Assembly: GCA_963576565.1 (NCBI GenBank)
Contig: OY755046.1
Coordinates: 55,903,471-55,967,470 of the forward strand
Direction: 5' to 3'
Source: Aspidapion aeneum
Taxonomy: Eukaryota > Arthropoda > Insecta > Coleoptera > Brentidae
DNA length: 64,000 nt
Shown here: piece after piece, positions 1 through 64,000 of the stretch
Position numbering within the stretch: the first letter of the stretch is position 1
How the letters are laid out: each line of letters starts with the position of its first letter
Made by a program: the position numbers and the translations under genes
The notes under the pieces: model-generated
The model's input: the letters and a program-made list of their open reading frames with translations, nothing else
Database searches by the model: none
What the model was told of the DNA's origin: nothing

Positions 1-94
1 GTTGGTTTAAAAAAATTTTTTTTTGAATTTTGGAAATATTTGAAATTTTTTGAATTTTGAAAAATGTTTAGAAATTTTTGAAACTAAATTTTAT

Positions 95-232
95 AAAATG
101 CATGCCCAATGCGAGAATTCAGTTCACCCCTTTAGCCTTGAAATAACCAGTCTATTCTATTATGTACATATGCGTTTCACAAAGGTCTGCCAGCAAGAGG
201 CTTCGGTTTCGGTAAAGCATATTCCAACGGTC
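95..232. repeat. Dispersed repeat, inverted copy at ~55468-55612
   Basis: This stretch, around the phrase gccagcaagaggctt, matches the reverse complement of about 55468-55612, including the shared words gagaattcagtt, ccttgaaataa and cgcgtttcaca. Both copies are short and have no open frame worth calling. The family is unknown to me. The similarity is seen directly by eye and no percentage was computed. Confidence 0.6.
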
Positions 233-760
233 GTTAACAAAAAGTTTTCTTCCCAAAGTTTTAATAAATAGGTATCATAAATAACAGTAGGCTAAAGCAA
301 GAAATTAAAGTTTACCGAAAACTAAAAAGAATAGAAAAATACAAATAAGCAAGTTTTAAAAAACATAGTTTCCCTTGTCTCAACTTTCACCGTAGGCCCC
401 TGTGTAATACATTGCTAAAAAGCTGTTTAAAATGCTAAAAATATTATTTGTACAGCTTTTTTTGCAGGCAGGTCCACAGATGGACATTTTAAAGATATCT
501 TCGTGTTATTTGGGAGTTATACCTATCTATGTTGTTGAATGAATTAATGTACACCTAATTTCAAAAAAATCTGATACGGTATTGACATGACTTTGATAAC
601 ATTGAAATTCATTGCAAAGAAGAAAGATGGAAAACGTGCTGTGTGGATCGATAAAAATCAAAACGAATTTTATACTTCACACAAAGGTATGTGTGCCTAA
701 CTTGCGAGTGTCAGAAGGAGAGGGAAGAGTTGATTTTGGTTGTTTTCCTAATTACACAAG

Positions 761-818
761 GTTGCATCTCTAGACGTACGTTTCTGTGTGTTTCACGTCA
801 TCAGTAGAGAACAAAGAT
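761..818 (-). ncRNA. Hammerhead ribozyme motif (type I), family Y copy 1
   Basis: Read on the minus strand the order is: stem I 5' strand TCTCTA (805-810), core CTGATGA (798-804), stem II segment 785-797 with a 3-bp GTG/CAC helix after one C-A mismatch, core GAAA (781-784), palindromic stem III CGTACG with the flanking A-U pair, cleavage triplet GTC (773-775), then stem I 3' strand TAGAGA (767-772), which pairs perfectly with TCTCTA. Predicted cleavage is between 773 and 772. The weak stem II, with its first pair lost, may lower activity. All core nucleotides expected of a hammerhead are present. Self-cleavage is inferred, not shown. Confidence 0.66.
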
Positions 819-1230
819 TATAGATTATAATATGTAGAGAACAGCAAACCCAGGTAAGCCAATTTTAACCAAAACCAACTCCTACATATGAAATACTCGC
901 GGCGGTGCAATGCGAGTAAACTACAAGGTGTAGCGCCATCTAGCGGACTGGCTCGAGCACTCGAAAGTTTAAGCACACTGACATCGTCTTGTCTGAGACG
1001 CCGAAGCGCCATCTATGACAAGTTTCGTCCATTAATATGGTATTAAAACCACGTAATCACGTAGCAACTAAAAGGCCGTACTGCCCGAAGCATATGCAAA
1101 GAAGAAAGATGGAAAACGTGCTGTGTGTGGATCGATAAAAATCAAAACGAATTTTATACTTCACACAAAGGTATGTGTGCCTAACTTGCGAGTGTCAGAA
1201 GGATTTTGGTTGTTTTCCTAGTTACACAAG

Positions 1231-1288
1231 GTTGCATCTCTAGACGTACGTTTCTGTGTGTTTCACGTCATCAGTAGAGAACAGCAAA
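1231..1288 (-). ncRNA. Hammerhead ribozyme motif (type I), family Y copy 2
   Basis: This is an exact repeat of the motif at 761-818: CTGATGA core, GAAA core, palindromic CGTACG stem III, GTC cleavage triplet and a six-pair stem I formed by TCTCTA with TAGAGA. Cleavage is predicted between 1243 and 1242. A further outer helix is plausible in both copies, because GCAACC downstream can pair with a GGTTTGC-like stretch upstream after an internal loop, as is usual for type I hammerheads. Confidence 0.66.
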
Positions 1289-1578
1289 CCCAGGTAAGCC
1301 AATTTTAACCAAAACCAACTCCTACATATGAAATACTCGCGGCGGTGCAATGCGAGTAAACTACAAGGTGTAGCGCCATCTAGCGGACTGGCTCGAGCAC
1401 TCGAAAGTTTAAGCACAATTAACTTTTGGTAACTTTTTGACTAGTCGTATCAGTTTTTTACGGTAGTGGCGGTTAACACCCTTAAAGGATCTAACCTGAC
1501 ACCTAGGCTGCCTTTCTGAGCTCGTGGTGCACCAACGATTATGTTTAAGATCGTTGGTTGTGCACCACGTACCTACTG

Positions 1579-1950
1579 CAATGTCGCACCCAGGAATAGG
1601 TCTTGAGGAGGCCGAGACCTCGTGGGGGGGGGGGGGTTGAAGCCTCACAATGTCGAATTTTAAGCTATTTTTTGTGTCTCTTCATGAAATACAGTCGAAC
1701 CTCTCTAACTCGAACCTCTATAACTCGAACCTCTCTATAACTCGAACCTTTTAAGTGGTCCCTGCACTTTTTACATGTATTTTAACCTATGTAACTCGAG
1801 TTTCTATAACTCGAACTCTCCATAACTCGAACTGTTTTGGTTATCCCTTCAGGTTCGAGTTATAGAGGTTCGACTGTATGTGGAAAATATGTAAAAAAAT
1901 TCAAGGCTTGGGGGGCCCGGGCCCCGAGGCCCCCCTCTGGGTGCGCCTAT
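1579..1950. mobile_element. hAT-like MITE inside repeat R
   Basis: The ends are inverted (CAATGTCGCACCCAG at the left and CTGGGTGCGCCTAT at the right). The flanks ACCTACTG (1571-1578) and GCCTACTG (1951-1958) form an 8-bp target duplication with one mismatch. The uninterrupted target is visible in the inverted copy of R near 26637-26650, which reads cagtaggtacgtgg. GC-rich poly-G/poly-C tracts lie near both ends. No transposase is encoded. An 8-bp duplication fits the hAT superfamily. A related element probably lies at 50489-50691. Confidence 0.65.
1692..1876. mobile_element. pogo/Tigger-like MITE
   Basis: A 185-bp element begins CAGTCGAACCTCTCTAAC and ends with its inverse (GAGGTTCGACTG). 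TA dinucleotides flank it at 1690-1691 and 1877-1878. The repeated ctcgaacctct phrase and the TA target are typical of the Tc1/mariner, pogo-type group. It has no coding capacity. It sits inside the hAT-like element, which itself sits inside repeat R, giving a clear three-step insertion order. Confidence 0.75.
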
Positions 1951-2450
1951 GCCTACTGTGTTCAACTTAGATAATAATTTAAATACTATCTAGTATATAG
2001 AACCCAGTAAAAGTTTAATTATATTTTAAGCCAGAAGCTTAGTCATAATGATATACAACATAATGCCATTGTTGTAGCCTTAGACCACTGATGGGTCATA
2101 AACCTTTTGACATTATCAACAGGGTACAAAGAGCCACAATGTGCCCACACTAGCTGCTAGCTCTAAATAGACACTCCATATACCCTGTCCCATGTGGTGA
2201 TTTCCTAAATGGCCAGGCCACCGAATCCATTCATATAATCACCAGATTAACCCATCCCCTTTACCATAGATGTTATCTGGTGTGATTCCAAAGGTTCCCA
2301 GTTTTTTTTTTTCTGTTAACATACTGGCCAATGCTCGTCCGTTACCAGACTACCCAGTTACCCATGGGTCTAGGCCCCTTTAGTCGCCTCGTACGACGGG
2401 CCTTGGGGTTACCTTGGGGCTATTCTTATATCCGGACACCATACGGACAT

Positions 2451-2845
2451 ATCTATGTTATAAAATTAATTTTTTATTGAAATATATCTACTTAATTATA
2501 TTGACGTTATTTAGTTAGAAATTAAAATTTAGAATGGAAAATTTTGCTAAAATTTGAAATTTCATAGATCATGAATTAATTTGTTTACAGTTGACACAAT
2601 TTTTTTTACTTGGCCTATATTATGTGAAACTGTTTGTTATTTTAATTTTTTCCTGGTATAAATTTTTCCAATCGCCCTTCATTCAATCGATTTTACGCCA
2701 AAATTAGTTCAATAATTATACTTTTTACATAAAAATAATTTTGCTTAGTGACATTAAAAAATTTTCCTTTAAATAGAAAACGTGTATTTTTTTAACATCC
2801 AACAACAAATATTCAAAGTAAATGAATATTACTGGAATATATTAA
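2451..2845. other. AT-rich stretch, nothing recognised
   Basis: This segment is very AT-rich, with no frame, hairpin or shared repeat that I can support. Confidence 0.5.
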
Positions 2846-2847
2846 TA

Positions 2848-3256
2848 GGGACATATTATGGTCATTTACAGAAAATTTAACAGCTGTTACCGTTATTGGT
2901 ACTAAGAATAACGTTAACATTCAGGGCAAAAAAGATAGATTTTGGAACACTAAAGATGAGCATAATACAAACGTTAATTTAGTAGTTTCACACTCTTTCA
3001 ACCTTTTGTTTATTTATGTTTGTTTGTTAATTTTTATTAGATTTATGGCTTTTTACAAACCAAACCTCCGAATTTGGGTAAAAAATTCGACTGCATTAAA
3101 AAAAAACAATACAAAACTAACCTTAAAAAATAACGGTACCACTAGAGGACGGCCACCGTAATTAAATAAAAAAAAAGAGCGAGAAGATGCTATTGCGCAG
3201 ACTCAGTAATACCAATAACGGTAACAAAGTGTAAAATACGCGACCCAAAATGTCCC
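2848..3256. mobile_element. TA-target MITE
   Basis: The left end GGGACATATTATGG and the right end CCAAAATGTCCC are inverted. An inner block TTACCGTTATTGGTA on the left is repeated inverted as TACCAATAACGGTAAC on the right. TA flanks are at 2846-2847 and 3257-3258. The element is 409 bp and non-coding. The TA target suggests Tc1/mariner, but other TA-using superfamilies are possible. Confidence 0.6.
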
Positions 3257-3343
3257 TAACCGCTCTTCTCTATGAGTCTAGAAAGTTATTGCACGGATCA
3301 CCTAACAAAAGGTGATCCCTGGTTATTGAATGTTACGTATGTA

Positions 3344-5913
3344 CAGGTTCTTTCATTATAAACTTTGCCTGCAGAAAACGTTCTTTTTATTAGTCTTACG
3401 ATGTTCAAACCAAAAGCATTCGAAAGGCAGTTTTTTTCCACATTTGACAACACTTCTGTCATATTATGTGACCAGTATTTTTTTAATTTTCTAAAATTTA
3501 CTGTTAATTTCGTTTCCAACCAAGCCACTCTTATTGATGGTCTTTTTTAACGGTTTATAAGATATCGACAATTATTTTGAAGGGATTGTACATAACAACC
3601 CAGTATTTAAAAAGAATCTTGTTATTTTAATATTTTTCTAACAAAATTACCGCGGTTTGATTAGCAGCATCAAGGCCAACAAAAAATACAGGCCACGACC
3701 CTGAAAAAATCAGCTGTTCTCGGGGAGCTGAATTTTACATTGGGTCTTATGGGAGCTCAGACGTTTTTTTATGATATTTTCAAAATGGCACTACAGATTT
3801 CCGCGAAATTTCAGTGAAATATTCTCAAACACCATCCCGATATTCCACCACACTTATGTAACGATGAAAGGTGATTTAAAGGTTAAAATCTTCAAGATTT
3901 AGCATTCCTTACTTTGAATTTAAATTACCCGCCATGTACCGCATGACAACTGTTATATATTTTTTTTTACGGGTATGCGCACTCGCAAGGAGATCCCTAT
4001 CACGCTCGAGAAGCGGCAAGTGCGCGGAAATGTTGGTGTGTGTTGGTTTTGAAACGGTTCAGGTTGTAACCTGCAGGGAAAACTGTCGCAGGGAGTTTAT
4101 TCCACAGCGATGCTGTTCTCCAGAGATATGAATTCTGATATAATGAGGTTCTTGGTGCCTCAATTTTGACAATAAATTGATGGTTACCGTCTGTTTGACG
4201 TGTTCGCCTAGTAGGTGCTACTCCCGGGGGATCATACGTGCCAACTCTTCAGAGCATTTTCCGTGATAATACCTGTAAAAGAGAGACAGATCGCCCACAG
4301 TTCTTCGATGTTCGAGACCATCCAAGCTACGGATAAGTGCGGGGTTATTGATCAGCCTGACAGCTCGATTTTGCACGGTGTTCAAAAGCATTAAGGTATG
4401 TTTGGGTGCCGCACTCCATATATGTGAGCAGTACTCCATAGATGGTCGAATCTGGGCTTTGTAGAGTGTCAGCAGTTGGCTTGGTGTATACAGATGTCTT
4501 GTACGAAATAGCACCCCAAGCTTTTGGGACGCCCTTTTAGCTATATCTGCCACGTGACTGTGCCAAGACATGTTGGTCTCTGCAGTGACTCCTAAGATGT
4601 TCAACTGGCTCTGCAATGCGACAGCACTTCCAGATAGCATGATTTTTGGCCCACCGGTGCTGGTCTTTTTTGAAAACAGGGCTGCTTGGGTTTTCTGCGC
4701 GTTGAACTGTACAAGGTTTTTGTTGCCCCAGTCCTCTATTATCTCCAAGTCGTTATTTATCTGTGATATTTCAGTTAGTCTAAGGTAATGGAATTCACGT
4801 GCGGAGAGACATGTGGGTGGTATGACTGAGGAGACTACATTGCCATCATCTACAAAGCAATAAAGTGTATTTACTGTTTTATCTATGAGGTCATTTATGT
4901 AAATCAGAAAAAGTGTTGACGAAAGGATTGCTCCCTGTGGCACACCAGCATTTATTTGGTAAGAGTTGGAGTTCCGGCCATCCAGTGCAACATAAATGGA
5001 TCTATCCTTATCGTAACTTTCAAACCAAGTGCAAAGTCTCGGCGACAATCCCGTTGCTTTGAGCTTGTTGAGCAGATTTTCATGCCAGACTTTATCGAAT
5101 GCTTTAGATATATCTAAGGCAATTGTTCTTGTTTCACCTCGCAACTCAATCGCTTTTTGCCATAAGTGAGTGACGTATGTAAGTAAATCGCCAGTTGACC
5201 TATATTTTCGAAATCCGTATTGCTTGTCGTTGATAATTTTGTACTTTTCCAAGTACTTGGTTAGGTGATTGTTCACAACTCTTTCCATTACTTTTGATAT
5301 CACCGGAAGTAGAGCAATTGGTCTATAGTTTAACGGATCTGTCTTTTTTCCTTTCTTTGGAATGGGTTGTACTGCGATAATGACAAAGTCAAATACATGT
5401 CAAATATAACATTTGGCATGCGGTACATGGCGGGTAATTTGAATTCAAAATAAGGAATGCTAAATCTTGAAGATTTTAACCTTTTAATCATCTAGCATCC
5501 TTACAAAAGTTTGGTGAAATATCGGGATGGTATTTGAAAATATTTCACTGAAATTTCGCGGGAATCTGTAGTGCCATTTTGAAAATATCATAAAAAAATG
5601 TCTGACCTCCCATAAGACCCAATGTAAAAGTCAGCCCTCCGAGAACAACTGATTTTTTCAGGGACTTGGCCTGTATGTTTTTGTTGGCCTTGGGTAAACA
5701 TGTTATGAAAATGTCCATTGTTGTAAATGAAATTCTCAGTAAATTGTAAAAATTTTTAAAAAATACAGGGTGTTTTATTTAAAAAACATGTGCTGTGCTG
5801 TCAAATGTAGAAAAAACTGCCTCCTTTTGAATAATTTTGTTTTTTTGGTTTGAACCTCGTAAGACTAATAACAAAAAATTTTCTTCAGGAAAAGTTTATA
5901 ATGTGAGACCCTG
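3344..5913. mobile_element. Composite TA-target inverted-repeat element enclosing an RT fragment
   Basis: The outer inverted ends are about 120 bp each (about 3344-3466 and 5795-5913), start with CAGG and share TTATAAACTTT and ATTAGTCTTACGA. TA flanks are at 3342-3343 and 5914-5915. Inside lies a second inverted repeat, left arm 3671-3944 and right arm 5417-5692, about 275 bp each, beginning CAAGGCCAACA and ending TGTTGGCCTTG. Between the inner arms is a truncated non-LTR reverse transcriptase. No transposase is seen. Whether the inner pair is a separate element or part of the same shell cannot be settled here. Confidence 0.6.
4218..5376 (-). pseudogene. Non-LTR retrotransposon reverse transcriptase fragment (Jockey-like), copy 1
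   Basis: This is a close relative of the fragment at 52693-54255. The readable frame (361 residues from 5303) starts within the RT domain just after the conserved NYRPI region. It includes the AFDKVWH motif with a catalytic aspartate (about 5085-5115), the PQGAILS motif, and the active site as FVDDG (about 4842-4858), where the relative has FADDG; both aspartates remain. The upstream part, endonuclease and ORF1 are missing: homology stops at about 5376. A one-base deletion in the G run near 4225 shifts the C-terminus relative to copy 2. The homologous 3' tail runs on to an A-rich end (T run at 3960-3969 on the plus strand). It is not functional as it stands. Confidence 0.8.
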
Positions 5914-6429
5914 TACAAGCCATGTTCTAAGGGTTGTTAAAGTATTAAAGAAAAACAAAAGTAGGTAAATGTTATATTTCTGATATTTACAAAAACATAA
6001 ATATTTTTTACTTATCCTTGAAACTGGTGATGCTGATGCTGGGGGGGCTTGTCTTTTAATGACGTCAATTTATTTCAGAAGAGTAATTGTTTTCAATTTC
6101 AATATTTCGTAAAATGTTTAATTATAAATAAACTTACAGACTTGTTTTGATTTTTATTTTGATTCATAAATAATATTTACTTTCTTACTACAGTCTTTCT
6201 TATCTAATTTATCAGTGGTGTGATTTTCACGCACAAATTGATGATCATACGGGAAAGTTTTGTAAGCAAAAAGTCAAAAAAAATTCATAAAACTCCAGAC
6301 AATAAATAATAACTTTTGGGAAGTGGAATTTTTGTTATTATTATCAAATCTGAGCATACAGTGGAAAGCAAATTTTAATAAGAAATGTTTAATTTATATA
6401 AGTATGTCTAAAAAAAGTTCTTAACATTT

Positions 6430-7262
6430 TTTACCTTCCCAGAACGCGTAGCAATGGCTAGGGAAGGTATTATTTTCGACGAAAAAAATATTTTTTAGAT
6501 AACGCCGAAAATGTGTTATTTGGGTGTATTTTGACCTATCTTAGCAATATCGTTGTGATGTCTGTCTGTGTGTCACGATAGCTCCTAAACCACCGAAGCC
6601 ATTTTCATAAAATTTTCAAATAAAATAGTGTTCGAGACTCTAACGTCAAAATCCACTAGCTTATGAGTTTTTGACAATTAAAATTTTTTAAAAATGTTAA
6701 CTTTTTAACAAAGCATTGCATCAATATAAGGTTATGGGTGAGGAAAAAGTACCGGGACCCCTAAATATCTCGATAACTAAGAGTTATTTGCAAAAATGGT
6801 CTAAATAAAAGTTTTAGGATTGAATTTGTTCTATTTGGTCGTGACATTGACGTATCTGTCAGCATTAGGAGTTTTTCGGAGGTCAACTTTAAAAATTTAA
6901 ATGAAAACCATATTTTTTTCTTTTACCATTCGATGGAGAATAAAAATCTACGTTTAAAATGACATTGTAATATTGTGTCAGAATGACATTTCGAAGAATA
7001 TAAATTAAATAATTGTTCTTAAAGTGGCCTTAACACTTTAAGAAACTCGTAGATTATTTAATTACCCCTGTATTTTATTATGCGTCTAGCTGTGACAATG
7101 ACATTATATCTTAATATTGTGTCAAAGCAAATCGCAAATTGTTTCGGTTCTTGGGAGCTTTAGCTTCTGAGATATTTAGAAAAAAAACTGTTTTCAAGGC
7201 TAATATATATTATCGCTTCACTTGAAGTGTGCTTATAGGCTAGCTAGGAAAGTATCAGATAC
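6430..7262. repeat. Hairpin-ended interspersed repeat P, copy 1
   Basis: The left end is a hairpin in which ACCTTCCCAG pairs imperfectly with the facing GGCTAGGGAAGGT around agcaat. It is followed by a short (TGTC)n-type microsatellite and a conserved block, cgattttcataaaattttc in the better copy. The right end, gcttataggctagctagg, is shared with the copy at 36706-37202. The arrangement (terminal hairpin, tetranucleotide microsatellite, conserved block) resembles mini-me or Helentron-associated repeats of insects. It is non-coding. Confidence 0.5.
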
Positions 7263-7740
7263 GTCATGGATCAATTAATTTTTTAATTTTGTTGCACCGT
7301 TGTTGATTAGATGTAACCTAAATGTTATTCGATTCAAGGTTGCACATAAAATAAATAAATAAAAACAAAAACTTGGCGCCTTGCGCTGACTGGAATATTT
7401 TAATAATCTTCAATTCTAATCTTTGAATTCAGATGCGTTGAACCTTACATTAGATTAAAGCATGGGAATATTGTAAAGGTTGTGGAAAAATTGGTTTAAT
7501 GTTGCATCAGACATCAGATTGGAATAAAACCTGACTTTATTCTAGACTCGACTTTATTCTGACACATTTGCACAGAAAACAGCTGACCTCTCAAAATTGA
7601 CATATCAAAGCCAAATTTAATAATACAAAAAATCAAACAAGTTTCGTGGCTAATCGGGCAAAAAGGAGTTTTTGTTTCTCTCATATTTTTCCGTGGGTAG
7701 CCTGAAAGCTTAACCTCACGGGGGTCCAAGATCAAATGGA

Positions 7741-7806
7741 CACCTAATAAGTGTTGACAGTTAACTGTTTCGTCCTTATGGGACTCCTCAGAACACTGCT
7801 GGTCAA
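7741..7806 (-). ncRNA. Hammerhead ribozyme motif (type I), family X copy 1
   Basis: On the minus strand: stem I 5' GTGTT (7792-7796), core CTGAGGA (7785-7791), stem II GTCC-CATAA-GGAC (7772-7784), core GAAA (7768-7771), palindromic stem III CAGTTAACTG, cleavage triplet GTC (7756-7758), stem I 3' AACAC (7751-7755). Stem I and stem II pair perfectly. Cleavage is predicted between 7756 and 7755. The variable core position is G (CTGAGGA), which the hammerhead consensus allows. Very short palindromic stem III is characteristic of hammerheads in retrozymes and Penelope-like elements, which may act as dimers. Confidence 0.8.
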
Positions 7807-8108
7807 TGTGACAAATCTTGCGAAGTTAATTAGATGGTTTTGTCTCTAATCAAATGTAAATAGTAAGAAAACTATCGCAAGAAGCGCCATCTACCGAGAT
7901 ACGAGAGAAACAAAAAACAAAAGCAGGCGAAACACAGCTATACAATATCGATCAATGAAAAGATCGAATGCAAATGAAAGAAAACAACTATAGTCCGTGA
8001 CCTACGACAGCTCTTTGTCTTTCAGGCCGGATCAACACATATTGCATCTTTACCCGTCATCAAGACAGTGAGCGTCAATCAATGGAATTTTTAAGCCAAA
8101 TAATACTA

Positions 8109-8653
8109 ATAGCGATTTCGGCTTCACTGCTCTGAAATCACTCGCGGGTAGAGCGGTAACGTCACGAATCTCTCTCAGAGCACCCCGGAATTGATCTGAG
8201 ATCGAGCGGGATTGCTCGCCTTCGGAGCAAGGACGAACATAATTTTTCAAACACTTGATCGAAATTTCGTGGGTTTTATAACCTTAACAAATAAAAAATA
8301 TTGGTGGTTTATAATTTTTTTATATAAATTTTTTTGGTGTAATGGAGTATATGAATGTACATTTTCTAGATGCAAAACACCGAAAATACTTATAAAAACA
8401 CAAATATAGCAAAGTTAGAAACAAATTAATCATATCTAAGAAATAGGATTAGGTTTTTGTTTTGATCTGAAACGTTGCTCCGTCAAAAGAGATGGAGCAA
8501 TTCAGAGCACCCGCTCGGAGATTTGCGGGTAATAGTCGAGCACGCAAATCTTTTTTAGAGCACCGCTCTTTTTTAGGTCAAACGCGTGCATCTGTTTCAG
8601 ATCAATTTTCGAGCACTCCAGGACAGTTTTAGAGCAAAAGCCGAAATCGCTAT
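8109..8653. mobile_element. TA-target MITE inserted in the hammerhead repeat
   Basis: The 545-bp element has inverted ends ATAGCGATTTCGGCTT and AAGCCGAAATCGCTAT and TA flanks at 8107-8108 and 8654-8655. The related unit at 14151-14650 reads straight through the corresponding point (ccaaataatacc then aacaaacg), which confirms an insertion. Internal gagca-rich words recur. It has no transposase. Confidence 0.7.
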
Positions 8654-8722
8654 TACAAACGTGGAATTTCGTACCCGTGAATTTAAAAATCAAACTAAGT
8701 TTCGTGGCTAATCGGGCAAAAT

Positions 8723-8996
8723 GCCTTGATGCGAAAGAAGCCTCGAAGTTTGTCTTGATTTAATATTTAATTTATTTAACATACGCACCCCCATATTCCG
8801 TATAAATCCGATCAAGTACTGACTTGGGTAGTGACCAATAAATGACGTTTTTCAGACGTCAAAAACTACACTACGAAAATACGTCAAGTAACTGACGCCT
8901 TAAAGACAACATTTTTTGGTAGATGACTTGCCGGTCATCCAAATGACCACTTTTCGACGAAAAAAATACGTCATTTGATGACTCTTGCTACCTGGG
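8723..8996 (-). repeat. Fragment of the CCCAGGTAGC inverted-repeat element
   Basis: This piece is the reverse complement of about 46143-46475, with shared words such as gacgtctgaaaaacgtc-like blocks, cttttcgacgaaaa and gaagcctcgaagttt. It ends at CTACCTGGG, the terminus of that element. Only one arm is present. Confidence 0.6.
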
Positions 8997-9095
8997 TAGT
9001 TTTGGGAGGGCACTGCCCTGTTGCCCTCCCTGTAGCAGCCGCCACTGGTCCCTATTACCTTCTCTAGCCATTGCTGCGCGGGCCTAGTTAGAAAT
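8997..9095. repeat. hAT end fragment beside a repeat P hairpin
   Basis: About 8998-9050 is the reverse complement of the left end of the hAT relic at 39406, ending GCCGCCACTG. About 9052-9090 is the inverted hairpin end of repeat P (agccattgctgcgcgggcc). Both are truncated. In the 39.3-kb copy the same hAT end also abuts repeat P. Confidence 0.45.
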
Positions 9096-10113
9096 ACAAC
9101 GACGCGATAAGATGTGCGTTTCCATTTTAAGTCTCTATTGTTAACTCAAGAGTGTAAGGAAGTTACGATATAGCAGACAAGTTAAAATGAAGCTGTATTA
9201 TAGCTATTGAGAGCTATATATACAGTAGTACAGCTTCAAAGTAACAATGTAATGACATTACAGAAATAGACTGAATATGCTTTTTGTTAATAAACGCTCA
9301 TTTCAAGTTGATTCAAGCGGCTTATTGTTTTCAGCCTTTTGTCACTTGAGGCTGCTTTACACTAGATAAATAATGAAAGCTAACTTAGCTTCACAAACAA
9401 TATTTAATTTATATACTTTTCTAAAAAAAAAACATTAAAAATATCAAGTTTTGTTTGTTTTGCACATTAAAGCCAAATACCTTAGAGCATAAGTATGGCG
9501 CATACCCATGCATTCTCGCACGCGGTGCTTGAAGCCAGGACTCCTATTTAATTCTTAATGTTCCATTTTCGGACAGACAGAATTTCGGTTACTGCGCATG
9601 CGTTAGTTTTGATGGTTTTGAAACATACTCCGATGCGTCACTACATTATTTGACAATGGTCAAAAGCTTAGGGTTATTTTTTACTAAAAACTAGTTGATT
9701 GGGCGAAAATAGTAGTTTTTCTAAAATTAATTGTGCATATTTATTGTGGATACCCTGAAGAGTGTTTAATGGCATTTATAAACCACTCTTAACTTTATTA
9801 ACAAATTATGAAGAAAAATACAAGTAGTTACCTATGGAATGGCACTCCCTTACTTTTCCCGGACATTTTTCCGCAAACCGCACATGTTTTAAGTGAATTA
9901 TTTCCCATTTTTCACAGAAAAAAACATAATTTTACACGATAAACGAAATAAAAATATAAATAAGCAACAAAGATGGCCTCTACCCACACGGCAGCTGTGT
10001 CTACATGACAAGACACACGCATGTGCAGTTGAAAATTCTCGTCCGAGAATTTAAATTTGCCATTGTTTTCAAAGCCAGCTTTGAGGGCTTCACTTTTCGA
10101 TTTTTTTAACATG
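9096..10113. other. AT-rich stretch, nothing recognised
   Basis: I see no convincing frame, no terminal repeats and no match to other families in the window. Confidence 0.45.
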
Positions 10114-10121
10114 TATTTATG

Positions 10122-10512
10122 CAGCGGCGTAGCGTGGGGGGGGGGCGCGGGGGGTTCGTCGCCCCCCCCGCCCCGAGGGTAGTGGCGCCCCATAGGTGGG
10201 AGAGGCGCCCTTGTGTCGTAGCGGCCGCCCCCTCATAGATTTTTTTTTTTTAGTTGCAAGATTTCGTCAGAGGCGCCCGTGTGACTTATCGGCTGCCCCC
10301 TGACATATGATGACCTTTTTTTTTTTTTTTTGGAGACGGCGCGGTTCAAATTTCTACGGCGCGGTTCTTTGTTTTTGGTCGCAAGATTTGTGAGAGGCGC
10401 CTTTTTGACCTTTTGGTTTTTTTTTGTTTTGCCGTAAGATTTGTCATCAGTTTTCAGAGGCGCCCTTTTTAGCTGTCGCCCCCCCCGCCCTTTCGGGCAC
10501 CCTACGCCGCTG
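10122..10512. mobile_element. hAT MITE with perfect 8-bp target duplication
   Basis: The ends are CAGCGGCGTAGCGTGG and the inverse CCTACGCCGCTG. TATTTATG occurs on both sides (10114-10121 and 10513-10520), a perfect 8-bp duplication. The interior is rich in G and C runs next to each end, with ggcgccc-type words repeated several times. It is non-coding, 391 bp, and belongs to the same family as 18444-18675. Confidence 0.85.
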
Positions 10513-10710
10513 TATTTATGCTATACGTATTTGGTCAGTACCCATACAGCACATTCCACGCATATTCGTCCCACGGACTTACATTCAATGACGGATGTTG
10601 CTATTAGATGGCGCATCACTCAACATCTCATCGCCATCTTAACAGGCGTGAACATACGTAAAATTAATTAAATATAAAATAAAGAAAAACTTGAAGGCTT
10701 TCCTTCGAGG

Positions 10711-11437
10711 CAGTGTTGCCAACCCTACAGATTTATCTGTAGATCTACGGATTTTGGATTTCGATCTCCGATATCCGATTTTGGATACAAATCTACAGAT
10801 TTTTGGCAATTTTACTAAAAAACGATAAACATCGAAAAACAACGGCGGCCGCGCCTCATTCCTCCTTATCAGTCCACTTTTTTTCCTACATTTTAATCAT
10901 TTTGTAAAAAGGTTTTGCTTGGATCAGTGACCTTATTTTTCTAGACATCTAGCTGACGGTCGTTGCAACATTATTTAGAACGAATTGTATTACTTCGCGC
11001 GTTGTTTGATGGGGAGTCAAACAATGCTTCGAGCCACGAAAGTTAAACTATGTTTTACGTTATGTATGTTGCACTAGAAAATATTAGTGTTTGTACATAC
11101 CTTAACTAAATAAAAAAGGTTAAAAAAGTACGTACTTTTTATTTCTTCTAATTATAACGGTTTATCCGTTTAAAAAATTGGCGGCACTGCAAAAAAGTTT
11201 ATTTGGATCCGTTGGAACGGAGCAGTAGGTACCGTACCATTCTCATGCAATTCCGAATCAAAAAAGTGGTGCACTCCTGTCACTGTCAAAAAAAGAAAAA
11301 AAATCAAACCAATATAAAATTTTTAATTGTAAAAACAGCACCTTTTTTTGTTTTAAGTCTTCTTTGAATTTACGGATTTCCACAGATTTTTCGCGTTCAC
11401 GCTACGGATTTTCGCTTTCCAATAGTTGGCAACACTG
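10711..11437. mobile_element. hAT non-autonomous element, CAGTGTTGCC ends
   Basis: The inverted ends are CAGTGTTGCCAAC and GTTGGCAACACTG. CTTCGAGG is duplicated perfectly on both sides (10703-10710 and 11438-11445). Subterminal regions repeat acagattt-like and tacggatt-like words in inverted orientation. The element is 727 bp with no transposase frame. The 8-bp target and CA...TG ends fit hAT. Confidence 0.85.
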
Positions 11438-12284
11438 CTTCGAGGTAGAGAATGACGATCTACTCTCCAGAAGCGATGTGTCTGAATGTGTTTTTGTGTT
11501 GTACCTTGTATAAATGATGGGCATAACTGCTTTTTTCAAAAAGCAGTGAAAGCAGTCGCTGCATTTTTTAAAAAGTAAACTTAAAAAAGTTATTTATTTA
11601 TGGGTTACGGGTAGGAGAAATAGAAAAACCACTTATCCTATGGCTAACGTTTGGATTGATATAGATTTTGAGTCGCAATTTTTTTTTAAATAAGTTTTTG
11701 GGAGGTTTTTATTAAATGCACGTTTTTTGAAAAAGCGTTTTTTGAATTACATTTTTTTGAAAAACATTTTTTTCTGTAAAAAAAAAGAGTTTGATAATTA
11801 TTTTTCCAAAACAATTTTTCAAAACTTTTTTAGTTTCAATTTTATTTTTAAGTTTCCGTACAAAGTAAGTTTCTTTCTTTGTGGTTTCCCTGACCCATGC
11901 ATACTTTTTCAAACCTCATGCATCGGTTTAGGCAACTTCAGACCATTCGGATATTTGGACATTGTTCATGTGAAATGTGAAATTTAGTTAATTAGTCCAT
12001 AATTGTTTGTTGCTTATTTTCTGAATCGGGAAATAAATCACCCATTAACATTCAGCGTGATCTGGCAAATTTAATCAAAATGTTACATCCGCCACGAGTC
12101 TATTTATTTTTCATTCATTAACACTATTACCTAGTTATAAAAAAATTGGCGCTAGTAGGCACATACAGCTAATACTTAGTATTTTGTTTTTATTTATACT
12201 GGGACTTTTTATCCAATCAGGATCAATCGCTTAGTTTTGCAAAGTTTTAGCAAAGTTAAAGCATTTTTAAACGAACACTAACAA

Positions 12285-12338
12285 CCACGTACCTAGTCAG
12301 GAATCGAACCCAATACCTAGTCGTTATGAGTGTAAAGG
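12285..12338 (-). repeat. Possible tRNA-derived SINE relic
   Basis: On the minus strand GGGTTCGATTCCTG (12298-12311) matches an RNA polymerase III B box. An upstream A-box-like stretch is only weakly visible, and no cloverleaf is preserved. This is most likely a decayed tRNA-like SINE head rather than a tRNA gene. Confidence 0.3.
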
Positions 12339-12415
12339 TATAGTCCGGCCAGAATAAAATAAGGCGCAAAAGAGATGGCTTCAATTAGCGCTATCTTTCT
12401 TTAGCCAGTGGCGTG

Positions 12416-12608
12416 CTATAATTTGTTAATTCATCATTATTAGGTTTTTAGTTTTATATTTTACTCCTCTTACGCCTTTTTTTGTGGGTACAAATTTCTT
12501 TCTAAAACTTGCAAAAATCCAAAACTGTTCATTATACCTTCAAAACTAAAACTCCACACAGTTTTATTAAAAAAATTTTTGAACGATTTTGTAAATGATA
12601 CGCCACTG
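12416..12608. mobile_element. hAT-type inverted-repeat segment inside the composite, copy 1
   Basis: The segment has CAGTGGCGTGCTATAAT at the left and ATGATACGCCACTG at the right. The copy at 19753-20076 occupies the equivalent position in the sister composite, so it was already present in the ancestor of both. I do not see a clean target duplication. Confidence 0.5.
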
Positions 12609-12915
12609 TTTCTTTTTTAATTTTAGAATGTGTATGAAACGTGCCTAGTCATTCTGTTTAAGCCCAGCGATTACAATAGAAACACAATATAAATGTGTGA
12701 ATTGTGAACGGGCCGGAGTCTAGTTGCGCAAGCGGTAACAATAGAAATTCTATAAAAGGGTTTGAATTATAAACTGGCTGGAGTTGATTTGATTAAACGT
12801 ACCAGTACCGTTTTTTCTTGTAATAATAAAATTTTGTTCATGGTAAATTTGCTAAAAATGAAGGCCACCCAGTAAGACAAAACTGCTGTAAACAGAGGGA
12901 GATATATTGAGTTGA

Positions 12916-13845
12916 CCCACATAGCACAAAAATCACATCAATATTAAATTAACGTGAACAAAAATAACAAAGTTTTTTTTTTACTTGAAAACAACCTCAT
13001 ACCATGTAACATTTATTTTATTAAATCTACATGCTTAAAGATAACTTAAAAACAAGGAGAAATCAAGCTATAAAAATCCACTTTTTGCTGAAGTTTCTGG
13101 TGCTGTGTATATTACGTGTTTTTTACCCTCGTTATTTTCATGTACCAGATTCACACTTGAAAAGTCCTCCACAACATGTTCTAAAACGCCACTAGATTAA
13201 GACTTCTAAAACCTACTAACTTTCTGCGTCTTTTTTTGGTCATGTTTTTTTCATAACATTTTTTTTAACTTAAAAGAGACGCGAAATAAAGTTATAAAAG
13301 TTTACTAGTTTAAGACTACAACACTTCAAGACAATTTTAAAGCTGGCGCTCAAGGCAAGACAAGATATCTATATATCTATCTATATACATTATGTTTTTT
13401 TTAAAAGCTAAACAAGATTTTTTAACAGTAAACACTTTCACAGGTTAAATGACTATGCGTCGTGATCGTAAAGGATCAGGGATCAGTTTCTTAACAGGTT
13501 TTTGGGATTTAGAGGCCAAAGTACTGCCTGATAGATTTCGTCAAGGTGAAAAATGCCGACAATAGGTGGCGCTGCTGCTAGTAAAATCTCAAAATTATTC
13601 GGTAGAAAAGCCATGCAAGTCGCGTTTTAAAATTCGTGTAGAAAAGGCGTGAACCTAATGTGATTTTACCGTTGATAAAAATCACTTAAAGCTAACGTTA
13701 AAACAGTGCTGTTTTAATTTGATAATGGCGTTATTACAACGCAATTTTTAGCAATGTTATTTTTTATAACGTTAATGAATGACCTATACGTTTTTTTTTG
13801 CTCACGCCTTTTTTACGTGTTAAACACGTCATTGTACTATGTGGG
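12916..13845. mobile_element. CCCACATAG inverted-repeat element, copy 1
   Basis: The 930-bp element begins CCCACATAGCAC and ends GTACTATGTGGG. It is flanked by GA on each side. The sister composite at 19403-20142 carries the empty target, with a single GA at this point, so the insertion duplicated only 2 bp. Copy 2 at 60901-61834 is flanked by CT on each side. The interior is non-coding and includes ggtggcgctgctgctag and inverted aacgtt words near the right end. A 2-bp, non-TA duplication does not point to a family I can name with confidence. Confidence 0.7.
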
Positions 13846-14246
13846 GAGCCATCTCTTTTGCGCCTGATTTTATTTTGGCCAGACTATAGCTTTATTTTCA
13901 TTGAAAACTTAATTTCTAATTAATTTGTAAAAACTACGTTTCTCTAGCTGTTGTCGTTTTAAAGATATCTACGATTTTCTTTTTTTTTGTAAATTGGGAT
14001 AGCAAAGGTTGAAGCCATTATATTACAGTTAAAAATGTAATTCTCAATCTAAATTTAAAAAACAGTGTTTATTTCGCTTTTAATCATTTTTTTATGTTTC
14101 AAAAACTGTGACTTTGACGAGTTTTAAATAACGATAAATATTCAAAAAAGGTTTCGTGGCTAATCGGGTAAAAAATTTTTTTGTTTCTCTCATATTTCTC
14201 CGTGGGCAGCTCAAAAGTTTAACCTCACAGGGGTTCAAGATCTAAT

Positions 14247-14313
14247 GGACACCTAATGTGTTGACCGTTAACTGTTTCGTTCTTATGGAACTCCTCAGAA
14301 CACTGCTTGGTCA
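14247..14313 (-). ncRNA. Hammerhead ribozyme motif (type I), family X copy 2
   Basis: On the minus strand: GTGTT, CTGAGGA (14292-14298), stem II GTTC-CATAA-GAAC (14279-14291), GAAA (14275-14278), stem III CAGTTAACGG, GTC (14263-14265), AACAC (14258-14262). Relative to the copies at 7741 and 37757, the stem II pair C-G has become U-A with both partners changed, so the helix is kept. One pair of stem III is weakened. Cleavage is predicted between 14263 and 14262. Confidence 0.78.
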
Positions 14314-14750
14314 ATGTGACACCCTTGCGAAGTTAATCAGACTTTTGTCTCTTATTCTACGTCTATAGTAAGAAAACTCTCGCAAGAAGCGCCATCTACT
14401 GAGATGCGAGAAAATCTGGAACAAGAGCAGGCGAGTATAAACTGCTATATATATCGATCGATGAAAAGATCGATTGCAAAGAAAAAAAACCATCCGTGAC
14501 TTACGACAGCACTTCTGTCTTTCAGGCCAGATCAACGCTTATTAGCGTTTTTACCCACCTTCAGACATGAGCATCAATCAGCGGAATTTTTAAGCCAAAT
14601 AATACCAACAAACGTAAATTTTAGTACCCGTGAATTTAAAAATCAAACAAGTTTTCATGGCTAATCGGGTAAAAAAAAGTTTTTTTTTCTTATATTTTTC
14701 CGTGGGTGGTTCAAAAGTTTAACCTCACGGCGGTCCAAGATCTAATGGAT

Positions 14751-14800
14751 ACCTAATAAGTGTTGACAGTTAACTGTTTCGTCCTTATGTGACACCCTTG
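14751..14800 (-). pseudogene. Broken hammerhead motif in the second tandem unit
   Basis: The GTC triplet, palindromic stem III, GAAA core and half of stem II are present. About 29 bases containing CTGAGGA and the 5' strand of stem I are missing compared with the other units. It cannot fold as a hammerhead. Confidence 0.7.
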
Positions 14801-15149
14801 CGAAGTTAATCAGACCATTTTCCATATTTATGAATGGCTAAAAATCTAATTCGTTTTTTTCTAAATGACGGGTTCCAGAACAATCATTTTAATGATACTA
14901 CTCGTGTAGTTTTTTATGCAAGAAATTAACAAAAAGTGCTTTTTAATTATCGACAATAAAAAACGTGTAAGTATCCTAATAACATATCTGATTAGCTCAT
15001 TTTTTTAAGTCATTCTTTACTAAAGGAAATGTTTAACAAGTTGTTTTTTTAAACTAAACTTCTAGGGTCAAGTAGTGTGAAAGTGAGGCACCCAAAAGCC
15101 CGTTCAAAAATGAGATATTTAAATAAAAAAAAAATTTATAAAAAAAAAT

Positions 15150-16262
15150 ACCCAACTGCTAAATTTACTTCTAAGTACTAGTCGCAGTTGAGTACAAAAT
15201 TGATAGGTATACCTATAATGTACGACATGCTTCAACTTTTAGTTTTGATGCCCAAAGTGCACTTACGAAATTATACAGTTTTGTATTTTCATGAGTCAGG
15301 TTATTGGGTAATTTGTACCCACCTGCGACTAGTAGTTACACGTAGATTTAGCAGTTGGGTGTTTTTTATCTAAAAATTTTTATTTGCAACTTTTAGATCT
15401 AATTCTTATTCGGCCTTATAAAAAGCACTATGCATTTACAATTCATTTAGCTTTACCCAAAAAGTACGTGTAGATTTTCTACGGACGCGAACAGTGTTAC
15501 CGATTTTTTTTTTGAAATCGCTCTAAATTTGTGACAGGTATAGCTACAACTATTACTAATAAGGAGGGTGGGGAGAAGAGAGAGAGAGAGGAAGGGGGAC
15601 ACTGGTAAAATAATGTTGAAAAAAAAGTCCTAAAGTTTGTGCAGAAAGAATTTTTGAAATCGCTCTATATTTGTGAAAGGTATAGCTACAACTATTACCA
15701 ATAAGGAGAAAGGGAAGAAGAGAGGGAGGGAAAACTAGTAAAATGATGTTGAAAAAAGTCTTAAAGCGTGTGCAAAAATAACTTTTGAAATCGCTTTATA
15801 GTTGTGAAAACTATTACTAATAAGGATGGCGGGGAAGAGAGAGGGAGACACGAATGGGGGGAGGGGGAGCTACTAAAATGGTGAAAAAAAAATCTACACG
15901 CGTATGCAGAAAGAATTTTTGAAATCGAATATGGTTTTTGAATAGGTTGAGGGGAATGACAGGAGGGGAGATGGGTGGGAGCAGGGGAAAGTAACTAATC
16001 AAAGGAATTTCAATAAAATCGCCTGAAATTTAGATAATTTGTGTGCCTTAAAGCCTACATCATGTGACAAAATGGCGTCTAAAGATCGCCATGTTGATTC
16101 ATGTTTAAAAAAATATAGCCTATAGCACCTTCGGGATCAGTAGCAATTCAACGACACCTTTTTTGTCAAAATCGGTCCAGCCGTTTGGCCTCTAGCGTGA
16201 CACAAACATACTTACAACAATCGAAAAACATTACCCTTCCTTTCGCTGTGCTGCAGTTGGGT
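15150..16262. repeat. Interspersed repeat with tandem polypurine units
   Basis: The ends ACCCAACTGC (15150) and GCAGTTGGGT (16253-16262) are inverted. The interior has four related units of about 130-140 bp starting near 15514, 15652, 15787 and 15912, each with a gaaatcgct phrase and most with attacta-ataagga and a gggagagag-type polypurine tract. Near the right end is aatcggtccagccgtttgg, a phrase common beside microsatellites in insect interspersed repeats. It is non-coding. A Helentron-like origin is a guess. Confidence 0.5.
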
Positions 16263-16269
16263 AAAAAAT

Positions 16270-16700
16270 AGTAATAATTGAATTCCGATAGATTTTCTGT
16301 TAAAAACTGATAGCAGCAGTTGTAAGGACCACAAAGCCACAATTTATTTTATTTTTTTATAAAAAATAGGCTCATAATTAAAATAAGTAAATATTTTTAC
16401 ACTTATTTGTTGTATTTAAGTAAAAAAAAACTTGCCTTAAATATTTTATTTTTGGTTTAGACGGCGATCAGACTGTTTATACTTGAATTTTACCATTGTC
16501 TCATATTTCTCCTAACCTGTCTCATTTTTGAACATTTTTAAGGTATAATATGAGACACAGTTTTAATTATCACTTATATCCTACAAAAAAAATTCGAGTC
16601 CTACAGAAGTCTAAAATCCTAAAAATATAAAATTTTTAAAAAGTGTCTCATTTTTAAACCACTATGATTTTTTTAGATATGTTGTTTAAAAAGGAAAATA
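16270..16700. repeat. GAGACA-rich dispersed repeat, copy 1
   Basis: This block matches the reverse complement of parts of 23060-23345 and 24340-24540. Shared words include tttagacggcgatc, tgtctcat and aattccgatagattttctg. It is AT-rich and non-coding. In the second copy the two halves lie about 1 kb apart. Confidence 0.5.
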
Positions 16701-18435
16701 CATAATCTAAAAAGATATCTATCTATAGCAGTCATCAGAAAACAAAAAAGATGAAAAATTCAAATTTTAAAAACCTTTTACTTCACCTTTTTCAAGCTAT
16801 ACAAATATCTGATGACTCAGCTTTACTAATGAAAAGCAAAGACTTTTTCGCAACTTTGTTAAAATTAATCTTTTAAAAGTGCTTAACCGTAATTTCTACT
16901 TTCCCCCAAATGGTAATTTTCAACCTCATTAATTAAAAAATAAAATTGTTCTCGTAGTGTATAAAAAGTAAGCTTAGTCAAAGAGTTAAAATGTTATTAC
17001 AGTCCTTATATCTTGACACACAAAAGAAGAAGAATAGGATAAAAGAGGCATTTTTTATCTCGAAGCAAAAATTTGGATTAAAGTATCTTTTTATCCCTCG
17101 ACGAATCGTACGAACTTTTCGACTAGAAAATACCACTTTTATCCCTTGGTATATAATATACTATTTAAACCGTGTTTGTATAAAAAAATTGTTTGGCCGC
17201 TTTTTACCAAACTACCAAATTCTATTAAAATTGGTTTACACAAGACCGACAATATTTCAATTTAACGAAAAATAATATTTTTTTGCTTGATACTTTAGAA
17301 ACCCTTTAAGATATTTTTATTTTGATACCTACAGCATCTGACTTCTGAATAGCGCTACTTTTTTCTCATTTAACTAAAATTAAATGTCTTGAACCGTTTT
17401 CAAATTTCCGATGTAGTAAGAAACCTTGCATACATATTCACTATGTTTACAGGTACAGTGATATCTGTACTTTGTAAAAGAATTCGATGTATTTTTAGTA
17501 AAATGACTGTCACAAAAAAGTGGATATTTTTCAAGTAAACAGTCTAATAAATATGCAGCCTAGTTTTTTTAAAATACTTTATAATTAAACATATTTAAGT
17601 TTATGTAATCAATGTTTAACGAATTACATGCACAATTAAAATTAGGTTTTTTCGCAATATAGACTTTTTAATTGGCTTTGTCATTCTTTTTTTAAATTTT
17701 TGCTACGCCTCGTTCTGTCAGCGGCATTTACTTGTGGAAAAGTCGATTTTCTGCACTTTGTTTTACTTTAATTCACTTGGACAAAACATTTAACTTTAGG
17801 GACGGGACGGGACAGAAAAGACAAACGAACAATTTAACGGATGTATGACAAGTGATTTATTTCTTCTTGTCCAATCAAGGTTATTGATTGAGCACATTGT
17901 GTTTGTTGATCTTTTTTATTGACTTCAGTAGCAATCAAATACATCTCGAACCTCTGTCTCCATATTTTCCAGTTTTCACACAAGTTTCCTTACACACTTG
18001 TTTAGAAAATAGCTACTTCACATACGCAGTGCTGCAAAGTGATCCTTTCTGCACTCAGATAAGTGCAGAAGAAGCTATTTTCCGCTGGCTCACAGGACAA
18101 TAATATTTAATAAATAATTACCGATCTAAACAAATGCTATTTCAATTTTGATGTGATCTCTTTCAAACTCCCTAGTGCATTTTTGATATTCCTAACTTAT
18201 CTGCAATGGCTGCTATAAATAGATAAGCCCTCGCAAAAATATTTGGTCTAGATTTCATAACTGGAGGAGCCATGCATTCCTCAAGATATGGTTTGATACG
18301 AGAATCTTAAAACTATTTGACTACTTGTGACTTATCTTTAGAGCCCGTGTCGAGAACTGTATTTTTTTCAAATGGTTACATTTTAGAGAGTAAATCTCAG
18401 ACCCTTTGCATGTCCTACTTTTCTCTTATCTTCTA
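16701..18435. other. AT-rich region, no supported feature
   Basis: Short frames occur (for example 16991-17275 and 17888-18103), but none shows a recognisable domain or biased composition. Confidence 0.45.
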
Positions 18436-18443
18436 TTTGAGTC

Positions 18444-18675
18444 CAGTGGCGTAGCGTGGGAAGGGGGGAGGGGGCGCGGGGGGTTCGTCCCCCCCCGCCC
18501 CTAGGGTACTGGCGCCCCATGGGTGCCCGAAGCGCCCTAAGCTTTATAAAGGAGCAGGGCCGGTAAAGGAAACTAAAGACATGATGACCTTTTTTTTTTG
18601 TTTGGTCGCAATATTTTTGAGGGCGCCCTTTTTGGCTGTCGGCCCCCCCGCCCCGTCAGGCACGCTACGCCGCTG
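18444..18675. mobile_element. hAT MITE, CAGTGGCGTAGCGTG ends
   Basis: The ends are CAGTGGCGTAGCGTG and the inverse CACGCTACGCCGCTG. TTTGAGTC is duplicated perfectly at 18436-18443 and 18676-18683. The 232-bp element has G and C runs near each end and shares ggcgccc words with the 391-bp relative at 10122. It is non-coding. Confidence 0.85.
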
Positions 18676-19402
18676 TTTGAGTCATGCGCAGTTATCTGGT
18701 TTGAACCTTATCCTTTACTAAAGGATAGTGTTTGACCTTACATGTGTTCCAATAACGCAGGCTACTATAGTTTCTTTATTTAGAGACAGTGTTGCCGCGC
18801 ATATAACGGTATGTCAAAATGTAATGTAAATTTAAAATATTTTTTATACCAGATAATTATTTCAAGAGCTACGACTGCGGGGTAATCCGCAGATTAAATT
18901 TTATGCCAGTTATTGAAAATTATTTTTTATAAAAACTGGTAATTATGTGATGTTTGGCAACAGTGTTCACCAACTAACCAAAAGTCATCAAGAATTATAC
19001 AGTTAACACAGACCTAGGCCTATATTTTCCTGGCAGTTTTTCACTAGTATTACTCTTTCAGTTTTTCCCAAGTTGTTTTCGAAACTTTTTAATTCATTTT
19101 GCCTACAGAACACAAAACAGGCTTTTGACAGACAAATAAAGGATAAAGGATAAAAAAATTGTGTCTGCAAAAGGTGAAAATTGGACTTCTAAAGATTACG
19201 TAACATCTGTCACTTAATGTCGCCTTATAAAGGATAAAGTTAGCTAAAGGAGGGCGTCCAAAGGGTCCCTAATCAGTTGTCCGACAGACATTGAAGACCA
19301 TGCAACTAATTTATAAGAAGAGGAAGAGCTGTCTAGCGCTTCGGGCCGTTAAATCAAATGCCCAAGCCTGTGAACACCCTCGGTCGGTGCTTCTGTTTGC
19401 TA

Positions 19403-20142
19403 CTGTCCAGCCAGAATAAAATGAGGCGCAAAAGAGATAGCTCAACTCAATCTATCTCCCTCTGTTTACAGCACTTTTGTCTTAATGGTTGGTCTTCATT
19501 TTTAGCAAATTTACCATGACCAAATTTTATTATTACAAAAAAACACGGTACTCGTCTGGTACGTTTAACGAAATCGACTCCAGCCCGTTCATAATTCACA
19601 CCCTCTGATTGGGTTTCTATTGTTACCGCTGGCTCAATTAGACCCCGGCCCGTTCACAATTCACACCATTTTATTGGGCTTCTATTGTTATCGCTAGGCA
19701 CAAACAAGATGACTATGCACGTTTCATACACATTCTAAAATTCAAAAAGAAACAGTGGCGTATCATTTATACCTTTATAATTTTTTAATAAAACTGTGTG
19801 GAGTTAGAATTTTGAAGATATAACGATACGGTTATGAATTTTTGAAATTTTTAGAAAGTGAATTGGTATTTTTTTTTTTGGTTTTTTTATTCGTACGCAC
19901 CTATCTAATGAAATAGGTAGGTACCTATATAATATAATAAGTATAAAATATTTGAAAACATATTTCTTTTTAAGCAAAATATGGTATGGAGTTTTCCAGC
20001 AAAAAGGGGCTTAGGAGGAGTAAAATATAAAATTAATACCTAATAATGATGAATAAAAAAATTATAGCACGCCACTGGACAGAGAAAGAAAGCGCTAATT
20101 GAAGCATTCTCTTTTCCGCCTCATTTTATTCTAGCCGGATAT
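19403..20142. mobile_element. Composite TA-target element, copy 2 (empty for CCCACATAG)
   Basis: Its ends match those of 12341-13886 (gtccagccagaataaaat at the left and attttattctagccggat at the right). It carries the hAT-type segment at 19753-20076 but lacks the CCCACATAG element; the uninterrupted site reads agctcaactcaat near 19440. A left TA flank is present; the right flank has drifted. Confidence 0.65.
19753..20076. mobile_element. hAT-type inverted-repeat segment, copy 2
   Basis: CAGTGGCGTATCAT at the left and TAGCACGCCACTG at the right, 324 bp; it is inverted relative to 12416-12608 together with its host. The target duplication is unclear. Confidence 0.5.
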
Positions 20143-20153
20143 ATCTTGTTCAT

Positions 20154-20420
20154 ATATCGTCGGCGAAACCGCAAACCCAAGTAACTACAAAAATCAAAAT
20201 TTTCAGGAGGCTCTAAAAACCTCATAATTTTGAGTTATTGAAATGGATTTGATAGAGATGAGTGGTTTTGAATGTTTCGATTTTAAAATATTTAGAATTT
20301 TTTGTCAGTTAAGAGATTTTGCACATGCGTCCCCACTACTACAATGAACCTATTGTCGCCATAATATAATTTTTGAATTTTTTTGTCGGTTACTTGTTTT
20401 TGCGGTGTCGCCGACGATAT
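20154..20420. mobile_element. Small inverted-repeat element
   Basis: The left end ATATCGTCGGCGA and the right end TCGCCGACGATAT are inverted. The similarity continues inward for about 30 bp (accgcaaacccaagtaac facing gttacttgtttttgcggt). If the TA is read as target, the element is TCGTCGGCGA...TCGCCGACGA. It is 267 bp and non-coding. Confidence 0.65.
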
Positions 20421-20756
20421 GGTATTCCAGAGTGGCTCAGATCTGTCACATTCACAAAAACGCCATCTACTATAAATACGAAGAAATGCATGATTTCCGG
20501 GCAAAATTGCAAACTAATTAAATATTTGAAGTTGGTTTCCTAGGCGAAGGGTAATTTTCACATTTTATCCTCGTGTCTTATTTAATTCAAGATATATTCT
20601 AGGCATTAGAATAACAACAATATAGAAAAAAAAATTGATAGATTTTTAACCCCAAAAAGAGTATTTATTCATCCTATTAAACAACATTTTGGAGTCGAAA
20701 AATGATCCGGAAACAGTAAAGACTTTGGTAGTAGTAGTGGTGGGGAGACCATTTTT

Positions 20757-21528
20757 AGCTCACACATATACTATACTATAGTAGTGTGAGCTATGGTGAT
20801 CCTAATTTTTTCAAGAAAAAAAAAGTTGCTCCGATTTAAAAAATTTTTATATATCTTTGCGTTTCAGATGATTTTGAAACTTTTTTGTCGCGCCGTCTGT
20901 CTGTCTGTCTGTCTGTCTGTCTGTATGTCTGTCTGTCTGTCTGTCTGTATGTCTGTATGTCTGTATGTCTGTGTGTCTGTCTGTAACGACCAACGCGCAT
21001 ATCTCAAAAACCGCTCGCCCGATTTCAATGAAGTTTGGTACCTAGCCTGGATCTTGGGTCGAGATGGTCCCATTTAAAAACGAACAAAATCCACCGAACA
21101 CAAGCCAAGTAAAAGGGTGGGGGTAGATTTCAAAAATTAGAGTTTATGTGAAAATATAGCGTGTGTGATATTAAACGAAAGGTAGTTAAGTGTGGAGTTA
21201 AACAAAATAAATTTTAGTTAAAAGAAAGGGTGGGGGTAGATTTCCAAAATTAGAGTTTACGTGAAAATATGGCGTGTGTGATATCAAACGAAAGGTAATT
21301 GAGTCTGGAGTTGAACAAAATACATTTTAATTTTTGTTTTTTTTAAGGGGGGGAAGTTTCAAAAATTCGAGTTTAAGTCAAAACATGGCTTGTGTGGTAT
21401 CAAACGAGAGGTAATTTAGTCTGGAGTTGAATAACATATATTACAGTTTTTAGTTATATTAGCTCACACGTACACTATAACTATAGTACCTAGTGTGAGG
21501 TTAGGGGCCCATATATTGGCAGAGTATT
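20757..21528 (+). repeat. mini-me-type repeat with TGTC microsatellite, copy 1
   Basis: The structure in order: a hairpin end (agctcacac facing gtgtgagct around ctatactatag), an A-rich block, a (CTGT)n microsatellite at about 20897-20985, a conserved aacgaccaacgcgcat...tttggtacc block, two to three diverged tandem units of about 105-110 bp with gggtgggggtagattt, and a second hairpin agctcacac...gtgtgagg ending in catatattggcagag. Relatives are at 41391-42180 (inverted) and 54596-55282. Frames across the microsatellite are artefacts. Confidence 0.75.
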
Positions 21529-22029
21529 CGTCTAGCGCGACTAGGCACACGGCACAAACCCCGATTTGTCATATATCATATGTTATATATCAAACTGATG
21601 CACGTGCCCCTTAGGGTGCAAGTTTTCATTCTCTAAGATGACTTAATTTTACCTGACACCTCTGTGTCGAGGGCAGGGACATTATACTGCGTAGCAAGTA
21701 CACCCTATATCATTATTTTTAAGATAACTTTTGACACGTTTTTTTCGTTTGCCTATGCTATTTGTTATGGTAAACGGCTGATAACTGTCAAAAAGTTATC
21801 TCAAAAATTATGGCATGGAGTTTATACACAATGGATTCACGCTTTTACAGCCCTTCGGAAAGGTGGTCCTGCTACATGTTAGACTTGCATCTACCTAACA
21901 TCGCTATCGTCCCAGCAGAGTTTGGTTATAGACGATAGACTTCTTTCCTTTTCAGCGCAACAGTAGTGGTCGTCGTGAGTTGACTGCGTGTAGGAGACTT
22001 ATGCTGGCGCCATCCTGGTTCCGACTCTA

Positions 22030-22312
22030 TAGCACTCTATAGCTCCTAGGTTATTATCCCTGGTTCCTCCGCTGGCTGCGTGTCGGCTCCTGGACTACAC
22101 CTGCGTATATTCTCGATATTCAAGGTCAAGTTATATTTTTGCGTGCATCGCATCGCATGCTTATTCGATGACAGCTGTTGAACGCCGAAAAGGAAGTGGG
22201 CGACAAGGCGCCGGATTTTTTTTTGTTTTTGCATCCTTGTTCGAGACGCGAGCCTGGTACCTTCTGCATGTGAAGCCGACGACCATACCACGGCACTACC
22301 CTGCCGCAAAAA
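22030..22312 (-). repeat. tRNA-derived SINE-like element
   Basis: On the minus strand an A-box-like TAGTGCCGTGGTATGGTCG (about 22280-22298) is followed at tRNA-like spacing by a B-box-like GGCTCGCGTCTCGAAC (about 22239-22254), then an A-rich stretch and a non-tRNA body. No intact acceptor stem is seen, so a SINE head is more likely than a tRNA gene. Similar B boxes occur at 12298 and 61841. Confidence 0.45.
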
Positions 22313-22862
22313 AAAGGTTTTCCGTTTGAAGAAAATGTTCAAAATGGTGAAAAATATAATAAAGATAATAATAAAGTACATGTTTTGAATAGAAATAGAA
22401 AATTCCATCCAATCCAGATTCTTCTGAAGTGCCATCGTATGTAGTACATTAAAAACAATATCAAATGTACAAACAAAACTTTATCTGGGTCTTACGCCAC
22501 TATTAAGGAAAACATTTTTAATGACGAAATCACTGCGTTTTTCCTAGAAAAAAAAATTACTAACCTGTCAGTGGTTTCTTAAAATAAAATAAATATTTGC
22601 CTAACTTTGAAAAACTGATCCTTTTGACAAGAAACACTAATGCCACGTTTCGATTGCTTTTCTAAAATCGTTCTCAAGGTCTTTAAATATTTGTTTTTGA
22701 TTTTTTTTCTAATATAATTTATTCTGTTGTTATGTTTTTATGTTTGTATAAAATAGTAATACATAAAAACTAATAAAAATAGAATAATACATAAGACAGT
22801 GATAAAAAAATTTTATGTTTGTTTTTTATTTTTGACAAACTTTTGAAACTAAAATGAATATA

Positions 22863-24767
22863 TACAGTGTTTTATAAGTAGCAAAACACCTAAATATCTC
22901 GAACATGTTTGAAGCAAAACTTTAAGCTTTAAAATTCTTAACCAAAGTGTCACCTTAAATTTGACATTGATATACCATTTGAAGGGTCGTTTCATGTCTA
23001 CCTACTTTTTTAAATAATAACCAATTTATTTTTTTTATTTTATGTTTTTTTTATTAAACTCATGACAGTGGTTTGAAACCTTTTATATTTTTAAGATTTT
23101 AAAATCAGAAAAATATTGCAAACGTAAAAACATAGAAATTTGACCTATAATATGAGAAAAAAAATTAAAACTGTGTTCAAATATTACCTTGAAAAAGTTC
23201 AAAAATGAGACAGGTCGGGCGAAATATGAGACAGTGATAAAATTCACGTATAAACAGTCGGATCGCCGTCTAAACCAAAAATAAGACATTCAGGGTCAAA
23301 TTGAGACATAATTTTTTGTTTTTTTTTAAACCTAAATACAACAAATGGATAATTCTACCAAAAGTGGGCTATATGGATATCATTTTTGGTCATTGCCTTT
23401 AAATAACAGTACAGCACAGTAAATAATTTTGTTTTGTTAAATTTATGTAATTAATTAGGTGTAAGCTAAGAAACATTTATTTTCCCAAATTTTAGGAATT
23501 ATTGCATAAAAATGACCGAGGAAATTTAAATCAAAATCTATTTAGACTACTTAACTTAAGTTTTATATAAACAAAGTTATATATTATATTATAATTTTAA
23601 AACAATCAACAAAAAAATTATACTATTGATATCAGTCGAATATTTACTTACCAGAGGAATGATAATTGAAGCGTTCCTTTTTGATTTCTCCGAAAAAAAC
23701 TAATTTTCTGCCGAAAATATAAAGATCTATTACTTAAACCAAACTAAAGTGGACATTATCTGTCAAAACTTGTCATCCTCACAAGTAAATTAGATATCCA
23801 GGGCCGTCTCTTTCTCTAGAAATTAACCGGTGGTATTCACAAATATTGTGTTATTAAAAATGGAGCACGTTTAAAATTGTAAAATTTTCCGGGAAGATGT
23901 AAATTCGGATTTTCAAAAATATGACTGCAAACTTAAGTTTTATCAATTTTTTGATAAATAGTTAAAACTTGGTTAAATATTATTTATTAGGATATTTTTT
24001 TCAATCTGAGTTTTTAATATTTGGTTTGGGACTACACCAACAATGAGGTATTTGCTTTGTAATAAAAAAAATTATAAACTTGCAATTTTTTTTATACATT
24101 AAACTCAAATGCTCCATAAAGAAAACATTTCGTTTTAAATCTTATAACTAAAACTATGCTTCATTTGCAGTCTGTGTTTGAAAAATATGCATTCCCACTC
24201 CACAGCACCATTTTTGTAGAATCATCCAAATAAGTGCAAAAATATTTATTTTTAGGAAAATCGATCTACGAACTCACACGACAAAAGTTTCGGTAACGTT
24301 TTTATAAGTTTTATACCACAAATAATGCTATGGATTTTGTAATTTTAATTATAAGCCTATTTTGTTATAAAAAAATAAAATATAATATAGGTATTAGGTC
24401 CTTACAACTGCTACTATCAGTTTATAACAGAAAATCGATCGGAATTTAATTATTAGTATTTTTTATTTAAGTGTCTGATTTTTCAACGGGATTTTCAGTG
24501 TCTCACTTTTACACCACTTGACTACATGCATTTTTGGAAAGATAATTTTGACGCCTTTTAACGTCACTAAAGATAAATTGGGGTTCCCCTTTAAAAAATA
24601 TTGTTTGACCTCAAAAGAACCTACAAAGAATGTGTCAATATCAAAGTCGAGATGATACTTAAGTAGATAATTATAAGCCCTAAAAGTTTTGCTTGAAACA
24701 TATTTTTTTGAAAAACTGCTAGTTTTCGTGTTATTTAGGTGATTCTCTACTTTAGGGACACCATGTA
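22863..24767. mobile_element. TA-target inverted-repeat element, TACA ends
   Basis: The left terminal block (22863 to about 22990) and right block (about 24590-24767) are inverted, sharing caccta-aata, aagcaaaacttt and a TACA.TG end. TA flanks are at 22861-22862 and 24768-24769. The interior contains both halves of the GAGACA repeat. It is 1.9 kb with no transposase frame. The tacagggtgtcc-like end with aaatatctcg is a familiar look in insect repeats. Confidence 0.55.
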
Positions 24768-24920
24768 TACAAACGTTTAGATTTTGTTTATTTATCAAAT
24801 GTTTTATACATGAGAATAGAAAGAAACTCTTGAAGAGAAGGGATGGAAAATCTTTCTCGTAGAATAAACTAATTTACATGTTTGGGGTCAACACAAAACC
24901 TTAGAGATCCATTTTGCTTG

Positions 24921-26719
24921 GTCCTTATGGTGTCCGGAGATAAGAAAGGCACCAAGGTAACCTCTACGCCTGTCGTAAGAGGCGACTTAAGGGACCTCGA
25001 CCCATGGGTAAATGGGTAGTCTGGTAACAAACGAGCTTTGACCAGTATGTAAAAAAAAATAAAACTGGTAACCTTTGGGATCACACCAGATAACAGGTAC
25101 AGGGGATGGGTTAGTCTGGTGATTCTCTGAATGGATTCGGTGGCCTGGCCATTCAGGAAATCACCACATGGGACAGAGTATACAGGGCTCGACTTCGAAC
25201 GTTTAGCCTTTATGAAAAGCGTATAAAAAAGGTTGATCTTATGGATAGCAAGAAGTCAGTGAGGCACCAAAGACGCGCATATTCAGGAGCGTTTGCCGCT
25301 GTGACTCAAAATTCATTAATAGTTTTTTATTACTAAACAGGAGCAATCACAGTAAGATATCCACTTTTAAATGACGAAGAAATAGTCATTATTATTTATT
25401 TCGTTATTTTAGCTTTAATCAGGAAACATTAAATCGAGAACAATTCAATTTTTTAATAATTTTTTCTTACACAATAATCTTGCTCTCTTATTAAAGTCGC
25501 GCTTAAATGCCGTTCAAGTGTGTTTTGTGAAACTCTTGTGCCGTTCGATCTCCTGGCGGCGGCTCACGAAGTAAAGTTGCTAAAAGTCACCATACACTAT
25601 CCAGGAAACAGAATACAGGACAATATTTTTGGGGGTAGGGATGTACGAAGTGATTGTTATTATTTGTAAAAAGCTATTTTGCTTTTATTATTTAAATCAA
25701 TCCACGTTTCGTACTGAATTTAAGCGGTAAGTTCGGAATGTAATTACGAAGGAACAGGGCTCCTAAATTAAGCATTTTCACATTTTGTAAATTATGAAGT
25801 TAAAGAAAAATAAAAAAAAAAGTAATTATCAACTACTTTTTTTTATTTTGCAAGTAGGAAATTTATAATTAAGTTATTTTTTTGTTTGTAATTAATTACA
25901 CAGTTTTCTAAGCACATTCCTATAAAGTAATTTGTAATGTACTAGTTACTTTTCAAAGTATTGGTTTCTAACTCTGGTTGAGAATAAATTGGTACACATA
26001 AAAACCAAGAAATTTGTTATCCATAAAGTTGAATTTGTGGAATATTTTGTTTGTGCGTGTAGTAGTAGAACCTCCTTTAACATTTTTGCCACGTTAGAAA
26101 GCTCTACCTGTACACATAATTATGGATTCGCAGTATTGATTATTAGTCATACAGTTCAAATGATATCTAAGAAATGGCGCTACAGCAATTAAAATCAAGG
26201 GGTTTTAAGGATTTTATAAACTTTTTTTGGCCTACTCAGCCGGTAAGAGTAACGTCATTAGATCGCGAAAAGAAAACCATTTTCTTGAATTGCTAACTTG
26301 ACAACAGTGCTAAACTATTTATCTCTCTTAGTGCCATTTATTTAAATAGCGATCTTACTTCAATTCACATATTTTTCAATAGACAAACGATCGTTGACGA
26401 ACCCTGTATAGAGTGCCTATTTGGAGCTAGCAGCTACTGCGGGCACATTGTGGCTCTCTGTACCCTGTTGATTATCTTAAAAGATTTATGACCCACCCAT
26501 CAACAGTCTAAGGCTACAACCATTACATTATGTGGTATATCATGATGAGTAAGTTTCTGGCCCAAAATATAATTTGAAGTCTACTGGGTTTTATATACTA
26601 GATAGTATTTAAATTAATATCTGACTCGAACACAGTAGGTACGTGGTGCACAACGGGCCCAGAAAGGCGGCCTAGGTGCCAGGTTAGATCCCTTAAAGGT
26701 GCTAACCGCCACTACCGTA
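24921..26719 (-). repeat. Dispersed repeat R, copy 2 (inverted, split)
   Basis: The reverse complement of 1457-2447, in two pieces (24921-25182 and 26407-26719) separated by the insertion at 25183-26406. It preserves the empty site for the hAT-like element found in copy 1. Confidence 0.65.
25183..26406. mobile_element. TA/TATA-flanked element inserted in repeat R
   Basis: The left end (CAGGGCTCGACTTCGAACG) and right end (CGATCGTTGACGAACCCTG) are imperfect inverted repeats sharing CAGGG, TCG and CGA positions. TATA stands on both sides (25179-25182 and 26407-26410), while copy 1 of R has a single tata there. The element is 1,224 bp without a convincing frame. The target is either TA or TATA. 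Confidence 0.6.
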
Positions 26720-26759
26720 CATTCATACAAAACTATGAAATCTTAAGTTCCCTCCAACT

Positions 26760-27490
26760 TATTTTTCATTAAAAATTACTGTGGAATACCGCTACAGATT
26801 GTTTTGATTTGTTTTTTATCGGTATTTAAGTATCTTTCTAGTAATAAAAGACCATCAAAACATTTCTAAAGAATGTTTATAGGAAAAACAAACACTTGTT
26901 GTTTGTAGTGAAATTATTATTAATAATATTATCGCTCAACACAAGCATGTGAAATATGCGTATTTGATTACACATATGTTAATTGTTTTTGCAAAAAGAT
27001 TCTTAATTACATTTTTCTGTTTCCAAAAACCGTGAATTTTCAGAATAAATATAAAACATGATTGAAAGCCATATTGTTTGTTTGTTTGTTTGTTTTTCTT
27101 TTAAAAATGAACTTTTATATTAAGCTGATAACACGTTTACATTGCATTGCTGAATGCGTAAGCGGAAAAAGATATCATAACAAAAACATTTCATGTAAAA
27201 AATGGCAAGTACGCGAAAATGGTATTCCGTAAAAAGAATTGAGATAAAAGTAAAGCCAAGTTCTCTAATACAAATTCCAAAATAAAAGGTTCTTAATAGT
27301 TTGGAATTTCCAAATGTTTGTTTAAACTTTGCTATTACCTACAGCGAAAATTCTTTATGTTTAATTTACCACTGTGTCATTTGCAGCCGTAATTTTAATT
27401 TGTTATGATTTCACTCCTTTTTTAAAGGATTTGGGTAATATTTAAGTTTTAAAGTAGTAAAATATGCAGAATATTGTTCAAAACTTTTAC
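26760..27490. other. AT-rich stretch, no supported feature
   Basis: It contains a short (TTTG)n run near 27075-27095. I see nothing else. Confidence 0.4.
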
Positions 27491-27492
27491 AA

Positions 27493-28330
27493 TGCCTTAT
27501 TAAAAATTTTGAGGTTTTTTAATTTTTTCCTATAGTTTTATCATAGTTCCTATCAGCCTTTCGAAGCGTTCCTGGACGTGGACATAAGTTACTTTTACAT
27601 AACTTTACATTCATGGGGGAGGGCAGTTAATAAAAATGTTAGTATTTCTATACTTTTTCCTATAGTTTTATCATAGTTCGTATCAGTCCTCCAAAGCTCA
27701 GCGTTTCTTGAAGTGGGCAATGTTACTTTTATAGGGGAGGGAAGTTCATTAAAAATTTTGAGATTTTCTATAGTTTTATTATAGTTCCTATCGGCCTTTC
27801 AAAGCCCAGCTCTCTAGCGTTTGTTACTTTTACATAACTTTACATCTATAGAGGAGGAAAGCAAATAAAAATTTTGGGGTTTTTAAAATTTTTCCTATAG
27901 TTTTATCATATCAGTCTGCCAAGGCTCAGCTTTCTAGCGCTTCTGGAAGTGAGCAATGTTACTTTTACATAAATTTACATGTATATGGAATTTTGAGGTT
28001 TTTTGATTTTTTTCACGGGTTTGATCATAATTTCTATCAGTCTGCCAAATTTCAGTTTTGTAGCATATTTGAAAGTACAGTAGAATTTTGATGATCTATT
28101 TAGAGTGAGTGAGTGAGTGGCAATTTCGAGGTTTTTCGAAATTTCGTAACTTCTTTACTACTTTATAGTCGATGAAACTTGGAGGGATGGTTAACTCTAT
28201 GTTGGAGTTTGGTAGCTTATTTCAAAGTACAGTTTTAGATAGGTCAAATAATTGGCTGAGATGTTTCAAGAAAAGATGGTACAGCAGCGAATTTGGCCGG
28301 GCACTGCCGTGCCCGCATATACGTAGGGTG
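27493..28330. repeat. Diverged tandem array of ~130-145-bp units with a GTGA microsatellite
   Basis: About five units share cctatagttttatcatag, tatcag-c-t-ccaaagc and gttacttttacataa. They start near 27520, 27655, 27765, 27893 and 28012. A (GTGA)n run at about 28103-28120 and a hairpin cgggcactgccgtgcccg near 28298-28315 close the region. The unit-plus-microsatellite-plus-hairpin design again resembles Helentron-associated repeats. It is non-coding. Confidence 0.55.
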
Positions 28331-28729
28331 ATACGTGATAGGTATTTAGCTTAATCTCTCCAATGTAAATATTATGTAATATTCCATCGACCTATGTAAA
28401 TAGGTATTTAAAAAAATCAAACTTTATTATCAATATAAAAAAATCTATTTTTATTTGCCCTTGATCTTTAAAAAAATGTTATGACATAATTTGCGGATAT
28501 TTTTGGCTAATTTTTTTATTACAATAAGGTAGTTAATCACAGAGCAATGAGTTAATTTGAAGGTATGTAAATATTTGAAGTTATTATAAAATTTGTCTTA
28601 GGCACTTAAAGCCAGTTTTTTATATATCATAACTAAATAATAATTAGGTACTTTCGTAACATGTGCTCAAAGTGATACTTTCCCGCGCGCAAAAAAAGAT
28701 AATTGAAGGAAGCATAGCTAGATCGTATT

Positions 28730-29004
28730 CTGCCGTCCTAAGTAAGACCCACCTATCTGCAAAAAAATAAAAAATGAGTTAGGACCGAAAATGGCTTTAA
28801 ATAAGTAATACTGTGTATTTTTTTTTTGTTTTATTACTTAGATATTGCTACTAGAAACCCATCAACATTTACCAACAAAACAAATTTATTACTATGTAAC
28901 TCTTGGCAAGCATTTAAACTTTAAACTCGCTTTTCCGAAATAAGTGAAAATGTAGATAGGTATAAGTGAAAATGTAGATAGGTGGGTCTTACTGAGGACG
29001 GCAG
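28730..29004. mobile_element. MITE with CTGCCGTCC ends
   Basis: The left end CTGCCGTCCTAAGTAAGACC and the right end GGTCTTACTGAGGACGGCAG are inverted over about 27 bp. TATT flanks both sides, suggesting a 4-bp duplication. Inside the right half, ataagtgaaaatgtagatag is repeated twice in tandem. It is 275 bp and non-coding. Confidence 0.65.
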
Positions 29005-29678
29005 TATTAAGGTCTGATAAATTATATAATATTGGTAAAAGCCTTACTGTCCATAGGATAGCTCCCTTAGAAAGAGACAAATTAATTTTTCAGGGTTAAG
29101 ATGAGTATAAAAGTCCTCTTCTAAACCTCCGTTTGATTCATGCTAAGCTCCGCCCGCCTCTACCGCATCGAATCACGAGTGTCTAGGAGTCGTCTGTATG
29201 GTCACTAGTCACGAAGTTCTTGTGACCTTAGTTGTCCGTGCTTTCATATCCTAAAGATTTTTGTTATGGAATATTACTCATCATAATATAATTTCTCCTC
29301 TTATGTTCCCCCTGTTCTTTCCAGTTTTCTTACTACGGAAGTCGGAGGTCGGGATTGCCTACGATCGATGTAAGCCCTTATGTACCTATTCTTACTAAAA
29401 CACCTTCAATTATCCTTTTTCTTTTTGTAAGCAGGCTTCCTTATGGAGAGTAAAGAGTTTACCTTTATTGCTCTTTTTTCACATAACTTATTTTCTCGAC
29501 CAAATCTAGTTTTTTAAACGTAGACATAACCAAAAACGTACGTTAAATCAATGACCGTGAGCATTAGTTTTTAGCAAAAGATGGAGAAACAATGTTTTTT
29601 TTTAATCTTAGGGTAATATTCGTGGTGTACATTGAAATGGGTTTTCGGTCATTGGCTGACTATTAATGTTCACCATAG
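29005..29678. other. Unassigned sequence left of the BEL/Pao element
   Basis: I cannot support any gene here. A less AT-rich stretch near 29130-29230 contains ctccgcccgcctctaccgc, without a domain match. Confidence 0.4.
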
Positions 29679-29683
29679 GTTTT

Positions 29684-30155
29684 TGTTAGTCCACGGATAG
29701 AAAAAAACGCTAAATGCAGTGGACTGTAAATATTTTAATTAATGATAGCGCGAACAAACATAAATATTGATATGAAATTACGAAATAATCTAAACGTCCA
29801 TAGGAAAAATATTGTGACACACAACGGTAATCAGACAAATGCACTCACCCCTTTTGCAGCCAAATTCTCCACTTCCAAGGGGCCCCTGATGGATCTAATG
29901 ATGTCACCACGTAGCTGAAGGGTTGAAGTTTCTAGTTCTATGCTTCAGTACACAAAAATCGAGCACTTTCAGGTGTAGATATTTGAAAATAGTTGGAGAA
30001 CGAAATTAACACGGCTTTTTCTCTAGGCGATTGACAAGGATCTCCCCGGTTGTTGGTGCGCATGTCCAAATACGCGGAATGCGCTTTGTCCTTCATACAG
30101 TTGTGTGTTTTTAAAAATATATATAAACAACCGCGAAATTTAGCGGGAGCTAACA
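29684..30155 (-). repeat. 3' LTR of the BEL/Pao element
   Basis: 472 bp; on the coding strand it reads TGTTAGCTCCCGC...GGACTAACA. It differs from the other LTR at two sites by eye (agttgg against aattgg, and cacggc against cacgcc). A TATATATA-like stretch near 30114-30125 could serve a core promoter, which is inference. Confidence 0.92.
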
Positions 30156-30158
30156 TAA

Positions 30159-30167
30159 CTGCCCTCC
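30159..30167 (-). promoter_or_regulatory. Polypurine tract candidate
   Basis: On the coding strand GGAGGGCAG lies three bases before the 3' LTR, the expected place for the plus-strand primer of reverse transcription. Confidence 0.6.
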
Positions 30168-30389
30168 AAAACACACAAATTTAGAATCTCAACCGGACAG
30201 ATATAGATATAAGAAAAAGAATCGACCGATAAATGTAAATGAATGAAAACAGATAAGTATCGTAAGTTTATTTAGATATAACGAAATCCCGAAAAAAGGC
30301 AAAACAAACAAACAAAAAATTCAAAAAAAATTAAAAATAAAAAAAAACTATTGTAATACCCGGTAAAAGGTAGAAAATTAAAATTACTT

Positions 30390-33300
30390 TTAATTTGGCA
30401 AGAGGCACAGTTTTACAACTGGCCGCTTATAAACACCGGTAACCGTTTGTACCGACGCAACACGCAACTGACCGTCCCCGCCGGGATGCAGTTCGATGAC
30501 CCGACCGACCGGCCATTTCAAAGGCGATTGAATGTGATCACTTGTTATGATAACCAAATCATTTAATTTGATATTTGGGGACAAATCAGTCCACTTGTGT
30601 CGCTGTTGTAGCGTATGCAAATACTCTATAGAATACCGTTTCCAAAAATCATTATGTAGTTTTTGGATTAGTTGCCATCTCGAGAGCCGATTTAGGGGAA
30701 CCTCGGACAAATCTGACTCCGGAATTTCTGAATTAAGGGGTTCAAGTGTCAAAAAATGCCCAGGGGTAAGAGGTTGAAGATCGTGTGGGTCTGAAGAGGC
30801 AGGAGATAAAGGGCGACTATTCAGTACGGCTTCTATGCGACAGGTAAGGGTGGACATCTCCATGATAGACAACTTCTGGTCGCCGACGACTCGTACAAAG
30901 TGAGTTTTAAAACTTTTGACGCCAGCTTCTGCCAGGCCATTGAAATGTGGACTGAGAGGAGGTCCCAGATGCCAACGAATAGAAAGTCTGGTGGCAGCAC
31001 TTCTTGCGTAATCCAGTAATTGGTTACGAAACCCTATAAAATTACTGCCTTGATCTGACCAGCATTGCGTCACGCTTCCGCGTCTGGAAATGAATCGATG
31101 GAATGCACCTACGAACCCTTCGGTGGACAGTTCCATGGTTAATTCCAAATGCACGCAATGTGTGGCCGTACAGACAAACACACAGACATACGATTTGAAA
31201 GCTTTACAACCACGGTAACGATGAGGAATCACAAAGAAAGGTCCACAAAAGTCGATAGCTATACTCGAAAAAGGTTTTAGTTGATTGATTCGATGAGCGG
31301 GAAGTGAACTCATTATGGGCGGTCTATAGGGTTTAGGGTTGATTCTAAAACATTGCAAGCACTTGGATATGGTTCTTTGAATTGCCCGTCTGGCAGATAA
31401 TATCCAAAATTGCTGTAAAAGCAGATTATGTAATGATTTAAACCCAGGATGAAGATATTGTCGATGAGCGGACTCGATAAGAAGAGTAGTTAAACGATGG
31501 TCACTCGAAAGTAAGACGGGGTGTTTTGCAGAATAAGACAAAAGGTTAGATTTTTGTAATCTGCCACCGACTCTAATGATATTATTCTCATCAAGAAAAG
31601 GTGAAAGTTTTCGCAAAGGTTTCGGTATTGGTTTATCCTTAGATAACGCGGAGAAAAGCTCAGAAAAACAAGAACCTTGAACGCGTTTGATAAGAAGGTG
31701 TAACGCACTTTGCATCTCACCGGTGGTAGGAAAAACAATATTCTCAAAAATAACCTTTTGGTCCGGCGGCTTAGTGGGTTTTTGATAGGAATGGTTTTGA
31801 AAAAGGTTAACTATTCGAAGGACATAACAAATGATACATTGAATTTTTGATATATATGAATATTTGATAAGAAGCTGATCTAAGAAGTTGACATCAATTA
31901 TCGCATTGCAACAGACTTTTGACTTTTCCTCCAGATTAATATCTCCGAAATCAATCGGCATTTTTGATTTATGAAAATCGGGCCATTCGTTTTCGGGAGT
32001 CCACAAATACGACGGTGCGTTCCACCACATGTCATGTGACATGAGCTGTGAAGGGGTGGCCCCTCGTGACGCAATATCGGCTGCATTCAAAGCAGAAGGA
32101 ATGTAGCGCCACGAGTTTGAGGGAATGATTTCTTGGATTCTACTGACTCGATTTCCAACAAAGGTTTGCCAGCGATTAGGAGGGGATGAAAGCCAGTGCA
32201 ATACGACTTGCGAATCGCAGAAAGTAACGATATTTGTAAAAGTTATTTTTCCCTCATAGCTAGATAAAACGAAGTCAATTAATTCGCTTAAAAGAAATGC
32301 GCCTAGGAGTTCTAGCCTAGCCAAAGTTTGTGACTTTATAGGCGCGACCCTAGATTTTGCAGATATGAGAGAAACAGATATATTGTTTTCCTCTTCTACA
32401 CGAAAATATACGACGCCTGCGTAGCCTCGAATTGAAGCGTCACAGAAGCCGATGATTTGACAGGTATTGGTTTTTGACAGTTTCATTTGTCGGGGTAATT
32501 GAAAATTGGAAAGAAGCGGGAATTCAGAACGAAGTTTGTTCCAAAAGTCGATGATAGAAGAATCTGGTTCTTCGTCCCAGCCTATTTTCGATATCCACAA
32601 CTGTTGCAAAATAAATTTTGCTTGTAGCAACAAGGGACAAAGAAAACCTAAGGGATCGAAGATTGTCCCTATGATAGATAAAATAGAACGTTTGGTTGGG
32701 GGTTTGTCCTTCATTCGGCATTGATAAGAAAAAATGTCGTTTTTTGGATGCCATTGAAGTCCTAAAACTTTGATAAAGTGGGGTTCCTCCTTGTCGAAAG
32801 AGAGAGGCATTTGACGATCGGACTCTGGCAATGTTGCCAATAACTCAGGACAATTGCTTGCCCATTTTTTAAGTTCAAATCCTCCCGACTTCAACAAATC
32901 ATTGAGTTCTGTTTGAAGGGAGAGAGCTTCAGAAAGCGAAGGGCTAGTTCCCAAGATATCGTCGATATAGATTGACGTTTTTAGAACAGTACTAGCCATA
33001 GGAAAACGTTCCTTTTCTCTCTCTGCCAGCTCATTTAAGGTACGCATGGCTAGAAAAGGTGAGCATGTCATGCCAAAAGTGACAGTAGAAAGTTCCCACA
33101 CTGAAAGTGGGTCCTGTGGAGAAAACCTCCACAATATCCTTTGATAAGGACGGTGATAAGGATTGATAAGGACTTGACGGAACATCTGTTTGATGTCAGC
33201 AATGTAGGCAATAGGATTAAGACGAAACGTAAGGAGTAAAGAAGCAATATCCTTTTGAAGTTTCGGTCCAGATAACAATGTGTCATTGAGACTAATATTT

Positions 33301-35660
33301 TTTGGGGTGACTGCCGAACAATCCCAGACTACCCTTAATTTTGTACTTAAGCTTTCCGGCTTTAGTACGCAATGATGTGCTAAAAAACACGACACGTCGA
33401 CCTTTGGTTGACTAGATAAAACTAAACTCATATGATTAGAATCGATATAGTCTTGCATGAAACTTGAATAGGCAGTGTACAGATCAGGATTTTTGATTAA
33501 TCTATTTTCTAGAAGTAAAAATCTACGATAAGCTTGCGGATAAGTATTTCCTAGGTGAGGGTTTATTTTGTCTTTAAACGGAAGATCTACCATGAATCTA
33601 CCGCTCGGTTGCCGTACTACACTAGCAGTAAAAATTGATTCTGCCTGTTTTTCTTCCTTTGATAAGATTTGTTTTTTAGGCAAATGTTCGATTTCCCAAA
33701 ACCTAGGGAGAATGACCTCTAAAGGAGGTGAATGACTCGTTAAAAAACAACTGGTTCGTTCCGTAAGACTACCTACTTCGTCAACCTTTCCCATGACGAC
33801 CCAGCCAAAGATAGTTTCAAGGGCTGAAGGCTGCCCTACCTGTCCAAGAACCCTGCCCTCCTTGAATATCTGTGCGAATAGCTCGCAACCAATAACCAGG
33901 TCCACAGGTCTAAATTTGAAATAAGATGGGTCGGCAAGTTTAAGGTTTTGCAAGTGTTTCCACTGATTATCGTTCAAAGAGAATGTAGGCATATTGGAAC
34001 ATAGTTGTGGAACAACAATTGCTTCGAAATTAAGTAAAGGAGTGACTTGTCCTTGTGGCTTAATGTGACATTGAACGAGCCCTTTGGAAGTGAAAGAAGA
34101 CATCTGATTTAATCCGAATATTTCAGTGGTGTAACTTCGCCTAGGAAGATTAAGACGCTGCATACACTTTTCACTGATGAATCCTGTCTGCGATCCAGAA
34201 TCAAGCAGTGCCCTTACAGGTTGAAAATTTCCGCAACCGTCCATAACATCTATTATGGCGGTGCATAAAAGAAAGGTACCTGAAGGTCCTGAGGCATTTA
34301 ATGACACATGAAGATTATTGACAGGTGGTGTGTGAATGACAGGACTAGTATCTTGGCTTCCAGACTCTTGATTAGTTTCTAAGATATGAGTTAAAGTGTG
34401 GTGCCTTTTACTATTGCAAGTCCTGCATGAATATTTTGATTTGCACGTTTCTACATTATGCAAGGGATGAAAACACGCTAGACATAATTTTTTCTGTTTG
34501 ACGAAAGATAGGCGATCGATAGGTGAGAGATCAAGAAATGTTTGACATTTCGAAAGCACGTGACCTTGATTACACCGGAAACATTTTATTCCCGTACTCG
34601 AATTAGTTGAGGTGCCAGCCAGTCCTATAAAAGGCGAATTGGATGATTTATAGGTAGGCTTTTGCCCAAACTGATTTCGCATAGAAATTGAATTTTGATA
34701 GGTAGGCTTTTGCCCAGACTGATTTTGCATAGAATTTGATTTTTGATATATAGGCACCTTTTTGGGTGCTGTTGATTGAGGAAGTGATTCCAAAACTTTA
34801 CATCTTTTTTCTAGAAATTGAAAAAGTGACTGAAAAGTGGGAATTTCGGTATTAGTATTGGCGTGACTCATTTCGAAATTTGAACGCGTTGGAATATCCA
34901 ATTTTTCTAATAAAATGAAAAAAATAATAAAGTCCCAACTGTCAACGTCAAAGCTAAGTGATTTTAAAATTTCTAGGGATTCAGAAAAGGTGTCAATTAA
35001 ATTACGTAATTCTTTAGCTGACTCGTTTTTTAAGGTGGAGTTCATAATTGAGCTTAAAGCATCATTTGCGAGGTCTCGCTTGTTTTGATATCTATTGACT
35101 AATTTGTCATAAGCAATTTTATAATTTTGATCAGATAAGCTAATCCCTGATATCAATTTTAAAGGCTCATCCTCGAGATATGAAAATAAATATTGAAGTT
35201 TTCGAACGTTACTTAGACTTTGATTTTGATCTATAATGTTATTAAAAAGATCGAAAAAGCTTGGCCATAATTTTTTATCACCTCGGAATATGGGAATACC
35301 TAACTCCTTGAGTTTTGGAGTTTCAGATTCGTTTTGTCGAACATATGATCCCGAAAAAGATGGGGCCTCAACCGGAAATATTTTAGAGTAAACCCCCTTA
35401 CACGCATAAAAATATTTACGAGCTTCTGAAAGGATCGCATCCTGCGTTTTAAACTCCTCGTCGTCTGTGTCGTCTATCAACATAATGACGTCATTATGCG
35501 CCAGCATGCATTTATCGAAGGTTTCATCCAAATCGGAATACCTCACTTGAAACTCGTTCATCGCTCTTTCATCCTTTTCCGCAGTCTTTGACAACACATA
35601 ACACTCGGTGATCGCAGATAAAAAACCCTTGCGTTTTTGTACGGCTTTTTTGACAGACAT
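30390..35660 (-). CDS. BEL/Pao Gag-Pol polyprotein, intact
   Basis: A single frame of 1,756 residues from the Met at 35660 (MSVKK); an in-frame Met 14 codons upstream is also possible and the residue numbers here count from it. Order: Gag region; three Cys/His knuckle-type modules near 373-445, the first CFRCNQGHVLSKC; aspartic protease LDSGSQTGF near 500; reverse transcriptase with YIDDILG near 914; RNase H region with FCDAS; integrase zinc module HPGF...CLQC near 1420-1460; DDE integrase core with AIDFCGPF, SDQGSNFIG and the glutamate in FNGLAEAGVKSF near 1486-1595; and a C-terminal domain with FWKRY near 1700, typical of BEL/Pao. No frameshift or stop interrupts it. It would be cleaved into virus-like-particle protein and replication enzymes. 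Confidence 0.95.
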   Translation of the reverse strand: MSVKKAVQKRKGFLSAITECYVLSKTAEKDERAMNEFQVRYSDLDETFDKCMLAHNDVIMLIDDTDDEEFKTQDAILSEARKYFYACKGVYSKIFPVEAPSFSGSYVRQNESETPKLKELGIPIFRGDKKLWPSFFDLFNNIIDQNQSLSNVRKLQYLFSYLEDEPLKLISGISLSDQNYKIAYDKLVNRYQNKRDLANDALSSIMNSTLKNESAKELRNLIDTFSESLEILKSLSFDVDSWDFIIFFILLEKLDIPTRSNFEMSHANTNTEIPTFQSLFQFLEKRCKVLESLPQSTAPKKVPIYQKSNSMQNQSGQKPTYQNSISMRNQFGQKPTYKSSNSPFIGLAGTSTNSSTGIKCFRCNQGHVLSKCQTFLDLSPIDRLSFVKQKKLCLACFHPLHNVETCKSKYSCRTCNSKRHHTLTHILETNQESGSQDTSPVIHTPPVNNLHVSLNASGPSGTFLLCTAIIDVMDGCGNFQPVRALLDSGSQTGFISEKCMQRLNLPRRSYTTEIFGLNQMSSFTSKGLVQCHIKPQGQVTPLLNFEAIVVPQLCSNMPTFSLNDNQWKHLQNLKLADPSYFKFRPVDLVIGCELFAQIFKEGRVLGQVGQPSALETIFGWVVMGKVDEVGSLTERTSCFLTSHSPPLEVILPRFWEIEHLPKKQILSKEEKQAESIFTASVVRQPSGRFMVDLPFKDKINPHLGNTYPQAYRRFLLLENRLIKNPDLYTAYSSFMQDYIDSNHMSLVLSSQPKVDVSCFLAHHCVLKPESLSTKLRVVWDCSAVTPKNISLNDTLLSGPKLQKDIASLLLTFRLNPIAYIADIKQMFRQVLINPYHRPYQRILWRFSPQDPLSVWELSTVTFGMTCSPFLAMRTLNELAEREKERFPMASTVLKTSIYIDDILGTSPSLSEALSLQTELNDLLKSGGFELKKWASNCPELLATLPESDRQMPLSFDKEEPHFIKVLGLQWHPKNDIFSYQCRMKDKPPTKRSILSIIGTIFDPLGFLCPLLLQAKFILQQLWISKIGWDEEPDSSIIDFWNKLRSEFPLLSNFQLPRQMKLSKTNTCQIIGFCDASIRGYAGVVYFRVEEENNISVSLISAKSRVAPIKSQTLARLELLGAFLLSELIDFVLSSYEGKITFTNIVTFCDSQVVLHWLSSPPNRWQTFVGNRVSRIQEIIPSNSWRYIPSALNAADIASRGATPSQLMSHDMWWNAPSYLWTPENEWPDFHKSKMPIDFGDINLEEKSKVCCNAIIDVNFLDQLLIKYSYISKIQCIICYVLRIVNLFQNHSYQKPTKPPDQKVIFENIVFPTTGEMQSALHLLIKRVQGSCFSELFSALSKDKPIPKPLRKLSPFLDENNIIRVGGRLQKSNLLSYSAKHPVLLSSDHRLTTLLIESAHRQYLHPGFKSLHNLLLQQFWILSARRAIQRTISKCLQCFRINPKPYRPPIMSSLPAHRINQLKPFSSIAIDFCGPFFVIPHRYRGCKAFKSYVCVFVCTATHCVHLELTMELSTEGFVGAFHRFISRRGSVTQCWSDQGSNFIGFRNQLLDYARSAATRLSIRWHLGPPLSPHFNGLAEAGVKSFKTHFVRVVGDQKLSIMEMSTLTCRIEAVLNSRPLSPASSDPHDLQPLTPGHFLTLEPLNSEIPESDLSEVPLNRLSRWQLIQKLHNDFWKRYSIEYLHTLQQRHKWTDLSPNIKLNDLVIITSDHIQSPLKWPVGRVIELHPGGDGQLRVASVQTVTGVYKRPVVKLCLLPN

Positions 35661-36049
35661 GATTTTACCTTTGAAATGACGAAATTGTCGGTAAATATAC
35701 AATTAACGCTAAATTAATGCTTCTGAAATAGAAAAATGACGAATTGTCGAAAATATGCACTAATTTATCGCAATTGATGAAAATTGTTTTAAATATCGAA
35801 ATGATATGATACACCACTGAACTTTTGTTTTGTTTGTTTTGATTCCTACTCGCTTTTGTTTATTCCACGCGGAGTAGACCCGTTACTATAGCAGCGGACC
35901 AAAACCAGATACTGCGCCGACTTTCTCTCTCGGCGTTTCAAATACGATGATGCGAAAAATTCAAGGCCGCGTTCTTATTGCAAATAATTATTAATACCGT
36001 CGTATGGATTTATTATTTAAAAATAATTCGGCTCGAAAGGAACACTTTA

Positions 36050-36521
36050 TGTTAGTCCACGGATAGAAAAAAACGCTAAATGCAGTGGACTGTAAATATT
36101 TTAATTAATGATAGCGCGAACAAACATAAATATTGATATGAAATTACGAAATAATCTAAACGTCCATAGGAAAAATATTGTGACACACAACGGTAATCAG
36201 ACAAATGCACTCACCCCTTTTGCAGCCAAATTCTCCACTTCCAAGGGGCCCCTGATGGATCTAATGATGTCACCACGTAGCTGAAGGGTTGAAGTTTCTA
36301 GTTCTATGCTTCAGTACACAAAAATCGAGCACTTTCAGGTGTAGATATTTGAAAATAATTGGAGAACGAAATTAACACGCCTTTTTCTCTAGGCGATTGA
36401 CAAGGATCTCCCCGGTTGTTGGTGCGCATGTCCAAATACGCGGAATGCGCTTTGTCCTTCATACAGTTGTGTGTTTTTAAAAATATATATAAACAACCGC
36501 GAAATTTAGCGGGAGCTAACA
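36050..36521 (-). repeat. 5' LTR of the BEL/Pao element
   Basis: 472 bp, the partner of 29684-30155. Transcription of the element would start here and run toward lower coordinates. The adjoining internal sequence (about 36025-36049) should hold the tRNA primer site, but I could not match it to a particular tRNA and it lacks the usual TGG start. Confidence 0.92.
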
Positions 36522-36705
36522 GTTTTGTTTTTGTATATATATCTCGGAAACCTTATCTAAATAAAATTAAAGTCAAATTTTTTATATTTAAAGCGCTTGA
36601 TGTACTGAATGTTACGTTTATGCCACAACGTGATTGTTTTGCTGGTTAATCTGCTGAATAAAGGTCTCTTTAAATATTTAGTAGCCTCATTTTGATTAAG
36701 TTAAT

Positions 36706-37202
36706 TTTTACCTTCCTAGCCCGCGCAGCAATGGCTAGAGAAGGTGTTATTTTCAACGAAAAATTTTTTTTTGAGATGACGCCGAATATGTGTTATTTGG
36801 GTGTATTTTGACCTATCTTAGCCATATCGTTGTGATGTCTGTCTGTGTGTGTGTGTGTGTGTAACTCTGTCCGTAACACGATAGCGCCTAAATCGCTAAT
36901 CCGATTTTCATAAAATTTTCAGGTAAAATAGTGTTCGACACTCTAACAAGCTGATTAGTGTTTGGTCAAAATCCATTTATGCTAGTGACAGTTTTTTGAC
37001 AATTATAAAGTTTAAAAAATGCTAACTTTTTAATGGAGCATCACATCTATATGCGGTTTTCGGAATATGATAGACCACATTTTGCTGAATGATTTGTGTT
37101 CTAATCAAAAAATTTCTGAGATATTTACAAAAAACTGTTTTCAAGGCTGATATATCGTGGCTTCACTTGAAGTGTGCTAATAGGCTAGCTAGGAAGGTAT
37201 CA
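36706..37202. repeat. Hairpin-ended interspersed repeat P, copy 2
   Basis: Left hairpin ACCTTCCTAGCC facing GGCTAGAGAAGGT; a tgtctgtctgtgtgtg microsatellite at 36837-36862; the conserved cgattttcataaaattttc block; right end ataggctagctaggaaggta. It is shorter than copy 1 because its middle is reduced. A further truncated piece of P lies at about 39295-39405. Confidence 0.55.
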
Positions 37203-37211
37203 GATCCGTCA

Positions 37212-37645
37212 TGGATCCAGTACCTCAAAACGAAAGTGTATTACGGATGTATCATTCCTGTGCTTACGTATGGGTCCTAGACCTGGACACTTACGAAATC
37301 AAATATGGATAAAGTAACAAAAGCCCAAAGATCAATGGAAAGACAAAAGGAATGAATGGATAAGAAAATAAAACAAAAGTAAGGGATGTCAGAGAAGAAG
37401 TAGCAAAATTAAAATGGAAATTTTCCGGTCATAATATTAAACAAAAAGACGATCGATGGAACAAATGTATTGTAAACTGGCGACCTTGTGAAACTAAAAG
37501 AAGTAGAGGAAGACCTCAAATAAGTTGGACGGACGATTTGAAGAAACATGCGGGAACTAGATTGATGAACAAGGCGACAGACAGAGAAGAGTGGAAGATA
37601 TTGGGGGGAGACTGTTCAAAGATGGATCGAAGAAGGCTATAAGAT
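37212..37645 (+). pseudogene. 3' fragment of an RTE-like non-LTR retrotransposon
   Basis: Broken frames spell the usual C-terminal signature: IIPVLTYGS then TWTLTK, a KAQRSMER block, and, after frameshifts, DDRWNKCIVNWRP and RSRGRPQISWTDDLKKHAG. This order is typical of RTE-like or endonuclease-reverse transcriptase LINEs of arthropods. There is no RT core, and stops and frame changes are present. It abuts the end of repeat P at the left and a hammerhead repeat at the right. Confidence 0.65.
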
Positions 37646-37652
37646 CAAACAA

Positions 37653-38165
37653 GTCTTCGTGGCTAATCGGTTAAAAATAAGGGTTTTTTGTTTCTCTCGT
37701 ATTTTTCCGTGGAAAGCTCGAAAGCTTAACCTCACGGGGGTCCAAGATCTATTGGACACCTAATAAGTGTTGACAGTTAACTGTTTCGTCCTTATGGGAC
37801 TCCTCAGAACACTGCTTGGTCAATTAAGTATACGGTTTTGTCTCTCACCTTACATTTCTAGTGAGAAAACAAAATCATATACCCGACAAGAAGCGCCATC
37901 TACCGAAGTACGAGAGAAACTAAAACAGCAACAGGCGAGTAAAAGTTCTATATCATCGATCGATAAAAAGTATCGATTGAAAGAAAGAATCCATCACGTG
38001 ACCTACGACACACATTGCCTTTCTAGATCAACGCTAATTGCGTTTATTCCGCTATCAATTTGTCGGCATTGCGTCTGTCAACGGAGTTTAAAGCCAAATA
38101 TTAAAAAATGTAAAATTTAGTTCCCGTAAATTAAAAATCAAACAAGTTTTCGTGGCCAATCGGTT
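37653..38165 (-). mobile_element. Hammerhead repeat (retrozyme-like), family X copy 3
   Basis: One full unit (37653-38144, 492 bp) is followed by the first bases of the next unit (from 38145), so the arrangement is again head to tail. It shares with copies 1 and 2 the gcgccatctac phrase, a catcgatcgat-like palindromic region near 37960, and the attaaaaatcaaacaag junction. It carries a full hammerhead motif. Confidence 0.65.
37757..37822 (-). ncRNA. Hammerhead ribozyme motif (type I), family X copy 3
   Basis: Identical in core and stems to the motif at 7741: GTGTT, CTGAGGA (37801-37807), GTCC-CATAA-GGAC (37788-37800), GAAA (37784-37787), palindromic CAGTTAACTG, GTC (37772-37774), AACAC (37767-37771). 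Cleavage is predicted between 37772 and 37771. Confidence 0.8.
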
Positions 38166-38169
38166 AAAA

Positions 38170-39294
38170 ATAAGGCTTCGGTTAAGTTAGGATAACAGAA
38201 AATTTCGTTGGCTTTAAGCCTCCTTGTTTAAAGTGAGTAATTAAGATCCTATTTGTCATTTTATAGCAGATATAATATGCAGGATTTCGCGCTTGGTCCG
38301 GGAGATTTATTTTTAATTACTCATTTAAAAATGACGCCGTTGAGTAAGTCGTAATCTAACCGGATTTTTTTATGCACAACAAAAAACAAAAGATTGTTTG
38401 TTTTAAAGATGTGGAATTTGTGAAGCTCGAAGAGTCGAAGAAAACAAAGAAGAGTGGAAAAGTACACACCTACTTTAAATCTTTTTAATAGTAATTCTTT
38501 CACAAGAATAGGAAGATAACACTAGTTTGTTGTTCTTTATCCAAAAATTAAAATGTGTTTGTTTCAGCATCAAAAGTAATCCGCTAACCTACACCATTTG
38601 TTTTCTTCTCAAAACCTTTGATACTAAACGATCAGGCTCAGTTTGACTTGTATGTTAAGTTTTGTGTAAAGAATAATAAAGCGGACTAAAAAAAATAACG
38701 ACTGTACGTCTAAAAAATATTATTTTATAAGGATATTCCAAAAAGCAGTTGGAAAATGGACTTAGTTTTTAAAGATTCCAAAAATATTAGTTGTTCACTA
38801 AAGACCTATCTTATCTAAATTTATTTACAAAAATCAGCTGGCCCACTAGTGACAAAACATTTCACATATAAGATCCATAAACCGGTCTATTCTAGGGACC
38901 GTGGGAAATTATATCGTGTATTTGACCTACACGAATAATAAATAATAACCGGGTGTTTGACCTATGTTTAATTGACGTAAGTACATGTAGGTATATTTAA
39001 ACTACTCACGATTGACTTGAATTAACGATTTTTGCATATTTGATATAAATATTTGAAGAAAATGCTCAGAGTATTTTAATCAAATAATTTATATTAATGA
39101 ATTTATGACCTATTGAACTTAATTGTGTCTATGATTAGCGGAATTGTAACAAAGCAGAAAAAAGCTAATATGTGATTGAGGTAACTATTTTTGTATTTTC
39201 TAATAATTATTTTGTGTAGTTGATTGGATTTTACAAATAATTGGATATTAACCATAATTGGTTCCATTATATATTTATGTGAACCAATATTTTC
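38170..39294. other. AT-rich stretch, no supported feature
   Basis: No convincing frame or terminal repeat. Parts resemble ordinary intergenic sequence. Confidence 0.4.
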
Positions 39295-39885
39295 ACCTTA
39301 CTAGTATCCTAGCCCACGCACCAATGGCTAGATAAGTTATTGTTTTCGACAAATAAATAATTTTCGAGATGACGCCGATATTGTGATATTTGGGTGTAGT
39401 TTGACCAGTGGTGGCTGGCACAGGGAGGGGAACGGGGCAGTGTCCTCCCAAAACTAGGCAACACACAGTATTTTAAATTGATTTATTTAAAAAAACTTAA
39501 ATCTTCCCTTTCGACATGTCTAGTTCGTTTTTTTAGTCTGTGGTTAACAAAAGGTGATTAATTGGGTAAACTTTTTTAGCGTAAATAATTACAAGCCGGC
39601 AGCACCGCGCGGGACCAGATTTCTGGCTGTTCTCGCACCGGGGCGGGAGGAATGTTTGTTTTAGTTAACGTCTGCCATATTCATGGTGCTGAAACGTTCG
39701 TTGCCCTTCCTACGTGTTGCCGGTTCTATCCTTAGTGATGACGTATGACATTGTTTGTTCTTGTTTGTTTTCAAAATGGAAATAAATACCGTCGATTATA
39801 TAATTAACTGTGCAAATTTAAATACGTTGACATGACAACTTCGATTACAATCGATCGGAGCTAAAAATTTTAAAAATAAAAGCTT

Positions 39886-40270
39886 GTTCAGCAGCTGAAA
39901 TAGGGGAAAGGTTAAAACAACAAAAATATAACGAGCTTGAAGATAGATTTTATTTTATACCAATCTCTGTGGAAACTTTGGGTCCTTGGTTGCAAGAGGG
40001 GAAAACATTTATAAATGAAATTCTCTGTAAATGAAAAACAAAAAATAAACGTGCAAGTAATTTTATAACACAGAAAATAAGTTTGGCTATACAAAGAGGA
40101 AATTCTGCAGCAGTTTTGGGGACTATCCCAGTAGATTCCGGTCTGGATGAAATAAATTTTTTTTAATGTTATTATTTCATCGAAGGATGTGAGGGTGTGG
40201 ATTTTTACCTTTATTTTATTTGTATTTTTATTTGTATTTTTATTTAATTTTTACATTGTTATTGTTAATT
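39886..40270 (+). pseudogene. Fragment of the endonuclease-like retroelement ORF plus 3' tail
   Basis: Decayed frames spell AEIGERLKQQKYNELEDRF, VETLGPW and ISLAIQRGNSAAVLGTIP, matching the C-terminal part of the longer copy at 62862-63690 (minus). The downstream sequence also matches (ggatgtgagggtgtgg, then runs of tttatttgtattt), so the 3' end of the same family is present. It has internal stops and a missing N-terminal part. Confidence 0.65.
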
Positions 40271-40329
40271 TTTAGAAAAATAATGTATATTACCAAATAT
40301 ATATCACAATATACTTTTTACCAAAATTT

Positions 40330-40715
40330 TAGTGCAAGTAATAAAAAAATATACGGTGCTGAAAACTGGTTGTGCGGTTATGAAAAACAAAATGCTTTTT
40401 TTGCTTTATTTGTCTTATTATGAACAATCTACGAAGTGACCCTGCATGGGTGGCAAAGGGAATTAGTGAAAAGTTAAAGACACAAAGTTAGTGCTACTTA
40501 CACTTAATAACCACATAGAATTTTCGAATTTTCTATGCTAGGCAAGACTGATATTAGGTGCTAATTGAATAGTGCCTATAGGCAAACATTACATATACTT
40601 AGGTGGTAGGTTAATAGACTGTTTAAAATTCTGTGGGATTTTTGAGGTTGCTCTACGGGGCCATGATGAGTCTGAAACTGCAGCTAATCCGAGCACTTTG
40701 CGCATATATATATAT
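40330..40715 (+). pseudogene. hAT transposase remnant (TTF zinc-finger type)
   Basis: Short frame pieces spell, in the expected order, ENWLCGYEKQNAFF, DPAWVAKGISEKLK, SMLGKTDI followed by LNSAYRQTLH, and RLIDCLKFCGIFEVALRGH then DESE. These match the N-terminal TTF-type region and the start of the catalytic region of hAT/ZMYM-like transposases. Stops and frameshifts separate the pieces. The catalytic core is not preserved. Confidence 0.7.
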
Positions 40716-41390
40716 ACTATAAACAATTAAACTAAAAACTACACCAAGCTGCTGCTTGTTTGTAAAATGCTAAAATAAAATTGTTTAGGTAAGTTTTTTA
40801 TCTCCTTTTCCATGGAATATAAATTTCTGCCCCCCCCCCCCAATTTATAACGTCATCAGCCGCCACTGGGAGGGGAAATGAACCCCCTTGATCCCTCTGG
40901 GTCCGGCCTAGCCAACAAGAAATCGCAGTGCCACGGGCTACACGGGCACTTAATTAAATTTGTGTTAAAAAAATCTAGATAAATTATTATTAAGTACCTT
41001 TTTATCTTTATTTAGAATAACATTATTTAATTTAAAAAATTTAAATTATTAAGTAATTAAAAGCTTTAATAATAATGTTAACTTGATTTTTATTAATTTT
41101 TAAACGATGCGACGTGCTTCCAATCAGACTTGTGGTCAATTACAGTTACTGGTTAAAACAATTCAATTTGAATTTATAATAAATTTAAACAGTTCAAAAA
41201 TGTATGCCAAATAAATTTAATCACTATTAAAATGTTTTCGGGTTTAGGTCTCAAATCTAATTATCAAAAAAGCATGTTGAAAATGTGTGCAAATTTTTAG
41301 ACCAGTCAAATTAGACTTTGAGAGCAAAAAAAGTAATAACAGGGCTTGGAGCATTAAAAATTGAAGAGCGGCGAAAAAAGAAGTAAAAAA

Positions 41391-41987
41391 AACTCTGCCA
41401 ATATATGGGCCCCTAAGCTCACACTAGGTACTATAGTTATAGTGTATGTGTGAGCTAATATAACTAAAAACTGAAATATATTTTATTCAACTCCAGACTA
41501 AATTACCTTTTGTTTGATATCACACAAGCCATGTTTTGACTTAAACTGAAATTTTTGAAATCTACCCCCACCCTTACAAAAAAAACAAAAACTAAAATGT
41601 ATTTTGTTAAAGTCCGGACTCAATTATCTTTCGTTTGATATCACACACGCCATATTTTCACTTAAACTATAATTTTTAAAATATACCCCCACCCTTTTTT
41701 TTTAAATAAATTAAAATGTATTTTGTTTAACTGCAGACTCAATTACCTTTCGTTTAATATCACACACGCCATATTTTCACATAAACTCTAATTTTTTAAA
41801 TCTACCCCCACCCTTTTATTTGGTTTGTGTTCGGTGGATTTTGTTCATTTTTAAATGGGACCATCTCGACCCAAGACCCAGCCTAGGTACCAAATTTCAT
41901 TAAAATCGGTCAAGCGGTTTTTGAGTTATGCGCGTTGGTCGTTACAGACAGACATACAGACACACAGACAGACAGACAGACAGACAT

Positions 41988-42037
<50 letters not shown>

Positions 42038-42180
42038 GGCGCAACAAAAAAGTTTCAAAATCATCTGAAACGCAAAGATATATAAAAAATTTTGAAATCG
42101 GAGCAACTTTTTTTTTCTCGAAAAAATTAGGATCACCATAGCTCACACTACTATAGTATAGTATATGTGTGAGCTAAAAT
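41391..42180 (-). repeat. mini-me-type repeat with TGTC microsatellite, copy 2
   Basis: The inverted relative of 20757-21528: ctctgccaatatatgggc at the left, an agctcacac hairpin, three tandem units with tctacccccaccct, a conserved block, a (CAGA)n tract at about 41946-42036, and a second hairpin near 42140-42175. It is flanked by an inverted pair of about 75 bp (41325-41395 and 42870-42950) that seems to belong to a larger host element. Confidence 0.75.
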
Positions 42181-42184
42181 AAAT

Positions 42185-42855
42185 GGGGCGTTGCGGGTTA
42201 GGTTTGGAGGGGGGGGGGGTTAAAAGGGACAGGAAATCGTATTATTGCGATTTCCGGCGAAAGTTGACGTCGAACAAAAAAGTGGCAAACAGAAAAGTCA
42301 TAGGCCATAAAAATGTCTAAAACTTTTGTAAATGTAATTTTTTACATGTTCGAGAAAAATTTAAAAAACCGTAACTTTTTTTATTTTTTAATTTTCATTT
42401 TTGCAAAAATAATGTCAGTTTAACAAAACTTAGTAAGAGTAGAGCTCTTTGGGTGCTAAATGTCTACAATATTTTACAAACAAAAAAATTACAAAGTTTG
42501 AAAAATAATTGTTTTTTCCACTCAAAAACACGTTTTTTTTAAATAAAATTTCTACTACAGAAAATCATCGTATCTAGTTCTGCTGGTACCTAGTTGTTGG
42601 CACTGAGACATATTTTTGGCGAAATAAAAAAAAATTAGTCGTCATTTAAAAACAAATTGTCACAATATTTTTTTAGGTTAATCTAGTTATTTTATAAATT
42701 TAAAAATATTTTTTAAAACTGACGTCGTTCATAATTCTACGGAACGGAACATTTCTGTACGTCACTTTTTTCTTCGACGTCAACTTTCGCTAGAAATCGC
42801 AATAATACGATTCTCTGCCTCTTTTTACCCCCCAAACCTAACCCACAACGTCCCT
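42185..42855. mobile_element. Inverted-repeat (foldback-like) element
   Basis: Arms of about 85 bp: the left reads GGGGCGTTGCGGGTTAGG, then a G run, then aatcgtattattgcgatttc and gaaagttgacgtcgaa. The right is its inverse, ending ctaacccacaacgtccc. Each arm itself contains a short palindrome around cgtattattgcg. The interior is AT-rich and non-coding. No clean target duplication. Confidence 0.6.
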
Positions 42856-42995
42856 GCTCACGAATTATTTTTTTTTAACTTCGTTTTTCGCGGCTCTACA
42901 ATTTTTAATGCTCCAAATCCTGTTAATAATTTTCTTTCTTTTTGCCTTAAAATATGGTAATTCCACTGGCCTATAAGTCAACATTATCGGGAAAA

Positions 42996-43519
42996 GTTAG
43001 TAATAACAGTACCACACTGGCCGACCGACGGTTTTGTGGGCGGGACAATCCCATGCACCCAGGCCACCTTGCTGGGCCTGTTGTACCCTACTGTCCACTG
43101 TTTCAGCCTTAAAAACCCGCCGCCTCAGCAAAAGAGCAGATTTTTCTGGGTTGAAACTTTTTAGTATCGCTAGTGCTAAGCACACAGCTTCCAAAATGCG
43201 ACTGTCTTAACGCAGCGAGTGTCGGGCACTCGGTTAATATATGTAAAGAATCTTCATCTTCCATACACAATCGACACTCCGAGTCTTCAACGATTCCCAG
43301 AATGCTAGGGTGTTTACTAAAGCGACAGTCTCCTGTAAAAGCTCTGTCACCAGTCTCATATCTTTCCTCCCGAGTGTGAGAAAAGACCACGCCCTAGAGG
43401 CTCTTACCTCGATAAGGAGTTTGGCTTGGCTTATTCTTACCGTGTCTTCCCAGAGCGCCTGTTTAAGTTACATTTTAGGGTGGTAAGACACTCTGCGATG
43501 CCCACCATGTGTTTCGGCC
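42996..43519 (-). pseudogene. LINE C-terminal region downstream of RNase H, 3' part
   Basis: On the minus strand the frame 43390-43109 spells GDRAFTGDCRFSKHPSILG, CRLCMEDEDSLHILTECP and LRQSHFGS, the CCHC-like tail that follows RNase H in Jockey/R1/I-type non-LTR elements. Its upstream half is at 44621-44930, cut off by the Mutator-like insertion. Frameshifts are present. Confidence 0.7.
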
Positions 43520-43529
43520 CCATTGGATC

Positions 43530-44610
43530 GGGTAGGGGACAATTCGCCGCGGCCGATTCGCCGCAGCCGATTTACCGCGGCCGATTCGCCGCGGGACAAT
43601 TCGCCGCCGGCCGATTCGCCGCGGGGACAATTCGCCGCGAGATTTTTTATTTTATGCTTTTATTATTGGCAATTGTTTAAACAGTTTTATTTAGCTTGGT
43701 TTAAATTTAAAAAAAATCAAAATGGCGGATCCGAAATGGCGGGTTTTCCCATTTATCAACCGATATGCATCAAATTCTAAACTTTGGGGTTTTTCAGGTC
43801 GCTAATTATAAAAAAATCAAAATGGCGGATCCACAATGGCGCACTTTCTTATTAATAAACCGATTTGCCCTAAACTTGAAACATCCGGGCGCCTATAAGG
43901 TAACTCAATATAATTTTGGACTTAAATTTTAAAACCTGAAAATGGAAATGGAAAATTTTTTTAGATATTTTTCACATATTTCATGAATAAAAAAATTAAA
44001 GAGTATAAAAATCATGAGGCTTCGGCCCCCAGAGGCATCAGCCCCCCCCCCCCCAATTTTGAGGCAAATCAGTTTATAAACAAGAAAGTGCGTCATTGTG
44101 GAACCGCCATTTTAATTTTTTTAAATTTAAGTCAAAAATTGTATTAAGTTACCTTAAGCGCCGCAATGTTTCAAGTTTGAGGCAAATCGGTTTATAAACA
44201 AGAAAGTGCGCCATTGTGGAACCGCCATTTTGATTTTTTAAAATTAGGTTAAAAATAATAATCAGCGACCTGAAAGATCTCAAAGTTCCGAGTTTGATGC
44301 AAATCGGTTCATAAATAGGAAAACCGCCATTTTATTTATGTTTCTAATAAAAAAAAATGTTGAATTGTATTATACTAACCACCAAATAAAAGTTTGAAAA
44401 AGTTATGATCAAACAAATAAACAAATATATTATATGAAGTCAAGCAAAATAAAACTGTTTAAATAATTGCCAATGGTATAATATCATAAAACAAAAAATC
44501 TCGCGGCGAATTGTCTCCGCGGCGAATCGGCCGGCGGCGGATTGTCCCGCAGCGCATCGGCCGCAGCGAATCGGCTGCGGCGCATCGGCCGCGGCGAATT
44601 GTCCCATCCC
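43530..44610. mobile_element. Mutator-like inverted-repeat element with 10-bp target duplication
   Basis: CCATTGGATC flanks both sides (43520-43529 and 44611-44620). The element starts GGGTAGGGGACAATTCGCCG and ends as the inverse CGAATTGTCCCATCCC. The arms are about 150-170 bp and contain many copies of a gattcgccgcgg-type 12-mer, far more GC-rich than the surroundings. The AT-rich interior repeats a caaaatggcggatcc phrase in both orientations. Long arms and a 9-10-bp duplication fit MULE elements. No transposase. Confidence 0.75.
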
Positions 44611-44620
44611 CCATTGGATC

Positions 44621-44930
44621 AGCTGATGATCCCATTCTAGCTAGTTTATCAGCCTCCTCGTTTCCAAGATTGCCCTTATGTCCTGGAACCCAGAGGAGAT
44701 AAACCATGTGGTGACCTGCCAGGATTTTTAGTTTATCCCTACACACAGATACAAGTGCAGAGCTTACTCTGGCCGATTTGATGGCGACAGTGCAGCTCTT
44801 TTCTGACAATAAGTTTCTTAACTACACATCAGAATGGCGTATACTTCTGCCTGGAAGACAGTGGCATACTTACCCAGGGCAAAATGAAATCTCGCTACTG
44901 TTGTTGTGCAGTACACCCTATAGAGGGGGT
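44621..44930 (-). pseudogene. LINE RNase H domain, 5' part
   Basis: On the minus strand: GKYATVFQAEVYAIL (an RNase H segment with the catalytic glutamate), SARVSSALVSVCRDKLKIL, VYLLWVPGHKGNLGNEEAD (the WVPGH.G..GNE.AD motif with the catalytic aspartate) and LARMGSSADPMG. The C-terminal continuation is at 42996-43519. A stop and a frame change occur near 44815. Confidence 0.75.
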
Positions 44931-45151
44931 AAAGGGATCATTACCCTCTAGACCCCGAAAAAATATGTAAGGTATTAAGACTGTTAGTTACAAAAAATAA
45001 GTTAAAGGCTAAAAAAAATATATTTTTGTTTACTTGCTTTTTCAGAATCCAGGAAGTAAGCGCACAGAAATAATGAGCATAAGCACACAGACGACAAACT
45101 TAGAATACTAACACCGACAAACAAAATAAACAAAGTAATCGGTACATTTGA

Positions 45152-45584
45152 CCAGACCTACCCACCTAGAGTATCTCTATTTTTCTTTATCGGTGCGCTA
45201 AATCCAAATATGGGGTCCGTTTTGCCCGTAGACCCCCAAAATTTCGAGTAAGTTGCAAGAAACTTGATCAAAATATACTGCAATATTACAGCGTAAAGAT
45301 AGCAAAAAATGGTACATTTTCAAAACCAGAAAGCCAAGAATAGGTGAGACTACTAACTTCAATTTAAAATAAAATCTAAGATTATTTGAAAACTGGGCCC
45401 AACTAATTTATAAAGCCAAATTGACATAAATTAACTAAAATTCTTTGAGCGTTTGACGCATTTTTTTGTGTCCGCGCGATGTGTAACTTTTTACACTTTA
45501 CTCAAAATGTTGGGGATGTAAGGTCAAAACAGACCCCAGATTTGATTAGAGCCCACCGAAAAACTTATAGATAGGTAGGTCTGG
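45152..45584. mobile_element. Inverted-repeat element, CCAGACCTACC ends
   Basis: The arms (about 75 bp) share CCAGACCTACC, a ttcggtggg-like block, a caaat-tggggtc block and gttttg. It is 433 bp and non-coding. The right end lies directly against the next element, so its target duplication cannot be read. Confidence 0.6.
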
Positions 45585-45999
45585 CATATACGTAATATTC
45601 CAATACTCCCTGTTACCTATTTACACAATGGTTGGAGTTTGATGCAAACATTCAGAAATAAAGGTACGAAAAATGCACAGATACCAAATTTACGTAGAGT
45701 TTTTGTCAACTGGACGCCGATGATTTGACGTAACGAATACATTACAATACAATCAGGACATTTTATCTTAAGGACCGCAAAAAGGATAGACTTATAGCCA
45801 TTGATATTGCTATTTCAAATATGTTTGCATTCTGCATCATCAAGGTACCGTAGGTATTGCAATAATACGTACTGTGGAAATAATATGCATATGTCTTTGA
45901 AAGCAACCAATCAGGTCTTTTTTGGTTAAAGACCCCAAGCCCTCATGTTTGCATCATGAATGGGCAGTTACCGTGGGTATTGGAATATTATGTATATGA
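45585..45999. mobile_element. Inverted-repeat element, CATATAC ends
   Basis: The left end CATATACGTAATATTCCAAT and right end ATTGGAATATTATGTATATG are inverted. An inner pair around accgtaggtattgcaataat and taatatgcatatg is also partly inverted. It is about 415 bp, non-coding, and immediately adjacent to the previous element. Confidence 0.55.
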
Positions 46000-46140
46000 G
46001 GTCAAGTCAAATGTGCAGCCAACTTAAAGGATCAATAATTTTAAAAATTGTAAAAAAAAATTACCAAATTAAAATAATCTCGAATTATTCTTAAAAGTCA
46101 AAAATTTCAAATTTCAATATTATATGAAATTTTAAATATT

Positions 46141-47548
46141 ATCCCAGGTAGCAAGGGGTCATCAAATGACGTCTTTTTTTCGTCGAAAAGTGGTCATTTG
46201 GATGACCAGCAGGTCATCTACCAAAAAATGCTGTCCTTAAGGCGTCAGCTACTTGACGTCTTTTCGTAGTGTAAATTTTGACGTCTGAAAAACGTCAAAT
46301 ATTGGTCACTACGCACACTGCACACTTTGTCCAAGGGACATACACTCATACTTACATAGATGGTGCCCCAGTCAGTACTTGACCGGATTTATACGGAATG
46401 TGGGGGTACGTATGATAAATAAAATTAATATTAATTCAAGACAAACTTCGAGGCTTCTTTCGCTTCAAGGTGGAGATGTGTAAGTCTAGGTATAGGTCTA
46501 TTTTGAACTGTACCTCACCGACGAACACCGCTGACAAGACGCTAGCGCTACCAAGTCCACTTCCAATCCCTGACTTCGCATGCGTAGATTTACCAATATT
46601 ATTTACCTCATGTATTAGAATAGATGTACAGCGTGATTTTCACTTGAATGATTCTAACTAACCACATGAAAATAGAAAGTTTCAAAAACCTAACCTAACG
46701 AAACCTAATCAGATCTAACCGAACCAAACCAAAGCAAACTAAACCAATATTTTTTTTCAAAAAAAAAAACTTTCCTGACTTCCTACCCGGGATCCTAGAG
46801 GATGTGAATCCGAACCAGACCGTACCGAACCGAACCTATCCAAACCTAACCCTACCCAACTAAACCTAATTAGCAGTACGTGTTGTAGTTTAGTTTGGTT
46901 CAGTTTAGTTAGGTTCGGTTTGGTTCGGTTCGGATTCACATCCTCTAGGATCCCGGGCAGGAAGTCAGGAAAGTTTTTTTTTTTTTAAATTATTGGTTCA
47001 GTTTCCTTTGGTTCGGTTCGGTTAGATTTGATTAGGTTTTGTTAGGTTAGGTTTTTGAAACTTTCTATTTTCATGTGGTTAGAATCATTCAAGTGAAAAT
47101 CACCCTGTATTCATCTATTCTAATACATGAGGTAAATAATATTGGTAGTTCTGCGCATGCGAAGTCAGGGATTGAAAGTGGACCTGGTAGCGCTAGCGTC
47201 TTGTACACCGCTGTACCTGTTCCAGTACTTCCAGGTCTAAGTCACAGAAGAGTCACCTTCTGTGTCTAAGTTTCCTTCAGTGTTCTAAACTGCAGGGAAT
47301 ATTTCATATATTCAGACGAGTTTAAAAAAGTCATAAATAGGTTTGTGTCTGTGTGTGTGTCTAATGTTCTGATTTGGTCCCAAATACGTCATATTGCTGA
47401 CGTCTTTAAAACGTCTAAAAATGACGTCATTTTGGGTGTCTTTTGAACGTCATTTAAAGGTCATTTACACGTCAGATTAGAGACGTCAATGGTCATTAAA
47501 AATTACCTTTTTTTGACTTTTAAAAAACGTGACCTTGCTACCTGGGAT
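46141..47548. mobile_element. Long foldback element, ATCCCAGGTAGCAAGG ends
   Basis: The termini ATCCCAGGTAGCAAGG and CCTTGCTACCTGGGAT are inverted. The centre is a long palindrome: about 46480-46860 faces about 46885-47245, including gacgctagcgctacca, gaagtcaggaaag and gggatcctagaggatgtg on both arms, with a loop near 46862-46885. The arms carry degenerate runs of aaccgaacc/aacctaacc pentamers. It is non-coding. A one-arm fragment is at 8723-8996. Flanking AT on both sides would fit a 2-bp target, but this overlaps the palindrome of the ends. Confidence 0.65.
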
Positions 47549-47559
47549 ATCTCCTCTTT

Positions 47560-48680
47560 TTGTGAGAGTAACACCATTGAAATTCTAAAAATTATTTATT
47601 TCATTCATCGTTCACTTGTGAGAAAAATAGCTATGTTTACTTACCAAAAATTATAACAGTAGATTTTTCTTCGTGAAAATTCGACATGTATGTCACTGGA
47701 GAATCTGAAATGAAATAAAAAACTAAAATTAGCAATGCATGCAAAATTATTTTTAAAGGACAGGTGGTATTTAACGTGGATTTTAATTAATTTTTTAGGA
47801 TAACTTTAGGATTTTTGCACCACCCGTTTTTAAAATCTCTGTTACGTCTTTAAAATATTTTTAAAATGTAGAATTTGTGATACTATCTGGATAATGCTAA
47901 AATTAATTTATGAGCAGAATATCTTCAAATCCTTACCATAAATTCAAATTTACCTCTAATGATCTCTTAATAATTATCTTATAAATAATTAAATAATCTA
48001 ACAATGATTTATTATTATGAGTTATTGGTATCAATTTATAAAATATTGCAAATTAAGTAATTTGCTATGATATAATTAATGGTCTTGAAACAATTACCAT
48101 TTTTGGTTTGACAATTATTAGGTAGGTAACCGATTTTGTAAATTGAATTTTTACAAACTAATTTTGACAAATTGAAATTCTTTGGTTTTATTTTTTTAAT
48201 AAATACCTAATACTAGTTTTATCCTTAAGCTAGACATATTGATGCATATAAAATTATTAAATGGTAGAAAGGATCATGGGACTGTATGTTAGAAAAGAAC
48301 AACTGCATATCTATAAAATATGTAGTCTATAATAAAAAGGATAGAAGTTTACACGTGGTTACGCCCATTGTTTTAGGATAGCCAGACCCACAGCCAATAC
48401 CTGTGCTTTGTGCGCCGCGGTAAAGTAGAGCGAGGAAATTTCATGACTTGAGCTAGAATTTGCGTGAAATACAAATACAGACTTCTCACCTGTTTCGCTG
48501 TACAAGACGGAATGACAAACAACTTTGTGAAGACGAGGGGTCACGATGTATTCCCCTACTTTCCCACTATCAGCCGAATACGGGTCCTGTGACGTGCAGA
48601 CTTCCTTTCGTACAGTTATTTTATTTTTCAAAAATTTTTGTCAATTTTTGTTTTGTTTTCTTCCAAAAATTTTCTTATGT
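47560..48680. other. AT-rich stretch, no supported feature
   Basis: No domain-bearing frame. The segment 48359-48631 (minus) includes VCHSVLYSETGEKSVFVF and AHKAQVLAVGLAILKQWA, faintly reminiscent of a LINE RNase H region, but too little to call. Confidence 0.35.
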
Positions 48681-48689
48681 GTCGCTACT

Positions 48690-49898
48690 ATGTCGGTTTA
48701 GAACATTTTTCTACGTTGTCAGACGCCTATTCTCCACCTCCTTCGATCCTGACAGTCATCTTTTGTCAGATTTTTTGACTCATTGATCTTTGGATTAACT
48801 GTTGCCATTCTAGTTTAGGACGCCCTCTTTTTCTGCGCCCTATTGGTTGCCATTCTAGGATCTGCTTTGGTAATCTTTCCTTGGTCAATCCTTTGTACAT
48901 GGCCGTACCATATCAGTTGCCTTTTAGTGATGTCATCCGTTATGCTTCCCTCGATTCCCATTCTTTCTTTTATGATCTCATTTCTTATGTGATCTATTCT
49001 AGATATTCTTATTGATCTTCTTATTGCATCCATTTCGACACTTTCCATTTTTGTTTTGTATTTTTCTGTTACACGACAAGTCTTTATTCCATACAACAGC
49101 ATGCTTTTCACCATTGTTTCATATATGTTAAATTTTACATTCTTTTTTATTTCTCTGCTCCATAAAATACTGTTAAGACATCCAATAACATTTTTTGCTT
49201 TTACTATTCTTTTTTCCAATTCTTTACAGTCTGTTCCTGTCTTATCAAAGGTGACACCCAAGTATACATACTCATTGCATGGAGATATTGTTTGTCCATT
49301 TTCTAGTACTAACTCACTGGATTCGTTTCTAATACATAAGTACTGTGCCTTGTCCACGTTCATTGTTAATCCCCTCTTTTGGTATTCTTCTGTTAACTTT
49401 CTCATCATATACTCCATGTCTTCTTTATCATTAGCCACAATTACTTGGTCGTCAGCAAACTGTACTGTGTATATGGTAAATCGGTCGTTAAATTGTATTC
49501 CCATGCCGTGCACTTTACGTTTCCAGTTTTTTAGAGCTACTGCGGTATGTATTTTAAAAAGAGTTGGAGAGATACAACATCCCTGTCTTAAGCCTTTTGT
49601 CACCAGGAATTCTTTTGAAAGTCGATTTCCAATTTTAATTTTAGATCTTGACCCTTTGTATAGTTCTTTTATCGCTTTTATGTATGTATGATTGATATTA
49701 GTTTGCTCTAACACTGTCCATAATTTTTCTACTGGAACGGTATCATATGCTTTTTGTAGGTCCACAAAGGTAACATGAGTCTCTATATTTCTGGCGCTTC
49801 TTTTCTCAATTACTTGTTTAAGACAAAACACATTATCACTATAAGATCTGCCTGCACGAAACCCACTTTGCTTTTCTTCTTCTTGTTCATGAAAATCA
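48690..49898 (-). pseudogene. RTE-like non-LTR retrotransposon, copy A (5'-truncated)
   Basis: The main frame runs from 49831 to 48815 (338 residues): VDLQKAYDTVPVEKLW (first catalytic aspartate), RQGCCISPTLF, the active site QFADDQVIV near 49455, YVYLGVTFDKTG, the LLYGIKTCRVTEKYKTKME region, and the C-terminal WYGHVQRI. It begins inside the RT domain: the endonuclease and RT N-terminus are missing. A frame change near 48815 separates the last part (WQQLIQRSMSQK-like in copies B and C). The 3' end is near 48690 at accgacatagtag. Confidence 0.8.
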
Positions 49899-49899
49899 T

Positions 49900-50488
49900 A
49901 TGTGTCGCCACTTTCTCAAAAATATCTAATTTTTTTAAAACTTTTGCCTCCATTTTTACCAATAGACATAAGTTTTCCCAAACTTTTGCTTGCAACACCT
50001 TTTTTTAATTTTTATCAATAATTTTCTTAGAAGCCATATTTTTTTCAGGTAGCACCTAATTTTTTTTTTAAATTTTTCGCTTGTTTTCGTTTTTTTTACA
50101 AGTGTGTTAACGGTGCATCTGGGGATTAAATGTAGGGATATTCTTGCTGTAAACTTAATCAACAAAACCATACTTTAAAGGTGTTAATAACGAAGTAACA
50201 ACTATAAAGTCAAATGATTACCTTGAATTAAATCGTGTATTCTTTTTTTTAACTTTGCAAAATGTCTCTCAGGTAATTTATCTTACGAACAAGTGGAAAT
50301 AATTTGTCAATATCGACATTAAAGAAAAAATACATCGGAAAATTATTGGTCACAAGGAGGTTTAGCCAATAAAACATAAGATTAACAAATAATAATTATA
50401 AAAATAAAAAAAACTGTGAACAACAATTAAACTATAAAATATAATTTCCTTTGGAAGTTTTTCTTCGGCTGAGCTAAGTATAGGTATT
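49900..50488. other. AT-rich stretch, no supported feature
   Basis: Low-complexity T-rich and A-rich sequence; the frames here show lysine-rich composition without a domain. Confidence 0.4.
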
Positions 50489-50691
50489 CAGTGACGCATC
50501 CAGATATATGTCTTGGGTTGGGGTGGGGGCTGAGACCCCATGATTAAGGTCCCTGTATAACGAAGTTCCTTAACTTCGTTATATAGTGACCTTACCCATG
50601 ATGCCTTATTTGATGCTATTTAAGTATTTTAATCATAAAATAATTTGGAAGGGGGGCCTGTCTTCGAGCCCCCCCCCCTGGGTGCGCCCAT
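50489..50691. mobile_element. hAT-like MITE with a central palindrome
   Basis: The ends CAGTGACGCATCCAG and CTGGGTGCGCCCAT resemble those of 1579-1950. Inside is a perfect short palindrome at about 50549-50584, tataacgaagtt facing aacttcgttata. Target duplication not evident. Confidence 0.5.
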
Positions 50692-51189
50692 GTATATTAG
50701 TTAGTAGCGTATCCTATTCGAGCTGTAGTTTTGCTCGCCCATAATAAAATTATTCTGAAGGGACTGTATCAACTGGCTGGTATCATACGCCTTTTAACAA
50801 TTTATAATTTTTTAAATTAATATAAAGATTAAAAAGACAAAAAAGATTAAAATGATAAAATATATCAATTAATTGAATGCTCTAAGATTATCGCCAAAAA
50901 AATAAAAACTGAGCTAGACTATATATTAGGCAAATCAGCTTCTTTATGTGTATTCTATCTATTTAGCCTTCTTCGATCCATCTTTGGACATAGGCCTCCC
51001 CCAATATCTTCCACTATTATCTGTCTGTCGTCGTGTCCATCTGTCTAGTTTTCGCATGTTTCTTCAAATCGTCTGCACATTTCATTTGAGGTCTTCACCT
51101 ACTTCTCTGATTTTCCTAAGTTCTCTAGTTTACAATACATTTGTTCCATCAATCGTCTTTCTGTCTGTCTTCTTTATTTACATTTACAT

Positions 51190-52008
51190 GACATTCCCAA
51201 ACTATTTAGATTTTCTTCTTCCTTACAATTGGCTGATGATTTAAAAATATTTAAAAGAATTTACAGCGAACGCGACTGTAAAGAACCACAAAAGGATATT
51301 TGCATTTTATATACCTGGTGTCAAGAAAATAAAATGGAAATAAATTTTAGCAAATGCAAGCTGATAACATTTTCGAGAAAAATAAACAAAATTAAATTCT
51401 CTTATAACATTAACAATATTGAAATATCCAGAGTTAACCTTATAAATGATCTGGGGGTGCTTCTTGATTCAGAGTTTTGTTTCGTGGATCATATAAATAA
51501 TGTTATAACAAAAGCGTTCAAAATGTCAGGGTTTCCTATTCGGTCAAGTAGTGAATTTAAAAATATTGAGGTTTTAAAAATATTATATTTCTCCTTAATT
51601 AGAAGCCAGCTTGAATATTGCTGCATGATCTGGTCACCTTATTATGACATTTACAGTAATAGGTTAGAAATAGTACAACATAAGTTTGTCAACTTTTTGC
51701 TGTTTAAATTAGGTATAGACAAAAAAACTGTACAATTACAAAGAACGCTTAAAAATCATTGGAATAGATAGTCTTAGCAATCGAAGAGACAAGCTTGCGT
51801 TAAGATTTGGTCATAAAATTTTAGCTAACGAAATTAACTGTCCCAAATTACTATCGCTTCTAAACTTGTTTGCACCCTTACGTCAAAACAGAGGTACCAG
51901 ATTATTTTACTTGAACTCTTATAAATACATACAGTCATTTATCGATATTGATATATTTACCTGCAGCAATTCATCCCTTAAGCGTAAGATTGATAAAATT
52001 ATGTAATA
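51190..52008 (+). pseudogene. Jockey/I-type reverse transcriptase remnant
   Basis: The frame enters at the active site (LQLADDLKIF, 51223-51252), followed by WCQENKMEINFSKCKLITF, NDLGVLLDSEF, LYFSLIRSQLEYCCMIWSP and VQHKFVNFLLFKLG. After a frameshift near 51770 it resumes as DKLALRFGHKILANEINCP and RGTRLFYLNSYKYIQSF. The RT fingers and upstream domains are missing. The first residue of the active-site box is A, followed by two aspartates. Confidence 0.75.
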
Positions 52009-52289
52009 AATGCCACTAACTTGTGTAACGTCTTTTGACAAATTATTTTTTTGTTATTTTTACTTTAGATCTTAGCTTTTTAGAGTAATTAAGGAATGTA
52101 CTACTTGTGGGCAACCCTGCTATTGTACCTAATTAAATTAATAAATAAATTTACCTTTGGTGGTTGACCGACTTTACCAGTGTTCGTACGAATATTGTTG
52201 ATGTTTCGTTTTCTGGCAGGTCGAAAAGGGCATCTTCTGATGCACTTTTCTGAAAAGATTTCGTTTAAGAATTTAAATTAAGGCTGGAA

Positions 52290-52461
52290 GAGATAGCTGA
52301 GGATAATGAAACAGCGATTTGCATGTGTATTTGTGTGAACCTTTAGATATTAGAGGTATTAGGCGAATGGGTGTGCATTTGTTTACGTATAAGCTTTCCA
52401 TAAAAGTGCTTGTTGGTACTGTCTAGACGTGATACCCCAGAGACTAAACAACAGTCCAAAC
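52290..52461. repeat. Target repeat of the hAT element, left half
   Basis: This segment plus 54331-54450 forms one repeat unit, matched by the uninterrupted relative at about 55880-56130 (agcagtccaaacattgtac). Weak protein-like phrases occur (for example YKLF in the relative), but I cannot assign a family. Confidence 0.5.
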
Positions 52462-54330
52462 CAGTGGCGTATTTTTTTTTTATGGTTAAGCGCACTCGCA
52501 AGGAGATCCCTATCATGCTCGAGAAGCGGCCAGTGCACGGAAGTGTTGGTTTGTGTTGGTTTTGAAACGGTTCAGGTTGTAACCTGCAGGGAAAACTGTC
52601 GCAGGGAGTTTATTCCACAGCGATGCTGTTCTCCAGAGATATGAATTCTGAAATAATGAGGTTCTTGGTGCCTCTATTTTGACAGTAAATGGTTACCGTC
52701 TGATTTGTGTTCGCCTAGTAGGTGCTACTCCCGGGGGGATCATACGTTCCAACTCTTCAGAGCATTTTCCGTGATAATACCTGTAGAAGAGAGATAGATC
52801 GCCCACAGTTCTTCGATGTTCGAGACTATCCAAACTACGGGAAAGTGCGGGGTCATTGATCAGCTTGATAGCTCGTTTTTGCACGGTGTTCAAAAGCATT
52901 AAGGTATGTTTGGGTGCCGCACTCCATATATGTGAGCAGTACTCCATAGTTGGTCGAATCTGGGCTTTGTAGAGTGTCAGCAGTTGGCTTGGTGTATACA
53001 GATGTCTTGTACGAAATAGCACCCCAAGCTTTTGGGACGCCCTTTTAGCTATATCTGCCACGTGACTGTGCCAAGACATGTTGGTCTCTGCAGTGACTCC
53101 TAAGATGTTCAACTGGCTCTGCAATGTGACAGCACTTCCAGATAGCATGATGTTTGGCTCACCGTTGCTGGTCTTTTTTGAAAACAGGGCTGCTTGGGTT
53201 TTCTGCGCGTTGAACTGTACAAGGTTTTTGTTGCCCCAGTCCTCTATTATCTCCAGGTCGTTATTTATCTGCGATATTTGAGTTAGTCTAAGATGATGAA
53301 ATTCACGTGCGGATAGACACTGAGTGGGTGGTATGACTGAGGAGACTACATTGCCATCATCAGCAAAGCAATAAAGTGGATTTACTGTTTTATCTATGAG
53401 GTCATTTATGTAAATCAGAAAAAGTGTTGGCGAAAGGATTGCTCCCTGTGGCATACCAGCATTTATTTGGTAAGAGTTGGAGTTCCGGCCATCCAGTGCA
53501 ACATAAATGGATCTATCCTTAAGGTAACTTTCAAACCAAGTGCAAAGTTTCGGCGACAATCCCATTGTTTTGAGCTTGTTGAGCAGATTTTCATGCCAGA
53601 CTTTATCGAATGCTTTTGATATATCTAAGGCAATTGTTCTTGTTTCGCCTCGTAACTCAATCGCTTTTTGCCATAAGTGAGTGACATATGTAAGTAAATC
53701 GCCAGTTGACCTAAATTTTCGAAATCCGTATTGCTTGTCGTTGATAATTTTGTACTTTTCCAAGTACTTGGTTAGGTGATTGTTCACAACTCTTTCCATT
53801 ACTTTTGATATCACCGGAAGTAGAGCAATTGGTCTATAGTTTAACGGATCTGTCTTTTTTCCTTTCTTTGGAATAGGTTGTACTGCGGCAGACTTCCATG
53901 ATGATGGATATACTCCTTGCCTGTAAGATAAATTGAATAATTTAGCGAAAGTTGGGGTGAGTTCGTTAGCACAATTGTTGAGTACTATCGAGGGAATGCC
54001 ATCTGGACCCATTGCTTTGTTTGTATCCAACTTTTTAAGGGATTTTCGTATTTCTCTGTGACAAAAGGGTACCTCTGGCATGCTGTGGTAAACCCTTCCA
54101 ATGAACGGTGGAGTTTTTCCATTTGGCACTGTTAGGTTTGAGTTGTAGGACAAGATTTTGGCCAGCATATTGGTCTGTATATAGAAAAAAGTTTCGAGGG
54201 GGGGGGGCGAGACCTCATAAGGCCGTATTTTATGCGATTTTATGTTTGTATTCATGAAATATGTGGAAAATATCTAAAAAATCTTAGTTTCGGGGGGGTG
54301 CCGGGAGGCCCCCCCTTATATACGCCACTG
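52462..54330. mobile_element. hAT-ended element enclosing a reverse transcriptase fragment
   Basis: The ends CAGTGGCGTA and TACGCCACTG, with GTCCAAAC duplicated perfectly at 52454-52461 and 54331-54338, define a 1,869-bp unit of hAT type. Nearly all of it is a 5'-truncated LINE whose A-rich tail (plus-strand T run 52472-52481) abuts the left terminus. The right ~160 bp is non-LINE sequence resembling the interior of 1579-1950. The empty site is preserved in a related repeat near 56020. Confidence 0.75.
52693..54255 (-). pseudogene. Non-LTR retrotransposon reverse transcriptase (Jockey-like), 5'-truncated, copy 2
   Basis: The open frame has 520 residues. The first ~28 residues come from the hAT-like flank; the LINE part starts near residue 29. 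RT landmarks: AMGPDGIPSIVL near 82, LNYRPIALLPVISKVMER near 138-155, ALDISKAFDKVWH near 210, AGMPQGAILSPTLF near 265, active site FADDG near 296, LNILGVTAETNMSWHSH near 375, then ILYKAQIRP-like and YCSHIWSAAP. Downstream in another frame lies NSYLWRTASLWNKLP, the usual C-terminal end. The endonuclease and ORF1 are missing. The RT core has no stop and keeps both catalytic aspartates. Confidence 0.82.
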
Positions 54331-54595
54331 GTCCAAACAATGAACTACAAATGACCAGTTTCAACGAAGGAAAAGGCAGTAGTGTCTGCTAAAAAGTCAT
54401 GTCAATGATTTTTTTGGGATACAAAAAGGGTAGATTCTCATTAAAAAGGAAAACTAATAAATTTGAGATATTAAAGCAAATGAATCACTACACCATACCA
54501 TCGAAGAAATAACATATATATTTCTTCGATGATCATACTTTGTGTGAAGCAGGGACGTGTGGTGAAATTTGAGACAAGCCACGCATTTTTTTAGC

Positions 54596-55282
54596 TCACA
54601 CTACTACTATACTATAGTATTAGCTCACACTACTACTATACTATAGTAGTGTGAGCTTTGGTGGTGATCCTAATTTTTTCGAGAAAAAAAAAGTTGCTCC
54701 GATTTCAAAATTTTTTATATATCTTTGCGTTTCAGATGATTTTGAAACTTTTTTGTTACGCCGCCTGTCTGTCTGTCTGTCTGTCTGTCTGTATGTCTGT
54801 CTGTATGTCTGTCTGTAACGACCAACGCGCATAACTCAAAAACCGCTTTCTCGATTTTAATCAAATTTGGTACCTAGGCTGGGTCTCGGGTCGGGATGGT
54901 CCCATTTAAAAATGAACGAAATCCATCGATTACAAGCCAAATAAAAGGGTGGGGGTAGATTTCAGAAATTAGAGTTTATGCGAAAATATGGCGTGTGTGA
55001 TATCAAACGAAAGGGTATTGAGTCTGAAGTTAAACAAAATAAATTTTAGTTTAAAAAAAGGCTGGGGGTAGATTTAAAAAAATTGAGTTTAAGTGAAAAT
55101 ATGTCGTATGTGATATCAAATGAAAGGTAATTGAGTCTGGAGTTAAACAAAATACATTTTAGTAAAGAAAAAGGGTGGGGGTAGATTTCAATATATTTCA
55201 GATTTTAGTTATATTGGCTCACACGAACACTAAAACTATAGTACCTAGTGTGAGCTTAGGTACCCATATATTGGCAGAGTAT
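54596..55282 (+). repeat. mini-me-type repeat with TGTC microsatellite, copy 3
   Basis: Same order as 20757-21528; the terminal hairpin is duplicated (agctcacactactactatac occurs twice at 54591-54660). (CTGT)n at about 54766-54815, conserved block, then two to three gggtgggggtagattt units and the closing hairpin followed by catatattggcagag. Confidence 0.75.
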
Positions 55283-55467
55283 TTTTAAACGTAACATAAT
55301 ATAGCAATATTTGTATTTTTCTATCCTTTTTAGTTTTCCATAAACTTTAATTTTTTGCTTTAACCTACCATTTTTATTTAAGATTCCTAGTTTTCTTTTC
55401 ATTAAATCTTTGGGATCTTTCTTTTAATCAAAAAACATACTATACAATCACACAACTATATAGTTTT

Positions 55468-55612
55468 ACCGGCCGTTGCGATATCCTTTACCGAAACCAA
55501 AGCCTCTTGCTGGCACGCCATTGTGAAACGCGTATGTATGTAATCAAACAGACTGCTTATTTCAAGGCTCAAGGGCACGAACTGAATTCTCGAATTAGGA
55601 TTGCATGCATTG
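55468..55612. repeat. Dispersed repeat, inverted copy of 95-232
   Basis: See 95-232. Shared words include gcctcttgctggc, gtgaaacgcg and gaattctcga. Confidence 0.6.
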
Positions 55613-55879
55613 ACCCCCACTATGTTTTACATAATCACAGAAGTATCTGCCGCGTAGAACGCAAGGAGCCGGCGATTTTCGCCAAAGCGATGCTACTCTC
55701 GGGTCAAATCAAGAACGAAAGTTAATGAATTCTTATTCATTTTCTACGCGTACGACAGAGACAACTGCTTACATGGTTGTCTAAAACTCGTACAGGACTG
55801 GCACTAATTACGTCAAGTTTTAATAGTCACCAAGAAGCAATGCTTCCCTTTCTTACATGGACCGCACGCCCCTGGAGTA

Positions 55880-56130
55880 AAGGTTTAGAAATTTGAGAAA
55901 GCTATTCGCCCAATGGGTCCCGCATTTGCTTACGCAGGAAAAATAGCTGACTCATATAAGCTTTTCAGATACATTTTTAATGAGACTGGCCAGACATGAT
56001 AACCCTGAAAATAAGCAGCAGTCCAAACATTGTACAAAAAACTAACCAGTTTTAAAGAAACAAATGGCATCCCAGTCTGCTGGAAAAGGTCATGTCAACT
56101 ATTTTTTGTGGTGTGAAAGGAAAAAAGGAA
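55880..56130. repeat. Uninterrupted relative of the hAT target repeat
   Basis: It resembles 52290-52461 joined to 54331-54450: cagtccaaacattgtac, ctaaccagtttta and ggtcatgtcaa are shared in order. It serves as a paralogous empty site for the insertion at 52462-54330. Confidence 0.5.
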
Positions 56131-56929
56131 AACCAGAACAATAGCAAGTAACGCCCAGGTTTGGCAAAAAATAAAATTCTGTTCCATCAAAAAAATTTTC
56201 CATGCCAGAAGTCCGTATTGATCAGGTAGGCCATTTAAATGCTACATTGGTACAACTAAAAAAAAATCTGTCTGGCTAAAAATTTACGATAGATTCTAAA
56301 GTAATTGCAGTTACAAATGCCTAAGATAATGGAGAAAAGCAGGAAGAGGAAATTGAAAACATTCTTGCAAAATTTAATAGATATCTACCAAGCGAACTCG
56401 TTAATATACCTTTATTTGGAGGTAAATAGGAACCATAAAGCCTATACTTAGCAAAATAAACAATTTTGTATATGTTTTTTTTCAATCTTAATAAAGGCTT
56501 GTTATCGTTTATTAGTATCAAATGATAAAAAAATGCATGGTGAATGTATTGCAATTTATTGGTCTTTTATTATCCTTTTAAGTTGTTGTTTTTTAAGTTA
56601 ATTGATTAATCAAATTAGAAATCATTGCTTAAATACAATATTTTTCTTCTTTATCGGCTGATAACCCTGGTGAGTTGTTACCTTAATCAAAATTTTCCTA
56701 CAAACTGCTCTTTCTCTCTAACCTTCCTTCTTCAAAATTATCTAGATCTTCGATCCATCTACATCTTGGTCTGCCTTTCCATTTTCTTCCCATGAACCTT
56801 GTGCCTTTGACTGAGTGATTGATTAATTTATTTTTACAGCAATTTCGGTTTTTGGAGACTCTGACACTGTAGCTACATAGCCTATTGTATTTCTTGATGT
56901 GTTTTTTTAATTAAGGAGGTATGAGGACC

Positions 56930-57180
56930 TCGCGAGACGTAATAGTCTCTTTATTAGGGTTTTCTGCTAGTCAAACCTCTAGGAAGTTCCAGTTTTGCAG
57001 AAGGGTAGTACCAGGCACTCGTATACAATGTGGGCGGCTGATTGGTCGGTTGTTTGCAAATTCTGCAAGTGGACTCATCCCTTGAGATTTCCATTCTGTG
57101 AAGGTGTTTGACTTGTTTCATAAATAGCTTGTGGAGGTCACAGGTGAGTAATATTGAGGAGGACCTCACGTTTATTTTGC
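56930..57180 (-). pseudogene. LINE C-terminal tail fragment
   Basis: The minus-strand frame spells LFMKQVKHLHRMEISRDES, then CRICKQPTNQPPTLY, then a degraded end with LELPRGLTSRKP. This resembles the cysteine-bearing region after RNase H in Jockey/R1/I-type LINEs. Only about 75 residues remain. Confidence 0.45.
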
Positions 57181-57235
57181 TATGATTTCTATTCCGTGTT
57201 GAATTTTAATGGTTTCAATAGTGTTCATATATCTG

Positions 57236-57302
57236 GAGTCCCTGTATGTTGACATATTTTGATTTATTAATATATTCAAATATGTCAATATACAGGGACT
57301 CT
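57236..57302. repeat. Short near-perfect palindrome
   Basis: GAGTCCCTGTATGTTGACAT faces ATGTCAATATACAGGGACTC around a ~17-bp AT loop. It could be a tiny foldback MITE or a relic of one. Confidence 0.6.
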
Positions 57303-57465
57303 TCATCTACCTATCGTTTCGAAACCTTCGAACATTAAATCACTTCAACTCAATGTCTAGATCTTAGTTTTAAATTTTTAACAAAAAAACACAAATTTAC
57401 TATCTTAAATCTTGTCATGTTTACATTTAAGTCAAAAATATGTTTTTATTATATTTAAGTAGAAT

Positions 57466-58250
57466 AGATTGTACGGTAGAATTCTTAGAGATCTAATAGA
57501 GAATGTACAAGAAGAAGAAGAGAAAACTGGGTTTCGTGCAGGCAGATCTTGTAGTGATAATGCTTTTTGTTTTAAACAAGTAATTGAGAAAAAAAGTAAA
57601 CATGGAGTATATGATGAAAAAGTTAACGGAGAATACCCAAATTGGGGGTAAACAGTGAAAGACAAGATACAGTTATTATGTAATGAAACCGAATCGAGTG
57701 AGTTAGAACTAGGCAATGGACAAACAATTCTCCATGCAATAAGTATGTATACTTGGGTGCCACATTTGACAAGACAGAAACAGACTATAAAGAACTGGAA
57801 AAAAGAATAGTAGAAGCAAAAAAGGTTATTGGATGTCTTAACAGTATTTTATGGAGAGGAGAGATAAAAAAGAATGTAAAATTTAACATAAGCATGCTGT
57901 TGTATGGAATAGAGACTTGCCGCGTAACAGAAAAATACAAAACAAAAATGGAAAGTGTTGAAATGTCATATAAGAAGTGAGATTATAAAAAAAAAGAATG
58001 GGAATTGAGGGAAGCATAACGGATAACATCACAAAAAGACAACTGATATGGTATGGCCATGTACAACGGATGAACGAGGAAAGATTACCAAAGCAGGTCT
58101 TAGAATGGCAACCAATTAGGCGCAGAAAAAGAGGGCATCCTAAACTAGAATGGCAACAGTCAATCCAAAGATCAATGAGTCAAAAAAACCTGACAGAAGA
58201 TGACTGTCAAGATCGGAGGGGAGAACATGCGTCAGAAAACGTATAAAAAC
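57466..58250 (+). pseudogene. RTE-like non-LTR retrotransposon, copy B (internally deleted)
   Basis: Frames spell YGRILRDLIENVQEEEEKTG (RT N-part), GFRAGRSCSDNAFCFKQVIE, then jump over the RT core to GATFDKTETDYKELEKRIV, LLYGIETCRVTEKYKTK, QLIWYGHVQRMNEERLPKQV and RRKRGHPKLEWQQSIQRSMS. The FADD active site is deleted. Stops and frame changes are present. It extends further 5' than copies A and C. Confidence 0.75.
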
Positions 58251-58429
58251 GTTCTAAACCGACATAGTAATTATAGAATAGTGTATTTAAATAGTTTAGT
58301 TACAAGTGTTCTCAGTCTCCGAGACCAGCTTACAGCTGATTTGGACTTATTGTTTAAACAACATCCAGTTGATTTTTGTGAGATAATTAAGTATTTAAAA
58401 ATGTTAAAAAAATTATTTTTGTTTAAATA

Positions 58430-59095
58430 AATTAAAAAAAAAAGCTTTAGTATTCTAAGCTTGAGCCAATCATTTATGTAGTTTTTGTGAAATTCCAGAT
58501 ATGTGTTTTGGAATTATAAATGATTTTTGTGGTTCTCTTTATGCTAAAGACGTGCATTTTTATTGCTTCTTCATTCCTGGTCTCCAGCAGCCACGCAGGG
58601 GTGTTTTGCCGGGGTTAGAATTATAGATGCAGATTGAAACAACTTTAAAGTTTATTTGGAGTTTCGATTGCTGCTTGGCTATCTGAAAAGATTGTAATAT
58701 CCTTATTTCTAACAGTATTTAGTGAAAAATAGGGAAATAAGGTATCATGTAATTAATAAACTAACAGAAATAAACGGGAAATCGAAGCAAACTTTACTGA
58801 AACCGCAGAAAAACGCCTGTTTGTCGGCTGTGGTGGAGAAATGACCAATGTCTTTTTTTTAATGAAATGTGAAATTAAAATTAATGGGTATGGGTGTCTA
58901 ATTTAATACTTTTGCCGCTATCGCATTTCAAGGGCAGCAAACTCGGCGGTTATTCCGCTATTTTGCAACTGTATAAGTATAAGTTACCCACAAATTTCAC
59001 TTGTTTTTTTTTTAAATTAATTTTCATATTGAATCTAGTAAACCGCCGGTCAGGGCACCATAGTTTATTATAAAGGACAAATAGAAATTGAAAGA
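58430..59095. other. AT-rich stretch, no supported feature
   Basis: Nothing recognisable on either strand. Confidence 0.4.
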
Positions 59096-60200
59096 GAATG
59101 ATTTTCATGAACAAGAAGAAGAAAAAGAAGAAGAGCAAAGTGGGTTTCGTGCAGGCAGATCTTGTAGTGATAATGATTTTTGTCTAAAATAAGTAATTGA
59201 GAAAAGGAGCGCCAGAAATATAGAGACTTATGTTACCTTTGTGGACCTACAAAAAGCATATGATACCGTTCCAGTAGACAGTGTTAGAGCAAACTAATAT
59301 CAATCATACATACAAAAAATCGATAAAATAACTAAACAAAAGGTCAAAATCTAAAATTAAAATTGGAAATCGACTATCAAAAGAATTCCTGGTAACGAAA
59401 GGCTTAAGACAGGGATTTTGTATCTCTCCAACTCTTTTTAAAATATATATTGCAGTAGCTTTAAAAAACTGGAAACATAATGTGCACGGCATGGGAATAC
59501 AACTTAACGACCGATTTACCATATACACACTACAGTTTGCTGACGACCAAGTTATTGTAGGTAATAATAAAGAAGACAAGGAGTATATGATGAGAAAGAA
59601 GAAGACCAAAAGTGGGGATTAACAGTGAACGCAAACAAGACACAGTACTTATGTATTGGAAGCGAATCCAGTAAGTTAGAACTAGACAATGAACAAACAA
59701 TATCTCCATGCAATGAGTATATACTTGGGTGTCACATTTAATAAGACAGGAACAGACTGTAAAGAACTGGAAAAAAGAATAGTAAAAGCACAAAAGGTTA
59801 TAAAATGTCTTAACAGTATTTTATGGAGCCAAGAAATAAAAAAGAATGTAAAATTTAACATACATGAAACAATGGTGAAAAGCACGCTGTTGTATGGAAT
59901 AGAGACTTGTCGCGTAACTGAAAAATACAAAACAAAAATGCAAAGTGTCGAAATGGATGCAATAAGAAATCAATGAGAATATCTAGAACAGATCACATCA
60001 TCATCATAAAAGAAAGAATGGGATTTGAAAGAAGCATAACGGACAACCAATGGGGCGCAGAAAAAGAGGGCGTCCTAAACTAGAATGGCAACAGTCAATC
60101 CAAAGATCAATGAGTCAAAAAAACCTGACAGAAGATGATTGTCAGGACAACGTGGAAAAACGTTCAAAACCGTCATAGTAGTAGTAGTAGTACAAATAAA
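59096..60200 (+). pseudogene. RTE-like non-LTR retrotransposon, copy C
   Basis: Broken frames show SGFRAGRSCSDNDFCLK, TYVTFVDLQKAYDTVPVD, GLRQGFCISPTLFK, the active site QFADDQVIVGN near 59535, YLGVTFNKTGTDCKELEK, LLYGIETCRVTEKYKTKM and the C-terminal WQQSIQRSMSQKNLTED. Several stops and frameshifts. It ends in a (TAG)n run at about 60175-60190, a plausible 3' repeat tail of the element. Its 5' boundary coincides with that of copy A. Confidence 0.75.
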
Positions 60201-60900
60201 AAATCGTATAAAATTATAAAGGAAATGGCATAACTTTTTGATTGCAACCTCTTTACTGCCATGCTTAATGAAAACGTCGTATCTACATAAGGATTGCCAT
60301 AGCAAATACGGCATTTTCATTAAGCAAAGCTCAATCTTATATAAGGTTGGACCTTAGGTTAGGTTTCTTTTGCAATTAATTGACCAATGAGGTTAGGTTA
60401 CCACCGATTTTAACCTTTCAAAAGAAGGATAGGGGAGCTAATTAAAGCAAAAAAAACAGACATTTTTATATTTTTATGTATTTTTGGATACAAAAACGAC
60501 ATTGTTAATTATTTGCAATTTAAATTTGCCGCCAAACTTACGTGATACCGATGTGTATGAGAGGAAGAGAGACGGGACCAGTATACATGAAAAGAAAAGA
60601 GAGAGTTGCGCATGCTAAACCCAGCTCCTTTTTATGATTTTGTCCGGTTTTGATAAAAGATGTTATACTAAATTTTGCTTTTGCTCTTTTCTTCTTTGAT
60701 GAATGGCGTTTTTGATAATATCCGGTTATTTATTAATATTTCCGTGTTTAATATTGGACCGCTACACCATTTTTCTTTACAATCTTGAACGATTTTTTAT
60801 TGTCATTTATTACGATGGATAGGGATTCCGCCGTTTTACTCAAAACCATAAATTTACAATATTCAAACTAGAGAGGGGCTAAAATTAAAGAACAAAAACT
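60201..60900. other. Unassigned sequence
   Basis: Contains scattered taggttaggt words near 60350-60400 and no coding evidence. Confidence 0.4.
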
Positions 60901-61834
60901 CCCACATAGCACAAAAATCACATCAAAGTTAAATTAACGTGAACAAAAATAACAAAGTTTTTTTTACTTGAAATCAACCTCATACCATGTAATATTTATT
61001 TTGTTACATCTACATGCTTAAAGATAACTTAAAAAAAACAAGGAAAACTCAAGCTATAAAAATGTACTTTTTGCTGAAGTTTCTGGTGCTGTGTATATAA
61101 CGTGTTTTTTACCCTCGTCATTTTCATGTACCAAATTCACACTTGAAAATTCCTCCACAACATGTTCTAAAACGCCACTAGGTTAAGACTTCTCAAACCT
61201 ACTAACTTTCTGCGTCTTTTTTGGTAAGGTTTTTTTAATAACATTTTTTTAACTTAAAAGAGACGCGAAATGAAGTTATAAAAGTTTACTAGTTTAAGAC
61301 TACAACACTCAAGATGGCGCTCAAGGCAAGACAAAATATCTATATATCTATCTATATACATTATGTTTTTTTTAAAAGCTAAACAAGATTTTTTAACAGT
61401 AAACACTTTCACATCATTTCCTTAACAGGCTTTTGGAGTTTAGAGGCCAAAGCGTACTGCCTCATAGATTTTGGTCAGTGAAAAATCCCGACAATAGGTG
61501 GCGCTGCTGCTAGTAAAATCTCAAATATATACGGTAGAAAAGCCATGCAAGTCGAGTTTTAAAATTCGTGTAGAAAAGGCGTGAATCTAATGTTGTTATT
61601 TTAACGTTGATAAAAATCACTTGAAACTAACGTAAAAACATTGCTGTTTTAATTTGATAATGGCGTTATTAAAACGCAGTTTTTAGCAACGTTATTTTTT
61701 ATAACGTTAATGAATGACTTATTAAGCTTGTTTTTATATATGAAATAAACGTTTTTTTCTAGCAGTTTTTAAAATCAACGTTTTTTTTTCTCACGCCTTT
61801 TTTACGAGTTAAACACGTGATTGTGCTATGTGGG
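60901..61834. mobile_element. CCCACATAG inverted-repeat element, copy 2
   Basis: Starts CCCACATAGCAC and ends GTGCTATGTGGG, 934 bp, flanked by CT on both sides. It is highly similar to 12916-13845 along its length. Relative to copy 1 it lacks a short stretch after aacactttcaca (near 61415) and has an extra block before the right end (near 61725-61770). Non-coding. Confidence 0.7.
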
Positions 61835-61840
61835 CTTATA

Positions 61841-61905
61841 GAATCTCGAACCTGGAACCTGCGTCTATGTACGCCAATACCCTAGTCGTTCCAGCTGAGC
61901 ACACA
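61841..61905 (-). repeat. tRNA-like SINE head
   Basis: On the minus strand GTGCTCAGCTGGAACGAC (A-box region, about 61885-61902) and GGTTCGAGATTC (B box, 61841-61852) lie at tRNA-like spacing. No clear anticodon or acceptor stem, so this is probably a SINE relic rather than a tRNA gene. Confidence 0.4.
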
Positions 61906-62307
61906 GTTCCTTAATTTCACCCCCTCCCTAACTTGATTATGGTTGTGCAGGAAATATATTTTTTAAAACTACAAATTATTTTTCTTCTGTTTTTCGAAAC
62001 CTGTATAGCAACAAACTTTTTTAGTTTCTCTTTAAAAAATGATCTCATTTCAAGCAAGTCAGAAGTGATCTAATCTGTTACCTACTTACAAGTGTGGGAC
62101 TACCGGTTTAATAGATAATTATCCACAAATCAGTTTATGCAGCAAAAAAACGTTTGTTTTGACTAGGTAATTATAAATTTGTAATCAATAATATACTGCT
62201 CCCACATTTTCACATAATTACTTGGAAATTTTTTGCAGTAATTTCAGCGCATCTGCAAGTGTAAATTGATGAACAACAATTTTTTGTGTAAATTGCATAC
62301 ACTTGTT

Positions 62308-62525
62308 CAGTAGCGTGTCGTGGATAAAAGGGCGGGGGGGGGGCGGCGAAGACTTTAAGGGGCGCAAATATCGGTATGGGAGTCAAGTAAATTACAAACC
62401 TTTTTTTAAAACAATAACACTATTAATTTTATTTTTTTCTCAAAGGACGCCAGGGGCGCCAAGCGCAGAGGGGCGGGGGGGGAGGCGTTCGCCCCCCCCC
62501 TGGTCCCCTATACGACACGCCACTG
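62308..62525. mobile_element. hAT MITE, CAGTAGCGTGTCG ends
   Basis: The left end CAGTAGCGTGTCGTGG and right end TACGACACGCCACTG are inverted. The flanks CACTTGTT (62300-62307) and CATTTGTT (62526-62533) form an 8-bp duplication with one mismatch. G and C runs near both ends, 218 bp, non-coding. Confidence 0.75.
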
Positions 62526-62747
62526 CATTTGTTACGTATTGCCTATTTCCACTGTTAGGTATATTTTCATCGCACTTTTGTGTACAAAAAAATTTAGTGT
62601 AGGATACCTAATTTTATAAGCTTATTTCTCCTATTAAATGATCACCATTGCGTTTGTCATTTTGAATCAAGTTGGCGCGATATGTTATCTTTATGTTTTA
62701 ATTTTCAGATTAAGCGATTCGGAACTTCATCATACTTTAACACTCCT

Positions 62748-63690
62748 CAATATACATTATTTTTTTAAAAATTAACAATATCAATGTAAAAATTAAATAA
62801 AAATACAAATAAAATAAAGGTAAAAATCCACACCCTCACATCCTTCGATAAAATAATAACATTAAAAAAAAATTATTTCATCCAGACCGGAATCTACTGG
62901 GATAGTCCCCAAAACTGCTGCAGAATTTCCTCTTTGTATAGCCAAACTTATTTTCTGTGTTATAAAATTACTTGCACGTTTATTTTTTGTTTTTAATTTA
63001 CAGACAATTTCATTTATAGATTTTTTCCCTTCTTCCCCCCAAGGACCAAAAGTTTCCACAGAGAATGGTATAAAATGAAATCTATCTTCAAGCTCTTTAT
63101 ATTTTTGTTGTTTTAACCTTTCACCTATTTCAGCTGCTGAACCAGCTTTTATAGATGTTTTTGTAATACATGATTCAGCCAATGTATCTCTACAGGTAGC
63201 ATCCCACAAGAGGGCTTTACCTTTCTTCCATGGAACTAAAGTTAGTCCGTCAACACGTTTCCCGTCACTACGACAAATATTCTGTGGTTCAAGTACAGCT
63301 GGAATGTCCACAGAATTTAGTGCACGTTTGAGTATATCATTCAGTAACCTGTGCCCAACGACCTGCATTCTTGTTGCAGCATAGTCCATGCAGACCATAT
63401 TTATCAACTTTTTTGCCGCAAATGCAGTCGTGTGGTTCAACAACAGTTCTCCAATTCGAAGTGATACAGAAATTCGAAATGAAGGATCATCAAGAAGATT
63501 GCCTAAAGTAGATGACGGTAAAGCTTTTAACCATGCAGAACTTTCCGGTTCTTGCAAAGCCAAGAGACGCGCTTTCATTAACATTGATTTAGAAATTAAA
63601 ATAATTGTATCAACAAGAGATTTACAGAGAGTTAAATCTAAATTATTTTGGTCAGGTTTACAATTAATTTCAGAAAAGTTTCCTATATTT
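62748..63690 (-). pseudogene. Retroelement C-terminal ORF with restriction-like endonuclease signature
   Basis: The minus-strand frame 63584-62862 (240 residues) stays open upstream to at least about 63690. It reads LALQEPESSAWLKALPS, LLDDPSFRISVSLRIG, GHRLLNDILKRALNS, then KRVDG, KGKALLWDATC, KQQKYKELEDRFHFIPFSVE, FGPWGEEGKK and IQRGNSAAVLGTIP. The order H..LND, K-x-V-D, then D in a hydrophobic strand followed by K..KY resembles the restriction-like endonuclease (PD...D type) that follows RT in R2/NeSL-type elements; the usual P is V and the expected cysteines are mostly lost. RT is not in view. The 3' tail matches the fragment at 39886-40270. Function is inferred. Confidence 0.5.
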
Positions 63691-63699
63691 TTATATAAA

Positions 63700-64000
63700 T
63701 TTAAGCCTCAGTGTAGATTAGAGTTGGGCAAAACAGTGATTTTCGACTAACCGGTAAAGTAGCGACAGCGATTTATAAGTAACTAGTGATTTTTAACGGT
63801 GATTTCAATCACTGTATAAAATATTTCTTTTATTCATTCTTCATTCACTATTTTACCTAGTAAAATATGTCTATTATTTAATCTTCATTCACTATTTTAC
63901 CTAGTATTACAGAGAGCTGCGGCTGCGGCTATATAGTTATTTCGACCGGGAAAAAGGTTACCTACTATTCGGTAGTGCTATTGATTTAACCGGTTAGTTG
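63700..64000. other. Window end with a short direct repeat
   Basis: A ~24-bp phrase (cttcattcactattttacct) occurs twice, near 63839 and 63883. No gene. Confidence 0.45.

Follow-up and report, generated by a model that had tools for sequence, protein, structure and literature searches.

A non-coding hammerhead repeat of the retrozyme type with Penelope-like insertion anatomy in the genome of the beetle Aspidapion aeneum

Background

Metazoan non-LTR retrozymes, for which insects are named among the hosts and whose repeats can give rise to circles of 150 to more than 1000 nt, are among the described systems closest to the repeat considered here (Cervera and de la Pena 2020, PMC7229834, in the sections available). 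Penelope-like elements were put forward in those sections as a strong candidate for the machinery that mobilises the retrozymes, and both the mobilising enzyme and the copying of the circle stand there only as a proposal. Plant retrozymes (PMC4918200), as outlined in PMC7761336 and PMC7229834, are non-autonomous elements of the LTR kind; their hammerheads are of type III, they possess a tRNA primer-binding site and 4-bp duplications, and they give rise to circular RNA. Among satellite DNAs, the repeat pDo500 of the insect Dolichopoda is ~500 bp in length and carries a hammerhead of 49 bp, the available part of its account describing neither insertion ends nor target duplications (PMC2837043).

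Penelope-like elements are characterised by inverted, head-to-head pLTRs, one of which optionally bears a 31-bp tail, and by duplications of 8-10 bp in examples given in the accessible part of the source and none in others (PMC3846280). A Penelope-like element of Anolis carries a hammerhead, and its enzyme cuts and extends both target strands with a preference for AT-rich DNA; internal starts occur at two adjacent sites bounding the tail, the start sites are the same on both strands, the enzyme used unprocessed RNA and ribozyme mutants were still inserted (PMC11167929).

The repeat described in the present study, hereafter repeat X, occurs in a 64-kb window (the whole stretch of 64,000 nt of Aspidapion aeneum contig OY755046.1 that was analysed) and elsewhere in the genome. 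It resembles the metazoan retrozymes in the presence of a type I hammerhead in each short tandem unit, in its low GC content and in its thousands of copies; its unit of 518 bp, however, exceeds the range of 150-450 bp given in the available sections (PMC7229834). With the plant retrozymes it has in common the hammerheads and the non-autonomous state, RNA circles being predicted here, and it is like pDo500 an insect repeat of ~500 bp with a hammerhead. Penelope-like elements share with it the partial tandems, the head-to-head inverted ends, the AT-rich targets and a hammerhead upstream of the priming sites, as well as two 3' ends ~30-40 bp apart, an optional extension of ~30-40 bp on one end and duplications of ~8-10 bp in the examples (PMC11167929; PMC3846280, accessible part), but the repeat X unit examined is non-coding and gives no convincing match to the nine Penelope-like regions compared. 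Repeat X is a non-coding retrozyme-type repeat with Penelope-like insertion anatomy and is not itself a Penelope-like element; the retrozyme reading is well supported, and what is new is the way in which the copies are inserted. Titles and abstract openings in the literature searched, mostly outside subscription journals, reported neither retrozyme insertions with two priming sites nor a retrozyme from a beetle.

Methods

The genome (1,286,157,303 bases in 149 contigs) was searched on both strands with a 32-nt core pattern containing three open positions, and 64 loci were sampled from the 3,561 places found. The first 30 places correspond to loci L003-L032, of which 24 were used, the overlapping L010-L013, L018 and L019 being dropped; L033-L041 were picked for closely spaced ribozymes, L042-L052 and L062-L081 were taken from further down the list and L002 was retrieved independently of the core list. 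As all loci except L002 and the window were chosen by an intact core, the frequency of intact ribozymes in the sample is biased; no direct selection was applied to ends or lengths.

A same-strand stretch placed on the 518-bp unit, in which position numbers start at the predicted cut, or on the 526-bp unit of a second subfamily is referred to as an arm, arms split by later inserts being counted as pieces. Two zones, short (unit 105-145) and long (unit 146-180), were fixed after the first 3' ends and before the second sample. For target duplications, defined as an exact shared word of at least 8 bp near both ends, the head-to-head insertions were grouped more strictly (24 insertions) than in the count of 27 pairs. 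The rare-variant comparison was performed on subfamily A with 43 of 50 copies kept, the separate insertions within L022 and L002 being left out.

Results and Discussion

Hammerhead motifs of the window

The pattern CTGANGA..GAAA..GTC was matched six times in the 64-kb window against a mean of 0.62 in 100 shuffles, none of which reached six. These matches include the minus-strand cores at 7756-7791, 14263-14298 and 37772-37807 (copies 1, 2 and 3, at loci a, b and c), one further reading that overlaps the core of copy 2, and a pair of matches, at 773 and 1243, that belong to a different, repeated sequence. All three copies possess the core of a type I hammerhead, CUGANGA and GAAA with a UH cut site. 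The three minus-strand motifs of a preliminary description of this DNA were recovered where it had placed them and with the core intact. The hammerhead of locus a (7750-7797, minus strand) is of type I and was recognised by pattern, pairs, energy and a score of 25.3 bits with the Rfam model RF00163; its predicted cut falls between 7756 and 7755, as proposed earlier. That of locus c (37766-37813, minus strand) is also of type I, has the same score and is the same as that of locus a over 48 nt, and that of locus b (14257-14304, minus strand) was recognised by pattern, alignment and pairs.

Copies 1 and 3 have a stem I of six pairs; the five-pair stem I attributed earlier to all three applies to copy 2 alone. 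Stem II of the locus a hammerhead has four pairs. The short palindromic stem III reported earlier, four pairs of ACAG/CUGU enclosing UUAA, is fully paired in copies 1 and 3 but broken by an A-G mismatch in copy 2, which carries in addition a compensatory change from C-G to U-A in stem II.

A covariance-model search, suggested in the preliminary description as a check whose failure would refute the reading, turned out negative at the gathering score: RF00163 gave no match in the window at 34 bits, copies 1 and 3 reaching 25.3 bits below the cut-off and copy 2 being unlisted up to E = 10. Ten other loci were likewise sub-threshold with RF00163 (24.3-25.3 bits) and with RF00008 (25.4-27.2 bits, cut-off 48.5). 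The cut-off of 34 bits is a database threshold and not a biochemical definition, and since every pair in the RF00163 alignment of copies 1 and 3 is standard and the core letters match, their low score is not decisive against the hammerhead reading; the atypical stem III presumably lowers it. Over a 55-nt stretch of copies 1 and 3 the hammerhead fold has an energy of -9.8 kcal/mol and the minimum-energy fold -14.1 kcal/mol, so that folding energy alone does not pick the hammerhead. For many pDo500 sequences, too, the ribozyme fold differed from the minimum-energy fold (PMC2837043, available part). A chance origin of the motif was ruled out by the shuffle test in the window together with the genome-wide count given below.

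The window copies lie in three insertions, all on the minus strand. Locus a (7628-8721), delimited by BLAST to the genomic unit and by alignment, is one insertion of ~1.07 units in two pieces (7628-8108 and 8656-8721), its 3' end lying in the short zone (unit 128). The later insert that splits it (8107-8655) has perfect inverted ends of 18 bp (8107-8124 and 8638-8655) beginning with TA and appears from its sequence to be a MITE-like DNA transposon, separate from the retrozyme. Locus b (14135-14815), identified by alignment and comparison to the unit, is a 5'-truncated tandem insertion of ~1.3 units whose 3' end falls at unit 129, within the short zone. A fourth, broken copy, absent from the preliminary description, starts in this locus at ~14815, 500 bp upstream of copy 2 (14765-14815, minus strand), the 5' half of its ribozyme being gone between two CAT triplets. 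Locus c (37641-38178), identified in the same way as locus b, is an insertion of ~1.07 units belonging to a second subfamily (B), and its 3' end is also in the short zone (unit B 133). Target duplications were sought at the three window loci and nothing was established.

Other repeats are also present in the window. A pair of repeats 6,366 bp apart, without a difference over the 300 bp compared (29680-29979 and 36046-36345), flank a retroelement frame of 1,770 codons (30390-35702, minus strand) which is presumably Pao-like, and the repeat pair and the frame probably constitute a young LTR element, judging from the sequence. GTCT/ACAG tetranucleotide arrays at 20895-20984, 41944-42037 and 54765-54816 adjoin dispersed repeats with a tandem of ~113-119 bp. 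A reverse transcriptase domain is clear in three frames of the window and weak in a fourth, and for one reverse transcriptase frame the closest relative that bears a name, behind two better unnamed hits, comes from Callosobruchus, in keeping with a beetle host.

Copy number and conservation of repeat X

The core pattern was matched at 1,787 places on the plus strand and 1,774 on the minus strand, making up the total of 3,561, and a control with the reversed pattern over the same genome gave no match. No match of the core was observed in viral contigs. Same-strand spacings of 509-521 bp were found in five arrays, comprising 12 ribozymes, among the 100 matches listed, and the repeat unit is 518 bp long, that of subfamily B being 526 bp. 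One unit examined is non-coding, with 38.6% GC and a longest sense frame of 45 codons. Copies in the sample are mostly dispersed. The earlier reading of a dispersed, retrozyme- or Penelope-like repeat, with predicted RNAs of ~500 nt, is thus supported by the copy number and the tandems of 509-521 bp, as it is by the insertion ends and the target duplications described below.

Copies 1 and 3 of the window are the same at 48 of 48 ribozyme positions and at 345 of 526 aligned columns outside the ribozyme (gaps taken as differences), and in the three-way alignment the best-conserved stretches of 48 columns overlap the ribozyme. Of 98 copies, 85 retain all 12 core letters that were checked, although the way in which the copies were retrieved favours intact cores. 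In the stems of these 98 copies 15 of 39 one-sided changes still pair, and two of five double changes keep the pairing (the C-G to U-A change in stem II of window copy 2 and a G-C to A-U change in stem I of L021) while three do not; this covariation lends weak support to the three-helix hammerhead fold. Mismatches in 31 copies, a set that includes loci picked for several exact cores, amount to 57 of 1,488 positions in the ribozyme and 206 of 2,845 in the flanks, and in the 17 copies least affected by selection to 51 of 816 and 125 of 1,610, respectively (recounted by hand), the ribozyme being hardly better kept than its flanks in the latter.

The near equality in these 17 copies would suit an ordinary satellite with a fossil ribozyme, spread by unequal exchange or DNA circles, as would the existence of tandem arrays and the description of pDo500 as satellite DNA (PMC2837043, available part). 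Against such an origin stand the thousands of copies, mostly dispersed in the sample, the fixed 3' ends, the target duplications of the head-to-head insertions and the ribozyme that is the same in two window copies which differ elsewhere. A bare satellite is ruled out by the fixed ends and the duplications, and the satellite explanation in general is barely credible.

3' ends and length of the arms

Ninety of 115 arms end in the two zones, ~125 or ~160 nt beyond the predicted cut, and 25 end elsewhere. In the first sample (88 arms from 46 sources) 37 ends are in the short zone, 33 in the long zone and 18 elsewhere, and in the second (27 arms from 20 loci, under the same rules) 13, 7 and 7, respectively. 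With L033-L041 omitted, the two zones, 76 of the 518 positions in all, contain the ends of 73 of 96 arms (p 3e-41). The 10 bp beyond the 90 3' ends have an AT content of 76% versus 68% in the 40-bp flanks.

The lengths of the zone-starting arms, again without L033-L041, are below 250 nt in 22 cases, 250-449 nt in 21, 450-649 nt in 27, 650-849 nt in one and 850 nt or more in two, a modest count in which the step in length was noticed before counting and arms with two ribozymes had more chances of being sampled. Thus, arms rarely exceed ~640 nt, yet some reach ~1,600 nt and one in L028 at least 3,000 nt. The long arms extend back through uncut ribozyme sequence, which indicates that the template was uncut at that point, or was rejoined or circular. 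A circular template is favoured by the scarcity of arms longer than about one lap, since an enzyme that rounds the circle once and then meets its own start should produce a step in arm length slightly beyond one unit, and no such step is predicted by a linear multimer.

It is nevertheless conceivable that the Penelope-like machinery moves the retrozyme from an uncut linear transcript of several units and not from a circle. The Anolis enzyme did without ribozyme cutting in vitro (PMC11167929), the alternative fold is more stable than the hammerhead, and the few arms of ~1,600 nt and more are readily accommodated by such a transcript. The drop from 27 arms of 450-649 nt to a single arm of 650-849 nt is not what a linear template predicts, and this explanation is considered unlikely. 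As the Anolis enzyme used unprocessed RNA and inserted mutants, cutting and circles may be dispensable, and the Anolis data, in which ribozyme activity was unneeded and the start site was the same on both strands, count against the strongest form of the reading with a circle and two sites.

Head-to-head insertions and target duplications

Minus-then-plus pairs of arms, no more than 900 bp apart and most of them abutting, number 27 in the first sample and four in the second, and tail-to-tail neighbours were observed once in each (~570 bp apart in the first). One short and one long end are present in 14 of the 15 head-to-head pairs with both ends in zones, that is, in 13 of 14 informative pairs of the first sample (p 0.0009 against equal chances) and in the only informative pair of the four in the second. 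The remaining 13 of the 27 first-sample pairs are uninformative, the plus arm ending elsewhere in seven, the minus arm in five and both in one; among the uninformative pairs at least one, in L028, runs off the end of the stretch retrieved, and L040, L041 and L045 look split by later inserts. Two fixed priming zones with one of each at head-to-head ends are not described for metazoan retrozymes in the available sections of PMC7229834, and this use of one end of each kind differs from the Anolis element, whose start site is the same between strands (PMC11167929).

Target duplications of 8-12 bp were found in 10 of the 24 head-to-head insertions, the shuffled mean being 1.05 and the maximum five in 500 shuffles. 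Duplications in metazoan retrozymes are, when present, likewise longer than 4 bp (PMC7229834, available sections). Single-orientation insertions have duplications of at least 8 bp in 2 of 38 cases, not above chance (shuffled mean 0.67, maximum three), and in the second sample such duplications occur in 3 of 21 against a mean of 0.89, inside the shuffled range (maximum four).

The origin of both arms from one template was assessed through rare variants. Arms or units of one locus have 0-11 rare variants in common (13 pairs, mean 3.8 by hand sum), and the corresponding values between loci are a mean of 0.37, a 95th percentile of two and a maximum of 20, the last in one pair. The inverted arm and both tandem units of L034 have five to seven in common, two of the 13 pairs (L016 and L048) have none, and the nearest neighbour of a copy is from its own locus in 11 of 24 cases. 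Both arms of the head-to-head insertions in L008, L014, L039 and L048 stop at unit ~315-373, a region with palindrome-like, GATC-rich sequence, and the inner joint of head-to-head insertions may form by annealing there.

Copying of the repeat by a LINE in the manner of a SINE, with the inverted pairs arising from twin priming, was also considered. 5' truncation and inversions are LINE traits, and those of repeat X fit LINE copying; the reverse transcriptase frames of the window, three clear and one weak, are read here as LINEs, and the seven of 27 pairs in which only the plus-strand arm ends outside the zones are also in keeping with it. In twin priming, however, inverted arms begin at scattered places, whereas nearly all informative pairs use each zone once, and the flanks inspected showed neither poly-A nor an evident simple repeat next to the 3' ends. 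Mobilisation by a LINE is therefore highly improbable.

Penelope-like elements of the genome

GIY-YIG matches number at least 91 in the genome, with 150 of 633 candidates scored, and the reverse transcriptase motifs located beside GIY-YIG in L053, L055 and L056 are presumably of the Penelope type. Comparison of the repeat X unit with nine Penelope-like regions (six and a further three) gave only short, weak matches. The best of these is 27 bp long at 85% (E 0.005, L055) and lies around the short zone of subfamily B, those with L060 being 17-24 bp long (E 0.03-0.3); on the sequences compared, all were taken as probably due to chance. An endonuclease motif is present in 4 of 53 sources (the window and L001-L052, some overlapping), in none of which was repeat X seen by eye as the terminal repeat of the frame with the motif. 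The unit has no frame with reverse transcriptase and GIY-YIG, and because the unit examined is non-coding, repeat X is not classed as a Penelope-like element.

Some Penelope-like sequences lie close to hammerhead-bearing DNA. L006 has a head-to-head repeat X copy between two Penelope-like pieces (1205-1339, 1340-2035 and 2601-3031), and the 3' ends of a Penelope-like family in L059 (1-371) and L060 (286-443) contain a motif that by eye resembles a hammerhead. Neither L059 nor L060 gave an Rfam match for this motif, which in L059 has U in place of the core letter C3 and A in place of G8.

The repeat could, alternatively, be the pseudo-LTR of an autonomous Penelope-like element that was copied while the coding part was left behind; ribozyme and start sites would then be those of the parent. 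The order of the ribozyme followed by the start sites and the tail is as in Penelope-like elements (PMC11167929), such elements are common in this genome, one has repeat X between two of its pieces in L006, and the weak match of L055 falls on the short zone of subfamily B. The poor matches of the unit to the nine regions, the lack of repeat X as a terminal repeat in the four sources with the endonuclease motif and the tandem arrays of units devoid of a coding part speak against such a descent, which is regarded as quite improbable.

Probable mode of spread

Machinery of the Penelope type is suggested by the pair of fixed start sites and by the fact that both ends of the target are used. Repeat X is probably a retrozyme-type repeat that spreads through RNA circles and is likely to be copied by a Penelope-like reverse transcriptase-endonuclease at two fixed sites. 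Transcripts of the non-coding repeat of ~518 bp are predicted to cut themselves at the type I hammerhead, and the cut RNAs to be closed into circles. A Penelope-like reverse transcriptase-endonuclease would then probably copy the circle into the genome, starting from either of two fixed positions that lie downstream of the ribozyme, and copying would run round the circle about once before meeting its own start.

A more far-reaching and tentative proposal, held with rather less confidence, is that animal retrozymes parasitize Penelope-like elements, one circle being copied twice per insertion such that each nicked strand primes at its own site, 30-40 nt apart, is extended for at most about one lap and meets the other head to head. 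If true, the insertions of this genome would be the first to reveal by their anatomy which enzyme mobilises animal retrozymes and that its template is an RNA circle. With thousands of copies of readable anatomy, the question can be addressed through counts of ends, of laps and of target duplications.

A second hammerhead family

A second hammerhead, different in sequence and with the stem III CACCGGTG, is present in L001 at 1501-1547 on the minus strand (G000:C9:59493794-59493840). Its assignment to the neighbouring LINE-like sequence was rejected, as the alignments of the latter to other loci stop at ~L001 1710. The hammerhead is placed between a repeat X copy and the LINE-like sequence and, with 40.6 bits under the Rfam type I model, is above the cut-off, being the only match among the 74 of 155,298 genome candidates that were scored.
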